Assembly (NCBI GenBank): GCA_907163375.1
Contig: CAJQUW010003042.1
Span: 62,001-126,000 of the forward strand
Origin: Prostheceraeus crozeri
Lineage: Eukaryota; Platyhelminthes; Polycladida; Euryleptidae
Length of the DNA: 64,000 bases
Direction: 5' to 3'
Both the position numbers and the translations under genes were made by a program. This document shows, piece after piece, positions 1-64,000 of the stretch. The notes beneath the pieces were generated by a model that saw only the letters and a list, made by a program, of their open reading frames with translations, was not told where the DNA came from and ran no database searches. Positions within the stretch are counted from its first letter, which is position 1. Each line of letters starts with the position of its first letter.

Positions 1-2435
1 CCAGAATTGTCGTCAGCGGTTATTCTTCACTTTGAAAATTTAACAGGAACGGCTGCCTAGTCCTTACTGTCCGTGGCATGCAATGCAAGTAGTGTTATAA
101 GGTTTGCAAGCGCCTGATCTTGCGTCAACAATTTTATACTCTATTTTTTCAACTTCGATTCATGATTGATACATATTCGGTCTCAAATTTAGACGACACA
201 TTATGTTATGTGCAGCTGCAATGTGTATAATTATCTTTCTAAAATTCATTTAAGTTGATTGCAAACGCCTCTGACAATTTATTAATTTCTAAAATCACCC
301 ATATAGACCGTGACGCAATCACATTTGATGCAATTTAGTGAAACTTTATCACATGAAATATTGATGACTAGTCGAAAGCAACATAATGGATGACATAAGT
401 CATTTGTTTCCAGAACCACATGATCATAAACACACTGTTATCTCATATCCAATGTCATTGCCAAGTTCCTCTGCTGACTCACTAAGAAGCGGCGTCATTG
501 ATGTTTCATTAACTAATCACTTATTAGAAGCAACAACCGGAAGAAAAGGAGTCGGAATACCCTCACAAGTCTCCATCACGAAGAACTGCCTTTATCATCA
601 GGCTTGTTGGTGGGAAAGTCCCACGTGGAATGGGATAGGAATGGGACAGCGTGCTCAGATTCATTTTTTCATGGGCTGGTCATGAGAAGAATATTCGACA
701 TCAAAACTTAGCTCGTCTGTGTTTCTGTGTTTCTACTTGTGGGTGTCAGACGACTAGACAATGCGATCAAGTGCACGAGGCGGTCATTACATGACGGAGT
801 TGGTCACTAACGCAACATCAACAGTCACTATCCACTGCTTTGGAAGGCTCACGGGCTTCAGTGTACCAGAAGATCAAACTATATGTGAAAAATATAGATT
901 TCCATTATAAAAATCATCGGCAGATGAAACTTTACAATTAGACAGAAAGCGTCTGCATTCTTATCAAATTGGAATAATTTCACATAAGCACAGGTGGTAG
1001 TCAATAATTTTGGACAGCTAATCAAAATTGGTCGGTTTTTACAATTTGCAAGTAAACTTTATATAAATACACCGCATATATAATGGCGGGATGTAGCACA
1101 GGAAAAAGGAACTCATTATAGTTTACAGTACGAATTAACGACTAAATGAAATAAAATGAAATAAATACTACATGCAATCTAATATATAGCCAATGACATT
1201 TTCTTCATACAATGACATTCAAAAATGACATTTAATGAACGGACATAGAATCAGGAAATGATTTACTTCTGGTCATCATATATCGATGACAAACTTTACA
1301 AAAAACTTGATACTAATCGCTTTGTTAGCTTCAGAAAAACATCCGCAATTGACATCGAACATCATCTACATGACAAGTACATGCACACTATACAATCACA
1401 GCAGCAACTTTCAGCGAAAATGACTGTTTACAGAACTATTCCCTAGTTACCAACCAACCCACTTCATTATACTGATAATGTTGTTTAGAATGAGCAATGA
1501 ACTTTTTCTGGAGTGACAATCTGCATCCCTACTTTTTGTCCGAAGTCATCCAGCCACAGGATATTGTAAATTGCAGTAATTTAGTCATAAGGTTCTACTA
1601 ATGTACTCTGTTGAGAGAACACTTCAAATGAGAATCATTTCACGCAGTTATGGATAGTTCTGGAAGATTCAATGTACTTTTATGTTGTCATCTCTCCGAC
1701 GGAAATATCATTCCACAGCAGGCTATGAGGCATTTGGAGGCAATTGGTCAATACCTGTGTTGCTCCTTTCATGACATTTGCATACAGATAATATTATTTT
1801 GAATTATTCTCTCTATTTGACAACTGACACTTATCGGCAGATTGGGAACCGGGTTTCTATCTATGAAAGTTGACGCTGCTTTTCTGCTGTTATCTAATTT
1901 TTACCATGACATCATGAAACATCAATGACGTCATCATTCTTGACAGATACAATGCAGTTGCGGATATTTTGAAGATCCTCTGTCAATAAGTTGCCACAAG
2001 TACATCAAACTGTAAATGTAAACCTCTAAAAACAGCTAGCTAAAGTCAGATTCGCTTTACAACTTCTAAATTCAGCAACTGCAATTTAGTCTTGCGACAT
2101 TTTCGCTCTATTTATTTAATAAATTATTTAACAAAGTGAATACGTAAGTAGTGCCTTGTGTTATTATAAAATTTTATTAATCAATTAATAATTTTATTAA
2201 TTATTTGCATTGATTAAAGAAAGTGCAAATGTCGTATAACCAAATTTGAAATCGCTGAGTTTGGGAGTTGTAAAGTGACCGATGACAAGTTTTCTTCCGT
2301 GATTACAGAGAGTATAGACGGAAATTTCGGCAAGTCATTTCCATTTCTTCTCCATTTCCATGAAAATCAAATGGAACTTTCATAGCAATCCTGGAGGATT
2401 CGTTTTAATGCGGCAAAACAAGGAAATGATAAAGA
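1..2435. other. No gene recognised (AT-rich flank)
   Basis: I see no recognisable gene, RNA or transposon end here. The longest open frame is 386-685 (+, 99 codons). It has no motif I recognise, and its second half is rich in Trp and Gly in a way that looks non-coding. Short inverted AT-rich words occur near 2160-2215. Confidence 0.4.
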
Positions 2436-2437
2436 TA

Positions 2438-3034
2438 CAGTAAAACCTCTATTTGACCGCCACCTCTACTTGAACACCATTTTGATGAATTATTATATTT
2501 TGGCAATAGCTACTGCAGAAATCGCCTTCTATACGTTGCACGGCGAGAAGTACATCAAATCCGGCCACATGCGAACACCATCAATGATTGAAGTGGATAG
2601 TCGATGCTTGGGATCAGCTGCCGAAGGATCTGATCATCAAGTCGTTCAAGGGATGCGGACTGACCAACGATCTAGGCGGCAAGATCGCCTGTTTCAGGTG
2701 AGACGGCCGAGTCATACTGGACAGGAACTTCTCCGGCAAGCGCAGGCAATGCCCACAATACCAGTGAACGTGAACTTATTGAGCAACTCGACGCTGATGA
2801 AAATGACGAGGACGGCTACAACACCACTGATTTTGCAATCACCCTGCATTCGTACCTTTTGCTAATTACATAAATGTGTTTCCTGCTTTCTCTTTTCACC
2901 CTTAAAATTTTTCTTCTCAAAATTCTGCCCAGCTCGTCGAAAAATAGAGCACTACTCTCGATTTGAACGCCATCTCACTAAAGGGCAAAGGTTAAAAAAT
3001 AGAGCGCCATGGCGGTGAAATAGAAGTTTTGCAG
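2438..3034 (+). mobile_element. Deleted pogo-like DNA transposon (Tc1/mariner superfamily)
   Basis: The two ends are imperfect inverted repeats. The left end begins CAGTAAAACCTCTATTTG; the reverse complement of the right end begins CTGCAAAACTTCTATTTC. Both are flanked by the dinucleotide TA (2436-2437 and 3035-3036), the target site of Tc1/mariner/pogo elements. Just inside each end the word CTCTA(T/C)TT is repeated, as in Tigger/pogo termini. The interior keeps only the C-terminal part of a pogo-type transposase. At 597 bp this is an internally deleted, non-autonomous copy. Confidence 0.7.
2545..2701 (+). pseudogene. pogo-like transposase, C-terminal fragment
   Basis: From 2594 the frame reads WIVDAWDQLPKDLIIKSF and then a Cys-Gly-Leu-Thr-Asn run. 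This is the conserved segment that follows the DDE domain in pogo/Tigger transposases (typically W-hydrophobic-EAW, then IIKSFKKCGISNALDG). The frame just before it (from 2545) reads GEKYIKSGHMRTPSM, which would join through a frameshift. A stop follows the homologous segment. The DNA-binding domain and the catalytic Asp residues are gone, so this is a relic inside the deleted element 2438-3034. Confidence 0.6.
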
Positions 3035-3036
3035 TA

Positions 3037-3942
3037 AACAAGGCAATAGCTGATCACACCCTATGTACAAAATAACCCAGGAATTCAAATTTGTGGAATA
3101 CCTGGGAGTGTCATTGAATGAGAATCAACATTAAACGTGTTTTCTATGGCAGTTAAAGTTCGTCTATGCTGACGTCAAACCCTCTTAGTAAGCGCTAGCT
3201 TTTTTCAGTTTTTTAGATGTGAATGATGAATAATGACTGACATGAAAATTGAAATATTTCATTTAGATATCAACGAAAGTTCGTCTGAAAGTATTGAAAA
3301 GGTTGAAATAAAAGCAATCATCATTTTGTCTGTACTTTGGGCGAGACAGACGAGTTTATCAAGTGCATATCCCAATTCCCTGTAACACCAGCATTTCATT
3401 TTCACCGTCCGGCTATCATATGTGTACGTCTATCAATGAACGTTACAAGCCCACATCTTGTCTGATGGCTTATGATTTAATGCGAATGATTTGAAAAACA
3501 TGTTTTCATTCACACTTAGGTCACATCCAGTGACTTGATCCGCAGGGCATATAAATCCCCTCCAATCCATCACTTTGCCAGTTACGTTGGTGTAAATCTG
3601 TGAATGTTGTTATTAACTGCATAATTATGTCATGATGTGACTTCACGTTATCCTGTGATCCTGATGGATAATGATATCACCAAAGTTGTGCGCAACACCT
3701 GAGGAATAATGACATGCATTAGACACGACATCTGTCAGCGATTATCAGTTCGCAGTGGGCAATGTATAATTATCAATTCTCCGCAATCCGCACAGCCTGA
3801 AACCTACAGAAATACATTCAGATATCACCTCGTCCGACGTTCGTCACAAGTGAAAATCAACATTTCATCCATAGAGGAAGGATTGCATTACTCCATGATT
3901 ACATGTGTCACGATGTAGCGGGAGATGGACTTGAAAATGTCT
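3037..3942. other. No gene recognised
   Basis: I see no supported gene. Open frames here (for example 3709-3918) are short and lack motifs. A TATA-like word (CATATAAAT) near 3550 has no coding sequence behind it. Confidence 0.4.
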
Positions 3943-4656
3943 TGAAAAACTGGAATCCAAGCGAGTTACTGGAGGGAACGAGGCCGAAAATGAGACTGTC
4001 ACAGAATGATGTACATCCTATGCCTACTTCGAATCTGCACGTCTTCCGAGTTCTAGTGAGTTCCTCTTCTTGTCAGACAGAATCAAAGAAGAACACATGT
4101 AAATCCAATGGGACGCAGATTGCAGTTTTTGGCTAAAATGAAATTTTGCATGTTTTCTCTGATTAAACAAAAAGTGCTAAGCCCAGAGTCATAATTTTTG
4201 GCATGGCATGTCTTTAGGTCATTTTCTATAATGTGCATGTGTTATTATAATGTATGCGAGAATGTATGCAGTTGAGTGTGGTTAAAGTGGGCCAAATATT
4301 GGTGTTTGCCGACTAGTAAGAGGCTCGCCAAGCCTAAATGTGTTTAGCTTCATAGACAGGGTGCATGAAGATGAAAGGAAATGACCTGAAAACATTTCAT
4401 GCCAAAAATTATGACTCTGGGCTTAGTACTTTCTCTTAATCGGAGAAAAAATACAAATTTCATTTTAGCCAAAAACCGCAATCTGCATTCCATTGCATTT
4501 ACATGTGTTTTTCTTTGATCCTGTCTGACAAGAAGAGGAACTCATTAGAACTCGGCAGACGCGCAGATTCGTAGTAGGCATAGGGTGCACATCATTCTAT
4601 GAAAGTCTCACTTTTGGCCTCGTTCCCTGCAGAAACTCGTTCTGGCTGCCGGGCTA
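3943..4656. mobile_element. Fold-back element, family F copy 1
   Basis: About 280 bp at 3958-4235 recurs in reverse complement at about 4366-4656, at roughly 85-90% identity by eye. Paired landmarks are GGGAACGAGGCC, the word TTCCTCTTCTTGTCAGACAG and AGTCATAATTTTTGGCATG. The arms are separated by a loop of about 130 bp. The same arm sequence recurs at 44672-45231 and 54888-55200, so this is a dispersed family. The right end keeps part of the family terminus (GCTGCCGG); the left terminus is degraded, so this copy is old. No transposase is encoded. Confidence 0.75.
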
Positions 4657-5881
4657 ATAGCTGCCATTTCATTCAAAACCAGGAATCATCAGCAGATCGA
4701 CTTGACACTTCTCAACATGTCATGTAAACCCTTGCCCTTCATGGGGTGTTTTGACAAACGCACCCTGTTGAGAGCCTCTCCCCTGCCTATTTCCGAAAGC
4801 AGAGGTCCAAATTCAGAGCAAAATATGGTTATTATGCGTGATATGTTGTTTAAGTTTGTGTTTTGTAATCCGGTCTAATTTTGAAAACTTCGCAATTTTA
4901 AATTTTGAATATAAAACGTCGAAGTCTGAATAGAAACTTCATGGAAATTATCATTTTCTGTTAAAATTGACACAAGAACACTTTTTTTGATAAATTCTGA
5001 TAGCTTTGATATTAATAAGGACTTCTGAAAACATTCAAAGCGAAAATAGTAAATAGTGCAAATTCGACAAATCTGTCGTACATTTTTCAAATCCCATTGT
5101 GACGACAGCATTGAGCCGAAGTTATTCAGAATTGGTAGAAAGCTGTGGAATACGTAGGAAATAAGTTATCTAAAAGTTGGAGTTCCTATCTTCCTTCGGT
5201 TAGGAGCTAGACAGAATTTTCGTCCCCACCCGCGGTTCAGTTAAAGATTTTTCTAGCAAAATTCTAGCCAGAGAGCACGCATGGCCCTCAATCATGCCGG
5301 CCATGGGTTTCCTTGCAAAGTGCTCACAGGCTAACTCCTGAATTTTCCGACTTGGTTAGTGAGCGCAGCGGGTGTACAATCGAGCAACATCCTAGGCTGT
5401 TCGTAAAACTATGAAATTATTGTATACTTTATGACGAACTTTTCATAACAACAATTATAAATGCCGCTACAAGCCGAGGCGTAACTGTTGCCGTCTGTAA
5501 CCGCATGCAACCTCCTGGCTATGTCTCTCTCTATGCATCCGTTACATGTCGGCTGTTAAATATTCACATGCTGACTGAAAACGAAGGACAGCATCGATGT
5601 TCGTTTTAACAGTCTTGAACAAGATAACGAATCTCTTGGCTCTGTCGGAATGATTTTCGAATGTTTCATGAATTGTTTTTGTCATGTGATTTTTGAAATG
5701 AAAAATGAGCTAATATTGCGTGTGCAGATTCAAGTAGTTCAAGATCAACCATATTTGAGAAAACTCCAAAGATAGTAATCGAATAAAAGCCAATAAAATT
5801 AAATTTGTTCATAAAAAGGTTCATATTTACGTTATAAATGAAAATAGAGATAGAAAAATAGAATCTGCACTATAAATATCG
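4657..5881. other. No gene recognised
   Basis: I see no supported gene or repeat boundary. The short minus-strand frame 4875-5111 is Phe/Ile-rich, as expected from chance reading of AT-rich DNA. Confidence 0.4.
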
Positions 5882-6089
5882 CTACTGCAAGTTGTTTATC
5901 CCTCCAGTCTTCTGAAAATAGACTTTCTGTAACTGCGCCTTTCTTTTAACTAGTTCAGAGATTCCCACTGTTGAAGAAATATACTTGTTATGCATACGGA
6001 AGAGGAATAAAGCCAACAAGATGAGTTGCGACATTTTGACGTCATCAAAAACAAAAGAACCAGTCGCTTCTGCATTCAGGTGGTCATGG

Positions 6090-6578
6090 CTACCACAATG
6101 AAGCGGTGAGGCGGTGACTGCAGCGAGAAAGCAGACAGACAAAAACTTCCGCCATTTTCAAGAGAGTCACGTTATAATTGCTCACCAGTTGATTCTCAAA
6201 TATTCCGGGCTTAATTGCTCCTCTAACTGTTACCGACCAGTCGGCGTCGACTGTGTACTTCTGGAACTGACTGTAGAAAGTATCGAATCTCCATATACCC
6301 TCCGCGCAAGCTGCGAACATCTCTTCCAGTGGTGGCGTCTTTTCCTGGTTCTCGTCGTTCAATTTAGTTTCCGGTGGAAAAACAAATGCACCAGACAACC
6401 GACATGTCTGGAAACTAGACATAATAGATTGATGATTTTTACCTTTTTGTCGAGTGGAGCCTGTTTGAGGAAGTACGAACGTCTGCGGAGATTTTGTTGG
6501 TTGTTTGACCCAAATAGACAATTTGAACGACCCGTTGCTGCATTGATAGGAGCTATCTTGTTGCTGCATGTGTCGCAC
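6090..6578 (-). CDS. Possible coding exon(s), product unknown
   Basis: A 162-codon frame is open on the minus strand where the sequence is less AT-rich than its surroundings. The opposite strand is open over nearly the same span (6114-6605). The minus translation has the more protein-like composition (charged, mixed; for example EKTPPLEEMFAACAEG, then QKYTVDADWSVTVRG). It contains candidate splice signals: a donor-like CTG/GTGAGC after the residues ENQL, an internal AAG/GTAAAA and an acceptor-like TGTCTAG. I recognise no domain. It could be an exon of a host gene on the minus strand, an unrecognised transposon fragment, or chance. Confidence 0.22.
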   Translation of the reverse strand: MRHMQQQDSSYQCSNGSFKLSIWVKQPTKSPQTFVLPQTGSTRQKGKNHQSIMSSFQTCRLSGAFVFPPETKLNDENQEKTPPLEEMFAACAEGIWRFDTFYSQFQKYTVDADWSVTVRGAIKPGIFENQLVSNYNVTLLKMAEVFVCLLSRCSHRLTASLW

Positions 6579-6925
6579 TGTCGTATGGAGGCGTTCCTCG
6601 ACTAATACAGTTTCTTTTCCATGGTTTCTATATTCGCTTATGAAAGAGGTGCAGAACTAATTCGACTGTGCAGTGTGCACATGCATCGTCGCTGCGTAAA
6701 TACATGTAGATGCACATTACAATGTGAATCCTTGTGTGTATTGGTGCTACTGACACTTTGTTGTTTGATGCTATGGTATTTTTCAATTTCGAAGAGGCAA
6801 ACGGAATTGCAAATAAATGTAAGCAATACTTGACGTAGTGTCCTCATCGTTCTGCTATTTCATTCATAGAGATTGAGACAGAACGTCTGACAAGAGTTTA
6901 TGCACTTTGAGGTAGATAAATGAAT

Positions 6926-6939
6926 GGTATTGAATTTCC
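6926..6939. repeat. Target-site duplication, left side of Penelope-like insertion
   Basis: GGTATTGAATTTCC occurs here and again, exactly and in the same orientation, at 9791-9804, immediately outside the two ends of the inverted Penelope-like structure. The last three bases also belong to the inverted arm (microhomology at the junction). Confidence 0.85.
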
Positions 6940-7897
6940 ATACGACATTCAGAACACGGAAGTTCATACTAAATTTTATTGACTCCGATATACCACGCTG
7001 TCTCTTTCAGAGCGAACGACAGAATGAATTTCAATACAAGCGGTCAAAATCAGTTAAATCACGAACACAATTCATGGACATGGACATTAAGAGAATAAGA
7101 AACATAGAAATAGAAAGATTGAAGCCAAGTGATACATCATAATACTGTTTACTTTATGAGTAGTAAGAAGGTGAAGCGAAAATAAAAACAGAAGAGAAAA
7201 GTCACGGTATCAAGTGACAGGAGAAGACAAATTCTTCTGCACACACAGCGTGGGTTTAGTCAAACTTATGAGCACAGCTTCACCAATTCGCAGCTCGAAT
7301 TTGTTTCGGCACTGTTTTACCACTTTGAAGGCATTCCTTGAAGCTTTGTGAATGCAGGTCAGATGATGCTGAGTGATGGAGGAATTTGGAGGTAGTCTTG
7401 ATCTCGGACGCTGTTTCCCCTCCTCGCACCACTTCGGGATATGCTCCTTCGAGCGAGTCTCCAAGGTTCTCTCCGTCCTGCCCACATAGCTTGCTCCGCA
7501 AGCGCAGTCGTTGACAAGGGGTTTCTGGAAAGGAGGGATTGAGTCCTTAGGAGCGTTGCTTGCCACTTTTCGTGTACGGTACCAAGGGAGAACTTTGATG
7601 TGAAGATAAGTCCTCTCAACCATGGATTTGATCTTCCTTGCCTCGATGATTGAAGCCTCACCGTTGTACTGGATCCCGAACCGTAACTCCTTTTTCTCGA
7701 CAGTGCGGATGTTTCTGTCAGTTCTGAGGATGCTGCAGCTGTATTTGTCCACAAACCAATGTGGAAAGCCATTCTTGGACAGGATTGTTCGTAGGAAAAT
7801 GGCTTCCTCCTCGAAATGATCTCCCGAACAGATTCTGCGCCCGCGATCAAAGAGGCTTCTCACGAGATTCATTTTGTACTGTCTCGGGTAAAATGCG
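6937..7897 (-). repeat. Left arm of 961-bp inverted repeat (Penelope-like 3' part)
   Basis: This is the reverse complement of 8811-9771 with no insertion or deletion: paired positions always sum to 16708. I found only two substitutions, at 7562/9146 and 7889/8819, so identity is about 99.8%. It carries the 3' untranslated part and the C-terminal 229 codons of the retroelement in antisense. It lacks the last 19 bp of the right end. Confidence 0.9.
7210..7897 (-). pseudogene. Penelope-like C-terminal fragment in inverted arm
   Basis: This is the antisense copy of the C-terminal 229 codons of the plus-strand Penelope-like protein: thumb/linker and GIY-YIG endonuclease. Two residues differ from the plus-strand copy: Tyr instead of Cys at the first codons, from the 7889 change, and Ala instead of Val in RTRKVASNAPKD, from the 7562 change. 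The open frame runs 26 codons further upstream to 7983, but that part is antisense of the RT segment and has no meaning as protein. There is no RT domain, so it cannot be functional alone. Confidence 0.8.
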
Positions 7898-9498
7898 ATC
7901 GAATGCAATCTATCCTTGGTGACAATACAAAGTTCTTGAAGATGTCCTCGAACGTTGATTGGAACGATTCCCAGTCTCAACAATCACTCCTGAAACTTGT
8001 TCGTGAAATTGCAAGGTCTGAAGAGCTCCCTGAAGATGCTGAAAAGTTAATTCCAACCACTGCTATTTTTCCTCGGATGTACGGGCTTCCCAAAGTTCAC
8101 AAAGATGGGTTTCCTTTCCGCCCCATCCTTTCAATGACTGGCTCGACATATCACTCTCTAGCAAGGAAAATCGATGAATGGTTCCTCAAGCCAATCTTGC
8201 ACTTATTCAAGTATCACACAGTGAAAGATTCCTTTGAATTCGCAGAAAAGATGCGTTCCCTACCGATGGACGATAATCTGGTGATGCTGTCTGCCGATAT
8301 CAAAAGTCTTTTCACCAACATTCCGGTGGATGAGACGATCGACATTGTTTGCGATGCTTGGTATCGAACACAAAGAAGACCGCCTATAGTGGGTAAGAAG
8401 AGCATCAGCGAAGCAAATCTTCGAGCTCTTTTGAAGGCTGTAACCAAAGATATGCGATTCTCATTCGGTGGAGATCTCTACACTCAAGTTGATGGCCTCG
8501 CCATGGGTAGCCCTCTCAGTGGTTCCTTCGCTGACATTTTCGTGGGGTTCCATGAGCGTCATCTTCTCACTGGTGCTAACGATTTTGGCATTCATTCCTA
8601 CTGTCGGTACGTGGATGACATTCACATCGTCATAACTCGTGAGCAACAAGGCAGATTCGTGAGCGAACTTCGGAGGATGCACCGTGCCTTGACTTTCAGC
8701 ATGGAAGATTGCGATCATTTTTTGGACGTGAAGCTGGATAGAACGACCAACATGATGCAAACTTCAGTTTATCGGAAGCCAACCTTCACAGGATTGTATA
8801 TGAATTATAACGCATTTTGCCCGAGACAGTACAAAATGAATCTCGTGAGAAGCCTCTTTGATCGCGGGCGCAGAATCTGTTCGGGAGATCATTTCGAGGA
8901 GGAAGCCATTTTCCTACGAACAATCCTGTCCAAGAATGGCTTTCCACATTGGTTTGTGGACAAATACAGCTGCAGCATCCTCAGAACTGACAGAAACATC
9001 CGCACTGTCGAGAAAAAGGAGTTACGGTTCGGGATCCAGTACAACGGTGAGGCTTCAATCATCGAGGCAAGGAAGATCAAATCCATGGTTGAGAGGACTT
9101 ATCTTCACATCAAAGTTCTCCCTTGGTACCGTACACGAAAAGTGGTAAGCAACGCTCCTAAGGACTCAATCCCTCCTTTCCAGAAACCCCTTGTCAACGA
9201 CTGCGCTTGCGGAGCAAGCTATGTGGGCAGGACGGAGAGAACCTTGGAGACTCGCTCGAAGGAGCATATCCCGAAGTGGTGCGAGGAGGGGAAACAGCGT
9301 CCGAGATCAAGACTACCTCCAAATTCCTCCATCACTCAGCATCATCTGACCTGCATTCACAAAGCTTCAAGGAATGCCTTCAAAGTGGTAAAACAGTGCC
9401 GAAACAAATTCGAGCTGCGAATTGGTGAAGCTGTGCTCATAAGTTTGACTAAACCCACGCTGTGTGTGCAGAAGAATTTGTCTTCTCCTGTCACTTGA
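7816..9498 (+). CDS. Penelope-like reverse transcriptase / GIY-YIG endonuclease (N-terminally truncated)
   Basis: The protein would copy element RNA into a nicked chromosomal target by target-primed reverse transcription, with the GIY-YIG domain as nickase. The open frame is 560 codons, but codons 1-28 are read from the inverted arm. True element protein starts near codon 29 (7900) with RMQSILGDNTKF. RT blocks in order: YGLPKVHK (89-96) with RPILS; SADIKSLFTNIP (159-170, catalytic Asp161); GLAMGSPLSGSFAD (227-240); YVDD (265-268, two catalytic Asp); FLDV (302-305). The endonuclease is CACGASYVGRTERTLETR (463-480, Arg480), then EH at 483-484, a His/Cys cluster at 509-515 (HHLTCIH) and Glu538 in RIGEAVLI. 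The N-terminal region before the RT, which full-length Penelope-like proteins have, is missing. The rest is unbroken and ends at a normal stop, so the copy is young but probably inactive. Confidence 0.88.
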   Translation: MISRTDSAPAIKEASHEIHFVLSRVKCDRMQSILGDNTKFLKMSSNVDWNDSQSQQSLLKLVREIARSEELPEDAEKLIPTTAIFPRMYGLPKVHKDGFPFRPILSMTGSTYHSLARKIDEWFLKPILHLFKYHTVKDSFEFAEKMRSLPMDDNLVMLSADIKSLFTNIPVDETIDIVCDAWYRTQRRPPIVGKKSISEANLRALLKAVTKDMRFSFGGDLYTQVDGLAMGSPLSGSFADIFVGFHERHLLTGANDFGIHSYCRYVDDIHIVITREQQGRFVSELRRMHRALTFSMEDCDHFLDVKLDRTTNMMQTSVYRKPTFTGLYMNYNAFCPRQYKMNLVRSLFDRGRRICSGDHFEEEAIFLRTILSKNGFPHWFVDKYSCSILRTDRNIRTVEKKELRFGIQYNGEASIIEARKIKSMVERTYLHIKVLPWYRTRKVVSNAPKDSIPPFQKPLVNDCACGASYVGRTERTLETRSKEHIPKWCEEGKQRPRSRLPPNSSITQHHLTCIHKASRNAFKVVKQCRNKFELRIGEAVLISLTKPTLCVQKNLSSPVT

Positions 9499-9771
9499 TA
9501 CCGTGACTTTTCTCTTCTGTTTTTATTTTCGCTTCACCTTCTTACTACTCATAAAGTAAACAGTATTATGATGTATCACTTGGCTTCAATCTTTCTATTT
9601 CTATGTTTCTTATTCTCTTAATGTCCATGTCCATGAATTGTGTTCGTGATTTAACTGATTTTGACCGCTTGTATTGAAATTCATTCTGTCGTTCGCTCTG
9701 AAAGAGACAGCGTGGTATATCGGAGTCAATAAAATTTAGTATGAACTTCCGTGTTCTGAATGTCGTATGGA
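8811..9771 (+). repeat. Right arm of 961-bp inverted repeat (Penelope-like 3' part)
   Basis: This is the direct-orientation partner of 6937-7897. It starts inside the RT/endonuclease linker (around ORF codon 333) and runs through the stop codon at 9496-9498 and the 3' untranslated region. The element continues 19 bp further, to 9790, before the target duplication. Confidence 0.9.
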
Positions 9772-9790
9772 GATTGACGTGCACCAAAGG

Positions 9791-9804
9791 GGTATTGAAT
9801 TTCC
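9791..9804. repeat. Target-site duplication, right side of Penelope-like insertion
   Basis: This is an exact 14-bp match to 6926-6939, directly after the 3' end of the element. Confidence 0.85.
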
Positions 9805-12800
9805 CTTCTATAACTATTGTAGCTTTTGAGAGTGACTATTGTTCAGTAATTGGAAAATGTTGGCTGCTAAATCCATTGAGGCGCTACTTTTTTACGGTTT
9901 TTTAATCTGCAACATTGCTTGTGGATGCTCGATGAAGCTATTATCCTTTGAATCTGTAGAAAGCATTAAGTGATCTAAGTGCCTAAAATATTCCCGGGAG
10001 TGCAGCTACCACGGGGTGACAGATGGAGTAGTATCAATACAAGGCAATTCTAATTCGCTTGATTCATGCATTAAAGAACAAGGTTATTCAGTCACGAATA
10101 AAATCGCAGATTTAAGGAATAGAAATAATGTCTTATGAGGAATATAAGAAATATCATTGGCTGCATTGGGTTATTTCATCGGTATTACGATGCAGGAAAA
10201 ATGCAAAAATCTCAATGGAAGGAGTACAATGACCCTTTTCGAATTCATCGGCAAATAATATTTCTGGATTCCTGAGCTTCATTCCAGTTCCTACAATTGC
10301 ATGCATTGCTCCTATTGCATTTCCCGTTAACGAACCTCATTCCCGTTATACAGTTCCCGTTCTCAAATGATGTTCCCATTATCGCTGCAATTCCCAATTC
10401 CTGAGCCTTATTCAATTCCAGTTCCCAAACCTAAAACTAACTGCGAAACCTAGGCCAGATTCCGCGATCCATCGATATGCGCATCAAAAACACTGCACTA
10501 TTTCAATTTTCGTTAAACCAGAATTCCGTAAGTCCTTCAGTTCCTCTTTAAAGAATCGACAATTTGAATAAAGCTCCGCAACTAAAACCGCAGCAGTCGA
10601 ACTTTCCCTTTCTTCTCTTTCTATATCTGTAAAATGGTGCAGTTATCAACTTTCAGACAAATTCTTGAAAAATACAAAGTTTGATTCAGTTTTTTTACTG
10701 AAACATGACAATTATTTACATGATTATGTGAAACAAAGTTGAGTGCTTGCTATTAGAGCTGGAACTGGTTGGGTATCTTAGGCGCGGATAGCTGACGGCA
10801 ATTAAATGTTCGCCAGTTGACGAATTTATCGACCAGTTTAATTAATAAAGATCTAATCCTGATTTTAGCATGGATGAACTCGCTAAACCAGTCAATTTAA
10901 GAAGTTGCCTCCTCTCTTGTAGTTAGCTTGCTAACCTATGTTTAAGAGAAGCTGAAGTATTTTGAAAAACTGGTACGCCGTATCATGCACGTTTCAACTG
11001 GGAAAACGATAGACATGACAGTCAAATCAGGAATCTTTATTCTCGCAGCTGTGAGTTGTGAGTGCTGCTAATGTTTTCATATAAGATAAGAATAGGTAAG
11101 ATTGTATGTTTACATGCTTTCAAAGATAAGTGATTGGACAAAGTCAGGGGATTAAGCGTATTGACTGCTGATAGATAGATTATGCAGGTAGGTAGTTGCC
11201 AAGATATTTTTCTCATTGACAGACCTCATTTAGAGTTTTCTTAATTTTTATGCCAAATTTTGCGTCTTCTAATCACTAACTCATCATCGGATGATTCAAC
11301 TCATCAATTCAACGTAGCAAAGTGCGTCAAGGTAATAAAGTTAAAAAAACAAGCTAATGACTAGTTACTTTTCAATAGGTACAAAATATGATTTAAAAGA
11401 AAATTTTTATATCCTAAAATGTCTGAAGAATGAATTGGCGAGTAAGTCGTTCTGTTCAAAATTATGTTTATCACTTATATATTGAAAAGATCCTATTTAA
11501 CAGTCTGCCCATTCAGATGATAAGAGGACAGGTCTGTTTCCAATCAAAATACCAGATCTAGCTAATAACACAGCGGGATTACGCAATCTAAGAGAATTAA
11601 TATTAGAAAACGTGAAATAGAATTGTACAAAATATATTATACTTACTTTTATTATACAAGAAACAGACAAGCAGTACGTCACGGTCTGCGTGGTTAGCAG
11701 AGCGTCAGAGCTACCCTCCTTTAGCTAGATTAGTGCTCTGCCTAATATCCTTCTCTCACATGTAATTTTTGCTAAATGTTGTTAAAGTTTTGTATTTTCT
11801 TGTGTTTAAAGACCTTCTCTATTTCAGATTTGAGTTACTGTACTAATACATTCAAATCAAAGCTGGCAAATGCTTTAGTATTGATTGCACCGTGATAACT
11901 TCATAGTCGGTTCACAATCATGTTGTTTTACGTATACACTTGCATCTCTACATGTACATGTGTTAGATGCTATATAGAAAGAAACCTGCTACTAACTGAG
12001 GCTGAGATGTGTGTGACTAAGCATCCATCCTTAAGTTTGACTGCAAGTGGATAGACAACAGATTTACGTATTGTATAATTGTTTATGAAAATGTGGGAAT
12101 TCACATCGGGACAACACCTTAAAACATACAGTTTACATTTGAGGCCCAATTGTACTGAAGCACTTGCTGTTAATGGGACAAATTTCATTCGACTCTATCC
12201 TGGAGAAGCAGTAAAACCTGCCTAATTTATGAAATGTTTCAAATAATTAATTGACAGCTGCTCATTTTTCTCTAGAACATGCGTCTTACAAAATCACAAC
12301 ATACCAAAACATACATGTACAGTATACATCTGATGGGGTAGATAAATGCTAGGAAAGGATGTCGTCTCCTTCCGTCCTTTCGTTAAAGTCTGTAATTTTC
12401 CCGATTATCCTGATGAATAATTGCGAGTAGTATAATATACACACAAAATTGAAACTACAAAGTCAAAGTTAAGTCCATTCTAATCTCAAGTAGAAATAAG
12501 TGTCAAATATCTTTGAAAGCAACATTTTTTTGCATAAAACAGATAACTGTTTTCTGGCCATATAATCTCCCTTACATCTCTGAAATCGACAAAAAGTGAA
12601 TTGCCTTTATTGTATGCCGTAACACCTGAATATTGTGTGTTAGTCTACGCAGACGAAATTTGTGGTCAGAAATTTCAGATGTCATTTCATCAGGCGAAGA
12701 TATTGATTGAGTGAAAGAGAGGTTGACGCTGATAAAAATCCGCAAGATAAGAAATCTTAAACTGTCTTAAGAAGAATAAATCACAAGGGAAATTAAATGC

Positions 12801-13692
12801 TATCAACCAAATTGCAATTTGATCCAAATTCTGTGATGGTCAAATATCAAAATTTCATAGAATCGCAGAATCCTTTCGGTTCTTCTGAATGATTTGTTCC
12901 AAAAGAAGATATTGAACAAATAAAAGAAAATATGATTTTATGATTTGCTCCAACAAGGCAAATATATATTGCTCTATATACGAGCCGTATTAGTCTCACT
13001 ATGACTGAAATCTGATAGAAATTTATTTATATAAGCCAAATTCTGCATCTCCTTTGTTTTGTGCAATCTGGTCATTGAGGATTTATGGACGAACAGGCTT
13101 GTAAGAGTCACACCACCTGCATGGGGAGCGCGATCGATCTAAACTTAAGGGAGGGGCACTTGCAAATGAAGGCAATGTTTTTTTTATCAAAGCCATTATC
13201 TATTAGACATTTGCAATCAACAAGTTAGTGAAATTTCGTCGGGAATTCATTAAATATCCATTTAAACACACTACTACACCATTTAAACACAGATCTGTTC
13301 TCATTTATTCAAATGAGGATGCAACTCAATATTTAATTGCTCTATATTTACAATATTTGTTAGTTTCCATAAGTATCGCATCATGGTATATTGAAAAATC
13401 TATAGCTCAATAGACTATGTTGCTCATAATATTGACTTATTATCAAATGTTTGATGTGTAATTGAAAGTATTTAAATGATTCACAGACTGATAATGTAAA
13501 AAGAAACAATTTGAAAGATGAAGTGAAGTGCTCATATTGAAAATCGACGCGTCTCTCAGAAAGTTTCAGCACAAAATGTTTGCAAAAAGTGGCGAAGTTC
13601 AGACCTACGAAGAGAGTACTCTCTGAAATAAGACTTGCATTTGACTTTCCAATGCGTGTAATCCAACGATTGTTGGTGAAAAGTTTGAAAAT
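9805..13692. other. No gene recognised
   Basis: This is unremarkable AT-rich DNA apart from the CCC-rich patch at 10262-10440. Minus-strand frames 11497-11682 and 11970-12188 and plus-strand frame 13228-13413 have no motif I recognise and low-complexity composition. Confidence 0.4.
10262..10440. repeat. Degenerate short tandem repeat (ATTCC(C/A)GTTC-like)
   Basis: A run of loosely repeated words (ATTCCAGTTCC, ATTTCCCGTT, CATTCCCGTT, CAGTTCCCGTTC, CAATTCCCAATTCC) stands out as pyrimidine-rich on the plus strand. The period is irregular, about 10-20 bp. It is best described as a decayed simple repeat. Confidence 0.45.
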
Positions 13693-13925
13693 GCACTGAA
13701 AGTAAATGTGAATATGAGTGGTCTCCCAGCTACAGTGGATGAGTGCTTGACCTAGCGATCTTTCGGTACAGAGGTCGAGCTCCGAAAATGTATGTGGAAG
13801 TCGTCAGGAAGGGCATCCGGAATAAAAGATCACAGCGCTCCAAATTAAAGTCTTACTGTGTCAGCACCGGCCAAGTCCCAGTCCAGTGTGGTGAAGTAGA
13901 GACGTAAGTGCGCTGAAAGTAAATG
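13693..13925 (+). mobile_element. tRNA-derived SINE-like unit with flanking duplication
   Basis: A 16-bp word, GC(A/G)CTGAAAGTAAATG, occurs at 13693-13708 and 13910-13925 with one mismatch and brackets a 201-bp body. The body begins with tRNA-like internal promoter boxes: A-box-like CAGTGGATGAGTGC near 13734 and B-box-like GGTCGAGCTCC near 13782. It then carries AGGAAGGGCATCCGG near 13810, a word I associate with the conserved central part of several animal SINE families. The 3' tail is not an obvious poly-A. Gene-free, transcribed by Pol III if active. Confidence 0.55.
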
Positions 13926-15184
13926 GCTTTAAAGAGTAGACTGGCCCACCTACAAGGACCACAGCAAAGCATGCGAGGGCGATCCTCTCCGTCTGGATAA
14001 AACGCCAAGGAAAAAAAATGGTATAGGCTGCTCACCAGTTTCATTCCAAAGTCAATAATTTTAATCGAATTTCGCATTTGACATTTTCTGAAAAGCAAGA
14101 TTTTTAAAGATGCTGCTTCTATAAACAAAGTGCTCAATCATGTTGAATGCCGTCAAAAAGAGAATGCTGTAAGTGCACTTAATTCACATCAAAATGCACT
14201 GGAATTTTTGTGCCTGACATGCTTGAGCACCGAGATCTCAAACTAATTTGAATTTTTAGTGGAATACTGTTATTTAAGTAATATAGCATGGTCCAATAAA
14301 AACAGAATTAACTTTACTCAAAATTTTCAAAGATTTCACATGTTGATGAAGCCGATTTCTTCAATTGATTTATGCAGCGATAATCTAATCTGACAAAGGC
14401 AATAATTTTCGCTAATTGTTTTAATAGAGACATCCGTTAAAACATGCGTTTCATATTTCGAAAGCAGATGACAAGACAATCTCCTAATTCTGCTTTCATT
14501 AAATCGAAGTGGAGTTCTAGACAAATGTAATGAGTTTTGACTTAATTATTCATTCTGATCTAATAACCAGCACGCCACGAATATCAGACATTGTTCTGAA
14601 TTATGCATAATCTGGAAGATCAGTTTGAATAATTGTGATCGCAAAATGAGTTGATTATAATCATACACAGACGTCAAATTGCTTAAAAGGAATGATTTGT
14701 TTTGAAATAGGTACAGTTGCATTCTCTAACAGAAAATTAGGAATTAGCTTTGAGAGAGTCGATTAAAGATTTCGTGGAATTGTAATTGAAAAAGTCTGTG
14801 AACGGCTTGTGAATGGTATTGTGTCTCATTTTTTTTATTATTTAATCCTCTTTGATCGGCGACAGCTTTGCAAAAATCACTAATTGCCTGATTAGCATGA
14901 AACCATTTGTAGCTATGTAATAAGTCTATCAATCAAATTCTGAGCGCATATTCGTGTCAAGCATTCGCATTTTACAAGTTGTCCATGATGCAGGTCTGCT
15001 GTTCTGCATTTATTCTATTTTACTATATGCTCATAGTTTACTGTTCATTGTCACTGTTAGGGTGATGAAATATTTGTGTCTTACGCTTTCCGTAGAGACC
15101 TCTCCTTTAGTGTTGAGTTTTGCTACTGTACTATTTTTGTACATTTCTACGTGCGCACATGTATTCATGCGCACCCATGGGCAG
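13926..15184. other. No gene recognised
   Basis: I see no supported gene. The minus-strand frame 13853-14137 overlaps the SINE-like unit and is a chance frame. Other frames are short and unremarkable. Confidence 0.4.
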
Positions 15185-15350
15185 CCTTATCATTGGTGAT
15201 ACCCCTATGACTGATGCATCCCCTGTTGATGTCGACTACGATGCCCTTGAGTTTGGTGGCACCCTCTTCGGTTACCGGCACCCATCAGACGGCATCCGCT
15301 GTTACAAGCGGCATTCCCCATGGTTGGCGACACTTCCTTTGGTTGGTTCT
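15185..15350. repeat. Degenerate ~18-bp minisatellite
   Basis: Units of roughly 15-22 bp ending in (G)CACCC, CATCCCC, GATGCCC or CATTCCCC follow one another across a patch of higher GC than its surroundings (TGATACCCC, GATGCATCCCC, GGTGGCACCC, TACCGGCACCC, GACGGCATCC, GCGGCATTCCCC, GGCGACACTTCC). Two frames are open across it, which a GC-rich degenerate repeat explains without any gene. Confidence 0.45.
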
Positions 15351-15351
15351 C

Positions 15352-15420
15352 AATTATAGCTCAGTTGGTACTAAGAGTGACAGGCAAATTGTTAGTGAGT
15401 TGAGGTTCCTTTAGTTACAC
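15352..15420 (+). repeat. Weak tRNA-like (Pol III A-box) sequence
   Basis: TATAGCTCAGTTGGTA matches the tRNA D-arm/A-box very well. The expected B-box about 40 bp downstream is degenerate (GAGGTTCC only). It may be a decayed SINE head; it is not a functional tRNA. Confidence 0.3.
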
Positions 15421-16495
15421 ATCTTCTACATAGCAATTTGAATTTTCATTCATTTATACCGTGCATACTGTAGTTTTTCAACGTGTGCTAACTTGCTTGC
15501 ATAAACCTGCCTCAATCATGCGAATGGCTGGACACCGAATGGAAGCTGCCAGTTTGACATTTCTTGAGTAGTTTGGACATTTATCAAATGAAAAACAGGC
15601 TGACTGACAGAATTCCATCTCAGACGGATGTCTGTCTTATTTAGCACTTAACCAACTCATAGTTTTGCCAGTGATCGAACCCAACACCAAATGCGCAAAC
15701 GTCGAAGAATGCACAGACCAACAGCACCATAAGCAGTCTCGCATGTGAAACGCCCGAAAGTTGCAAATGAGAAAATGACAATTACGTGGGTACTGCTGCT
15801 TCCATGTAGATCGTACTATAGAAATACACCCTACATGCGCAGTCATGGAATCCTAGATGGCTAGATATCGCAGTATCACCATCAGTAAAAATAACATCTA
15901 TAATTAACATGCTATTCTCGTGTTTAACGATCCTACAACACGATTTCTTTAGTATATAACAAGCAAAAAAATGTTAATTAGCACAGCATTTCTCAGAAAA
16001 CGTGAATACATGGAAATTGGACACAATTGGTATCAGTACTGTATGTAGTCTTATTAACATTGCACATTTAGGTATTATTAGATAGTAGCATTTGTGAAAC
16101 GGTTATGTACGATCTACTGTTGAAAAATATAATATTCTACATTAACCTATACGTATGCTTCGTCACGGCTCAGTTTTGAACATTCAAAAACGCGAAGAAT
16201 ACAGTTTTCCCAAGAATCCACAAAAATACTCCAGGCATTAATTGCATTGAGGTCATAAGTAGTAATGTATTAACTTTAGCCATCGAAGGGAAAACCTTGG
16301 AGAGTCAACATCATCGATTTGAACCGTAAAAATTTCGCCTGTGAAGATTAAAGTAAGAATCTGAGATTGAACACAAAAAAGTTATATTAACATTTCGAAT
16401 TTGATAAGAGAGTCTATGATCCATACTCGTACATCATCAAGCAATTTGAGTGCATGCTGATAATGAGCATGGAAGCAAACTGCACTGACACTTCA
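15421..16495. other. No gene recognised
   Basis: The minus-strand frame 15637-15846 (69 codons, Cys/Trp-rich) has no recognised domain. Nothing else is supported. Confidence 0.4.
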
Positions 16496-16877
16496 TCATT
16501 GTATTTCATACCGGCTTCAGTACGTCATACATGTATATATCCACCGTCATACACGTGCCATCATCAGTGACAACAACAAAGAACAATGAATGTGCATTTT
16601 CATACATGGATGAATTACATGAACAGATGATGATGAAGCAATGATACAGACGAACAAACTGACAATATTTACAATAAAAGCATCGGTTCTGACTTCAGAT
16701 TGCTGTTCATTAAGTACTTACAGCACAAAAGAACTGATGAACAGCAACTTAAAGTCACAGCCGATGTTTTTATTGTAAATATTGTCATTTTTTAAAATTG
16801 AACAATCATTGTTCTTTGTTGCTGTCACTGATGATGGTGCGTTTATGACCCGCTGAAAACGGTGTGAAATACAATGA
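16496..16877. mobile_element. Fold-back (long hairpin) element, 382 bp
   Basis: Nearly the whole segment is an imperfect palindrome. Outer arms pair TCATTGTATTTCA (16496) with its complement ending at 16877. A second block pairs CATCATCAGTGACAACAACA (near 16562) with its reverse complement near 16815-16840, followed by a shared AAAGAACAATGA. The inner block pairs GACAATATTTACAATAAAA (about 16661) with the complement near 16766-16788. No protein is encoded. This is typical of a fold-back MITE; I could not define a target duplication. Confidence 0.7.
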
Positions 16878-17477
16878 GAAAATCCCTGAGGCAATTTTCT
16901 TAAAATGCGCTGGCACTCTCCAATTATATTTACTTACATCATCAAGCGAGAATGAGTCCGGATAAAATTATGCGATGAAAATGTCCTGGATGTCCCTTCA
17001 CGATGAAGCAGAGAACTCGCTTTCGTGTTCCTTGAACATGCTAGTGATAGAGATGATGCAGGAATAAGGTATATAGATCCATTCCGTGTGTAATGCAATT
17101 AACAAAATGCTAGTGCTAGGTCATCTTCCAAGTTTGCATTAATTTGACCATACTAGAGAGCGAATTCTAGATAGTTGCCAGCAAGCAAGACTAAAACACT
17201 CTTCGGCTCGTTATCGCACCAGAATAAAGGAAACAAACTTTGTTATGTCCTGAAGCTCACAAGGAAAGTGCATCTTCCTCCAAGGCTATGAATTTCATTT
17301 ATCCAACTATCATTGGAGATGTTGAGTGTTTAGAAAGAATTCAGACTGTACCGATTTTAGACGTACTAGGTTTGACCAATCAGATCTCCCGGATGTAGAG
17401 CAAACAGTCTTTTTCAGAGTGAGGACTGCAGCACCGGTGTCTATTTCCTCACATGCCTAGACTTGCATTATAGGACA

Positions 17478-18077
17478 GGAGCTACTGACACTTTCTTCTT
17501 AAATTCGCGCACAAAGGGTTAAATAGCATGGATTTGTAGATCTTGGAACGCTGAATACAAAAGTCAAATTCTTGAGTGTCACAGCCAGCCGCTTTCGGTT
17601 ATAGGTAAGGTTGATGGATTCCCATTGGAATCCAATGCTAAAATTCAAGAAATATCTATGGATTGTGAAACACTTGGAGATTTTCGACCATTTTATTTTG
17701 CAGAAAATTTAATTATTCATCATAAATGCCATGAAATTTGAAACATGATTGAGTTCAGAACATCAACTTCGATATAATGGTTGAAGTGAGTTACATGATT
17801 CAGTATTTGATGTCTCAGAGCCTCTACAAAATGAGTAAAATCACCAAAATTAAGTCAAAACATGAAATTTACTCATCTTGTCTTTCACAATCCATAGATA
17901 TTTCTTGAATTTTACTATTGGATTCCAATGGTAATAATCCTTCAACCTTACCTATAACCGAAAGCGAGTGGCTGTGACACTTAAGAATTTGATTTTTGTA
18001 TTTAGCGTTTCAAGATCTATAAATTCATGCTTTTGGGCCTTTGTGCGCGAATTCAAGAAGAAAGTGTCAGTAGCTCC
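17478..18077. mobile_element. Fold-back element with ~193-bp arms
   Basis: The left arm 17478-17670 and right arm 17883-18077 are reverse complements at about 88-90% identity. Paired landmarks are GGAGCTACTGACACTTTCTT, CGCTTTCGGTTATAGGTAAG and the word AATATCTATGGATTGTGAAA. The loop is about 212 bp. There is no coding capacity and no clear target duplication. It belongs to a different family from 16496-16877 and 3943-4656. Confidence 0.75.
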
Positions 18078-19308
18078 CGGACTATTAGAGACATACGTCC
18101 GTCAGTTGCTGCTCGAGCATAAATAAACCAATCAATACACAGTGTTTTCGAAAAGCTAATCATCAGATTATTCGACAATAACGGTTCATGTTTTGTGGCT
18201 TTAATCAAGCGTCTTTGAAAATTAACTTTCTTGATGTCCGCGAAGTAAGCAAGCAAGCAAGTAAACTAACAAAGATTAAATGATGTCCACTGGTGGTGTA
18301 TCGTGTCCCCCTCTCAGGTTCTCAATGGTGTTAGAAAGCCCACATCTATGTTAGCAAATGGTTGATCACTAACAATTTTTTTTTCGTGAATCATCAAAGA
18401 ATGTTTGCAGCAGACAATGGCGTTGACGTCAGACAGAAATGCCGAGAATCTGGCAATAATGATAACAATAAAATCCATCTTTATTGCATTTCAAGCTCCA
18501 CTTACTCAAAGCCGTACTCATGTCGAAGGATGCGAACGGGCGAGACGCTGTTTCATTTTATTTCTGCATGTTTGTGGTAATCTACCATAGAATAAGTGAT
18601 GTGTACACGAAATCACCTGCAACGGAAGCATTCAAATTTTTAATTCGATGCACCATTTTCAAGACACTATCAGAAAATTCCAGATTTGATACACAGAGAA
18701 ATGCATATCAGAATATTATCGCTGACGAATCGCATTTCATAACACTTAGAAATACGCAAGGAATTCGTCATGATCAAAAAAGGCACGATTGAAATCTGCT
18801 TTGTCAGCATCACACGAGTTTTGAGATCACATTGAATATTTCGCATAAGTCACGTCTTTTTTTGCTTTATCATTCGCATCAGACAGTGACTTGCACTTTC
18901 AGTACGCATATCTGTCTGACGACGTATAGTTCAGATTTTGAGCAATTATCAAATTATCTTTTTCTGTGAGAAACATTGTATCGATAGTAAATCTCCGCAA
19001 TAGCAGCTGCATGTCTGCATCGGCTGAATGTTGAATGAACTGAAGGATAAGTTTAGATCCTGCCGTCGTCCAAAAATGGTTGTGAAAATAAAAACTTTCC
19101 TGTTTATTTAAACAAAAGATAACATTTCATGAAGAGATAGTTTCTATTCAAGTAAAGACTGTCACGTAAAACCAACACATATTCTGAAAATGCTACCAGA
19201 ATGTATTTGAGGTCTTTATATAATTTCAATGCGAAAATGTACAATCTGAAGATTATGGTGACTGTCTATTCATGTGTTTAGAAGATATTTTCTCTCTGAG
19301 ACTGACGG
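18078..19308. other. No gene recognised
   Basis: A short (CAAG)n run lies near 18246-18262. Overlapping frames at 18362-18792 (+) have no recognised domain. Nothing else is supported. Confidence 0.4.
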
Positions 19309-19317
19309 TATATAAAG
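19309..19317 (+). promoter_or_regulatory. TATA-box-like TATATAAAG
   Basis: The word is a full consensus TATA box. About 90 bp downstream a short stretch with less AT bias (19402-19450) could encode RKKGKLVKFRGCAI in one frame, but no gene can be built. Such words occur by chance in AT-rich DNA. Confidence 0.15.
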
Positions 19318-19530
19318 AGGTTAAATCGATGTAACCGGTGACATCAAGACGCCGATCCTACCGGCATTCAAAGTTAATATTTGAAATAGTGTGAATTTAC
19401 GCAAGAAGGGCAAGCTCGTGAAGTTCCGCGGCTGTGCTATTCGTAGCAACCAAAAAGTCTCTATTGGAAAGCCACTGGATTTTGCTAAATACAATGGCTA
19501 ATACGCTGTATACTCACAAATACTTCAACC

Positions 19531-20051
19531 CACAGAATTAGATTGTTTAATCGTATCACTTTGCTAGAAGTGCAAACTGATTCAAACAATGGCATATGCA
19601 GGAACTTAATAAGTGGGCAAAAAGAAATTCCTAATACCTTACAGAGATAGGGAAAATAGTCGTGCGTCGCTTGCGGATTGTTCTGAATTCCTTCGAAATG
19701 CTCCAATCGCCACCACTCCTTCAGATTCGAAGAATTCAGATCATTGCGCAAAAGTTTTCTCGATAATGTTAGGTCCTTCGATCATTTTAAAAAAAGTTAG
19801 CAGGCGCATGAAAAAACGTTCACAAACTTCTCTGCAGAACTTGACATCGACTGTGTCTCTTTGCTGTGTGATCCGGTTGATAACAGTCACTGAAACTTTG
19901 CACAATTTGGCGTGTTTAATGTCGAACTGGCGGCTCATTGTCCGATTGCTATGGTATTTAGTCAGCAGATTGTGCCATTTCATTTACGTTACATGTTCCA
20001 ATGTTTCCCTTCTAGTCAAACGGAAGAAGAGACGACCTGTCTGATTCTGTG
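19531..20051 (+). mobile_element. MITE family A, copy A1
   Basis: The left end begins CACAGAATTAGA and the right end, reverse complemented, begins CACAGAATCAGA. It is flanked by a perfect 8-bp duplication CTTCAACC (19523-19530 and 20052-20059). Three more copies lie in this window (28629, 31369, 45775). Eight-base duplications are made by hAT and P-type transposases, but the terminal bases do not match the usual hAT pattern, so the superfamily is left open. On the minus strand it holds an 80-codon frame (19741-19983) that is also largely open in the other copies. Confidence 0.85.
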
Positions 20052-20059
20052 CTTCAACC

Positions 20060-22878
20060 CTTTTATAAAGTCTTTTTTTAGCTTTGAAAAGCCTGGACGG
20101 GTTCCTGAAGTCCCCCGCTAATTGAAATGATCTAAAACGATATCATCATTAATGCTGGTGCTGACATATTTTTGCTATTTCATATGTTCATTAATAGAAC
20201 CCCTTGAGCAGTGCATTTTTACCTGGGAGGTCCACCTTAGGGCTTAAGAGCATGCTTGTGTTATCTTGTAGGGTTACCTTACTTCACTGGTTGAGCCGCT
20301 GGTTCGAACGCCACAAGCAGGCAGAAACATTCCTCGTGATGTCTGCATCAGTTGAGATTTGATAAATGTACTAATAACCATGTTAGCTGGCAAAACACAC
20401 GAGACATTTTCAAGAAACATTGCGAGGAAAATATTGAAATATTCAAATTTCAGCTACATTAGAACGGTAAAACATTGCAATTTGGAATGTTTGGTGTCTA
20501 TCCGATTAATTCACTAGATCCACTTCTTGTGATAATGATATTTTTGGACGGTAGTGGCTGGAAGAGTGTTCCCCACTTCATTAGTTTGATGCACCGGGGA
20601 GATCCTAGGACATCAAACATTATCTCAGAGTCGCACAAAGGAAGTATAATGAGAATAAAACATTCATTCACGCAACAAACGAATCTAAGGCAGCAATGTC
20701 TAGAGAGATGAATGTGATGCATAAAAACTGTAAATTTCATTGTCAACATTATCCAATTTTCCCATTTAACACTGCAATCTCAGATAGTGAATGTTTGCTT
20801 TCTAAGTTTTCTTTTCTGCAAAAGTCACTGGTGAATAAAGTGCAGACATGTTTGCTCTCGAGAAACAGCCTTTATAATAATTAATGACTGTTTACCAGAC
20901 ATGTTTTCCAGACGCTGATATCCTCTAGTCAAGATAAAATATTTCTCAATGCATCATTGTCATTGCATGAAATTTTAGTCATTTATTTTACGCAACATTA
21001 ACCGTATTTTTCCAACAGATCAGCTTGTCAGAGATTCCGTTGTTTGATTCCGCGTCAGCTTGTCAATTTTCTAGAAGTGATTGAACAATCAGATCGATGA
21101 ACTCTTGCATGCTTCCAAACAGAGGTTTGATGCTAAAACGGATGCAATGCTACTTCTTGGACGCGCGTCGTCATGCCAACAGAATCTAACCGATGGTGAC
21201 TACCGGTGCCTACGAATGGTTAGGGACCTCTACCTTGTCGGCGTGCTTCGGATGTTATTCAGCCATTCTACATGTACATGTAGTCCAGGCAGAATGAAAG
21301 TCAGATTTCCAATTTTTAATGTTTATAATTGCAGCTGGTTAAATCCTCGGACTTTTGTATTGTACAGAGGCCAAGATAAAGGACTTGCATGCATGTAGGT
21401 TGGAATCATGCATCTGAAGATGATAGAACTTCCGATCTGACTTCTTAAAAAGACTATCGTCCCTGGAAATTACTAGACTTTATATGAAATTGTTTATTTG
21501 CTTACATGAAATTAACACCTACCGGGTATATGGAAATTCGTTTATTTTTCCTTTTGTTTCAAAAAAATATTTCTTCTCTTCATCTCTACGATTGATTGCC
21601 CTCAATGCAATGTCTAGTACTTATTCAAACACTGATCATATTTGTATTCAATCTTTTATCAATCCATTTTCCTCGCCTTTTTGTCAAGGGCGAGGAGATG
21701 TTGTCTCAAAACGAAGGAAAACGATTTTTCTAAAAACAAGTATCTAAAATTAAGTTATTTCGTTTCTTGTTTGATGCTGCTGATGCAGTTTCCAGCTCTT
21801 CGACTACTAGAGAAACGTTCAGTGATCAAACCTTTTCACTGGAAGAATCCTTGGGTGATGAGGGTACAATGAGGTGGCAATACGTCATAAAAATCAATTT
21901 ATGAAGAATCTCACAAAAAGCCGCTTCTCACGTCTAGACATGGTTTTCTTTCCAAACTTTCCTATTTCAGTAGGCTAACCTTTTTGCGTCTCATTATGAT
22001 ACGAAACGGAAAGTTATATTTCGTAGCTGACTGCGGCTCTAAGTCGGGAGATCAAAGGATTCATCAGGCATAATAGTAGTAAAATGTGTTGCTGTAACTC
22101 TTCTAATATAATCCACTTCTGTCTGACATGTATCAGTTTACAATAATTTTCAAAGTAAATTGAGTTCAGAAGGTTCAAAAGAAATCAGGTGAACGATTAA
22201 ATTACATGCGCGCAAATACACTTTCCTGATACTCAATAATTTATTATCGCATTTTTTCTTGTCTTATGTACGTTGTCGCTTAATTCTGACAGTACAATGG
22301 AACGTCTGTTTCAGACAATGTAGAAAATGAACAGTTGGAATATCCCTGATAATCATCTTCCAGTTTTTCCTTTCACAAAACAGATCAAACATGACTGGCA
22401 ATTCCTCCATAGACGCCTTTCTTAGTTATCCATTTGCTAACCTCTCACAGCTCTTCAACTCAAAGTTCTCATGCAGATGAAATACGAGACATATTCGAAG
22501 TTTGACAGAAAACAGAGTCACATCCTTGAATAGAATTCGGCTTATTTCACACGCAACTGTCGCTAGCTGACGATTAACGCTACAATTCTTAGTAATTGGA
22601 TGCCTAGAAGGCGTTGACGATGCTTATCATAACATCATAAAGTGCGACTAGTCTTTCTGTTGAGAAAACAATACTATTCATTGCATCTCCTTGTTGAATT
22701 TTACTTGTGTTTGTAGTTGTAAGCAAATTGTGAACATGTCAAGTATGAACTTCATTTTATTTACTTCTGAATGCAAGAAGTGTCAATCAAATGAATCCTA
22801 ATATTTAATAAGGAAAATATAGAAAAAATATTGAAAAATGATTTAAATTGAATGAAGCATTTCTAAAGATCACTGATG
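20060..22878. other. No gene recognised
   Basis: A B-box-like CTGGTTCGAACGCCA near 20300 may be the end of a decayed tRNA-derived repeat. The plus-strand frame 21081-21398 (105 codons) is the longest and has no domain I recognise. The remainder is ordinary AT-rich sequence. Confidence 0.4.
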
Positions 22879-23061
22879 TCATTTTCTCTTTCTGTTTGTG
22901 CAGCTGCTGTAAAGAAAGCAAAGTTGTAGCATTTGAATTGTTGTAAGCCTGTCTATTATGTGATCAGTTGCATCTTCGTGACACAAGACGAGTGTCGCGG
23001 TGAGAACATTGCAAATAAGAACAAATATAATCAATAATGGTGATGACATTTTAAAGCACAA
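22879..23061 (-). CDS. Short ORF with hydrophobic N-terminus, unknown
   Basis: From the Met at about 23049 the minus strand encodes MSSPLLIIFVLICNVLTATL, which would serve as a signal peptide or a single transmembrane helix. It is followed by a polar stretch (CHEDATDHIIDRLTTIQ). The preceding bases (AAA before ATG) suit a eukaryotic start. It could be the first exon of a secreted protein, a last membrane segment of a larger protein, or chance. The 60-codon length and lack of a clear donor keep confidence low. Confidence 0.18.
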   Translation of the reverse strand: MCFKMSSPLLIIFVLICNVLTATLVLCHEDATDHIIDRLTTIQMLQLCFLYSSCTNRKRK

Positions 23062-23239
23062 TTAAACGCTCGGCAAAGTTGATAAAGGTTTTGCTAAACC
23101 GAGCAGTGTGTGTAAGGGGTGCCCTGATATTGGAAGCGTCGGGCAGAGGCGTGTTCTGATCCCTAGAGAAAGATTGAGGGGGTCTTTTGCACCTATTGTT
23201 GGTTACAGTTGGAAGATGGAAAGTCATAAGGACTGAAAA
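23045..23239 (+). CDS. Open stretch without start codon, unknown
   Basis: About 60 codons are open on the plus strand, with less AT-rich codon use than the surroundings. It includes CKGCPDIGSVGQRRVLIPRE and ends at a stop near 23239. There is no ATG near its 5' side and no recognised domain. It could be a piece of an exon or a decayed transposon; I cannot tell. Confidence 0.12.
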
Positions 23240-23344
23240 ATGTGGCAGTTTGCTTTTCAACATGAAAGCAACGCCTATATCATAGGAGATTGCGTGAACG
23301 AAACATAGCATTTGTACAACATAGCGACTGAACAATTGGCACAC

Positions 23345-26300
23345 TTTAAGTTCCTGAAAATGAATATAAACGTCTGATCATTTGAAAGTCCAAGATAAGT
23401 CGGATGATAATTTTGTGTTAAAACTAATCTGCGTAGAATTAAGAAACGGTGTTGAAAAAATCTGTAGCTATATGAAATTCACGTTAACCTCAGAAATGTT
23501 CTCCTTCAGATTAATGTCCTTCACGAATAGTCTCTCTTGAATGCTCCACAGAAGAGAGCTTTCCGTGTGAATTCAGAGATATCAGCTGGCCTTTCACAAT
23601 AATGCATCCACAAGGTTTGGATGTTGGTCAAATGATTGACAATTTAAAACTGCACACGGAGGCACACTTGGCACGTTTCTCCTTCAAATTCTAGCGACAG
23701 ACATTTTAAAATTTTCTTGTGCATTTCTCAAATTCATTTGTGAGCAGCATGCTGGCTACATTGGCTTCCATATTATGGTCGCCACAGTCATTTGAATTAG
23801 TGCATATATGTGGAATTATTTCGATATTCACAATTAAAGCAATCTGAGGAGATTATTGCAGCAATTTAATGATCGAAATCAATGAAACATTTTCTTCTTA
23901 AATGTAGCTATTGCCTGAAAATTCGAAAGTGTCCATTTGTGCTATTGTAAGAAGAAGCCATTTCTTATGTAATCTGTACTGTATCCGAGTGTTTCTCCTT
24001 TGGCAAAGCTGAGTGACATGTGGTCATTATTGCTGTAACATCCTATCGAAAAGTCTGGAGGGCCGCCAAAGACGGTATTAAAACATCATGACCATTCTGT
24101 ACCAAATTTGATAGAATGCAGCACAAGAAATATGTGTCAAAACTGGGAAGTTTTGGTAAAAAAGAGGCGAAAATGCCATTTCTCGAGGCAACAATTATAG
24201 ACGTCAAAATACCTATTGCGAAAGCAGTCGCTTTCTGGGGATTTGACTTTTGTCTTTGAATTGTACTCACCCTCTTCTATTTTGCACATAATTGTTTTGC
24301 TATTCTGTTTCTATAAATACGACGTACGGCTTGACCATAGTTGCCGAAAGGCCTCACGTTGATTCACTTTAAGATGACCTTAAAAGGTCATGAAACGATC
24401 TATTTTTAGTCTTCCTTTGCATCTGTCTACCCAAAGGACATATCAACCTTAACAGTATACAGAGAGGTCGCTCTTGAAAGTTATGCTTTATTGAATTTCT
24501 CGACAGTCAATGAATCTTCAAACTGCTTGAATAGCTCTCTTTACAAGCAGCACTGACATTTCGAATTTTGATGAGCTGAATGATCATCTGATTTGACTTT
24601 TTAAAAAGAGGATAAATGCATTTCTTTGAAAATTCTTTAAAAGTATGAAAACTATTTGCTGATCTCTTAAAGTCCTCGAAATTACTACAGGTAATATAAA
24701 TGTCAGTTTGTTAAGGAGAATGATCAATTATTTATTCCAAAATATCATTTTGATATCCCTTATCAAGCAGACAGATGTACAAGAACATTCATCGCCAGAA
24801 CGCTAAAAATAGATTCTCCATAATCTCATTCCATGACTTAGTATAGAAATTACTGTGGCGCCGTTGGCATCAGCCAAATGTTAACACCACATTGAAATTA
24901 TAAGCAAAGGTTCTATCCCGACACATCCCTTCATTAGTTGGGTTCAGAGAGAACTTATGATTTCAACATGACGTTCTTAATTGTTGATTGCGAGATTTGT
25001 CTCTGAATAATTCAATTTGAACGAAAAATGATTGCATCATAGATGATTTAAATATCTGTTGTGTTAGGTGATTTGCGGATTTATTTCATGTCAAGATTCA
25101 CCCATTACGAACAGATGGAATGAAAATTCGATAACTGTTACACATTTAGTCATTTTGACAGTCGTGATTAATGCAAACTGCAGAGATTTGCGTCAAATTA
25201 GTGATCGAAATCAATGAATTAGTTTTCAATCCGCTGAATCGTGTCACATGGTTGTTTGAGTGGAAGATGTCCGCGATCATGTAACTTATTCAACAGCAAA
25301 CTGATGACAATCCTCAGATAAAATTGATCAATGCGTGGTTGGATGTGCAGTGGACTGAGTTTGAAAGGCACCATGAAACTGGACGCGCAGCGAGCGGTAA
25401 GACCGGCAAGATACATTGTACCTGTGATTAGCTTCAAGTCTCTAATCACTAACTTTACATGAATCTTGATCACAGGCAATTTTTGGTGTCCATGTGGGCA
25501 CCCCATGGTGATGGACACAGTGTAGAAACATGCAGACCTGCAGCTAGCTACAAACAAAGTTATTTGGAATTCTTCGACATTCGAAAGGACACAAAATTCG
25601 ATCTTCAGGTATTCGTTGCAAGTCGCCTTACCAGGTACATTGCACCATTCTTTTCACATGGTCTCTAGGAAGTGAATCGCAGCGTGCTAGCTTCCTGGAC
25701 GTGTCTGTAAACACAATCGGCTTCTGTTTTTGTACACGCGGTAGAGTGACGTAATTCTCCAGAGCAATGAAGCAATAAAAGGAGCTGAACGGACTGCTAG
25801 AGTTTTCTTAATTACATGTACATGTACAATAAGTCAGTTCTAATGTTCCTAGTAGATCATTTTGAAAAGGTTGTAGCATTTTTTTTAATTTCGTTATCAA
25901 AAATTATCCAATTACTTGAAAGTTTTAACGCACGAAAAAACATAGCTAGTACGGCACCTAATTCCATCGAATTATTAATTCTATTGAATTATATTCCATT
26001 GCTTAGACAATTGGCATAGTATGCACTCGGAACACACACTGTCTTCTTGTTTCTGTGTTGTGAAAAGTCTCTCCAAGTATTTTTATCCACTTTTTTTCGA
26101 AATAAGCAAAAGTGCTAGGCGAAGCTAGTACGCTGGTTTTCTCTAGCTCATTCATGTTTTTAAAAATATCGGGTGGATGAAAACACTTGGACAAACTTTT
26201 CACGACAGTAAAGCTATAAGCAATTACATACACCTCTCGTAGGCCACTGTCAACTACATTGATTTCTGCTAGATTTAGCGATGACTTAGCACATTTATTC

Positions 26301-26974
26301 CTACATTTAAAAAAATAAATATTTGAGACTCCAAGTTTGGAGGTGAAATTTAAGTTCGGTATTGTCGATTGAGAATCTACTTTGCATGATAAATCATTTA
26401 GTTCATCATCAAAAATGAATGAAACAGATATCTACATATCTATTGTAGTACATGGGATATGTAAATTTTGTTTTCGTTCGATAGGACATGTTAGATCTTT
26501 CAGCTTATTGATTACACAATGCGAAGTACATCCAAACGTTCACAACATTATTAGATGGAGGCTCCATGATGTTTCATAATAAATTGACGATAGAAATCTT
26601 AACACCCACATGGTTTGTAACGGCGGAACGAGTAACTGGCGGCTTGCAGAAATTACCCATAAATCTCAGTTCGATGAAATATCAGCACTGCTTTCTAGTA
26701 GACCGGCTCTTTAGATGTTGATGTTTTTTACATGAACGCTGCGCCTTTTATCATCTTTTAAACCATTGAACATAATGCAAAGTTAATGAATAGAAATGTC
26801 TCAGTCAAAAAAGTAAATACATTTTCATCATCGAAGTCCATAAACAGTAAATCTCATTTCGAGGTCAATTGCATTCATGAACGTAAACCTAATTAATCGA
26901 CTGATCATTAGTTTGCGATATGTAGAAAACTTAATTTCACTATCATATTCGAATTTAATGTGCTAATAAGTCGA
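23345..26974. other. No gene recognised
   Basis: The largest frame is 25219-25557 (-, 112 codons). Its C-terminal half (LLLNKLHDRGHLPLK) faintly recalls the end of the ligand-binding lobe of ionotropic glutamate receptors, but the spacing is wrong. A minus-strand frame at 26003-26233 is polar and unassigned. No transposon ends were found. Confidence 0.35.
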
Positions 26975-27535
26975 AACCTGATTGTGAGGAGTAGTGATCC
27001 AGTCAGCGGCATCTAGGCCTCTATCCTGAGGAACAGTGATCCAGTCAGCGGCATCTAAGCCTTCATGGTGAGGAGATTGATCCAGTCAGCGCCATACAAG
27101 CCTCCATTGTGAGGAGTAGTTATCCTGTCAGCGGCATCCAAGCCTGCAAAGTGAGGAGCAAATGATCCAGTCAGCGGCATCCAAGCCTCTGTTGTGAGGA
27201 GCAAATGATCCAGTCAGCGGCATCCAAATCTCTATTGTGAGGAGTAGTTATCCAGTCAGCGGCATCTAGGCCTCCATTGTGAGGAGTAGTGATCCAGTCA
27301 GCGCCATCCAAGCCCCCATGGTGAGGAGTAGTGATCCAGTCAGCGGCATCTAAGCCTCCATGGTGGGTAGTAGTGATCCAGTCAGCGCCATACAAGCCTC
27401 CAATGTGAGGAGTAGTTATCCAGTCAGCGGCATCTAGGCCTCCATTGTGAGGAGTAGTGATCCAGTCAGCGCCATCCAAGCCCCCATGGTGAGGAGTAGT
27501 GATCCAGGCAGGGCCATCTAAGTCTCAATAGTCTG
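26975..27535. repeat. 42-bp tandem satellite, ~13 units
   Basis: The word TCCAGTCAGCG(G/C)CAT recurs at 26999, 27041, 27081, 27123, 27166, 27209, 27251, 27293, 27335, 27377, 27419, 27461 and 27503. Spacing is 42 bp with three exceptions (40, 43, 43). Each unit also contains GTGAGGAGTAGTGA and AAGCCTCCAT. From 27171 to 27479 the minus strand is open because 42 is divisible by three, giving a 14-residue repeat around ADWITTPHNGGLD. The upstream units break the frame, so coding is unlikely. Single decayed units lie near 27580 and 27635-27675. Confidence 0.92.
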
Positions 27536-28389
27536 ACGAGAAGTGAACAAATTATCGCCAACCAAGTCACCATCGAAGTAGTCATGACCCAATCAGTGCC
27601 CCTTATAATTCACTGAGATTAGAGCTTACTTAGTCAGCAGCACCATCCAAGCCTCAACTGCGAGGAGAAGTGAGTCAGTTATCAACGTCTTTAATCGGCT
27701 ATAATAATAATGGATGTATATTTTGGCAAATGAAAATCGAAGCAGTGCATCAAGTCAGGTAATGGGTACAAATAACTAAAAGTTAATAAGCAAGTAAAAG
27801 TTACAGAGGTACTTGTCGAGTAATTCAATCATTTAGGGGTCGGAATTTAAGTTTTGGACATTCATAATTGTAGAATTCGCAAACCTTACGAAAGAACGAA
27901 TCACCAAGTCGTTTCGTGCGATGATAAGGTAACAGGAATCTACCGTAAGATGACATCGGAGGTAGCAGATCATTAAGGATATTATTATACGAGAAAATGA
28001 TATATATGAAACACAAAAACTCTGCACACTTCACCCAATTTTAGAAATATCAATACAGAAATAAAAATCGAAAAATTGAATTCAATGTCTTTGCTTAAGA
28101 AAATTTATTCGTTATTCATAGTCTAGATAAGCACACGTTTGTGATTTTCCTCCAATTTCTCAAAATTTGTGTTTCTAATTTCAGTAACATTTCGAGATCT
28201 CAAAATCAATCATTTCACTCTTTCATGTGCAGTAATTCATTATCGGTGGATCAATGAGCTGAAGTCATTGATTTAATAGAAGAGTATGTGTTTTCCTCGT
28301 TGTCATGTTTCTGTATATATACATTCAACAAATAGACACAAAAGAACACAGTGTGCTGATTCATGCTACACTTCCTGCTTATTATCTCC
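27536..28389. other. No gene recognised
   Basis: It contains outlying decayed satellite units (to about 27675) and ordinary AT-rich DNA. Minus frames 27825-28034 overlap each other and carry no motif. Confidence 0.4.
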
Positions 28390-28532
28390 CATGGAGTGTC
28401 ATCTATTGCGTTGAAATCTCGCAGCAATGAATAGTTATCTTGACGCTTTAATTCTTCAAATGTCTGATACGGAATTGTATCGTCTGCTATAGTGAATAAT
28501 GTTAGCGTCATTGAGAGAAGATTTATAAACAT
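28390..28532 (-). CDS. Possible exon, ionotropic glutamate receptor-like
   Basis: On the minus strand the frame reads NLLSMTLTLFTIADD, then IPYQTFEELKRQDNY and a later DDTPWEI. In ionotropic glutamate-type receptors the end of the third membrane segment (N-L-x-S-x-L-T) is followed by P-F-x-T-F-E-E-L and a D-x-Y motif entering the second ligand-binding lobe; this order and spacing are similar. A branch-point-like CTAAC and acceptor TATAGCAG lie just before the ADD residues, so part of the upstream similarity may be intronic. No neighbouring exons could be confirmed. It may be a lone exon, a pseudogene piece, or chance similarity. Confidence 0.28.
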
Positions 28533-28628
28533 CAGATAAAGTTACTTACAAGCAGAATATTGCTCTTACAATCCTTCTTAGTATGAAATATTAATGAATG
28601 AAAAATATCAACGCATAGCAGTTCGACC

Positions 28629-29153
28629 CACAGAATTAGATTGTTTAATCGTATCACTTTGATAGAAGTGCAAACTGATTCAAACAGATGGCGCATGCAG
28701 GAACTTAATAAGTGGGCAAAAAGAAATTTTCAATGCCTTAGAGATAGGAAAAATAGTCGTGCGTCGCTTGCGGATTGCTCTGAATTCCTTCAAAATGCTC
28801 CGATCCCTGCGATTGTTTCAGATTCGAGGAATTCAGATCATTGCGCAAAGCTTTTCTCGATCATGTTGGCCCCTCCGATCATTGTAAAAAAAGTTAGCAG
28901 GCGCATGAAAAAACGTTCACAAACTTCTCTGCAGAACTTGACATCGTCTGTGTCTCTTTGCTGTGTGATCCGGTTGATAACAGTCACTGAAACTTTGCAC
29001 AATTTGGCGTGTTCAATGTTGAACTGGCTGCTCATTGTTCGATTGCTATGGTATTATGTCAGCAGATTGTGGCAATCCATTTCACTTACGTTACATGTTC
29101 CAATGTTCTCTTTCTAGTTAAACAGAAGAAGAGACGACCTGTCTAATTCTGTG
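28629..29153 (+). mobile_element. MITE family A, copy A2
   Basis: It has the same termini as A1 (CACAGAATTAGA at both ends) and a perfect 8-bp duplication GTTCGACC at 28621-28628 and 29154-29161. It is in the same orientation as A1 and very similar throughout. Minus-strand frame 28838-29035 matches the A1 frame (HAKLCKVSVTVINRI, then VCERFFMRLLTF). It is non-autonomous, with no transposase domain recognised. Confidence 0.88.
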
Positions 29154-29161
29154 GTTCGACC

Positions 29162-30053
29162 GCTTTCGGTTTTTGCTGCAGTTCAAGATTAAAGTGTGTG
29201 ATTTCAGGTTTTGGCAGCTTCCAACTTTGAGGAGATTTCAAAATCAAACCAAGAAATTTTGTATTCCAATGAACTGAATTTTGTTATTTTTTCAAACTTT
29301 TTTGTTTAAAAATTTATGGAATTATTCACTTTTGAATATCAGCCAATATATTAATCAAGAACATAACTATTACTAATCTCAAACTCTCTTAGCATTGAAT
29401 TCATATCATGTCGGGTTAGAGCAAGACATGAAGGCATGCAAGTATTCTGCTTCGTTTTCCTTTGATCAATACTGTAAGAAGCTCGGCAGCACGTCGAGCT
29501 TATATAGTATAGACGGGTTGAGTTTCCTGCCACTTCTTGGCATTGAGTCTTCGCACCCAATATTTGATATAACGAATTAAATTATCACTGATCTGAGCTG
29601 ATACTGATCTGAGCCTTTTAGTCTCTGAGCGGGGTCTAACGTCACTCTTTCGTCGATTAACTGCTCACCCGACTACTTCCATGTCAATAAATTAGGAAAT
29701 GAATTTTACTGAGAAAAATGAAACCGTTTAGCTTCAACTGGTCAACACAACAGAAATTTTAATTAAACACTTGATTTTCATGCCTTTGTGATTCAATGAA
29801 AGTTTTGATGAGTTTCATAAGTGTCACTCAGATCAAGTATTATACTCAAAAATTTGTCAAAACATCTGTAAGCATATATAAATGCTATTGACATAGTCTG
29901 AATTGAGATAACAGGTGATTCACTTTTCACTTGATCTTCCTAGCGAAGAAATGTTAGCAGATTATACCTTACAACTTATTAAACGTCATAAATTTGCGAT
30001 GAGTTTTTACAATCAATAAGAATACTTGCTTCAATTTGTCTTCCTTCATGTAT
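29162..30053. other. No gene recognised
   Basis: Short overlapping frames on both strands at 29351-29580 have no motif. There is no repeat boundary. Confidence 0.4.
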
Positions 30054-30105
30054 GGCCGAAAGAAAAGCCGAAAGAAAAGGTCGAAAGAAAGGCCGAAAGA
30101 AAAGC
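30054..30105. repeat. Short tandem repeat (GCCGAAAGAAAA)n, ~4 units
   Basis: GCCGAAAGAAAA, GCCGAAAGAAAA, GGTCGAAAGAAA and GGCCGAAAGAAAA follow in tandem. It is a small minisatellite. Confidence 0.8.
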
Positions 30106-30915
30106 ACAGAATTCTGAGATAAGACGAATAGGATGACCAGTCAAGTTATGTGAGTGTCTTTATTGAGAAAACCTTGCCTATTTTCAATTACAAATGTGCA
30201 AATGATTTGCTTTTTCTATTGACATGAAATATAGGTCAAATGAAATCAGTGAATCCTCAATCAGTTTATCTTCCTTATAAAGTACACTCTCAGTAGGAAC
30301 AGTTCGTTAACATTATGTTTTCTTCTTTAAAACAATGACATGAGAGTTGTCTATAAAACGCAACTGCAACTTGGGAGTAAGTTCCTACGATTCAAAATAG
30401 AAAGAAACCTGTCATCACGTTTCTGAATTTAGTAAAGGAGTTAGACTAGGTTGATTATATTAATGAGATTGGGAAGTAAGTGCAAAGCTTTATCCTTGAA
30501 AGAACATGATCTATTCTGCGTATGATGTGATTCCAAGTGCTCTTCTAAGTAAGGTAAAACAGCAAACATCACCCTTCGATATTTTCTGGCAATAGAATCC
30601 AAATGTCAGAGACTTGTCACTTATCCCACTTCACTTGACTTGATTATCCAAAAGCTTAATGTCAAGTAATCGTGAGGAATGAAGTTATCCTAAAATTCAT
30701 GGCATTTTATTGCCGAACGCTATCCTTACGTGTATTGAATATTTGCTTTTGAATATCAGTGGATGCCATGAGTAGATTTGCCTGGCAGGATAGCTCATAA
30801 GGCCAAGGGCCACGATATGGTACGGAGGTACAGAGGTTGGAATTTGTCGGGAGGCACTAACACTCTCACTAGAGATTGCTAATCTTAACCGCATGAGAAC
30901 TGCTAGTGTGTAAAG
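30106..30915. other. No gene recognised
   Basis: I see ordinary AT-rich DNA up to the left end of the hAT-type element. The minus frame 30697-30894 is unassigned. Confidence 0.4.
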
Positions 30916-31368
30916 CAGTGGTTCCCAACCTTTTTATGCCTCAGTACACACGTGAGATCTTACACGTGCGCCGCGAACCACTCTCAGTCAAACTGAGATT
31001 TTGTAAGGCAAACTCACGTAATTTGAAAATCTGTGTTTCAAGATATCGATCTCTGTAGATCTCACGCAGATATCTACATGAATGCTATTTCACGAATTGA
31101 TGCGGTGTCAAATACATGTATCTACGATCAAATACAGGTTGTGGTTCGTTTTTGAAAAAAACGTAGCCTATATTATTTGTAAATACGTTTGGCTTTCCTT
31201 TGTTGAATGCAAATTTCTATGCCATAAGCATTTTCAAAATACGTAATTTTGCCGAGCTGAGCTTCAAGCAAAAATGCAGGGTATTGTTCTGTTGATTTCG
31301 ACCTGTCGGTCGCTCATAGATGTCATTGCATCGCCTGTCGCATTGATGTCCAAACAACTTGATACAAA

Positions 31369-31898
31369 CACCGAATTAGACAGGTCGACTCGTCTTCTGT
31401 TTGACTAGAAAGGAAACATTGGAACATGTACCGTTAATGAATTGGCACAATCTGCTGACTAAATATCATAGCAATCGAACAATGAGCAGCCAATTCAACA
31501 TTAAACACGCCAAATTGTGTAAAGTTTCAGTGACTGTTATCAACCGGATCACACATCAAAGAGACACAGACGATGTCAAGTTCTACAGGGAAGTTTGTGA
31601 ACGTTTTTCCATGCGCCTGCTAACTTTTTTAATAATGATCGGAAGGGCCAACATGATCGAGAAAAGCTTTGCGCAATGATCTGAATTCGTCGAATCTGAA
31701 GGAGTCGTGGCGATCGGAGCATTTTGAAGGAATTCAGAGCAATCCGCAAGCGACGCACGACTATTTTTCCTATCTCTGCAAGGTATTAAAAATTTTAATA
31801 AGTTTTAAATTTTTTTTAATAAGTTCCTGCATGTGCCATTATTTTGATTCAGTTTGCACTTCTAGCAAAGTGATGCGATTAAACAATCTAATTCTGTG
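31369..31898 (-). mobile_element. MITE family A, copy A3 (reverse orientation)
   Basis: This is the reverse-orientation copy of A1/A2, nested in the hAT-type element. Its right end is intact (reverse complement CACAGAATTAGA); the left end is CACCGAATTAGA. Flanks GATACAAA and GATACTTG share five of eight bases, so the duplication has decayed. It contains the longest version of the family frame: 92 codons on the plus strand at 31401-31679, beginning MTRKETLEHVPLMNWHNLLT. Confidence 0.8.
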
Positions 31899-32108
31899 GA
31901 TACTTGATGATCTTGATGTGACTGGATGAAATCTATATATACACGAAGTCTTTTGAGGCCATGTAAAGTGATTGCATCGAATTTCGTTGTCGATTTAATT
32001 TTCTCAAGCTGACTAATACTTCTTCTAATAGATTTGGTGTGCGACATGAATAGATTAAATTATCATCATGATACATGTCGCCTACTTCGGACAGGTATTC
32101 GCGCACTA

Positions 32109-32721
32109 CAGTACGCGACAGCAAGTTGTCATTCACCATAAAAACACAAGCTATTTGTCCATTTGAAATGCATTGTATTGAAATGAGTACAGATTTATAG
32201 TGAAAAAACAGTTGCTTACCAAACATTTGTATCACTAACTGTTTGAATAGCTTAGTACTTCGTCCATTCACCCTTTGAATCTATGACTGGTTGAATTCTC
32301 CTTGGCATTGATTCCACCAATTTTGCACACATTACCTTTATTTCTTGGTCATGATGCCACATCCTCAAGAAATTTGAGACCTGCTCTTGCTTTGATTTGC
32401 AGTGAGCTCTATTCATGCGCATTTTTGCAATTACCCACAAATTTTCGATAGGGTTAAGGTCTTCGCGTGAATCTCGACGCAATAAAGATTAATGACTGAA
32501 TGTGCGCTTTGCATTGAATATTAAATGTGATGAATCAATCACAGTAGTATCCAAGTGAGACAAGATATCCCTCCGTAACCATGAATGGACAGATTTTGAA
32601 CAACAACAAAGGAACATAGAAATTGGCGTAGTTCATTATCTTAGCGGCATAGTATTCTAACCAAGTTCAAAGCGCAAATATCACATGGAATAAATGTATG
32701 ACAACTTGCTGTCGCCTGCTG
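32109..32721 (-). mobile_element. Deleted Tc1-like transposon
   Basis: Inverted ends are CAGTACGCGACAGCAAGTTG on the left and CAGCAGGCGACAGCAAGTTG as reverse complement of the right, continuing with TCAT (22 of 24 bases alike). TA flanks both sides (32107-32108 and 32722-32723), the Tc1/mariner target. The minus strand keeps the last quarter of a Tc1-type transposase. The 613-bp length means an internally deleted copy. It sits 39 bp inside the right end of the hAT-type element. Confidence 0.85.
32252..32482 (-). pseudogene. Tc1-like transposase, C-terminal fragment
   Basis: Residues near the N-terminus read DLNPIENLWVIAKMRMNR, the conserved end of the Tc1/mariner catalytic domain; the Glu of PIEN is the third acidic residue of the DDE triad. 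The frame then reads LVESMPRRIQPVIDSKG and ends in EWTKY, the family's usual C-terminus. The paired helix-turn-helix domain and the first two catalytic Asp residues are absent, so the fragment is not functional. The first six codons (MRRDSR) look like sequence beyond the deletion breakpoint. Confidence 0.88.
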
Positions 32722-32770
32722 TAACTGATGAGGCCCCGCGTACCACAGGTTAGGAACTTCTGGTATAAAT

Positions 32771-35700
32771 AATGCATCACCCTTTGCTTGATTTGGGGAG
32801 AATTGAGGGAAAATATCTGAAATATTAGCTTTTCCTAGAACATAGATGATCTGCTCGCAAGTTTCCAAAACAATAAAACTCAGCTAATGAGCGGCAGTAA
32901 AGGCAAGTAATGTTGTCTTTTTATAGCAGCATGTCGGCGGAGGATTGGAAGGATGCAGTTGGCTAAACTGCCAAGCGCAGCAAAAAGGAGAAGTCCTCTG
33001 TTAATGTTTTAATGTGCTATAGGCCTACACTGTCCATCCAAGTCCGACTCTACTATCACCTAATCTGAAAATGCTATGGAACATGCACTGGTATATAGCT
33101 CATGTGTCTGTGATAGACAGACTTTTTAGATCGGCTTATCTGTAGGCCTACTCGGATAGTCTATAGTGGCAAGATAATGATTAGAAAAACATGTAGAAAT
33201 TGTCAACACGAAGTTTTTGATTTAATCACTTCATTCATTTTTGTGAGAAACTGTAGTGTACCTTAACTTTCATAAATTCGTTTACAGATATCAGAGAGTT
33301 TGAAAATTGCTATATTGAAATTACAATACTGAAACTGCTGTACATTTTTGAAGCATGTACATTGGTAAAATTAGATTTGCGGTGTAAAGAATGCACAATG
33401 TCTAATTCTTGGTTACAGCTGGCTGTGAGAGAAGTTTTGCGATGCTATGTGCGGTTTCGCTACCGATTGCTGTTTACCATGCCAAGTAACTGAGCAGTTC
33501 CTTCTGAGAATGACTTCTCCATGGAAGACAACTTCATAAAACATGCGCAGATAAAATGTGGACAGACGATTTTCCTATAAAATGATCCATTCATTTAGAA
33601 CTTTGCTGAACATCTAAAATGTTCGTTCATCTGTGGACAAACATTAGAAAATGTCCGATAATAGAACAATAGGGACATTATTGATATTGAAATCATTGAC
33701 AGCGACATAGATATTGCAAACTTCTGACCCCGAGAGTCTGTCTTAATTAGGCCTTTAACGAGCGATGCGTGCAGAGCACGTCATGCATGAATTGTCTAAA
33801 TTCTCTACGATTTGAAAGATGCCATTGGAGGATATTTAAAATGTACGTGCACAGCACTTCCAACAATTGTGTGAATCTCACTTTGGTCATGAAAGGATTT
33901 AATTAATGAACAAAGTGGAATTGTTTAGTTTCTTTATCATCTCTTACAAAATTTGTTTTGCATATTTACTTGATGACATATCTGCGATAATCAAATGTGC
34001 ATTTTAAAAATGTATAGTACAGCCGGAGATGTCATGAACCTAAATAACATGATCCAGTACAAAACTTGACCAGTCGGAAAAACATAATGGAGAGTGACAG
34101 GTGAAGAACTATTTTCTTCAAGCAAAAAAAAGAATCCTGTCCAACGATTCTTCTTCTAAGTCATTCTTGAGTTCTCAAGATGGAATTGCTTTGGGAATAC
34201 AAACTTTCCGCAATTCATACTACCAAGGCGTCGCATATTGTTATCTTCAAGCTCTCAGTTGTTTATCTTTCATACATGTCAACTGCCTATCAGACGCCAT
34301 TCGAGTTTTGCTCATTTTCTTCGTCAAAGGCTCTCAATTTCTAAAAATAAGAATACAGTAAACGGATTCTTGTGTAAATTTTGGCATCAGCGTTATCGCA
34401 TACAATTATCAATAACTCAGGCGAATGGTAGAGAGGATGTCTATGAGACTGTCGCCAATACATGTTTCATACTCAACGATGATATCCCTGCCGGGCTCTG
34501 AGGCTCAATGATATCCCGAGGACGATTTGGGCCCTTTCCTCAACTGATAATTGCATGAAAATCACTTTCTATACAGGTTGTGTTCGCTTGCTATTGCTCG
34601 TCGATCTTCGCACTCTGCATGCATCAATTTCCAAAAATATTGTTAGAATTTTGACCCTCTGACAAATCCTGTTTGTAAAGTTTCTTAATGATTCCACAGT
34701 GCATTTGTATATCGACATTCTATAGCTCTACGTTCTTCAAAGTGAAACTTGTAAGCAGCATGCATGTGCATTAAGAAGATATAATGATTACATAAACTGC
34801 TGTATTGAAAGTTGCTGCCAATTTCCGTCGGTAAAGCAGCTTGTTATTGCTTAGAAAAAGGACTGTGAAAGTATTCAAAGGATGTAAAATTCAAAATGCG
34901 TGCAGGTTTATGCTCACATAATGTTGCGTTTACACTTCACTGGGAGTGCATCGGTAGAGTTGAACACGTAGCTATGAAAACTCGGTGGGAAAGTAAGACG
35001 CATAGCTATAGAGTTGTCGGAGAAAATTTATCTCCTTTTTCTAATTTTTGACCGTACTATGTATGATAATAGCTTGTTAATTGAGTTGATCTAGTCACTC
35101 AGTATAAAGTTAAAATATTAATTTCGTTTGATATGCTTAGCATTCTTCTTTGGCATTGGCTCCTCCAGAACAGAAGTTTGTACTACAGTGCGTTTCATAA
35201 AATATGGCTCTCTCTAAGTTGCGTCTTGAATGACCAGCATGGTGATAAACTATGTTGTCTGATTCTAAAAGATCTTCTTAAATTCTTATGCATACATGCT
35301 ATGTAGTTACGTACCCATTAAAGATTATCAACCATTCTGAACTGAGCAAATCTGACTGTTATGCTTCAAGTTTGCTAATAAAACACGCTCAATTGAGGCA
35401 TTGACCTTATTGGACAGTTCAACATCTCCGCTAAAAGCCAGTGGTGCATATATCCTCGAGCAAAACTGAAAATCAATTAAGTTTGAAACCCATAGCGACC
35501 TAGCAGCATCATTTTGATGATGTAGTTTTGAGGTAATGATAGACATTAATTCCCATTTTTTGCTGTAATCTTCCGTTCTCCTCATCTGTTTCTCTTTTCT
35601 TCCTTATGCGATGGTTCTAGTCCTCCCACGTTTGTTCTATGAAGTCGATCAGTTCACGACTCATGTCATAAGACATAGGTTGAAGGTTCCACATAGTTCC

Positions 35701-37087
35701 TCTCTGACAATTCCATCCATGACGATTCTTTATTGGTTGTTCAGATTATATTGCATTTCATGATGCATCATTTTTGTTTATGCATTCTTGTCTTTGGATT
35801 CTGTGGAATTTTTTCTCCCAATCCTCCGATTTGTTTAATTGGAGTGCAATAAAAAATCTAATTAATAGTCTAATAAATCTTATCCATCGTTTTTTACACT
35901 GTGGACCTCTAATAGACTATTATTGTCTCTTGGATTTTCCAATATTTGTTCCAATGGAGCAACAGAAGTTGTGACAAGTTGGTTATGAGCACGATTTCAT
36001 GGAGCTGCTGTTTGTAAGTTGAAGTCGAATTGGCATTTCTTCAATGCATGCTGGAAACCATCTGAGGGCCATACTCGATCAATGAACGCTCGATCATGGT
36101 CGCTCGAAGCAAATGAACGAATTGCAAATTGATGCAGACTTCTGATCAGGAGAGGAAAAGACTATTTCTATGAATTTCTATGAAATAACTATTTTTCTTG
36201 AAAGAGGAAATATCAACTTTTCCTCCCGCAGCTATGTTGTACAGCCCGAACACAGCGAGTGATGGACAGATAGCTAAGGGAGGAAACGTTTACTTCCTCT
36301 CAAAGGAATGTAGCCTTTCATTTTGTGATTTATAGATGTCTATTGTTCATTATAGAAATCATAGACGTCTAAATTTAGAAGTCTTTGACACACAAAGTTG
36401 ATGGTTGCGTCGCGAAATCAATTAGGCCCTAAATAAGAGATACTGCATCTTAAATAAGAGATACTTAACACACTAAATAGTTTTGCACACGGGCCCTATA
36501 TACTGCCTTTAGTATTGCATATCAGAATAAAAAATAACATGGGTCAACTGACCCGTGTTGGCAGTTGATAGTTAGCCAAAACGCCGGTAGTGCTAGTGTT
36601 AAAGTACGAGCTTTTTCCGTTGTATATCGAAAATGAATTTAATGCCTTTTACTATTATCTTACAAAATCCTTAATTTTGAATCTTGTTAACTATAGGACA
36701 TATTTTTTCAAAAAACACGTGCTTTAGAATTTTTGAAACAAATGCATCTCTAAAAGCACATAGTTTAAAGTACGTGCTTCTACGTTATGAACATCTTTTG
36801 TTGAATCCCTGGAGTTAATATGGATTGTTACCCTGGATTATTTTTTCTGAATATTTCGGAATCTGCGGTTCCCAAACATTTAACTATAATCAAATGCGTT
36901 TTCCTACAAATATGCATTCATGAATATCAGCAGTCAGCAGTCACACAAACTACAAGTTTGTTGGTGACCATCTGTAATTAGCATGCTGAGCTAGCTCCAT
37001 CACTGACAACTGCAAAATCAGATGAGTTGTACGACGATAACATGTATTCTCTATTCGCTTTCTTCTAAAGATGGTATCATTCCTTCA
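32771..37087. other. No gene recognised
   Basis: This is a long gene-free stretch. Minus frame 35328-35585 (85 codons) is polar (for example SGDVELSNKVNASIERVLL) and could be an exon, but no domain or firm splice sites are seen. Near 36536-36572 the palindromic word GGGTCAACTGACCC stands out. A possible TTAA-bounded unit lies at 36465-36603, but its ends match poorly. Confidence 0.35.
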
Positions 37088-37091
37088 TTAA

Positions 37092-38020
37092 CCCTCAGAG
37101 ACCTGAGGGGGTCCAGTGGACCCCGGAGCCACATTTTTCTATTTCATTTTTGAGGCTGACGATATATCAACCACTCAAGCCCATACAAAATCATCATTTC
37201 TGACAGTGAAACTGCATGCGTTATTTCATTTCAAGTGAATCAGTAGAAGTGTGCCAGATAGGCCAAGGGGGTTCACTGGACCCCCCTCACGTCTCAGAGG
37301 GTGTAGAAATTTCATCACAAAATTTTTGTAATTAGATGAAAAATGATTTCGAACATGTCCACGATGGTGTATAAAGAGTGAAAGTCATTTATTCATTGTT
37401 TGCATCATGCTCGTAGATGTGCAATGTGTTGGAAGATCGCAAAATGTGCTTTCGCACATGATCTCGCGTGACTGGTTGGCCTATATGAACAACTCGACAT
37501 AGATCGGTGTCCGAAATGAAACCTATCATTATATTCATAGTTGAGCACCAAAAACTGATTGATGAAAAACTTTTCACAGCAGTAATGATAAGTTTGAGAT
37601 CTCCACAGCTGTTTTTTTGATTCTAGAAGTACAGTAATTTTGACTCATTTTAGGAATGTACAAATGGAAAGGATTAGCTGCACGAATTAAATCAATTTCA
37701 TCAAAATCAACTATCTGAGGCTTTATGGTGACACAAAATATCGTAAAGCCGCCTCCTAGTACAAATGATGCTGTACTAAATGTGGTTGACTTACGAAAAA
37801 CACCATATTTTCGCACGTGTTTACTGAGAAGGCTGAAAGTCACTATGGGATTCGTTATACCGACCTGCTACACGCAAACATCATTGTTTTACTTAAAATC
37901 AACTTTCCTAAATGTTTGATATCGATTTAAACAGGTAAGCTAAGCATATGTTAAAGGGGTCCACTGGACCCCCCTCAGGTCTCAGAGGGCCGGGTGTGAA
38001 AAAGCTCAGGTCTCTGAGGG
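37092..38020. mobile_element. piggyBac-type non-autonomous element (TTAA-flanked)
   Basis: Both ends are CCCTCAGAGACCTGAG, identical as inverted repeats over 16 bp, and each is bounded by TTAA (37088-37091 and 38021-38024), the piggyBac target. Inside lie three copies of a palindromic word GGTCCA(G/C)TGGACC or near match (about 37107, 37268, 37957), two of them followed by CCCCTCA(G/C)GTCTCAGAGGG. Internal sub-terminal repeats are a known feature of piggyBac ends. At 929 bp no transposase is present; minus frames 37389-37577 and 37574-37843 show no piggyBac motif. Confidence 0.85.
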
Positions 38021-38231
38021 TTAACCGAAGGCCGCAGGCCTGAGGTTAATATCTATTTTTCCTGAGACTAATCATGCAATATCTGTTATAATACATACTA
38101 GTTCAATGATAGACATCCGACTACTTATTAACCTCTTTTCTGCTTATTAACTGGTATCATAGGAAGTGTAGGCTATCTGTGTCCAAACGTTGGTCAGAAT
38201 TTGATATCTCATGAATATTCATACGTCATGC

Positions 38232-38240
38232 TATATAAGA
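38232..38240 (+). promoter_or_regulatory. TATA-box-like TATATAAGA
   Basis: This strong TATA-like word lies 42 bp before the first ATG of the recombinase relic (38274). It could be the promoter of that element or chance. Confidence 0.3.
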
Positions 38241-38273
38241 TGGGAATGTAATGCATAGACTTGGATAAAAATA

Positions 38274-39540
38274 TTGAAACGTCAAATTCAATTCAGCCAT
38301 ATTAAGATGGACCTGCTAGACCAAGCGCCTACCGCAATATTGGATTTTTCTGTCATTCCAGGCGGAATGATTTCAGGATTAAGTGGATCTGAAATAGACA
38401 AATTAATGAAGCAATATGAAACACCGCCGGACTGTGCAACAACATCACGATTTTCAATGCCGCAATCGGACGCAGCAATTCAAACATTGAAAAAAGACAG
38501 CACACCATTAGCGACTGTCCGTAGAAATAAATTGAGTGTCAACATATTCACTGAGTGGCAAATGAATTGGAAAAGCAAATAAGTGAGATCAAGCAGCCAG
38601 ATGCTCTTGATTATTGGTTCAGTAAATTCGCACTTGAAGTAAGGAAACGTGATGGCACACGATATCCGCGTGACAGTTTGGTTTCCATTATGGCGGGTTT
38701 GAATGCGACAATCAAAGACTACATCGGTCCGGTGAACATCTTCAAGGACGCAGCATTTACCAGAACGCAGGAGTCATTAGATCTATCGATGAAGCTGTCA
38801 ACCGCAGAAGGTGCTGGGATAAGCAAAAAGCAAGCTGAAGTCATTAGTGTAGAAGATGAAGAAAAGTTGTGGACTCATTCTTTTGGAGATACTGATCCGC
38901 AGAAACTCCAAGATACACTTTTCTACCTAAATGGACTGCACTTATCAATGCGCAGTGGACAAGAACATCGTTGCTTGTCAACGAGCCAATTAGAAATAAA
39001 GCATGATCCTCCTTCGCTTATCTATTCAGAAAGTGTAGCAAAACGTACAATGGCGGACTTAAACAGAGAAGAATCGAACCAAAAAAAGTAGTTCACATTG
39101 ACAACGTTTACTACAATAATCCTCAGCGCTCTCATGTCAGACTTTATGAAAAGTATCTATCAGTTCGACCGAAGACAACTGAAGTATTTTCCCTCAGACC
39201 ACTGAAAAACTATTCGACTTTTTGGTACAGCGCGGTACCGATTGGGAACAATACCCTGAGAAGCTTTATGAAACGAATTTGCAAAGCATCTGGTGTTGAA
39301 GGATATAAAACAAACCACAGCTGCACGCAACATGTACAACCAGACTGTACGAATCCGGCTGCGATGACCACGGAATAATGAGAAGAACTGGTCCTAGATC
39401 AAGTGATGGACTGAAACCTTATAAAATAATGGGTGAAATTCATGATTTCAGCAGCAGCGCTCAAATTGACAACAGGCCGGGATCACTTAATCTCAGTGTA
39501 AACAATTCAAAAAAAAATCATATCGACAGCGTCATACATG
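38274..39540 (+). pseudogene. Crypton-type tyrosine recombinase (DUF3504-like), frameshifted
   Basis: Three frames in succession encode the parts of the DUF3504/Crypton recombinase seen in KCTD1-, ZMYM- and QRICH1-related proteins. First: 38274-38582 (TPLATVRRNKLSVNIFTEW). Second: about 38555-39050 (ALDYWFSKFALEVRKRDGT, then DTLFYLNGLHLSMRSGQEHR with the first catalytic Arg). Third: about 39050-39310 (YNGGLKQRRIEPKKVVHI, then TFWYSAVPIGNNTL and GYKTNHS with a catalytic His). A final frame gives TRLYESGCDD, IMRRTGPRSSDG and the Tyr of KPYK. I infer at least three frameshifts. Two active-site positions are changed: Arg to His in LHAT, and His to Pro in GPRSS. It is therefore a dead copy. A decayed host-gene retrocopy is possible but no zinc-finger part is seen. 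Confidence 0.78.
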
Positions 39541-41101
39541 TTCAACTTCAATGCAGGTTGCATCGTGCATTTTTATCAAAGCACAAAATAGTGTTTTCTG
39601 TGCTTTCGTATTTTTGCGAGTATATGAAGTTTGTAAAGTTTTCAGTATTTTTCAATTATTCCATTATTGTGGTTGCGATTTCATAGCTTTTAGTGGTCAC
39701 TAACATTGATATCTGATTTTACTAAAATCAGTCATGAGCTCCTAGGAGTACTTCGATATCTCAACTATTTATTAACCGCAATTATAGAATTATATAATAC
39801 TCCTACGAATTTAAATTTACTACTTATTAACTGGTATAACCGCACCAAGTATGTATTATTGAGTAGGTTAAGGGACTGTATCGATATCTTGGTAGTCTCT
39901 GGCTAATCACAATTTGTTTACAGACTTCTATGATTTGTCCTTTGTAGGAGTTAACTGCGCGAGGAAAAGTTAACTTTCTGATCCCGTGGGACTGAAAAGT
40001 TGGTATTTCCACCCGGCAGTTTGCACAAGAGAGATATCTTCTCACTCCCTCACAAAATGAAAATGTCTTTGAAATCATAAAGAGAGATTCTGAATAAAAG
40101 CGACCAATCGTAATGGACGAGCAGCTGTAGATGCTTTCCAAGCAATTATATTGAAGAATGTCTCTTCGATTTTTCAGCAGCCAATGTCAATGAAATCGTG
40201 TTTATAACCAACATGCCAGAATTTCTGTCTTAGAAATACATAGGTATTTTTAAATCCAATCATTTTACGAAAGACAAGCGAACTGATTCGGCAGACGTGC
40301 AGTTTTGTTGTAGTCAAGAAGTGCACCCTGCTCTACTCGTATGAAGGTTTCCAGTACGACCTCGTTCACCTCACAACTTCGTGCTAGCACCTGGACGAAG
40401 AAGACCAAGATTTGACCCAAGATTGACCAGATTTCAGTAACAGATGTACAACTGGCAATTCTTGAAGACAGACTTTGAAATTCATTTTGTTGATACGAAG
40501 CATACTTTTCTATTAGCATATTTATCCATCGTCTTGGCTTGATATTCGTCATTGGCTTACAATATTCGGCCGATATTCAGCTTTGATTTAATGTTGACAG
40601 CCAAATACTTCATTAATGTATTATTATAGCTTTCTGTCAGAGCTTGACCTATTTTACAAGGCTTCAAATGTTTATGCTAATAATAGAAAATGATAAAAAG
40701 CTTAACATTGTATTAAGCATCTATCATTTCTTAGTTTTTACATATGCAGCATAAATGAAGTACAGTGTAGGCCTAAATAATATCAACGGTTTTATAAATT
40801 TAATAACGGTAACCTATACAAAAATGATGATTAGGCTAATTATTATTAGATGGTGCAAAACATAGGCATATGTTTGATTACCATGTGTAGATATAATTTT
40901 GACTCAAAACGACTACAATAATCAAGTGTAGACAAATACACATTTAGGCCAAATATTGTAAAGTACTCAAAATGTTGGATTCTTTAATTTGGTTGCAGGT
41001 GCTAACATACTGATTTCAAGGACTACTTTTTTTATTTTCCTGGTAAATTCTACATAGGCCTACAAGTATGTATTACACTTGTATTTTTTTACACTATATA
41101 T
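39541..41101. other. No gene firmly recognised; two minus-strand open frames
   Basis: Minus frames 40265-40552 (95 codons, starting MTNIKPRRWINMLIEKYASY) and 39827-40141 (104 codons, containing RRYLSCANCRVEIPTF) have reasonably protein-like composition and lie in tandem. They could be exons of one minus-strand gene. I recognise no domain and cannot join them with convincing splice sites. Confidence 0.3.
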
Positions 41102-41228
41102 TTTTTAATCTTGGGTTTTAAATCTTGGGTGTCACCCAAGATCTTGGTTCGGCACCCCAAGATTCTTGGGTACCCCCAAGATCACCCAAGACCCAAGATT
41201 AAACCCAAGACCCAAGATCCAACCTTGG
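41102..41228. repeat. Inverted cluster of CTTGGGT / ACCCAAG words
   Basis: The first part carries ATCTTGGGT units and the second part ACCCAAGAT units, about ten in all. The block can therefore fold into several alternative hairpins (for example TTAATCTTGGGT near 41105 with its complement near 41191-41202, and GATTCTTGGG with CCCCAAGATC). It is a small palindromic tandem repeat; its origin is unknown. Confidence 0.8.
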
Positions 41229-41989
41229 TGAAAAATTTGTCTGATATCTTCTAGGGAAATTCTCATCGACTGATTGACCGGATAGAGACGAAGCTTGGTG
41301 ATGATAATAAGATAAAGTCATCATCAGATCATTTCAAAAATTTCAAAATTTGGAACTAAATATAATTCGTCCAATTTTCACTCCACCGTCTGGTAATAAA
41401 AAATTGATTTCACTCTGAAACTTCTCTTCAATGTAACAATCTTCATCATTTTCGTTTTCTATCACAAGAGAACTCTGAAAAGAAATGATCTACGGCCAGT
41501 TCTAATGAACAGTTTGTATTATTCTATCCTTGTCATGTTTTTGTGTAGGGAGAGAGGGACAGATAGGAAGTCAGACGGCCGGAAACGGTGGAATCAGTCT
41601 AACTGTCGCCTCATTCCTGTCTGTTCAGGGCGATGACGTTCTTTTCAGGATTTCTTCTTCACTTTTCTGAACTGAATCAGTTTTTGCATAATATTTAATG
41701 GTAGAGAGATAACGACCGTATTGTGGGACGCAAAGTCAGACAAAGTGTTCCCAACTTCTTAGCAGAAATGGTGAAGGATTTCAAATTTGAATAAATTCAT
41801 TTCTCAGCTTCATGAGTTTGAACGTAAAGAATGTGACAGCTGCTGAAACTGAGATGCATCACTTTTTTAACAAGTAACCTGGCAATCAATAATTTTATCA
41901 AATCTCAATAAATGCGACCGTCACAAGATCGTCCCCTGAATCGAATCCTGCGCGCAGGTGCTACTTTACTCAATGCATGTACTCGTAAG
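41229..41989. other. No gene recognised
   Basis: Ordinary AT-rich DNA. No supported feature before the TA-flanked element C1. Confidence 0.4.
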
Positions 41990-41991
41990 TA

Positions 41992-42826
41992 CACTGTAAA
42001 TCGCTGGATACAAAAATTACATACAAACATATACCAAATTCACATACAATTTGAAACTAACATTTGATACGAGATTCTCGTATGTTTTTCATACGACATC
42101 TCACTTACTTTCATATGTGATTGGTATGTAGTGATGCGAACAATTCTATCTATGATTGGCTGTTTTACAATGAAAAACGAGTTGTTGGTCTGTTATAAAT
42201 ACGAGATCCGATGCAAATTTATCATCATTCGTATGCCTCTGGTATGTAGAGCTTTAAGTCGCATAGCAAATAAATATATGTTACATACTACTGTCAAGCA
42301 AATTTTTCAGTAATACCAGTTGTGAATATTTCTTTGTGATAGTGATATTTAACTAGATTAGCTTTACTGTAAATTTCATGGAGAATGTCGGCGTTGCCAC
42401 TTGCCTGGTAACATTATCAGGACGTGTGGTTAGCTCTACTTCATGAACCAAGTCGATCAACATCAATTCATTCAAGCGATGTCTTTCGTGCAACCATATT
42501 GACTTATATATCTCAAACACAACTATTTTTGCGTTCATGTATTATAATGTGTTTTTTATCTCGGATTGATATAATATGCTTAATTTCAAAATTACATAAT
42601 GCATATTTGTTGATGGTTGAATACTTATTGATTATTTATGAAATAACTTAGACGTACATATATTAAAATCGAATTAATTATTGTAATTATGACTCTTGAA
42701 TATTATTATCTCACTACTTACAAAACAGTAGTAACATTAGTGTGATCTTTATTGACAAAAGGCCTTAAATCAACATACTTTCGCATCCATCCTTCGTATG
42801 TGATTGGTATTGAGCGATTTACAGTG
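41992..42826 (+). mobile_element. TA-flanked DNA element, family C copy 1
   Basis: The left end CACTGTAAATCGCT and the right end AGCGATTTACAGTG are perfect 14-bp inverted repeats flanked by TA (41990-41991 and 42827-42828). The same family is present at 59728-60669. Internal landmarks are GATACGAGATTCTCGTATG, whose arms ATACGAGA/TCTCGTAT pair, and the sub-terminal word TATGTGATTGGTAT near both 42115 and 42798. Length is 835 bp. The TA duplication suggests a Tc1/mariner-type transposase acting in trans. The 60-75-codon frames inside carry no transposase motif. Confidence 0.85.
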
Positions 42827-42978
42827 TACGCTACAAGTACGTTAAAGCTTCTTAGTGAGTAGCACCCCATCATCGGATGCGGCTTTAATTGGTTTCATTA
42901 GTTGGCAGAATTAAATCCGCCCTCCACGTGCCTGTGTTAGAGCAGTTCCTTCCTGGATATTTCACGTTCTCAACAGAT

Positions 42979-43100
42979 GGTCCGGTGGCCTTGTGGTTAG
43001 TGGCATGCTTGTGCGTCCTCCAGCTCCAACGTCGTCAATTCGAGCCCACCCACAGCTGATGACTCCTGGCAGGCCGAAACATGTCTCCTGGTGGCTATGT
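42979..43100 (+). mobile_element. tRNA-derived SINE-like unit
   Basis: A-box-like TGGCCTTGTGGTTAGTGGC (near 42985) and B-box-like AATTCGAGCCCAC (near 43038) have tRNA-like spacing. They are followed by CTGATGACTCC and AGGCCGAAACATGTC, the sort of element tail found in tRNA-derived repeats. The 3' end and target duplication are not defined. It is not a functional tRNA, as no acceptor stem closes. Confidence 0.55.
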
Positions 43101-43291
43101 ATGTTGAGATTTGGGGAATAGCATCGATTTTCTAGCATATTTATCTTATGCACTGCAGAGAAAGAAATGAATGATTGATTAGTCCTGAAAAAGTGATGCA
43201 ACAAATTACAGGACCTGTCGTGCAGCTCCGTACAACATTAACAACAATGAGATTAAATACACGATAGATCAGATTGCCATGCAAAAGATGT

Positions 43292-43364
43292 GCGGCTGGT
43301 AGGATTCGAACCTACGACCAAGGTTAACTAGACCTGCGCTCTAACCAACTGAGCTACGAGCCAC
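43292..43364 (-). tRNA. tRNA-Thr(AGT)-like sequence, probably a repeat-borne pseudo-tRNA
   Basis: On the minus strand the 73-nt sequence has a D-arm (GCTC, loop AGTTGGTTA, GAGC), an anticodon loop CTAGTTA whose central AGT would read Thr, a perfect T-arm (GTAGG TTCGAAT CCTAC) and an acceptor stem GTGGCT/AGCCGC with one wobble. Defects are one extra base between acceptor and D-arm, an anticodon stem with a mismatch at its base, and a pyrimidine where a purine normally follows the anticodon. A related unit at 63133-63211 shares flanking sequence outside the tRNA part, so this is more likely a tRNA-derived repeat than a gene. Confidence 0.55.
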
Positions 43365-44669
43365 TTACGCGACTCTGTCAATTGGCAGGATCAAACCCTC
43401 ACCACCACACATCAGTTGTCAAGGCAATAATAATCAATAAATAAATAACACGTCACATGTAATTCAACATGTTGCATCGTTTCTTTACTTGCCCGATCGC
43501 GTTATTGCCGCAGACAATATCAGACGAAGCACAATCAAAACTGGATGTCCACAGCGGACAATTAACTGTCCAATTATCAGACAAAGCTATCCACATTTCC
43601 AATTTCGGACATGCGTATGAATCCCTTCACTGCCAGCAAATTTTGAATCAACACATCCTTGCATTCATAACACAAACAAGCGCCCTACTTCATCAGAATC
43701 TTCAGTTTCATGAAGTGATTCTGGAATCTGATTAATTATAAAGTAATCCGGATTCTCACCAAGTCTTGGTGGTCAATTCAATCTACTTTTAAGACGTCAG
43801 ATTGAGAAATAGTCGCACAAACCTGATGCAGAACAAAGTGAGAAAGATCAATTCATTTACAGCCCGAAATGATTGAATGCATCAACATTCATATGAAGTC
43901 GAAATGTGATGAGAATGATAAATTTCAATCTCCCCTTTCATTTCATCTGCAGCAACACTGATTCGAATCTTATCATTATGCACCTAACATTTTGAAATAC
44001 TTCTTAGGCGACTGAAGGAAAAATCACGACAAATAACACATGACACTTCTCAACATTTTGACATCTCACTGCTTCAGGCAGTATCTCAGCCATGTCACAG
44101 AAATAATTGAAGATTTTCAGAATAATTTCTCAGAGGCAACACATAATCCTCTTGTTTGTGTCAAATAAAGTCTCTAAACGGTCAGTTTCTTTCTTGAAGT
44201 GAATATTACAGTGCTGATATGCTGCTTGCTTATGCTGAAAATTCTGATTGATAGTGATAAACAGATGTAAAACTTTAGACATTATTGCAGACTTTCTCTC
44301 ATCATGTATCAACTCCTCATGGTGCATTACTTACATGAGCAGTCTCTCGAAGCTTAGGTATCACTAAAACATCTTCTTTCATGTCAGACGTTCAGGACGA
44401 ATAATACAGACAAGGACTTCTTAACGTTTATATTTGATAATGATTCGCGAACTTTATATCTACACATTTGATGTACTCGCAAGAGCTTCTTACACATGTA
44501 TTTCCTTTCATACCGCTACGAAACAATCTCTGTCGGAGTGTGCTCCCTCTATGTATTGCCACTTTGATTAAATCCCCATATGGTACTGAAACACATGACT
44601 TACACAATTTCACACAGTATGCTGTATTGTGCACCACATCCTTCAAAGAGGTATCAGGACTATTTCAAG
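43365..44669. other. Repeat flank, then no gene recognised
   Basis: The first ~65 bp (to about 43430) match 63212-63280 and belong to the tRNA-like repeat. Plus frame 43469-43735 (88 codons, for example DEAQSKLDVHSGQLTVQLSD) is moderately protein-like but has no recognised domain. The rest is ordinary. Confidence 0.35.
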
Positions 44670-44671
44670 TA

Positions 44672-45231
44672 CAGTCCGGCAGCTAGATCTGCGGGGAACG
44701 TAGACTGAAAATGAGGAAGTTAGAGAATGACGAGCAATGTGAACACCCTTTACGAAACTGCGTGTCTACCGAGTTCTACCTTGTTCTTCTTCTTGTCAGA
44801 CACGATCAAAGAAAAGCACATGTTAAAAAGCACCTACAGTCAAAATTTTTGATATGGAATGTCTTCAGGTCATTTCCTTTCATGCTCATGCAGCCCTTTC
44901 TATGAAGCTGAACACATTCAGATTTCGCAAGCTTCCCAAAATCATGCAGATCATAGGAATTGATTTAATGACATTCCATGTCATAGGTAATGGTTCTAGA
45001 CTAAGTATTTGTACCGTAGTGCGCGAAAACATAGAAAAATCATCATAATCAAAAAAACTGCAATCTGTGTCCCTTTGCATTAACATGTGCCTTTCTTTTA
45101 TTGTGCTTGACAAGAAGAGGAACCAGATAGAACTCGGCAGACGCGTAGATTCGTAGTAGGCATAGTGTGCACATCATTCTGTGAATTTTCGGCTCCGCTC
45201 CCTGCAGAAACTCGTTCTGGCTGCCGGACTG
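44672..45231. mobile_element. Fold-back element, family F copy 2 (intact ends)
   Basis: The ends are perfect inverted repeats CAGTCCGGCAGC, flanked by TA on each side (44670-44671 and 45232-45233). The arms contain the family words seen at 3943-4656: TTCTTGTCAGACACGATCAAAG, paired with its diverged complement around 45090; TCTACCGAGTTCTA; and the outer CAGAACGAGTTTCTGCAGGG, complete only in the right arm. The CAGT start and TA target indicate a Tc1/mariner-type origin. The minus and plus frames inside (44711-45113) are reading-through of the arms. Confidence 0.82.
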
Positions 45232-45233
45232 TA

Positions 45234-45766
45234 CGGTATATGTAAGAAAACCATTCTACAGATTTGTGAATTCCTTCGAAAATAAGTCAGCCCAATATCT
45301 CTAACTACTTTTGCTTTACATTTTTTGATTTTCCTCACTTAGCACATTATCTTTTCTTCATTGCAACTATTTCAATTTATCACAGTTAGCGTAAGCGACA
45401 GACCCTATGAAAGAGACCCTATGAGATTTGCCTGAGTTGTTGTCAGACAGTGCATATTAATTCAGCATCTACATTCTTAGATTGACGTTAGCGGGGTTCC
45501 TTAACGTGTCCACGCAAGAAGTTGTGAATGGGGACCTCACATCCGGACATTGCAAGCACTTGCATTAGATTTTCCTGCGGCGAATGGGTTTGAACAAAAA
45601 TATCCCAAATTTGCATGTTTAAGTAAAGCGGCGACTCTTATGGAATATCCGGATTAACCCAGTCTTATAAATTTCGGTGATTTACTTCTCATTTCAGCAT
45701 CATTTTGCGATTTGTCAATATTTATGTTTATCTTTTGATGAATGTTCAGAAACATTCAGAAATTGT
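45234..45766. other. No gene recognised
   Basis: Ordinary AT-rich spacer between fold-back F2 and family-A copy A4. Confidence 0.4.
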
Positions 45767-45774
45767 GTAAGAAC

Positions 45775-46270
45775 CACAGAATCAGACAGGTCGCTTCTTA
45801 GTCTGTTTGACTAGAAGGGAAACATTGGAACATGTAACGTTAATGAAATGGCACAATCCTTCTGACATAATACCATAGCAATCGAACAATGAGCAACCAG
45901 TTCAACATTAAAACTGTTATCAACCGGATCACACAGCAAAGAGACACAGATGATGTCAAATTCTACAGGGAAGTATGTGAACGATTTTTCGAGCGTTCGT
46001 TAAATTTTTAAATGATGATCGGAGGACCTAACATTATAGAGAAAACGTTTGCGCAATGATCTGAATTCTTCAAATCTGAAGGAATCGTGGCGATTGGAGC
46101 ATTTTGAAGGAATTCAGAGCAATCCGCAAGCGACGCACGACTATTTTTCCTATCTCTGTAAGGTATTGAAAATTTCTTTTTGCCCACTTATCAAGTTCCT
46201 GCATGTGCCATCGTTTTGAATGAGTTTGCACTTCTAGCAAAGTGATACGCTTAAGCAATCTAATTCTGTG
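45775..46270 (-). mobile_element. MITE family A, copy A4 (reverse orientation, internal deletion)
   Basis: Termini are CACAGAATCAGA and, reverse complemented, CACAGAATTAGA. Flanks GTAAGAAC (45767-45774) and GCAAGAAC (46271-46278) match at 7 of 8 bases. At 496 bp it is shorter than the other copies because a piece around 45910 (the AKLCKVSV-encoding part) is deleted. Minus-strand frame 46070-46366 runs across the left end of the family into flanking DNA and is not a gene. Confidence 0.85.
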
Positions 46271-46278
46271 GCAAGAAC

Positions 46279-48603
46279 ATTTAGACAATTTTGCATCAAT
46301 TTCTCTCAATCTAACTAATATTGAACTTGAAATATAATACAAGTGTTTACAACTGCTAGATAGCAAGTGGAAGAGTGTGGACTCAGAGCAGATGCTTCTC
46401 TAATAAAAAAAGAAATAAACTGGAAAATGAGACAAGATTCTTGATTCAGGGTCGAGAGCTGGTGGTTTGGGAGCCATTTTACGAAGTTAAGGACGTCAGC
46501 TGTTGTTTCACGCACTTGTATCGAATCTGAACATTAATTGTGGAAGAAAAACGCGTCTGGCTTGCATGAATAACTTAGAATCTCAACTCGGCTCCGTGTT
46601 TCTTCGGTTGGAAATTATTTATGTCCTTGGATATGACTTTCACTGTGCGGCGTGTGTTAGGTGCGTGCTAACTTTCTCAATGTAAACAACAATTGTTCCC
46701 TTTCTGAATGGAACTAAAAGAGACAGGCACATTGAATTCGATCAATTGATCCATTCTCATTGAGAACGGCGAATATTTTTCATCGCCATTTTGTGAGACT
46801 TTTACAGCTGATGTCGGAAAAAAGGCCAATTTTCTTGGCGTGTGTTTGTGGTTGGAAAATATTTGATTTCATGATGTTCAAGAGAATTTTGTTCTACCAA
46901 AGCATCGTGAAATGATTTCAATGACAGAACATTGAAGGAGAGAGTTGAACGAATAAGTGACACGCGAAGCCGAAATGAATGATATTATATAAAAACAAAG
47001 ACAGAGAATATCAGAAGGAATTATGATAACACAAATTTATTCTAAAATATATAATCCACTTAGGAGATGTCGTTATTCGGTTAAAGATAAAAGTTTTCTT
47101 ATTTGTTCTCATGAAACAATCTCAAATTATTCGGTTGGAGACAAACAAACACGCCAGTGAATGTTGACAGTTATGTGTTTGCGAGAAATCTCAACGACAA
47201 GGTTTTTTATTGCGTCTGTAGAATTTATTTAGAGACATATTTTCTTTCCCAACAATGTTGTTTCAAAGTTCGAGATTGATAAGCAGAATCGAAAACTGAT
47301 GATAAGTTCTTGATATCTGACTCAACACGATGAAAAAGTCCATGTGTGACTTTCCAGGCGATTGCATAAAATCTCTGATGAGGTAGGGTTGTTTAGTGCA
47401 AAGTCTGAGTTATCACAGATGCGAGTAATGCGAGTAATCAAAGATGACAAACAGGCTTGCACGTAAACTAAGGGAATATATTCGCATATTTTTTGAATCA
47501 TAAGGAATTTGTCTGAGTAAGGATAACGTGCAAGTTGCCGTAGAGGCCGACTGAGTAGGCTTGCATTTTTCATAACAAAATTGCTTTCTACGTTTGGGTG
47601 CATCTCAGTTACTAATGACGAATGACGAGTTGCTGCTATATATAATATTCATTGCATGCCTTTGATTACCATATGTCGATAGTCTATCTACTGACCGAGT
47701 CGATGAAAAATATTTCAAAATTGACAGGCTCTTTGATGTGCTCAGCTTCCCTTCTTTAGAGGTCGGATTGTTGGTACTAGATGCTTTGATTTTTATTAAG
47801 ATCACTAACAGTTTTCTTTATCGAAGGCTGATAATTTTCTCTCATTTGATTAGACTATTGCATACTGATCTCAGACTCCATTGCACTTGAAGAAGCCATT
47901 GTTCGGAACAGATATCTTAAATACATTTACACGTACCTAAAATGTCCGTCAGTGTATCAGCAAATCAAACTAACCTACAACAAAAAAGCTTTTCAATACT
48001 ATTCACTGTAGACTGCAAGAAGTTAAAATGCTGTTAATATTTGCGGCTAGAATAAAATTCATAAATAAAAATATCCGGTTAGAAATAAGTCGCTTTTCTG
48101 TGTTTGGCTGATTGCAGCCAATATGTCATAAATTTAGGTGACATTTTCTGTGATGTTCTACAGTTAATTGAACAGTTTTAATGGTGTGCACTTCTTGGTA
48201 TCACATTCTCATCGATCATTTAGTAGAAGAAATACAAAAAAATAAATGGCAGGATGAAATCAGATAGCTTAATATTCTTAATTTGAATAATCAGATGAGA
48301 AGACATCTCTTTGAAATGAACATTGTCACCAGTTAGTAAGATGCATTGGTTTATTTCAGCGATTGAGCTACACATGCAGGAGAATGGACCATGCGTGCTG
48401 TACGTAGATAGTGCACGCGAATTGAATTGACAAAGATGCTTAATTTTTGCAAGAGATTGACAAAAATTTCCGATTTTATAACTATAATGTGCACCTGAAA
48501 AGATGCCTACGTACTGCGTTCCTTCGTGTCTCATCAAATTTTCCATTCAAGTTTCAAAACAGTAAAATTACAATTAGCATGAAAGGCTTGTCGTAATACT
48601 TTG
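46279..48603. other. No gene recognised
   Basis: Minus frames 47322-47603 (93 codons) and 48220-48546 (108 codons) are the longest. I could not assign either one. No repeat ends were found. Confidence 0.35.
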
Positions 48604-48916
48604 AATATCTAAAGAGAATGACAATTATTAAGTCAGACCTTTGTTGTCAATCTACAGTGTGACGTAGTCGGATGACATGCTGATGTGCTGTCTCGATACA
48701 ACATGAATGCTGGCAGCGTTCTGTCAATAATAATAGGACAATAGGCTGTCGCTATGACGTAGAGATGACGTCTGCCTTCACATGCATTCCTCTAGAGACG
48801 TCAGCGTGGCCTAGTGAAGAAGGTGCGACTTCGGTTCGATTCCTCGGTCGGGCGAGTGCGGTCTGGTAATCAAGGGTCTTGCATTGACTTATTAGATGTC
48901 ATTCTCTTTAAATATT
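48604..48916. mobile_element. Fold-back MITE enclosing Pol III-like boxes
   Basis: 32-bp ends at 48604-48635 and 48885-48916 are inverted repeats with about 28 matching positions (core word TAAAGAGAATGACA). Between them, 48797-48850 reads like a tRNA head: A-box-like GCGTGGCCTAGTG and B-box-like CGGTTCGATTCCTCGG. Length is 313 bp with no protein. It may be a MITE that captured a SINE head, or a tRNA-type repeat whose ends happen to be inverted. Confidence 0.6.
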
Positions 48917-51900
48917 ACAATTGCGATGTGAAATGGAGATTTGACATCCGCTGAGTGATGTCAAAGCGGAGTGCATTGTATCACGTAGGCCTAATCTGGC
49001 ATTTCTTTAAATCAGACAATCTTTTCTAATGTTTTCTTGTTAGCTGTATTCCTATTGGTTCGTAGTAAGTGTTAAAACAATCAAAAAAAGCAAGGTATTA
49101 CAGAATTCTGCAAGCATTTTCCTGTGCAAAATGCCTTGCTGGTGATGTTATCTGCTTCCTATTTGCATTGAAATATAGTAGAACTAATGATCATTCTCGG
49201 ACCTTTGAATGAAAATTTAATGCAGTGTTTTTGTGGTTAAAATTCATTGAACTTTCGCAAAAGGTCACCGCGATGTGACAGAGAGAAGCGGACCTCATTC
49301 AAGGTGCTATCTACACAATCCGAGATGTCAATATTGCAATGTATTCCTGATAATGTAGAAGTCATTGAATGTCTGAAATTGCACTATGATAGACATCACA
49401 GAAATTTGCGAGGATCATCCAGTTCTTTTGCGTTTTTATAAATGTTCTGATGTTTCTCCGACGAAGTAGAACATGATATCTGTCTATGAATGTGAGATAT
49501 CACAGAAGACACGCCGTTCAGTAGAGGGTCACATGACACAAGTTCATGGTATAGCAAGTATAATTCGTAGTATTTATAATAGAATAGTTGTGATATTGCT
49601 ACTGCTGGGAATTGATCGTCAATAAATACATATAGCTAATAAAGATAAAATCAGTAATTAATAAAATCAAAATCAGCCAGCTCTTGTACTGTTGAGTTTA
49701 CAGTGCACAAAGCAGAATATTTCACTTGTGAGGTTATATAGATGCCGTGAAGGAATAATAATGAATCATATTGAATGTTCCATAATCCATTGTGTATTAT
49801 TTTGTGACTAAAATTATAAAATATTATCTGCCATTCATGCTTAGACAGAGATTTTACGTTAGAGCCATGCACCACCTGTGGTTGAAGCAATAGGGCGTCT
49901 GCCTAAATTCAGGATGCATGATGAGAGCTAATATCACCTTTATAAACTTACGTAATAGTGATAAAAATGTCAACAATACGTGATAAATATAATAGAAAAT
50001 ATTCTTCCAGATGGGATTCAAAGCAATCTAAGTTTCGGAAGTTCTTCATCTGTATTCAAAATTTAAATGCTAAAATGAGGGCACAAGCTTTCGGAGGCGT
50101 CTGCACCACTCCCTAGTCATGTGAAAAGTGACACATTGAAAGTGTTCTACACTTGCTGATCTGCAATTGGTCATTGACACGCTCATTACAACAGACTCTA
50201 ATGGACAAAATTACCAGTACGTGTACAAAGTGCTACTCATGACAAACATGTTTTCCAAAACTACTGTAAATATTGTTTTTAACTCTTGCAAAACTACAGA
50301 GAGTCTACGTTATTTTTACGTGTACAAAGCTATAAACATGTTATATTGCTGTGGGACAGTAATATAATAAACAGATAATGCATAGCTACTTAAGATTATA
50401 GTGAAATTTTGAACAGGAATGTTACCCGATTACTGCATTTAGACTTCATCATTCACTAATAATTTCTTGCATTTGATCAGTTTTACAATGCTTTACCCTT
50501 ATGAGCAATAACTATCTTGTAACTGTCACATGACATACGACGTATGTCTGGGTCTGTTTTGTTGCTTATTCCTGCTCCAATCAAATTCAATTACTGTCGC
50601 AAGATGTAGTTTCTATACTTGGATATGAAGAAAAGCATGATGGATGAACATAGCTGAAAACTGAAACGACGCGAGGCGCAAATTCATTCACCAAATAGCT
50701 AGCGGTTCATTATACAGATAAATAATTAGTAAACTGGTAGCACCATACTACAGCTGTCATTGATTGAGTTTTTGACTGGTAATCGAAGCGAACTTAACCT
50801 GTATCTGAATGTGCGAGTAACTTACTTTTTCGTATAAGCTTGCACAAATTCTGCATGCTATGAAGCGAATGTAATGTGCTCGATACAGTTAAAGGTTCGG
50901 GATCCTGATAGGCATCAACAAGGGAACCCCTTACAATCACTGTGTCAAATATCTCCAAAATCTGTGCAAGTCGTTAAGAACGATGTTTTGTAGGAAGAGT
51001 GGGGTGCTTCCAGACAGTGATGAAAATGCATTACGTGATGAATGACACCTCCCACTTTGATAAAATGTTTTAGGATCGGTGCTCTAAATAGCATCATGTG
51101 GGAGGTCCTCAAAAGTATCCAATTTATCATTTAAGATGAGCGAGAAAAACTACAAGATTGATTATGACAAATGTGATTCCACCTTGATGATATAATGAAT
51201 GTGTTGATATTGCACGATGAATTGCTGAAAATAATGTTTCAAACACATTCTTAAGTCGATTTGAGGATTTTCATGAAGTTTTCGTTTCTTCAGTTGATAA
51301 CTTCTGTACTGGCATTAAATAGTGCTTTACTGAGAATGTGTGTGTGTCTTGTGTTCTTGTCTTCTGCTAGTTTTCCTGTGCTTATCGGGATTATGAATGC
51401 AACCTCTGACCTTCCAACGCACTATGTCATCTGCAACCTGCGAGCTTCCCAAAAATAATGGAATAAGGTGTCGTTAATGTCATTTCGCATCAATAAGTAT
51501 GGATGGACTTCCTTCATTTTCTGAATCAACGCAAGTTTGAAGAGCGTGGGATAAAACGGTGAAACCATCGTTGTTCAGCTGTGAGTTTTAACACAAATCC
51601 ATTATCTAAATTAATATCCATAAAATTCTTGTCCGGAGGATCAGTCAAAAAAAAATATCCTCTCATGCATTCATATTTACACATACTTTTATCTTTATCA
51701 CTATCCGGAAACCAGCGTATGAGGGCATGGAATGATAGTAATAAACACTATTCATCTAATCGACAGTCAGCATTTATCAGTGGAAAAAGTCACCTGATTA
51801 GATTACCGCTACAACTGGCCAGGCGACTTAAGTCAGTGAATATAGTCGTGAAAATTCAGATATTTTGTAATCACATATTTTCCCGTAGTAATGCACAAAT

Positions 51901-52702
51901 AAATAATAACTTTTGTAATTTAACAGGCTATTTGAAACTTCAAAAAGTCTTGGATATCTTTAAAGTTTCATTCTTCTTTAGCTAGACTTGTGGACTATCA
52001 GTTCACAAAGCGATTGGAATGGCTACTTTACAAAGAAGACCTTCAGGACTTAATGCATTTATGTATTCACATATTCATGAGTGTAATTTGAATTGTGCTC
52101 ACTGTAACTCACAAATCAGCTTTGTTGGATTTTTGCATTTTTACATCATTATTGGGAATATATGAATATTATATATAATATATAAATTATATAATGAAAG
52201 GCTCTCCAAATCTAAATGAAGAAAAATTTCAAAATAATAAAATATTATAGATAACATTATATAGATATTAATTATTACAGATAATAAAAAAATAAAATTT
52301 GCTACAGAATGAGTTATTGCAAATGAATACTGACATTGGATGCACGCTGACTAACATGCAGTATTGCGATTTGGAGGACTGCTTTCGGAATAAAGGAGAG
52401 GGTGTTTCAGAACGTTTTTGTCTCTGCTTTCTTTGTAACAAGGAGTCGTGTGGAAGACTCATTTTCATGTACTGTACAAGTAAGAAAGAATGGTCCTTTG
52501 ATGACAACGTAGATGTATTTCAACTTAATATCAGCTTCTAACTTGGAATTGATGCTTTGCCTATCATCGATGTGCAAATCAGAGAGAGGCGTTCGGAATG
52601 TGCAAGAATCACCTTCACTGTTGTTACTGAGTAAGTAGGGTTGTCAGCCGATATTTCACTTGTCATTTTTCTATGAAAGTCGTCTTGTATATCTCCAATT
52701 CC
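48917..52702. other. No gene recognised; very AT-rich patch 52150-52300
   Basis: I see no supported gene. 52160-52290 is almost pure A/T with TATA-type words. Plus frame 51581-51985 (134 codons) is Ser/Leu/Lys-rich, contains runs of Lys and Leu-Ser and no motif I recognise. Confidence 0.35.
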
Positions 52703-52744
52703 AAATTAGACGACCTTAATTTCATGATTAAGGCCGTCTAATTT
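52703..52744. repeat. 18-bp-stem hairpin
   Basis: AAATTAGACGACCTTAAT and ATTAAGGCCGTCTAATTT pair with one mismatch around a 6-base loop TTCATG. It is an isolated hairpin, possibly the remnant of a small palindromic MITE. Confidence 0.75.
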
Positions 52745-53480
52745 GCTATGTAATACCATTGAGGTAGGAGCATTTCGAGCACTTCGAGCATTCCGGATTC
52801 CCAGTGAAAATGGCATTGAGGCAATTCCTATGACCTGTACTTTGGACTCGTAGAGATCTCAAGTTTGACATGCTTTAGTGCTCTGAGCTGCATGGGCTAT
52901 GTAGAAAATTATCATAGATCTACAGATCAAAATGTTGGATTTTTGACGTCATAGATTTGAGGTTCAGCAGCAATGCATAAATTGCCCTTCAAATGATCAG
53001 CCTAAATCGTCTGGTGCTATAGAAATAACTATTCTAATTTTATTCAAAACAGAACAACATGCATCACAGTTAGCAAGCAATGTTCTAAAAGGTGACAAAA
53101 AGCTATAAAAAATCGTGAAAAGAAGAAAACAAAAAAGAAAGCCGTCAAGAAAAGGTTCTGACCGATTGTTCGATCTCTGATCGCCCAACAGAGGCAGCAT
53201 TTCGCTTGATGATGGCTTGCGCACTTGCCCGCTATGCGCCGAAGATTTAGGCTGTCATTTGAAAGTTAATATATCTTCATTCATACATTTCAAGAAGCAG
53301 ATTTCCAGCATAATATTGCAGCTCTTTGCATTTTTATCAGTGCATTTAGAAAGTGGTTCTTGCACGGACAATCTGTGTATTGAATGTAGCTATTGAGCCA
53401 TATCCTCGCACTAGTGCCAAGAACTCGGTATCATGCAGAAAATATAATGCCGCATAGCTTGGCGTGCCTCCACCTGTCAT
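52745..53480. other. No gene recognised
   Basis: Minus frame 52997-53224 is Phe/Leu-rich with no motif. No other feature. Confidence 0.4.
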
Positions 53481-53556
53481 TGAACTCATTTTCTATGTTA
53501 CTCAAAGCACTCGACGCTTCGCGTCTCTTGATTCAAATAACATAGACAGTTCGTTC
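53481..53556. repeat. Small fold-back around GACGCTTCGCGTC
   Basis: Outer words TGAAC...TCTATGTTA and TAACATAGA...GTTCA pair across 76 bp, and the centre GACGC-TTC-GCGTC is a perfect small hairpin. Confidence 0.55.
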
Positions 53557-54887
53557 AACTATGGTGAAAGCACTGAAATCTATGCGGTAATAAATATTTC
53601 TAGTCCTGAAAAGTGAAATATTATGGAAGCATTTGAAATTCTAAATTCATCATCCACTGAAAATCATATCATGTCCAGTCTTAACAATTCCATGGGCTTA
53701 CTCTATCTGTCGAATCTTCAGCTATCTGTGGCTGTTTGAACTGAAATGTACAGACAAAATAAATCGAATTGGGCTCTGGTTCAAGGCGTGGTGAACTCAA
53801 AAAGTTACAGTGTTATCTGCTTGAGTTGAAACTTTGCTTAAGTACATCAAACTTGAAGATTGAAAAAATGATACACATCGATTCAATTAGGAAGATTTTT
53901 ATCGATTTTTAGTCTTCAAAAATGACAAGGCCTTAAAGAGTGCTGTCAAGAATTAATTTGGCTTCTTTATTCTTCAGAATATTCACTTATCAATTTTGAG
54001 AACACGGCTGCAGGTGCATAAAATGCAAAAACCTACACAATAAGTCTTCTTGTGGAGAACGATGCGTCAACATAATTGAGGGTGTGTTTGGAAAAAACAG
54101 ATGCTCTTCCTGTATAATGCTCATCACTACCTTCAACTTTAGTTCTCAAGGATCAAAGGGATATGGAAAACCTGTCTAGAAGAAAGACTTTCAACAAATT
54201 CTCAGTTTGAGGTGCATGACAGACACTGCAGTACTCAAGGCTTGAATTTAAGAATAGAAAACATGTATGATCGGAGGCGGATCACGACTGTACAGTTGTT
54301 GATGTTGCAACGGTTGATTAGTTATCATTTTGTAAGAGAATTTGACCGCCAAGATCTTTGTGGAAATAGCACCATTATTCCCAAAGATTTGAAAGAGGTC
54401 AGTTCTTCATCACTTCCGCTTCGTTTCATAGTTTAGGATGGAGCTCACATCCAATTGCGTACGAGAAAAAATGAAACAAGGAAAGATCTGAACAATTATT
54501 AACAATAAAGAAAACATCTTCCAGCAGTCTTGGCTACAATAAAAATTCAGTTGACTATAAAAAAATAAAATATACTTGTGCTTATACAATAAACACATGC
54601 ATAATTATGCACAATCACACGGGCACATCAGCAAGATAGCCGACTGCTTGCGTATCGTTTCTTCTCTAATTTCTTGGCCGATCAGAATTCAGTGGATCCA
54701 CATCCAATGCGTGCACACATAGCCTATAAAATACTTGAAAATGATGGAAAACAATCTAATAATGCTAGTAGAGGCTTATATACTTGCATAATTCAAGTGC
54801 AATATATAATTTCAAGTGGGCTGCCTGCAGGCTACTCAATTTTGCCACTGATCTCAGATTGAGTACCGCTACGTTTCTGAGCATCAA
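53557..54887. other. No gene recognised
   Basis: Frames 54212-54436 (+) and 54410-54598 (-) are unassigned. No repeat ends were found. Confidence 0.4.
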
Positions 54888-55200
54888 CAGTTCGGCCGCC
54901 AGAGCGAGTTTCTGCAAGGGAAGCAATGCCAAAAAATGGCTGCTACCTATGGCTACTACAAATCTACACGTCTACCATGTTCTAGTTCCTGTTTATGTCA
55001 GGAAGTGTCAACGAAAAGCAAATATTAATCCAATGTGATTGTCGGCAAAATGACTCTGATTAGGTGACAATTACCAAGTCTAGAGCCCTAATTTTTGGCA
55101 TGGAAAGTGTTCAGGTCATTTTCTATCATATTCATGGATTTCTGTCTATGAATATAAACACATTCAGATTCAGGAAGCCTCCAAATATCGGCAAGCATAA
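54888..55200 (+). mobile_element. Fold-back family F, partial copy 3
   Basis: One arm only. It begins CAGTTCGGCCGCCAGAGCGA and continues with family words: CTACTACAAATCTACACGTC, CTAATTTTTGGCATGGAAAG and CAGGTCATTTTCTAT. The opposite arm is missing; the sequence loses similarity shortly before element D starts at 55235, suggesting truncation by later events. No TA precedes the left end. Confidence 0.7.
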
Positions 55201-55234
55201 CTTCTCACTTTTTCCCTCGGTGTACAATATACTA

Positions 55235-58200
55235 CACTGTAAACCAGCACCTCCTAAAGCGAGATGAATCACCTCCTAAAGCAAGACACTATTCGTAACT
55301 AATAAAAAAATCCTAAAGCATGCGCCTTTTAGAAGGCTAGCCTCTCACCTCCTAAAACATTTTTTCAATGCCATATTCTACTTTTCCCTTATGACAATGC
55401 ACACTACTATCTTTATTCAGCAATAGACGGGTTACGCATTGAGATTTATTGCAGACAAAGCTCTGATTATATTCATTCAATATTTATTTCTTGCTTTACA
55501 AACAACCCTCTAAAGAAATAAGAACCCTTTGACCCCTGTAGTACTGTAATGCAAGAGAACATGACATTAGTGTTGTACAATTCGAATACATAAAACAAAC
55601 TTTACTGAAATTCACTTGAAATTTATAAAATTGACACCCAGTACCAAAATGAATACAATCACAGGTCTATTTATGTAACAGATGCAACGAAATCTCATGT
55701 ATACATGTACAATGAAAATTTTGGCCTGACCACGCAATTTTCGGTGAAAAAAATACAAATGCTACATAATATTATCAGTGTCGGGACAGTAAAAATTGTC
55801 AGAAACATGCAGGATATTTATTACAGAATTATGTGGATAAAAGCATGTGTGAAATCGGAGATCAACAGCTGTAATAGAGATAAAGTAACAAATAGATTCT
55901 CTCAAGATGCGAATATCGAATAACAATTAAGTGCTCTAGATATGCAAATCAATCTCTATTATTGTTCAAGTAAATTACGATCTAAACTAACAGATATTGC
56001 AGCTCTAAAACATCACGGAAATCATCAAGGAATTATTTTAGAAAGATCGAAACTAAAGAATTCAAAGTAATTTATGACACCAAAAAATTCACAGATCTGT
56101 GCACTGATCTTGGTGAAGATGTGACGCACACGAAGAAGTCCTGCCAGCAGTCTCTGTGGTGGCCAAATACTGTCGATTGCGTTGGAGATTATATGTTAGA
56201 AACAGAACTACATGTACCGTGGTGGCATAGATGCTGCATCCGTCAAAGCACATATATAATATTTGGACACCATATATTAGTATTCACTGATATTCCAGTC
56301 GAAATGATTGCTGAAAAGAAAAAGGAATTTTAGTTAGGAACTATGGAGTGAAATCAGGAAGAAAATAATTAACTTTAAGATACAAGGACGTCAGATCTAC
56401 ATGTTACATGCAGCAGGCTGAACAAATTATGATTTCTTCAAAAATTCGAAGTTTTTGATTTGACAGACAATTGAAAAAAATAGAATTTCTGATAATCATG
56501 CATACACAGAGCATATCGTATTTTTTTAATTACTTTTATTACGCTATCTATTTTGATATACGCCTAGATAATATAATTTATCAATGCTGAATTGAATACA
56601 TACACATGTACTTTGATAAAATGATTGAAACCTCTTGTTGCAGAAAATTGGCTCCTTTCTTAGTTATTCGATGTTCTACAGATTATGGAAATTTACGAGC
56701 TTCATATCTCCAAAAATAGCAAATATTATGCTAATAATCCATATTCACAAGTACTAACTTTCGTTTGAAAGTTCTAATGCAATACTGCATATGTTTCTTA
56801 TTGACTCTCCACTTCAGACAGCATGCACTGTCCTGCAAACTTCTATTTGTCGGCAACAAGTAGCCGTACTTATTAATCAGATGAAAACAATATGAGCGTC
56901 ACCGGTCTCTACCAAACATGCATGAGCTAAGTTGACTTCAAAAATAATAACTGGCATGGCTTATATAGATCGTCGTCAGAACATTTATAAAAATTAAAAA
57001 ATGGAAAGATCATGAGATGATTTTATGAAAAAGAATAAAAAAGTTCCATTCAATAGGCGGACATTTTCTTGCTATCAGAATTACCTTATCATGTATTTTT
57101 ACAGAATAGAAACATTCTTTATTAATTAATTAATCTTCTCTTTTTGTGTTAATGACTGTTTAGTCTTTCCTATTTGTGCTGGAGTCTATTTTTGCCTTGA
57201 TATCATGCTACGTTGAGAACTTAATAGTAATGACTGATATGAATTGAGTATGAAAGATACTTTAATTGCTAAAATGGATTTACTTTTAAAAGTAGCCAAC
57301 AGGATGGACTGAATATTTATAGAAGTGGAACACTCAACGCCGTACATTAAAAATACGTTTGTATCCAATAGTGTCTGGACATTGTAGAAAAACCGTGGAT
57401 ATTTGAATACTGACAAGAAGGATATTTACTGGCAGAAGATTTTATACAGAAGTATAGAAGTTTTAATTTGTCAGTAGTCTGTTGGCCCATAGTTCAACAT
57501 CCGGAATTTCATATATTTTGATGAATATTTATTAAGCGAGTTCACAACTATATGGCAGCAGAATTTTAATAGATTAGATAAAAACGTTTAAAAGATTGAG
57601 TGCGAAATTTTAAGCACATGTTTACAAAGATGTTTCTTCTTAAATGTATGAATCAGGAAAGACTTCTACTACATAATGGAAACGAATGTCCTTCTGTGTC
57701 GTCTACTGCATTTTTTCGATGTCTATACTATTATCTGACTATAGATTATCATGACAGTTGGTGATAAATGGTTACATTAGCAAGTTACATTCAACTAATG
57801 CGTGCCTCCAATAAACTAAGTACAAAATTGATTGTTGTATTTCTATTAAAATTCATTGAGATAAACCAATTTTCGAATATTCTGAATATAATTGACCACA
57901 CATAAATGATACATGTGTACATCAAAGCATTTAGAACTTTGCATTGAATGTGCGCATTTGCTTCTCAGAGGCTTCACCGAGCACAGATAACGCGAATGAA
58001 TGCATGAAATTGACAAATACAATGTATGCCTACCTCGAAAATTTACAGCTTTTTGAAATTTATAATTTCCATTATCCGCAAAAAGTAATTAAGTCCCGTT
58101 ATGAAAAGTGTCATTTTAACTACAGAAGTCGCAGACTCGATTTACATTAGTGCTATACAGCATGCATGCATTACAACTCTTTCGAATAGGCTACGAGAGC

Positions 58201-58795
58201 AACAGGAAACTCACCTCATTTTTCAGAGCTGCCGTTGGTTGATGAACCAGATTGATCAGTATATCTGTCACGATTGACGATCACGAGAAAATGTAGAATG
58301 CAGATTTTTGGCCATTTGGCTTCAAGTCTTATTATATTTCTTTTCCATTTATCCAGTATTTCGATCGACGTTAATGGGAAAGATGTAGTCTCCTGGCATG
58401 ACATCATGATACCCATATATTTGCAATTTACAACTGCACAACTTCAACAGATAATTTCACTAAACAATTTAATTGCAATATCACTGACAGAAAGTCAACT
58501 TGCCACTCGAAGTCAAAGCCAGCTACATAGCCTCGGAGAGATGAAGCGGAGAATGATTCACGTACATACAGCAACGTGAACTTATGATGTCCTCAATAGC
58601 AGCTATTGTTATGCGACAGCGTTCCTGCTGTCTGGCAAGCAGTGACTCACGCTCTCTATGCAGATGCTTACGTCTAAGGGTTATTGTTCTCTTCAGTATG
58701 CTAGCCTACTAATTCAACTTAGCCTTCTGAAATTTTAGTGTGTGGCGCTTTAGGATGCAGATTTCTTCTGCTTTAGGAGGTGCCAGATTACAGTG
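55235..58795. mobile_element. 3.56-kb TA-flanked element with sub-terminal CACCTCCTAAAGC repeats (family D)
   Basis: The left end is CACTGTAAACCAGCACCTCC; the right end, reverse complemented, is CACTGTAATCTGGCACCTCC. The match continues AAAGC, giving about 23 of 26 positions. TA flanks both sides (55233-55234 and 58796-58797). The word CACCTCCTAAAGC or a close variant is repeated within 150 bp of the left end (about 55247, 55270, 55307, 55350) and inverted near the right end (about 58746). The interior is AT-rich. Its longest frames (55705-55923, 56121-56333, 58274-58579, all plus) show no transposase motif. I take it as a large non-autonomous element. Confidence 0.68.
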
Positions 58796-58797
58796 TA

Positions 58798-59725
58798 GTA
58801 CACCGCATCTGACAACCAGTGTGGCCTATTTCTTGCAACATAGAAAGATCTAATCAAATGGAATGAACTTTATCTTCAGATCGTAAGACAAACAATCTAT
58901 CAAAAGAAGTGCGCCGATGAAATGCCTTTGCGGTATTAAAATCGCATTTTTACACTTCCTCCTTTATCTATTTATTCAATTTTTGTTTGTGAAATAATCT
59001 GATTATATCAAAGTGACCACAATAGAAAGCGTTTGTCATTACCGATGTGTTTTTTGATTTTCCACATTCATCAACGATCAGTGATATAAAGAAGGAAGAC
59101 AAACTATTTTATCTGTGCTGGAGAGATTTATCACGATCACTGGAATTACCTTGTAAATCCGTTACAAGGTGATAATGTAAAAATTATTCACATGTTAAAA
59201 TAATGATGTTTCAAGACTGTCGCAGATGCATTGGATTGCGACTTTATGTGTACATGTAGACAAAAATGGCCTTTTTACAGTCTTATTTGAATGGTTGCAT
59301 TTTTAAAAATCATTTGATAAATGCGCGATCTTGTGGTTTCTGAAGTCTGCTGCAGTAATCTCTATTTCGGACATTGCGTGGCGCTGAATGATGACGATCC
59401 CTTGACGAATTCCGGAATTTAAACAAAAAGTATCTGAAGAATTTCTTTAGACACATCGTCATGCATTGAAGTTCAATTAACTAACCAAATCCACACCGCA
59501 CAGTGAAGAGCATCATGAGTCATGATTGTATTGCAGAAATGTTATATGCGTCATTAAAATTAAATTACAATAAGTTTCAAATGATGCATTTGATATCTAC
59601 ACTGTTCGGCAAAATGGTCCGCATTAAGGGTATAATTGGGTTCGAAATGTATTAGACAAATTTTGTGAATTGCATATTCTTTGTAAATGATTTATCCAAC
59701 TTTGACAAGAAAATAACTAATTATG
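58798..59725. other. No gene recognised
   Basis: Spacer between elements D and C2 with no supported feature. Confidence 0.4.
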
Positions 59726-59727
59726 TA

Positions 59728-60669
59728 CACTGTAAGTCGCTGGATACGAAAATTACATGCAAACATAGATCAAATTCACATACAACTTGAAACTAACATC
59801 TGATACGAGATTCTCGTATGTTTACATAGATATGTGATTGGTATGAAGCGATACGAACTATTCTATCTGTGATTGGCTGTTTTGCACTGAAATACGAGTT
59901 GTTGTTATTTTTTAGATACGAGAGCCGATGCAAATTGGTCCTCATTTTCACGTGTCTCGTATGTAGAGCTTTCAGTCACATAGCAAATAAATATGTATCT
60001 TACATACTACTGTCAAACAACTTTTTTCAGTAATACCAGTCGCGAATATTTCTTTTTGATGGCGTGGTATTTAACTAGGTTATCTTTATTGCGAACTTTA
60101 TGCTGTAAGTCGTCGCCGCTGTTTGTCTTGCGACATTTACATGACGCTTGGTTAGCTCTACTTTATGACCCAAGTTGATAAACATCATTTGATTTAAACG
60201 ATATCTTAAGTGAAATTATGTTGACTTATATATCTCAAACATAACTATTTTTGCGTTCATGAATTATAATGTGTTTTTATTTCGGATTGATGATATGCTT
60301 AATTTCAAAATTACATAATGCATAATTGTTGATGGTTGAATCTTATTGATTATTCATGAAATACCTTAGACTTACGTGTATTAAAATCGAATTCAGTATT
60401 GCACGTTTGACTCTTGAATGTCATTATCTCACTACTTGCAGAACAGTGGAAACCTAAGTGTGATCTTTATTGACAAAAGGACTTAAATCAGCATATATCA
60501 CACATCATTGATGCTTTCCTTTAACATTGTGCTGGTATGTCTTTAGTATGTATTGAATGCCACATTTGAAATAACTTACGAAAAGCATACACATGTATAC
60601 GAAGGCATACCAAAAAATTATCTTGGTATGCATCCTTCGTATGTGATTGGTATTGAGCGATTTACAGTG
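59728..60669 (+). mobile_element. TA-flanked DNA element, family C copy 2
   Basis: It begins CACTGTAAGTCGCTGGATAC and ends GAGCGATTTACAGTG, flanked by TA (59726-59727 and 60670-60671). It is collinear with copy 1 (41992-42826) over most of its length, including GATACGAGATTCTCGTATG and TATGTGATTGGTAT. It is 942 bp, about 107 bp longer than copy 1, with extra sequence near 60500-60630. No transposase frame. Confidence 0.85.
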
Positions 60670-60671
60670 TA

Positions 60672-63132
60672 GTGTAATGCTAAGAAAAATTGCAAGAAGG
60701 ATGTACTTCCGTATAAAATCTGGCTAAAGTCCGTATTTACATACAAGTGGTACAAATAAAGTTCCGAAATAGCAAATGCATTCTGTATTCTAGATGGGCA
60801 AGTATTTGAGGTACTAAGGAGAAAACGGATCCGATGACCGTATAAGTCGTGTTGTGAGCATATTTCACATGTTCCAAAGTATCTCCTTGAAAATTGATTT
60901 CACAGACGAAGTCATATAAGGTTCATTTTATTATGCACGATATGAAGTACATAATCATTAAATGATTATGAGGATTGGAACAATTTGTAGAAAGAATAAA
61001 CAGTTGTTAATTTCATTGGTTATGTTGGTTGCAAACATTTTGCAAAGTATTTTATGTAAATTGACAAATCAAGCGAGGAATTGTAAGACAAATTGTCCTC
61101 TTGTTGAAGTGGTGGAAAGTGAAGAATAGATATCTGAAGGTAAGAAGAAAATAGTAGGACCATTTCACTGGCCCCTAAATCTTTAAATCATTTTATCATG
61201 TAAGTCATTGCATGGACCTTCAAAATGGACCGCATCGACCCCCTTGCTAAATGCAGACCACGTGGTCCCCATTTAGTAACATCTGGGCCTATGGATACGG
61301 ATCGTTTCGTGCCTTCAATACGAACCATTTGCTTATTGCACAATAGATGATGTCACTTATACAGCACATCTATGGAATAGTGTGTTCATATTGATAATCC
61401 ACAATAACGTTGACACACAATGTCTGCAAAATGACAAAATGCAAGTCCAGTACTCTTGAAAATATGTCTTAAATTTGACTATGCATTGAGCCAAACCCAA
61501 CGATTTTAGTGAGTAGTCGGAAAATGCGCTAAAACTAAGTAACAGCCGCAGATCCGGGGGTAAATTTTACTAGCATCTTAACAAAAATGCGAGAGGGAGC
61601 AACATTTGTCAGTTGTGATCTACTGTAGTATTCCCTGTAATATATCTACTGTAATCTACGCTGCTTAGAAGCAGAAATGAATCGCATAATGACATTTAAA
61701 AAGTCTAATGATAGTGCTAAGCTCAGATTTGCTATCTCAAAATAATTTGCATGAATGCCATCGATTGCTAGTGATAAAATAGTCTGAAACTTAATCTTCT
61801 TGAGCTGTGACTACCACATTGCAAGGAAAATGTAGGCGGGAAATAGAATATTGATAATACCATTCCTTCATTTGTTTTGTTTCACTCATCTCTTCCATCA
61901 ACGCTGCATAATTTTACTTCGTTGAAGAGAATTTCCGTTGATTCTGTTTCAATGAGAAGCACATTTTGGACAGTTAAATAATAGAAATGCGGTGATGATG
62001 CCTCAAATATGAAGAAATGAAGAAAAAAGAACCTGACGCTTACGCTAGCAGCTCAAAATCAAGATTTCTCGTAGGCTGTACATTGCAGCCATTTTCATAT
62101 CTTATGAATTGAGCCAGGACAATTATGTGTTTGTAGATTAAAAAAACTGTGAAAATGACACTAACTGCTAGCTTTCATGATAGAGGGAGGTCAGTCAAAG
62201 TATCTAAAATCTATTGCAATAGTACAACTGAAGCTTTTTCAAGTTAGTTTCAGTGAAACTTTGTCTTTTATCCGACAGGATATCCTTGTAGGATGAAAAA
62301 TTCCGCTGTACGTCGCAGCAGACTTTTTCGTGATCACAAATATTTTTAAAATCAAGTAAACTCCAGTTTGCAATAGGCCTACGTCCAACTTGTAAATCCG
62401 GAAGAGTTTGACGATCACAAAGAGCAAAGTGGTTTTGAGTTCCTTATATCCAAGAGATTTTGTTAAGAACACTGTTGAATTTCCCCTCATCTATTGGATG
62501 ATTTGCCAGTGATCACTGGATTATTTCCGAAATTTCAAGAGAGTCGCTAAGCCTCAGTCTCTCCTGAAGCTTTTGAATTGAATCACACAATGATTTCAAA
62601 TTCAACAGGCAAGCATTATGTAAACTTTCGCAGTTAGCAGTCGAATGACTATCATTGCCTACGCCATCCCATTTGTCGACTCGACTCAATGGAACTTTAT
62701 TCATTGGGTCCTAAACAGGGTTGAATATGTGCATAGATAAACACATACATACTTATGCAATAACATGCAAAATATGTAGGTAATGTTGTAAATACATATT
62801 TTTCTTGTCTCTACTTATGAATGGGGAAGGCTATATACATGTTGAAAATTATGTCTACTTTTCTACTTGTCATAACACTCTGCAATTATTCTTGAGGATG
62901 CGGGGATAGATCAACATATTGGCGATGAAACATTCCAGATAGGCTATCTATCTAACACTTTCGGCATGCGAATCGCACATAGCATTCGCAATCTATCGAG
63001 CACTATGATTTTAAAAAGTCTAATAAAACGTTCAGGACACAAGAATATATTCTCTTTTCGAAATCGCCGTTAACAATATCTAAATTCCACATCAAGGAAA
63101 TAACGATGAATAAAAATGCTATATAAGCATGT
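60672..63132. other. No gene recognised
   Basis: Only the palindrome at 61247-61276 stands out. Minus frames 62239-62490 and 62513-62704 are short and unassigned. Confidence 0.4.
61247..61276. repeat. 30-bp palindrome centred on CACGTG
   Basis: CTAAATGCAGACCAC and GTGGTCCCCATTTAG are inverted repeats at 13 of 15 positions; the central GACCACGTGGTC is perfect and holds an E-box word. It could be a protein-binding palindrome or a small decayed hairpin. Confidence 0.55.
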
Positions 63133-63211
63133 GCGGCTGGTGGGGCTCGAACCTACGGGCCGAGATATGCATGTATCTAGACCTGTCGCTCTACCAGATG
63201 AGATGCGCCAC
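63133..63211 (-). repeat. tRNA-like unit, second copy
   Basis: The minus strand starts GTGGCGC, contains CTGGTAGAGCGACAGGTCTA and a T-arm-like GTAGGTTCGAGCCCCAC, and ends CAGCCGC as in 43292-43364. Extra bases in the anticodon region and the T-arm mismatch exclude a working tRNA. Similarity to the first copy continues about 65 bp beyond the tRNA 5' end (for example ATCAAACC(C/G)TCACCA), which marks both as members of one dispersed repeat. Confidence 0.6.
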
Positions 63212-63484
63212 TTTCATGCGACCGTGTTAATTGTCAGAATCAAACCGTCACCATTACGCGTCAGTTGTCATAGAAGTTGTCAACAATGTATGAATGCCTC
63301 GTTACAATTATGACTGCCGATGTTATGAACAGTAGGGGATCGATTGGTCACGTACAAGTACCTGAAGTCATATCGTGCATGCGACTAACAGTAAGAGTGA
63401 AATGAAGTGAATGATACATCAAATTGCCATGTAGAAGATCAGAACAGGGGGATAAGTCTCAACTCAATTTCATTAAGAAATTGA

Positions 63485-63690
63485 AACTCTCTTGCTAACT
63501 CCCCTCACGAAAATTTTTCATGAGAAATGATGAAATTTAATGCGGATTCATGAGACTTTTGTGAGAGCTCATGAGATTATTATGAGTCTCATGATATTCT
63601 CACAAGAAAATATTTAACTCATGATTTTCTCATGATGCTTTGATCGCGTTCATGAGAAACTCATGAGCATTTATGAGGTCTGCGTGAAAA
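63485..63690. repeat. TCATGA-rich cluster
   Basis: TCATGA or CTCATGAG words, which are self-complementary, occur about ten times in 200 bp, often followed by AAA or GAT. The stretch can form many small hairpins. No regular period is evident. Confidence 0.55.
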
Positions 63691-64000
63691 TTAGCTTATA
63701 AGTAATAAGTTATGCATGCTAGCCGCGAAAGGAAATAGCCATAAGAAAGCTTATTCAATCGATCAAGATCTTCAAGGTTAGTCTATAAAAGATAAAAATA
63801 TATAGGATATATCATGGCGATGTGCAACAGCATTTTCGAAATGATGCGTATATAATTTGACTTTACAACTATCATTACTATGCAAGATGTTGAAAATAGA
63901 CATAATTTTATACAATCACAGTTAGACATAAGATCATGATAAATAGCGGTCTATTTTTGCAAATACTAAAGTAGCATTGTGGGCATTGCGTGGGAATGCT
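63691..64000. other. No gene recognised
   Basis: Ordinary AT-rich sequence to the end of the window. Confidence 0.4.

What the first reader, a model, noticed from the sequence alone, without database searches (positions are those of the whole stretch)
6926..9804. Penelope-like insertion with a head-to-head inverted 961-bp partial copy inside one 14-bp target duplication
The boundaries are exact: GGTATTGAATTTCC lies on both sides, the arms are collinear without indels, and the RT segment is unique between them. This is not ordinary LINE-style twin priming, because the inverted segment duplicates the 3' part instead of merely flipping the 5' part. It implies that two transcripts, or one transcript copied twice, were joined during a single target-primed integration. 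Inverted terminal copies are known for Penelope-like elements, but a complete case with a clean target duplication and near-identical arms is useful for working out the mechanism.
Basis: partly seen in the sequence, partly recalled or inferred. Interest (0 to 1): 0.75.

Follow-up and report, generated by a model that had tools for sequence, protein, structure and literature searches.

The report
Penelope-like element inserted as inverted double
A mobile element sits in this genome as two copies joined head-to-head between one short repeat of the target; this is a usual habit of Penelope-like elements, and its relatives here suggest that copying was started from both broken ends of the target.

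Summary
Window 6940-7897 is an inverted partner of 8811-9768 (958 nt, 2 mismatches, no indels); 7898-8810 is single; GGTATTGAATTTCC flanks the whole. It is a 5'-truncated Penelope-like element (PLE).

It is no oddity here. The 25 best matches of its 3' UTR make about 17 insertions: 6 head-to-head doubles, 9 single copies, 1 direct tandem, 1 rearranged locus (a capped list). Two sister-family doubles also fit. These 8 doubles share 12-14 nt flank words. For two doubles other than the window's, relatives of the target show the site uninterrupted. In 8 of 8, exactly one outer end runs into the 'tail'; the other starts further inside. Arms share private variants in 6 of 6 doubles compared. Junctions show no significant palindrome excess.

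Best explanation: two-sided target-primed reverse transcription, each target strand priming a cDNA, the two cDNA ends then joined. The structure is published as typical for Penelope (PMC3846280), and both-strand priming from two start sites was shown in vitro (PMC11167929). A new member of a known kind; the set argues against self-priming in this family.

The parts
6926..6939 (.). left copy of the 14-nt target duplication GGTATTGAATTTCC
6940..7897 (-). inverted, shorter arm (958 nt); its element 3' end faces out and stops at the inner start site (GTCGTAT on the element strand), without tail
7897..7897 (.). head-to-head junction; the two arms overlap by 1 nt here
7898..8810 (+). single-copy part of the longer arm, reverse transcriptase region, 5'-truncated (other copies extend further 5')
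8811..9768 (+). 3' part of the longer arm, partner of the inverted arm
9769..9790 (+). tail: 22 nt beyond the inner start site, present at this end only
9791..9804 (.). right copy of the target duplication
7897..9498 (+). element part of the open frame (the open frame itself begins at 7795, in the inverted arm): RT domain and C-terminal YVG motif of the endonuclease; it carries deletions shared by both arms

Best explanation
A Penelope-like element inserted by two-sided target-primed reverse transcription. Shown here: both outer ends are element 3' ends; a single 14-nt duplication encloses both arms; the arms are 5'-truncated at different points, share private variants, and start at two different 3' points. 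Inferred: the element's endonuclease made a staggered break; each of the two target 3' ends primed its own cDNA on RNA of one source sequence (one RNA copied twice, or two sister RNAs), one at the distal (tail) start site and one at the inner site; the two cDNA 3' ends were joined head-to-head by end joining and the other strands filled in. Single copies with the same kind of duplication would be the same reaction with one end primed.
For: 8 doubles (6 main family, 2 sister family) with shared flank words of 12-14 nt, like the 10-15 nt of 8 of 9 singles. Uninterrupted sites for two doubles: 7 of 7 fetched relatives of the L016 target and 5 of 5 of the L010 target. Exactly one outer end reaches into the tail in 8 of 8 doubles; a fold-back copy of one cDNA should repeat the same 3' end. 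Both arms share variants found in no other compared copy in 6 of 6 main-family doubles. Junctions have overlaps of 1-5 nt or fillers of 1-9 nt, and stems at 8 junctions average 3.75 bp against 3.48 for 6000 random joins, P 0.26. No tail-to-tail pair among the main-family matches. PMC11167929 (main text read): a PLE protein cleaves and extends both target strands from two adjacent start sites, and the stretch between them is the tail.
Against: PMC11167929 saw no difference in start site between the two strands, whereas all 8 doubles here are asymmetric; two-sided priming alone does not explain that. Two of the 8 junctions (L010, L018) have 6-bp stems, a size reached by 3.3% of random joins, so self-priming is not excluded for these. 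For L013 and L016 the two arms differ more from each other than one of them does from the nearest other copy, and for L029 equally. L016 and L029 share only one private variant each. Four more head-to-head-like loci (L015, L020, L033, L038) show no clear duplication. Target priming itself was not observed.
Confidence: 0.7

Rival explanations
1. Self-priming: a single template folds back near its end and copies itself, giving the inverted arm; PMC3846280 proposes this on an antisense template.
For: Arms nearly identical and sharing private variants is also what self-copying gives. L010 and L018 junctions have 6-bp stems. PMC3846280 reports palindromes at inverted junctions in rotifer elements (Discussion read).
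Against: The two outer ends differ in 8 of 8 doubles; no significant palindrome excess over random joins (P 0.26); fillers at 2 or 3 junctions.
Confidence: 0.13
2. One cDNA is primed at the target in the usual way; the inverted arm is a second, ready-made cDNA or element fragment that is ligated into the gap by end joining.
For: Junction overlaps and fillers look like end joining.
Against: A captured fragment should have no fixed end or orientation at the target side; inner ends recur at GTCGTAT in 4 of 8 doubles (window, L013, L016, L018) and within 1-2 nt in L036, and all 8 are head-to-head.
Confidence: 0.09
3. Two independent insertions, or a later inverted duplication of a resident copy.
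For: None found; in principle a nested insertion gives inverted neighbours.
Against: One target duplication encloses both arms and the sibling empty sites show the word, or a variant of it, once; the arms share private variants.
Confidence: 0.04
4. Assembly artefact at a palindrome.
For: Inverted repeats are prone to misassembly and no reads were available.
Against: The arms differ at 2 sites, in length and in outer end; each end has its own single-copy flank and the exact duplication; the same architecture recurs at 7 other loci with other target words.
Confidence: 0.03

Closest known systems
Penelope elements of Adineta vaga, e.g. Pen2a_Av (PMC3846280; passages, Discussion)
   Same: Head-to-head inverted terminal copy, short target duplication (9 bp there), a 31-bp tail optionally present at one of the inverted ends, the inverted copy shorter than the direct one; pLTR contains the start of the ORF.
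   Different: Here the duplication is 12-14 bp and the inverted arm is 958 nt rather than a pLTR of about 200 bp; no palindrome excess at junctions; the window copy is 5'-truncated and has no pLTR-ORF-pLTR layout, though sibling L009 does.
PAc, a Poseidon-type PLE of Anolis carolinensis studied in vitro (PMC11167929; main text)
   Same: Two adjacent reverse-transcription start sites near the start of the next unit's ORF define the tail; both target strands are cleaved and extended; AT-rich targets (GC of the shared words here 0.26, window 0.37).
   Different: PAc has a hammerhead ribozyme; none was found here. PAc showed no strand difference in start sites; here each double has one of each.
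LINE-1 twin priming (5' inversion; recalled, not read)
   Same: The second target end primes a second cDNA and the ends are joined.
   Different: There one RNA is split between the two cDNAs, so the inverted part does not duplicate the 3' part; here 958 nt are duplicated.

Membership tests
Penelope-like elements, endonuclease-bearing | reverse transcriptase related to known PLE proteins | tested here: met
   RVT_1 at E 6.8e-7; 5712 related proteins at E <= 0.001, 120 listed, best 59% identity; RT residues aligned in 8 sequences. That the relatives are PLE is recalled; few carry names.
Penelope-like elements, endonuclease-bearing | C-terminal GIY-YIG endonuclease | tested here: inconclusive
   No Pfam hit for the nuclease even at E 5. 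A YVGRTER...EH motif is aligned with relatives; its reading as GIY-YIG is from recall. The window copy lacks 9 nt just upstream of it.
Penelope-like elements, endonuclease-bearing | partial tandem with pseudo-LTR that includes the ORF start | tested here: met
   Sibling L009: a partial unit runs through the tail into an 832-codon open frame. Not present in the window copy, which is 5'-truncated.
Penelope-like elements, endonuclease-bearing | optional tail at the 3' end | tested here: met
   Full tail in 8 of 9 singles; one end of each of 8 doubles, only 14 nt of it in L013.
Penelope-like elements, endonuclease-bearing | hammerhead ribozyme (reported for many PLE) | tested here: inconclusive
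   No Rfam hammerhead match in window 6000-11000 or in L009, L010, L012, L013. A loose motif pattern gave hits in the coding region that were not assessed.
LINE-type twin-primed insertion | inverted 5' segment that does not overlap the direct 3' segment | tested here: not met
   958 nt of overlap.

The most novel reading that the evidence does not exclude
Integration is an ordered, asymmetric double copying of one RNA: one target strand primes at the distal (tail) start site and the other at the inner site, so that every double has exactly one tail. The one-tail rule (8 of 8; 0.004 if ends were independent at one half) and the shared private variants (6 of 6) would be its genomic signature.
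Probability: 0.33. Interest if true: 0.65.

Novelty: new member of a known kind. Interest (0 to 1): 0.4.

Why it matters
How Penelope-like elements integrate is still open. This genome holds a young family in which singles and doubles with clean ends can be compared. The set favours two independently primed cDNAs over self-priming for this family, and the one-tail rule is a sharp prediction for an in vitro system that already exists.

Tried and rejected
Empty allele of the window's own site: both flank queries match only themselves in G000. The L018 flank matched repeats that end before the insertion point. Flanks of L029 and L013 were asked for and never answered. Hammerhead ribozyme: no Rfam match. 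Endonuclease by Pfam: no hit. Solved structures: two weak hits, E 0.063 and 0.19, both to bacterial defence reverse transcriptases. Palindromes at junctions: no significant excess. (7 junctions, P 0.24) had near-identical joins in its null; (8 junctions, P 0.26) left them out.

Rows left out: L015, L020, L033 and L038 are head-to-head-like but without a clear duplication and are in no count of doubles. L019, L023, L025-L027, L031, L032 and L037 (diverged or damaged copies) are in no count of singles. L009's 8-nt shared word equals the longest chance word and is not counted as a duplication. L030 (arms 14% apart) and L036 (fetched later) are not in the arm-origin comparison. The large arm-private counts of L010 and L018 come mostly from alignment gaps and were not used.

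Full report
Observation. The window holds an inverted pair, 6940-7897 and 8811-9768, 958 nt each, with 2 mismatches and no indel, around a single segment 7898-8810. GGTATTGAATTTCC stands at 6926-6939 and 9791-9804 and nowhere else in the window. The right arm carries 22 nt more at its outer end (9769-9790) than the left.

What it is. The right-hand copy encodes a 5'-truncated reverse transcriptase. Named relatives in the listed hits include flatworm proteins and one from Chrysogorgia. A C-terminal CACGASYVGRTER...EH motif is shared with relatives; I read it, from recall, as the GIY-YIG nuclease of Penelope-like elements, but Pfam did not score it. Other copies in the same genome (G000, 2.05 Gb, 14165 contigs, unnamed) extend further 5'. 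One, L009, is a direct partial tandem in which the 3' part of one unit runs through the tail into an 832-codon open frame, like published PLE pseudo-LTRs.

Census. A search with window 9500-9790 gives 42 matches (104 candidates, 40 scored, so a capped list); 25 of them have 94% identity or more. These 25 fall into 6 head-to-head doubles (window, L010, L013, L016, L018, L029; 12 ends), 9 single copies (L011, L012, L014, L017, L021, L022, L024, L028, L035), one direct tandem (L009; 2 ends) and one rearranged locus (C5012, L015; 2 ends, perhaps two insertions). None of these is a tail-to-tail pair. Two sister-family doubles, L030 and L036, were also read. Four further head-to-head-like structures (L015, L020, L033, L038) have no clear duplication and are not counted.

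Ends. The 8 doubles have shared flank words of 12-14 nt. 8 of the 9 singles have 10-15 nt; L014 has none. These words can include a few nt of chance overlap with the element. In a control on 20 insertions, 14 had words of 10 or more and the longest in 380 mismatched flank pairs was 8. L016 lies in a repeat: in 7 of 7 fetched relatives the two flanks meet with an overlap of 13 nt (six) or 11 nt (one, L048), that is, the word stands once; two of the seven (L044, L048) have point differences in or beside the word. For L010, 5 of 5 relatives show the same with overlaps of 11-12 nt; 4 of the 5 have a point difference within the word and the other (L053) one at its edge. The window's own flanks are single-copy, so this test could not be made there.

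Two start points. In each of the 8 doubles one outer end reaches into the tail and the other does not. L013 has only 14 nt of the tail at that end. The ends without tail lie at GTCGTAT in the window, L013, L016 and L018, within 1-2 nt of it in L036, and further inside in L010, L029 and L030. 8 of 9 singles have the full tail; L014 stops a few nt past the inner site, and the tandem L009 ends at the inner site. If ends were independent with probability one half, 8 of 8 would have probability 0.004. In L009 the element continues past the tail as AAAGGAGTATTTATT; the window's target word begins GGTATT, so the target 3' end could have paired with the RNA there (by inspection; an inference).

One source. 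The arms of one double differ by 0.21% (window), 0.5 (L010), 1.35 (L013), 0.81 (L016), 0.76 (L018) and 0.38% (L029), against medians of 1.55-2.17% to other insertions. In L013 and L016 the arms differ more from each other than one of them does from the nearest other copy, and in L029 equally. In 6 of 6 main-family doubles both arms share at least one variant found in no other compared copy: 4 substitutions, a 9-nt and a 1-nt deletion in the window; 11 in L010; 1 and a 7-nt deletion in L013; 1 in L016; 2 in L018; 1 in L029. Either one RNA was copied twice, or sister RNAs of one locus were used, or one arm was copied from the other. Because the window's 9-nt deletion lies just upstream of the YVG motif in both arms, the source RNA may have encoded a poor nuclease and been inserted by protein from another copy (inference).

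Junctions. Overlap of the arms: window 1, L016 5, L030 4, L036 1 nt. Fillers: 9 nt in L010 and 3 in L018. L029 has 1 nt of overlap or of filler, depending on the copy used as reference. L013 is unclear because its long arm is the copy used as the 5' reference. Hairpin stems at the 8 junctions average 3.75 bp against 3.48 for 6000 random joins, P 0.26. Two of the eight (L010, L018) have 6-bp stems, a size that 3.3% of random joins reach; this is the best evidence here for self-priming in some cases.

Mechanism. Head-to-head arms whose outer ends are both element 3' ends, one enclosing duplication, different 5' truncations, two different 3' starts and end-joining-like junctions are what two cDNAs primed from the two target ends would leave. 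PMC11167929 (main text read) shows a PLE protein that cleaves and extends both target strands from two adjacent start sites that bound the tail; it saw no strand difference in start site. PMC3846280 (passages and Discussion) calls the inverted arrangement with a short duplication typical, notes the tail at one of the inverted ends, and proposes self-priming on an antisense template because of palindromes at junctions. This family shows no significant palindrome excess, and its two ends differ, which a fold-back copy should not give. In seven searches of the open library (listings) I saw no title or abstract that reports a count of tails at both ends of PLE doubles; most subscription papers are not held.

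Verdict. Its worth lies in the comparative set, which makes the open question of PLE integration testable.

Noticed in passing
L009 (C220:10500-19500), 6082-6999 and 7062-7628: The tandem copy L009 lies among AT-rich open frames of unknown kind; Pfam gives only weak hits below cut-off (apolipoprotein, baculovirus PEP C-terminus). Possibly a virus-like or mobile stretch.
   Followed up: partly
G000:C6689:878679-889899 around L016: The L016 double sits in one of two inverted repeats of over 900 bp about 10 kb apart; similar inverted pairs recur on many contigs at 92-97% identity, perhaps a transposon with long terminal inverted repeats.
   Followed up: partly
window 9190-9200 and 7508-7518: A 9-nt deletion just upstream of the YVG motif is present in both arms and in none of the 12 other compared sequences that cover the site, one of which has a neighbouring gap; the source RNA may have needed another copy's protein.
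   Followed up: partly
window 26981-27526: Tandem array with a 42-nt unit, 13 copies, 83% matches.
   Followed up: no
window 38555-39091: Open frame with DUF3504 and QRICH1 matches, perhaps part of a transposon-derived or host gene.
   Followed up: no
window 19584-20054, 28621-29081, 31366-31795, 45913-46278: Four related dispersed copies in both orientations, 87-94% alike.
   Followed up: no
L010 about 5022-5030: The 9-nt filler at the L010 junction contains ACATTT, also part of its target word: perhaps copied from the target, perhaps chance.
   Followed up: no
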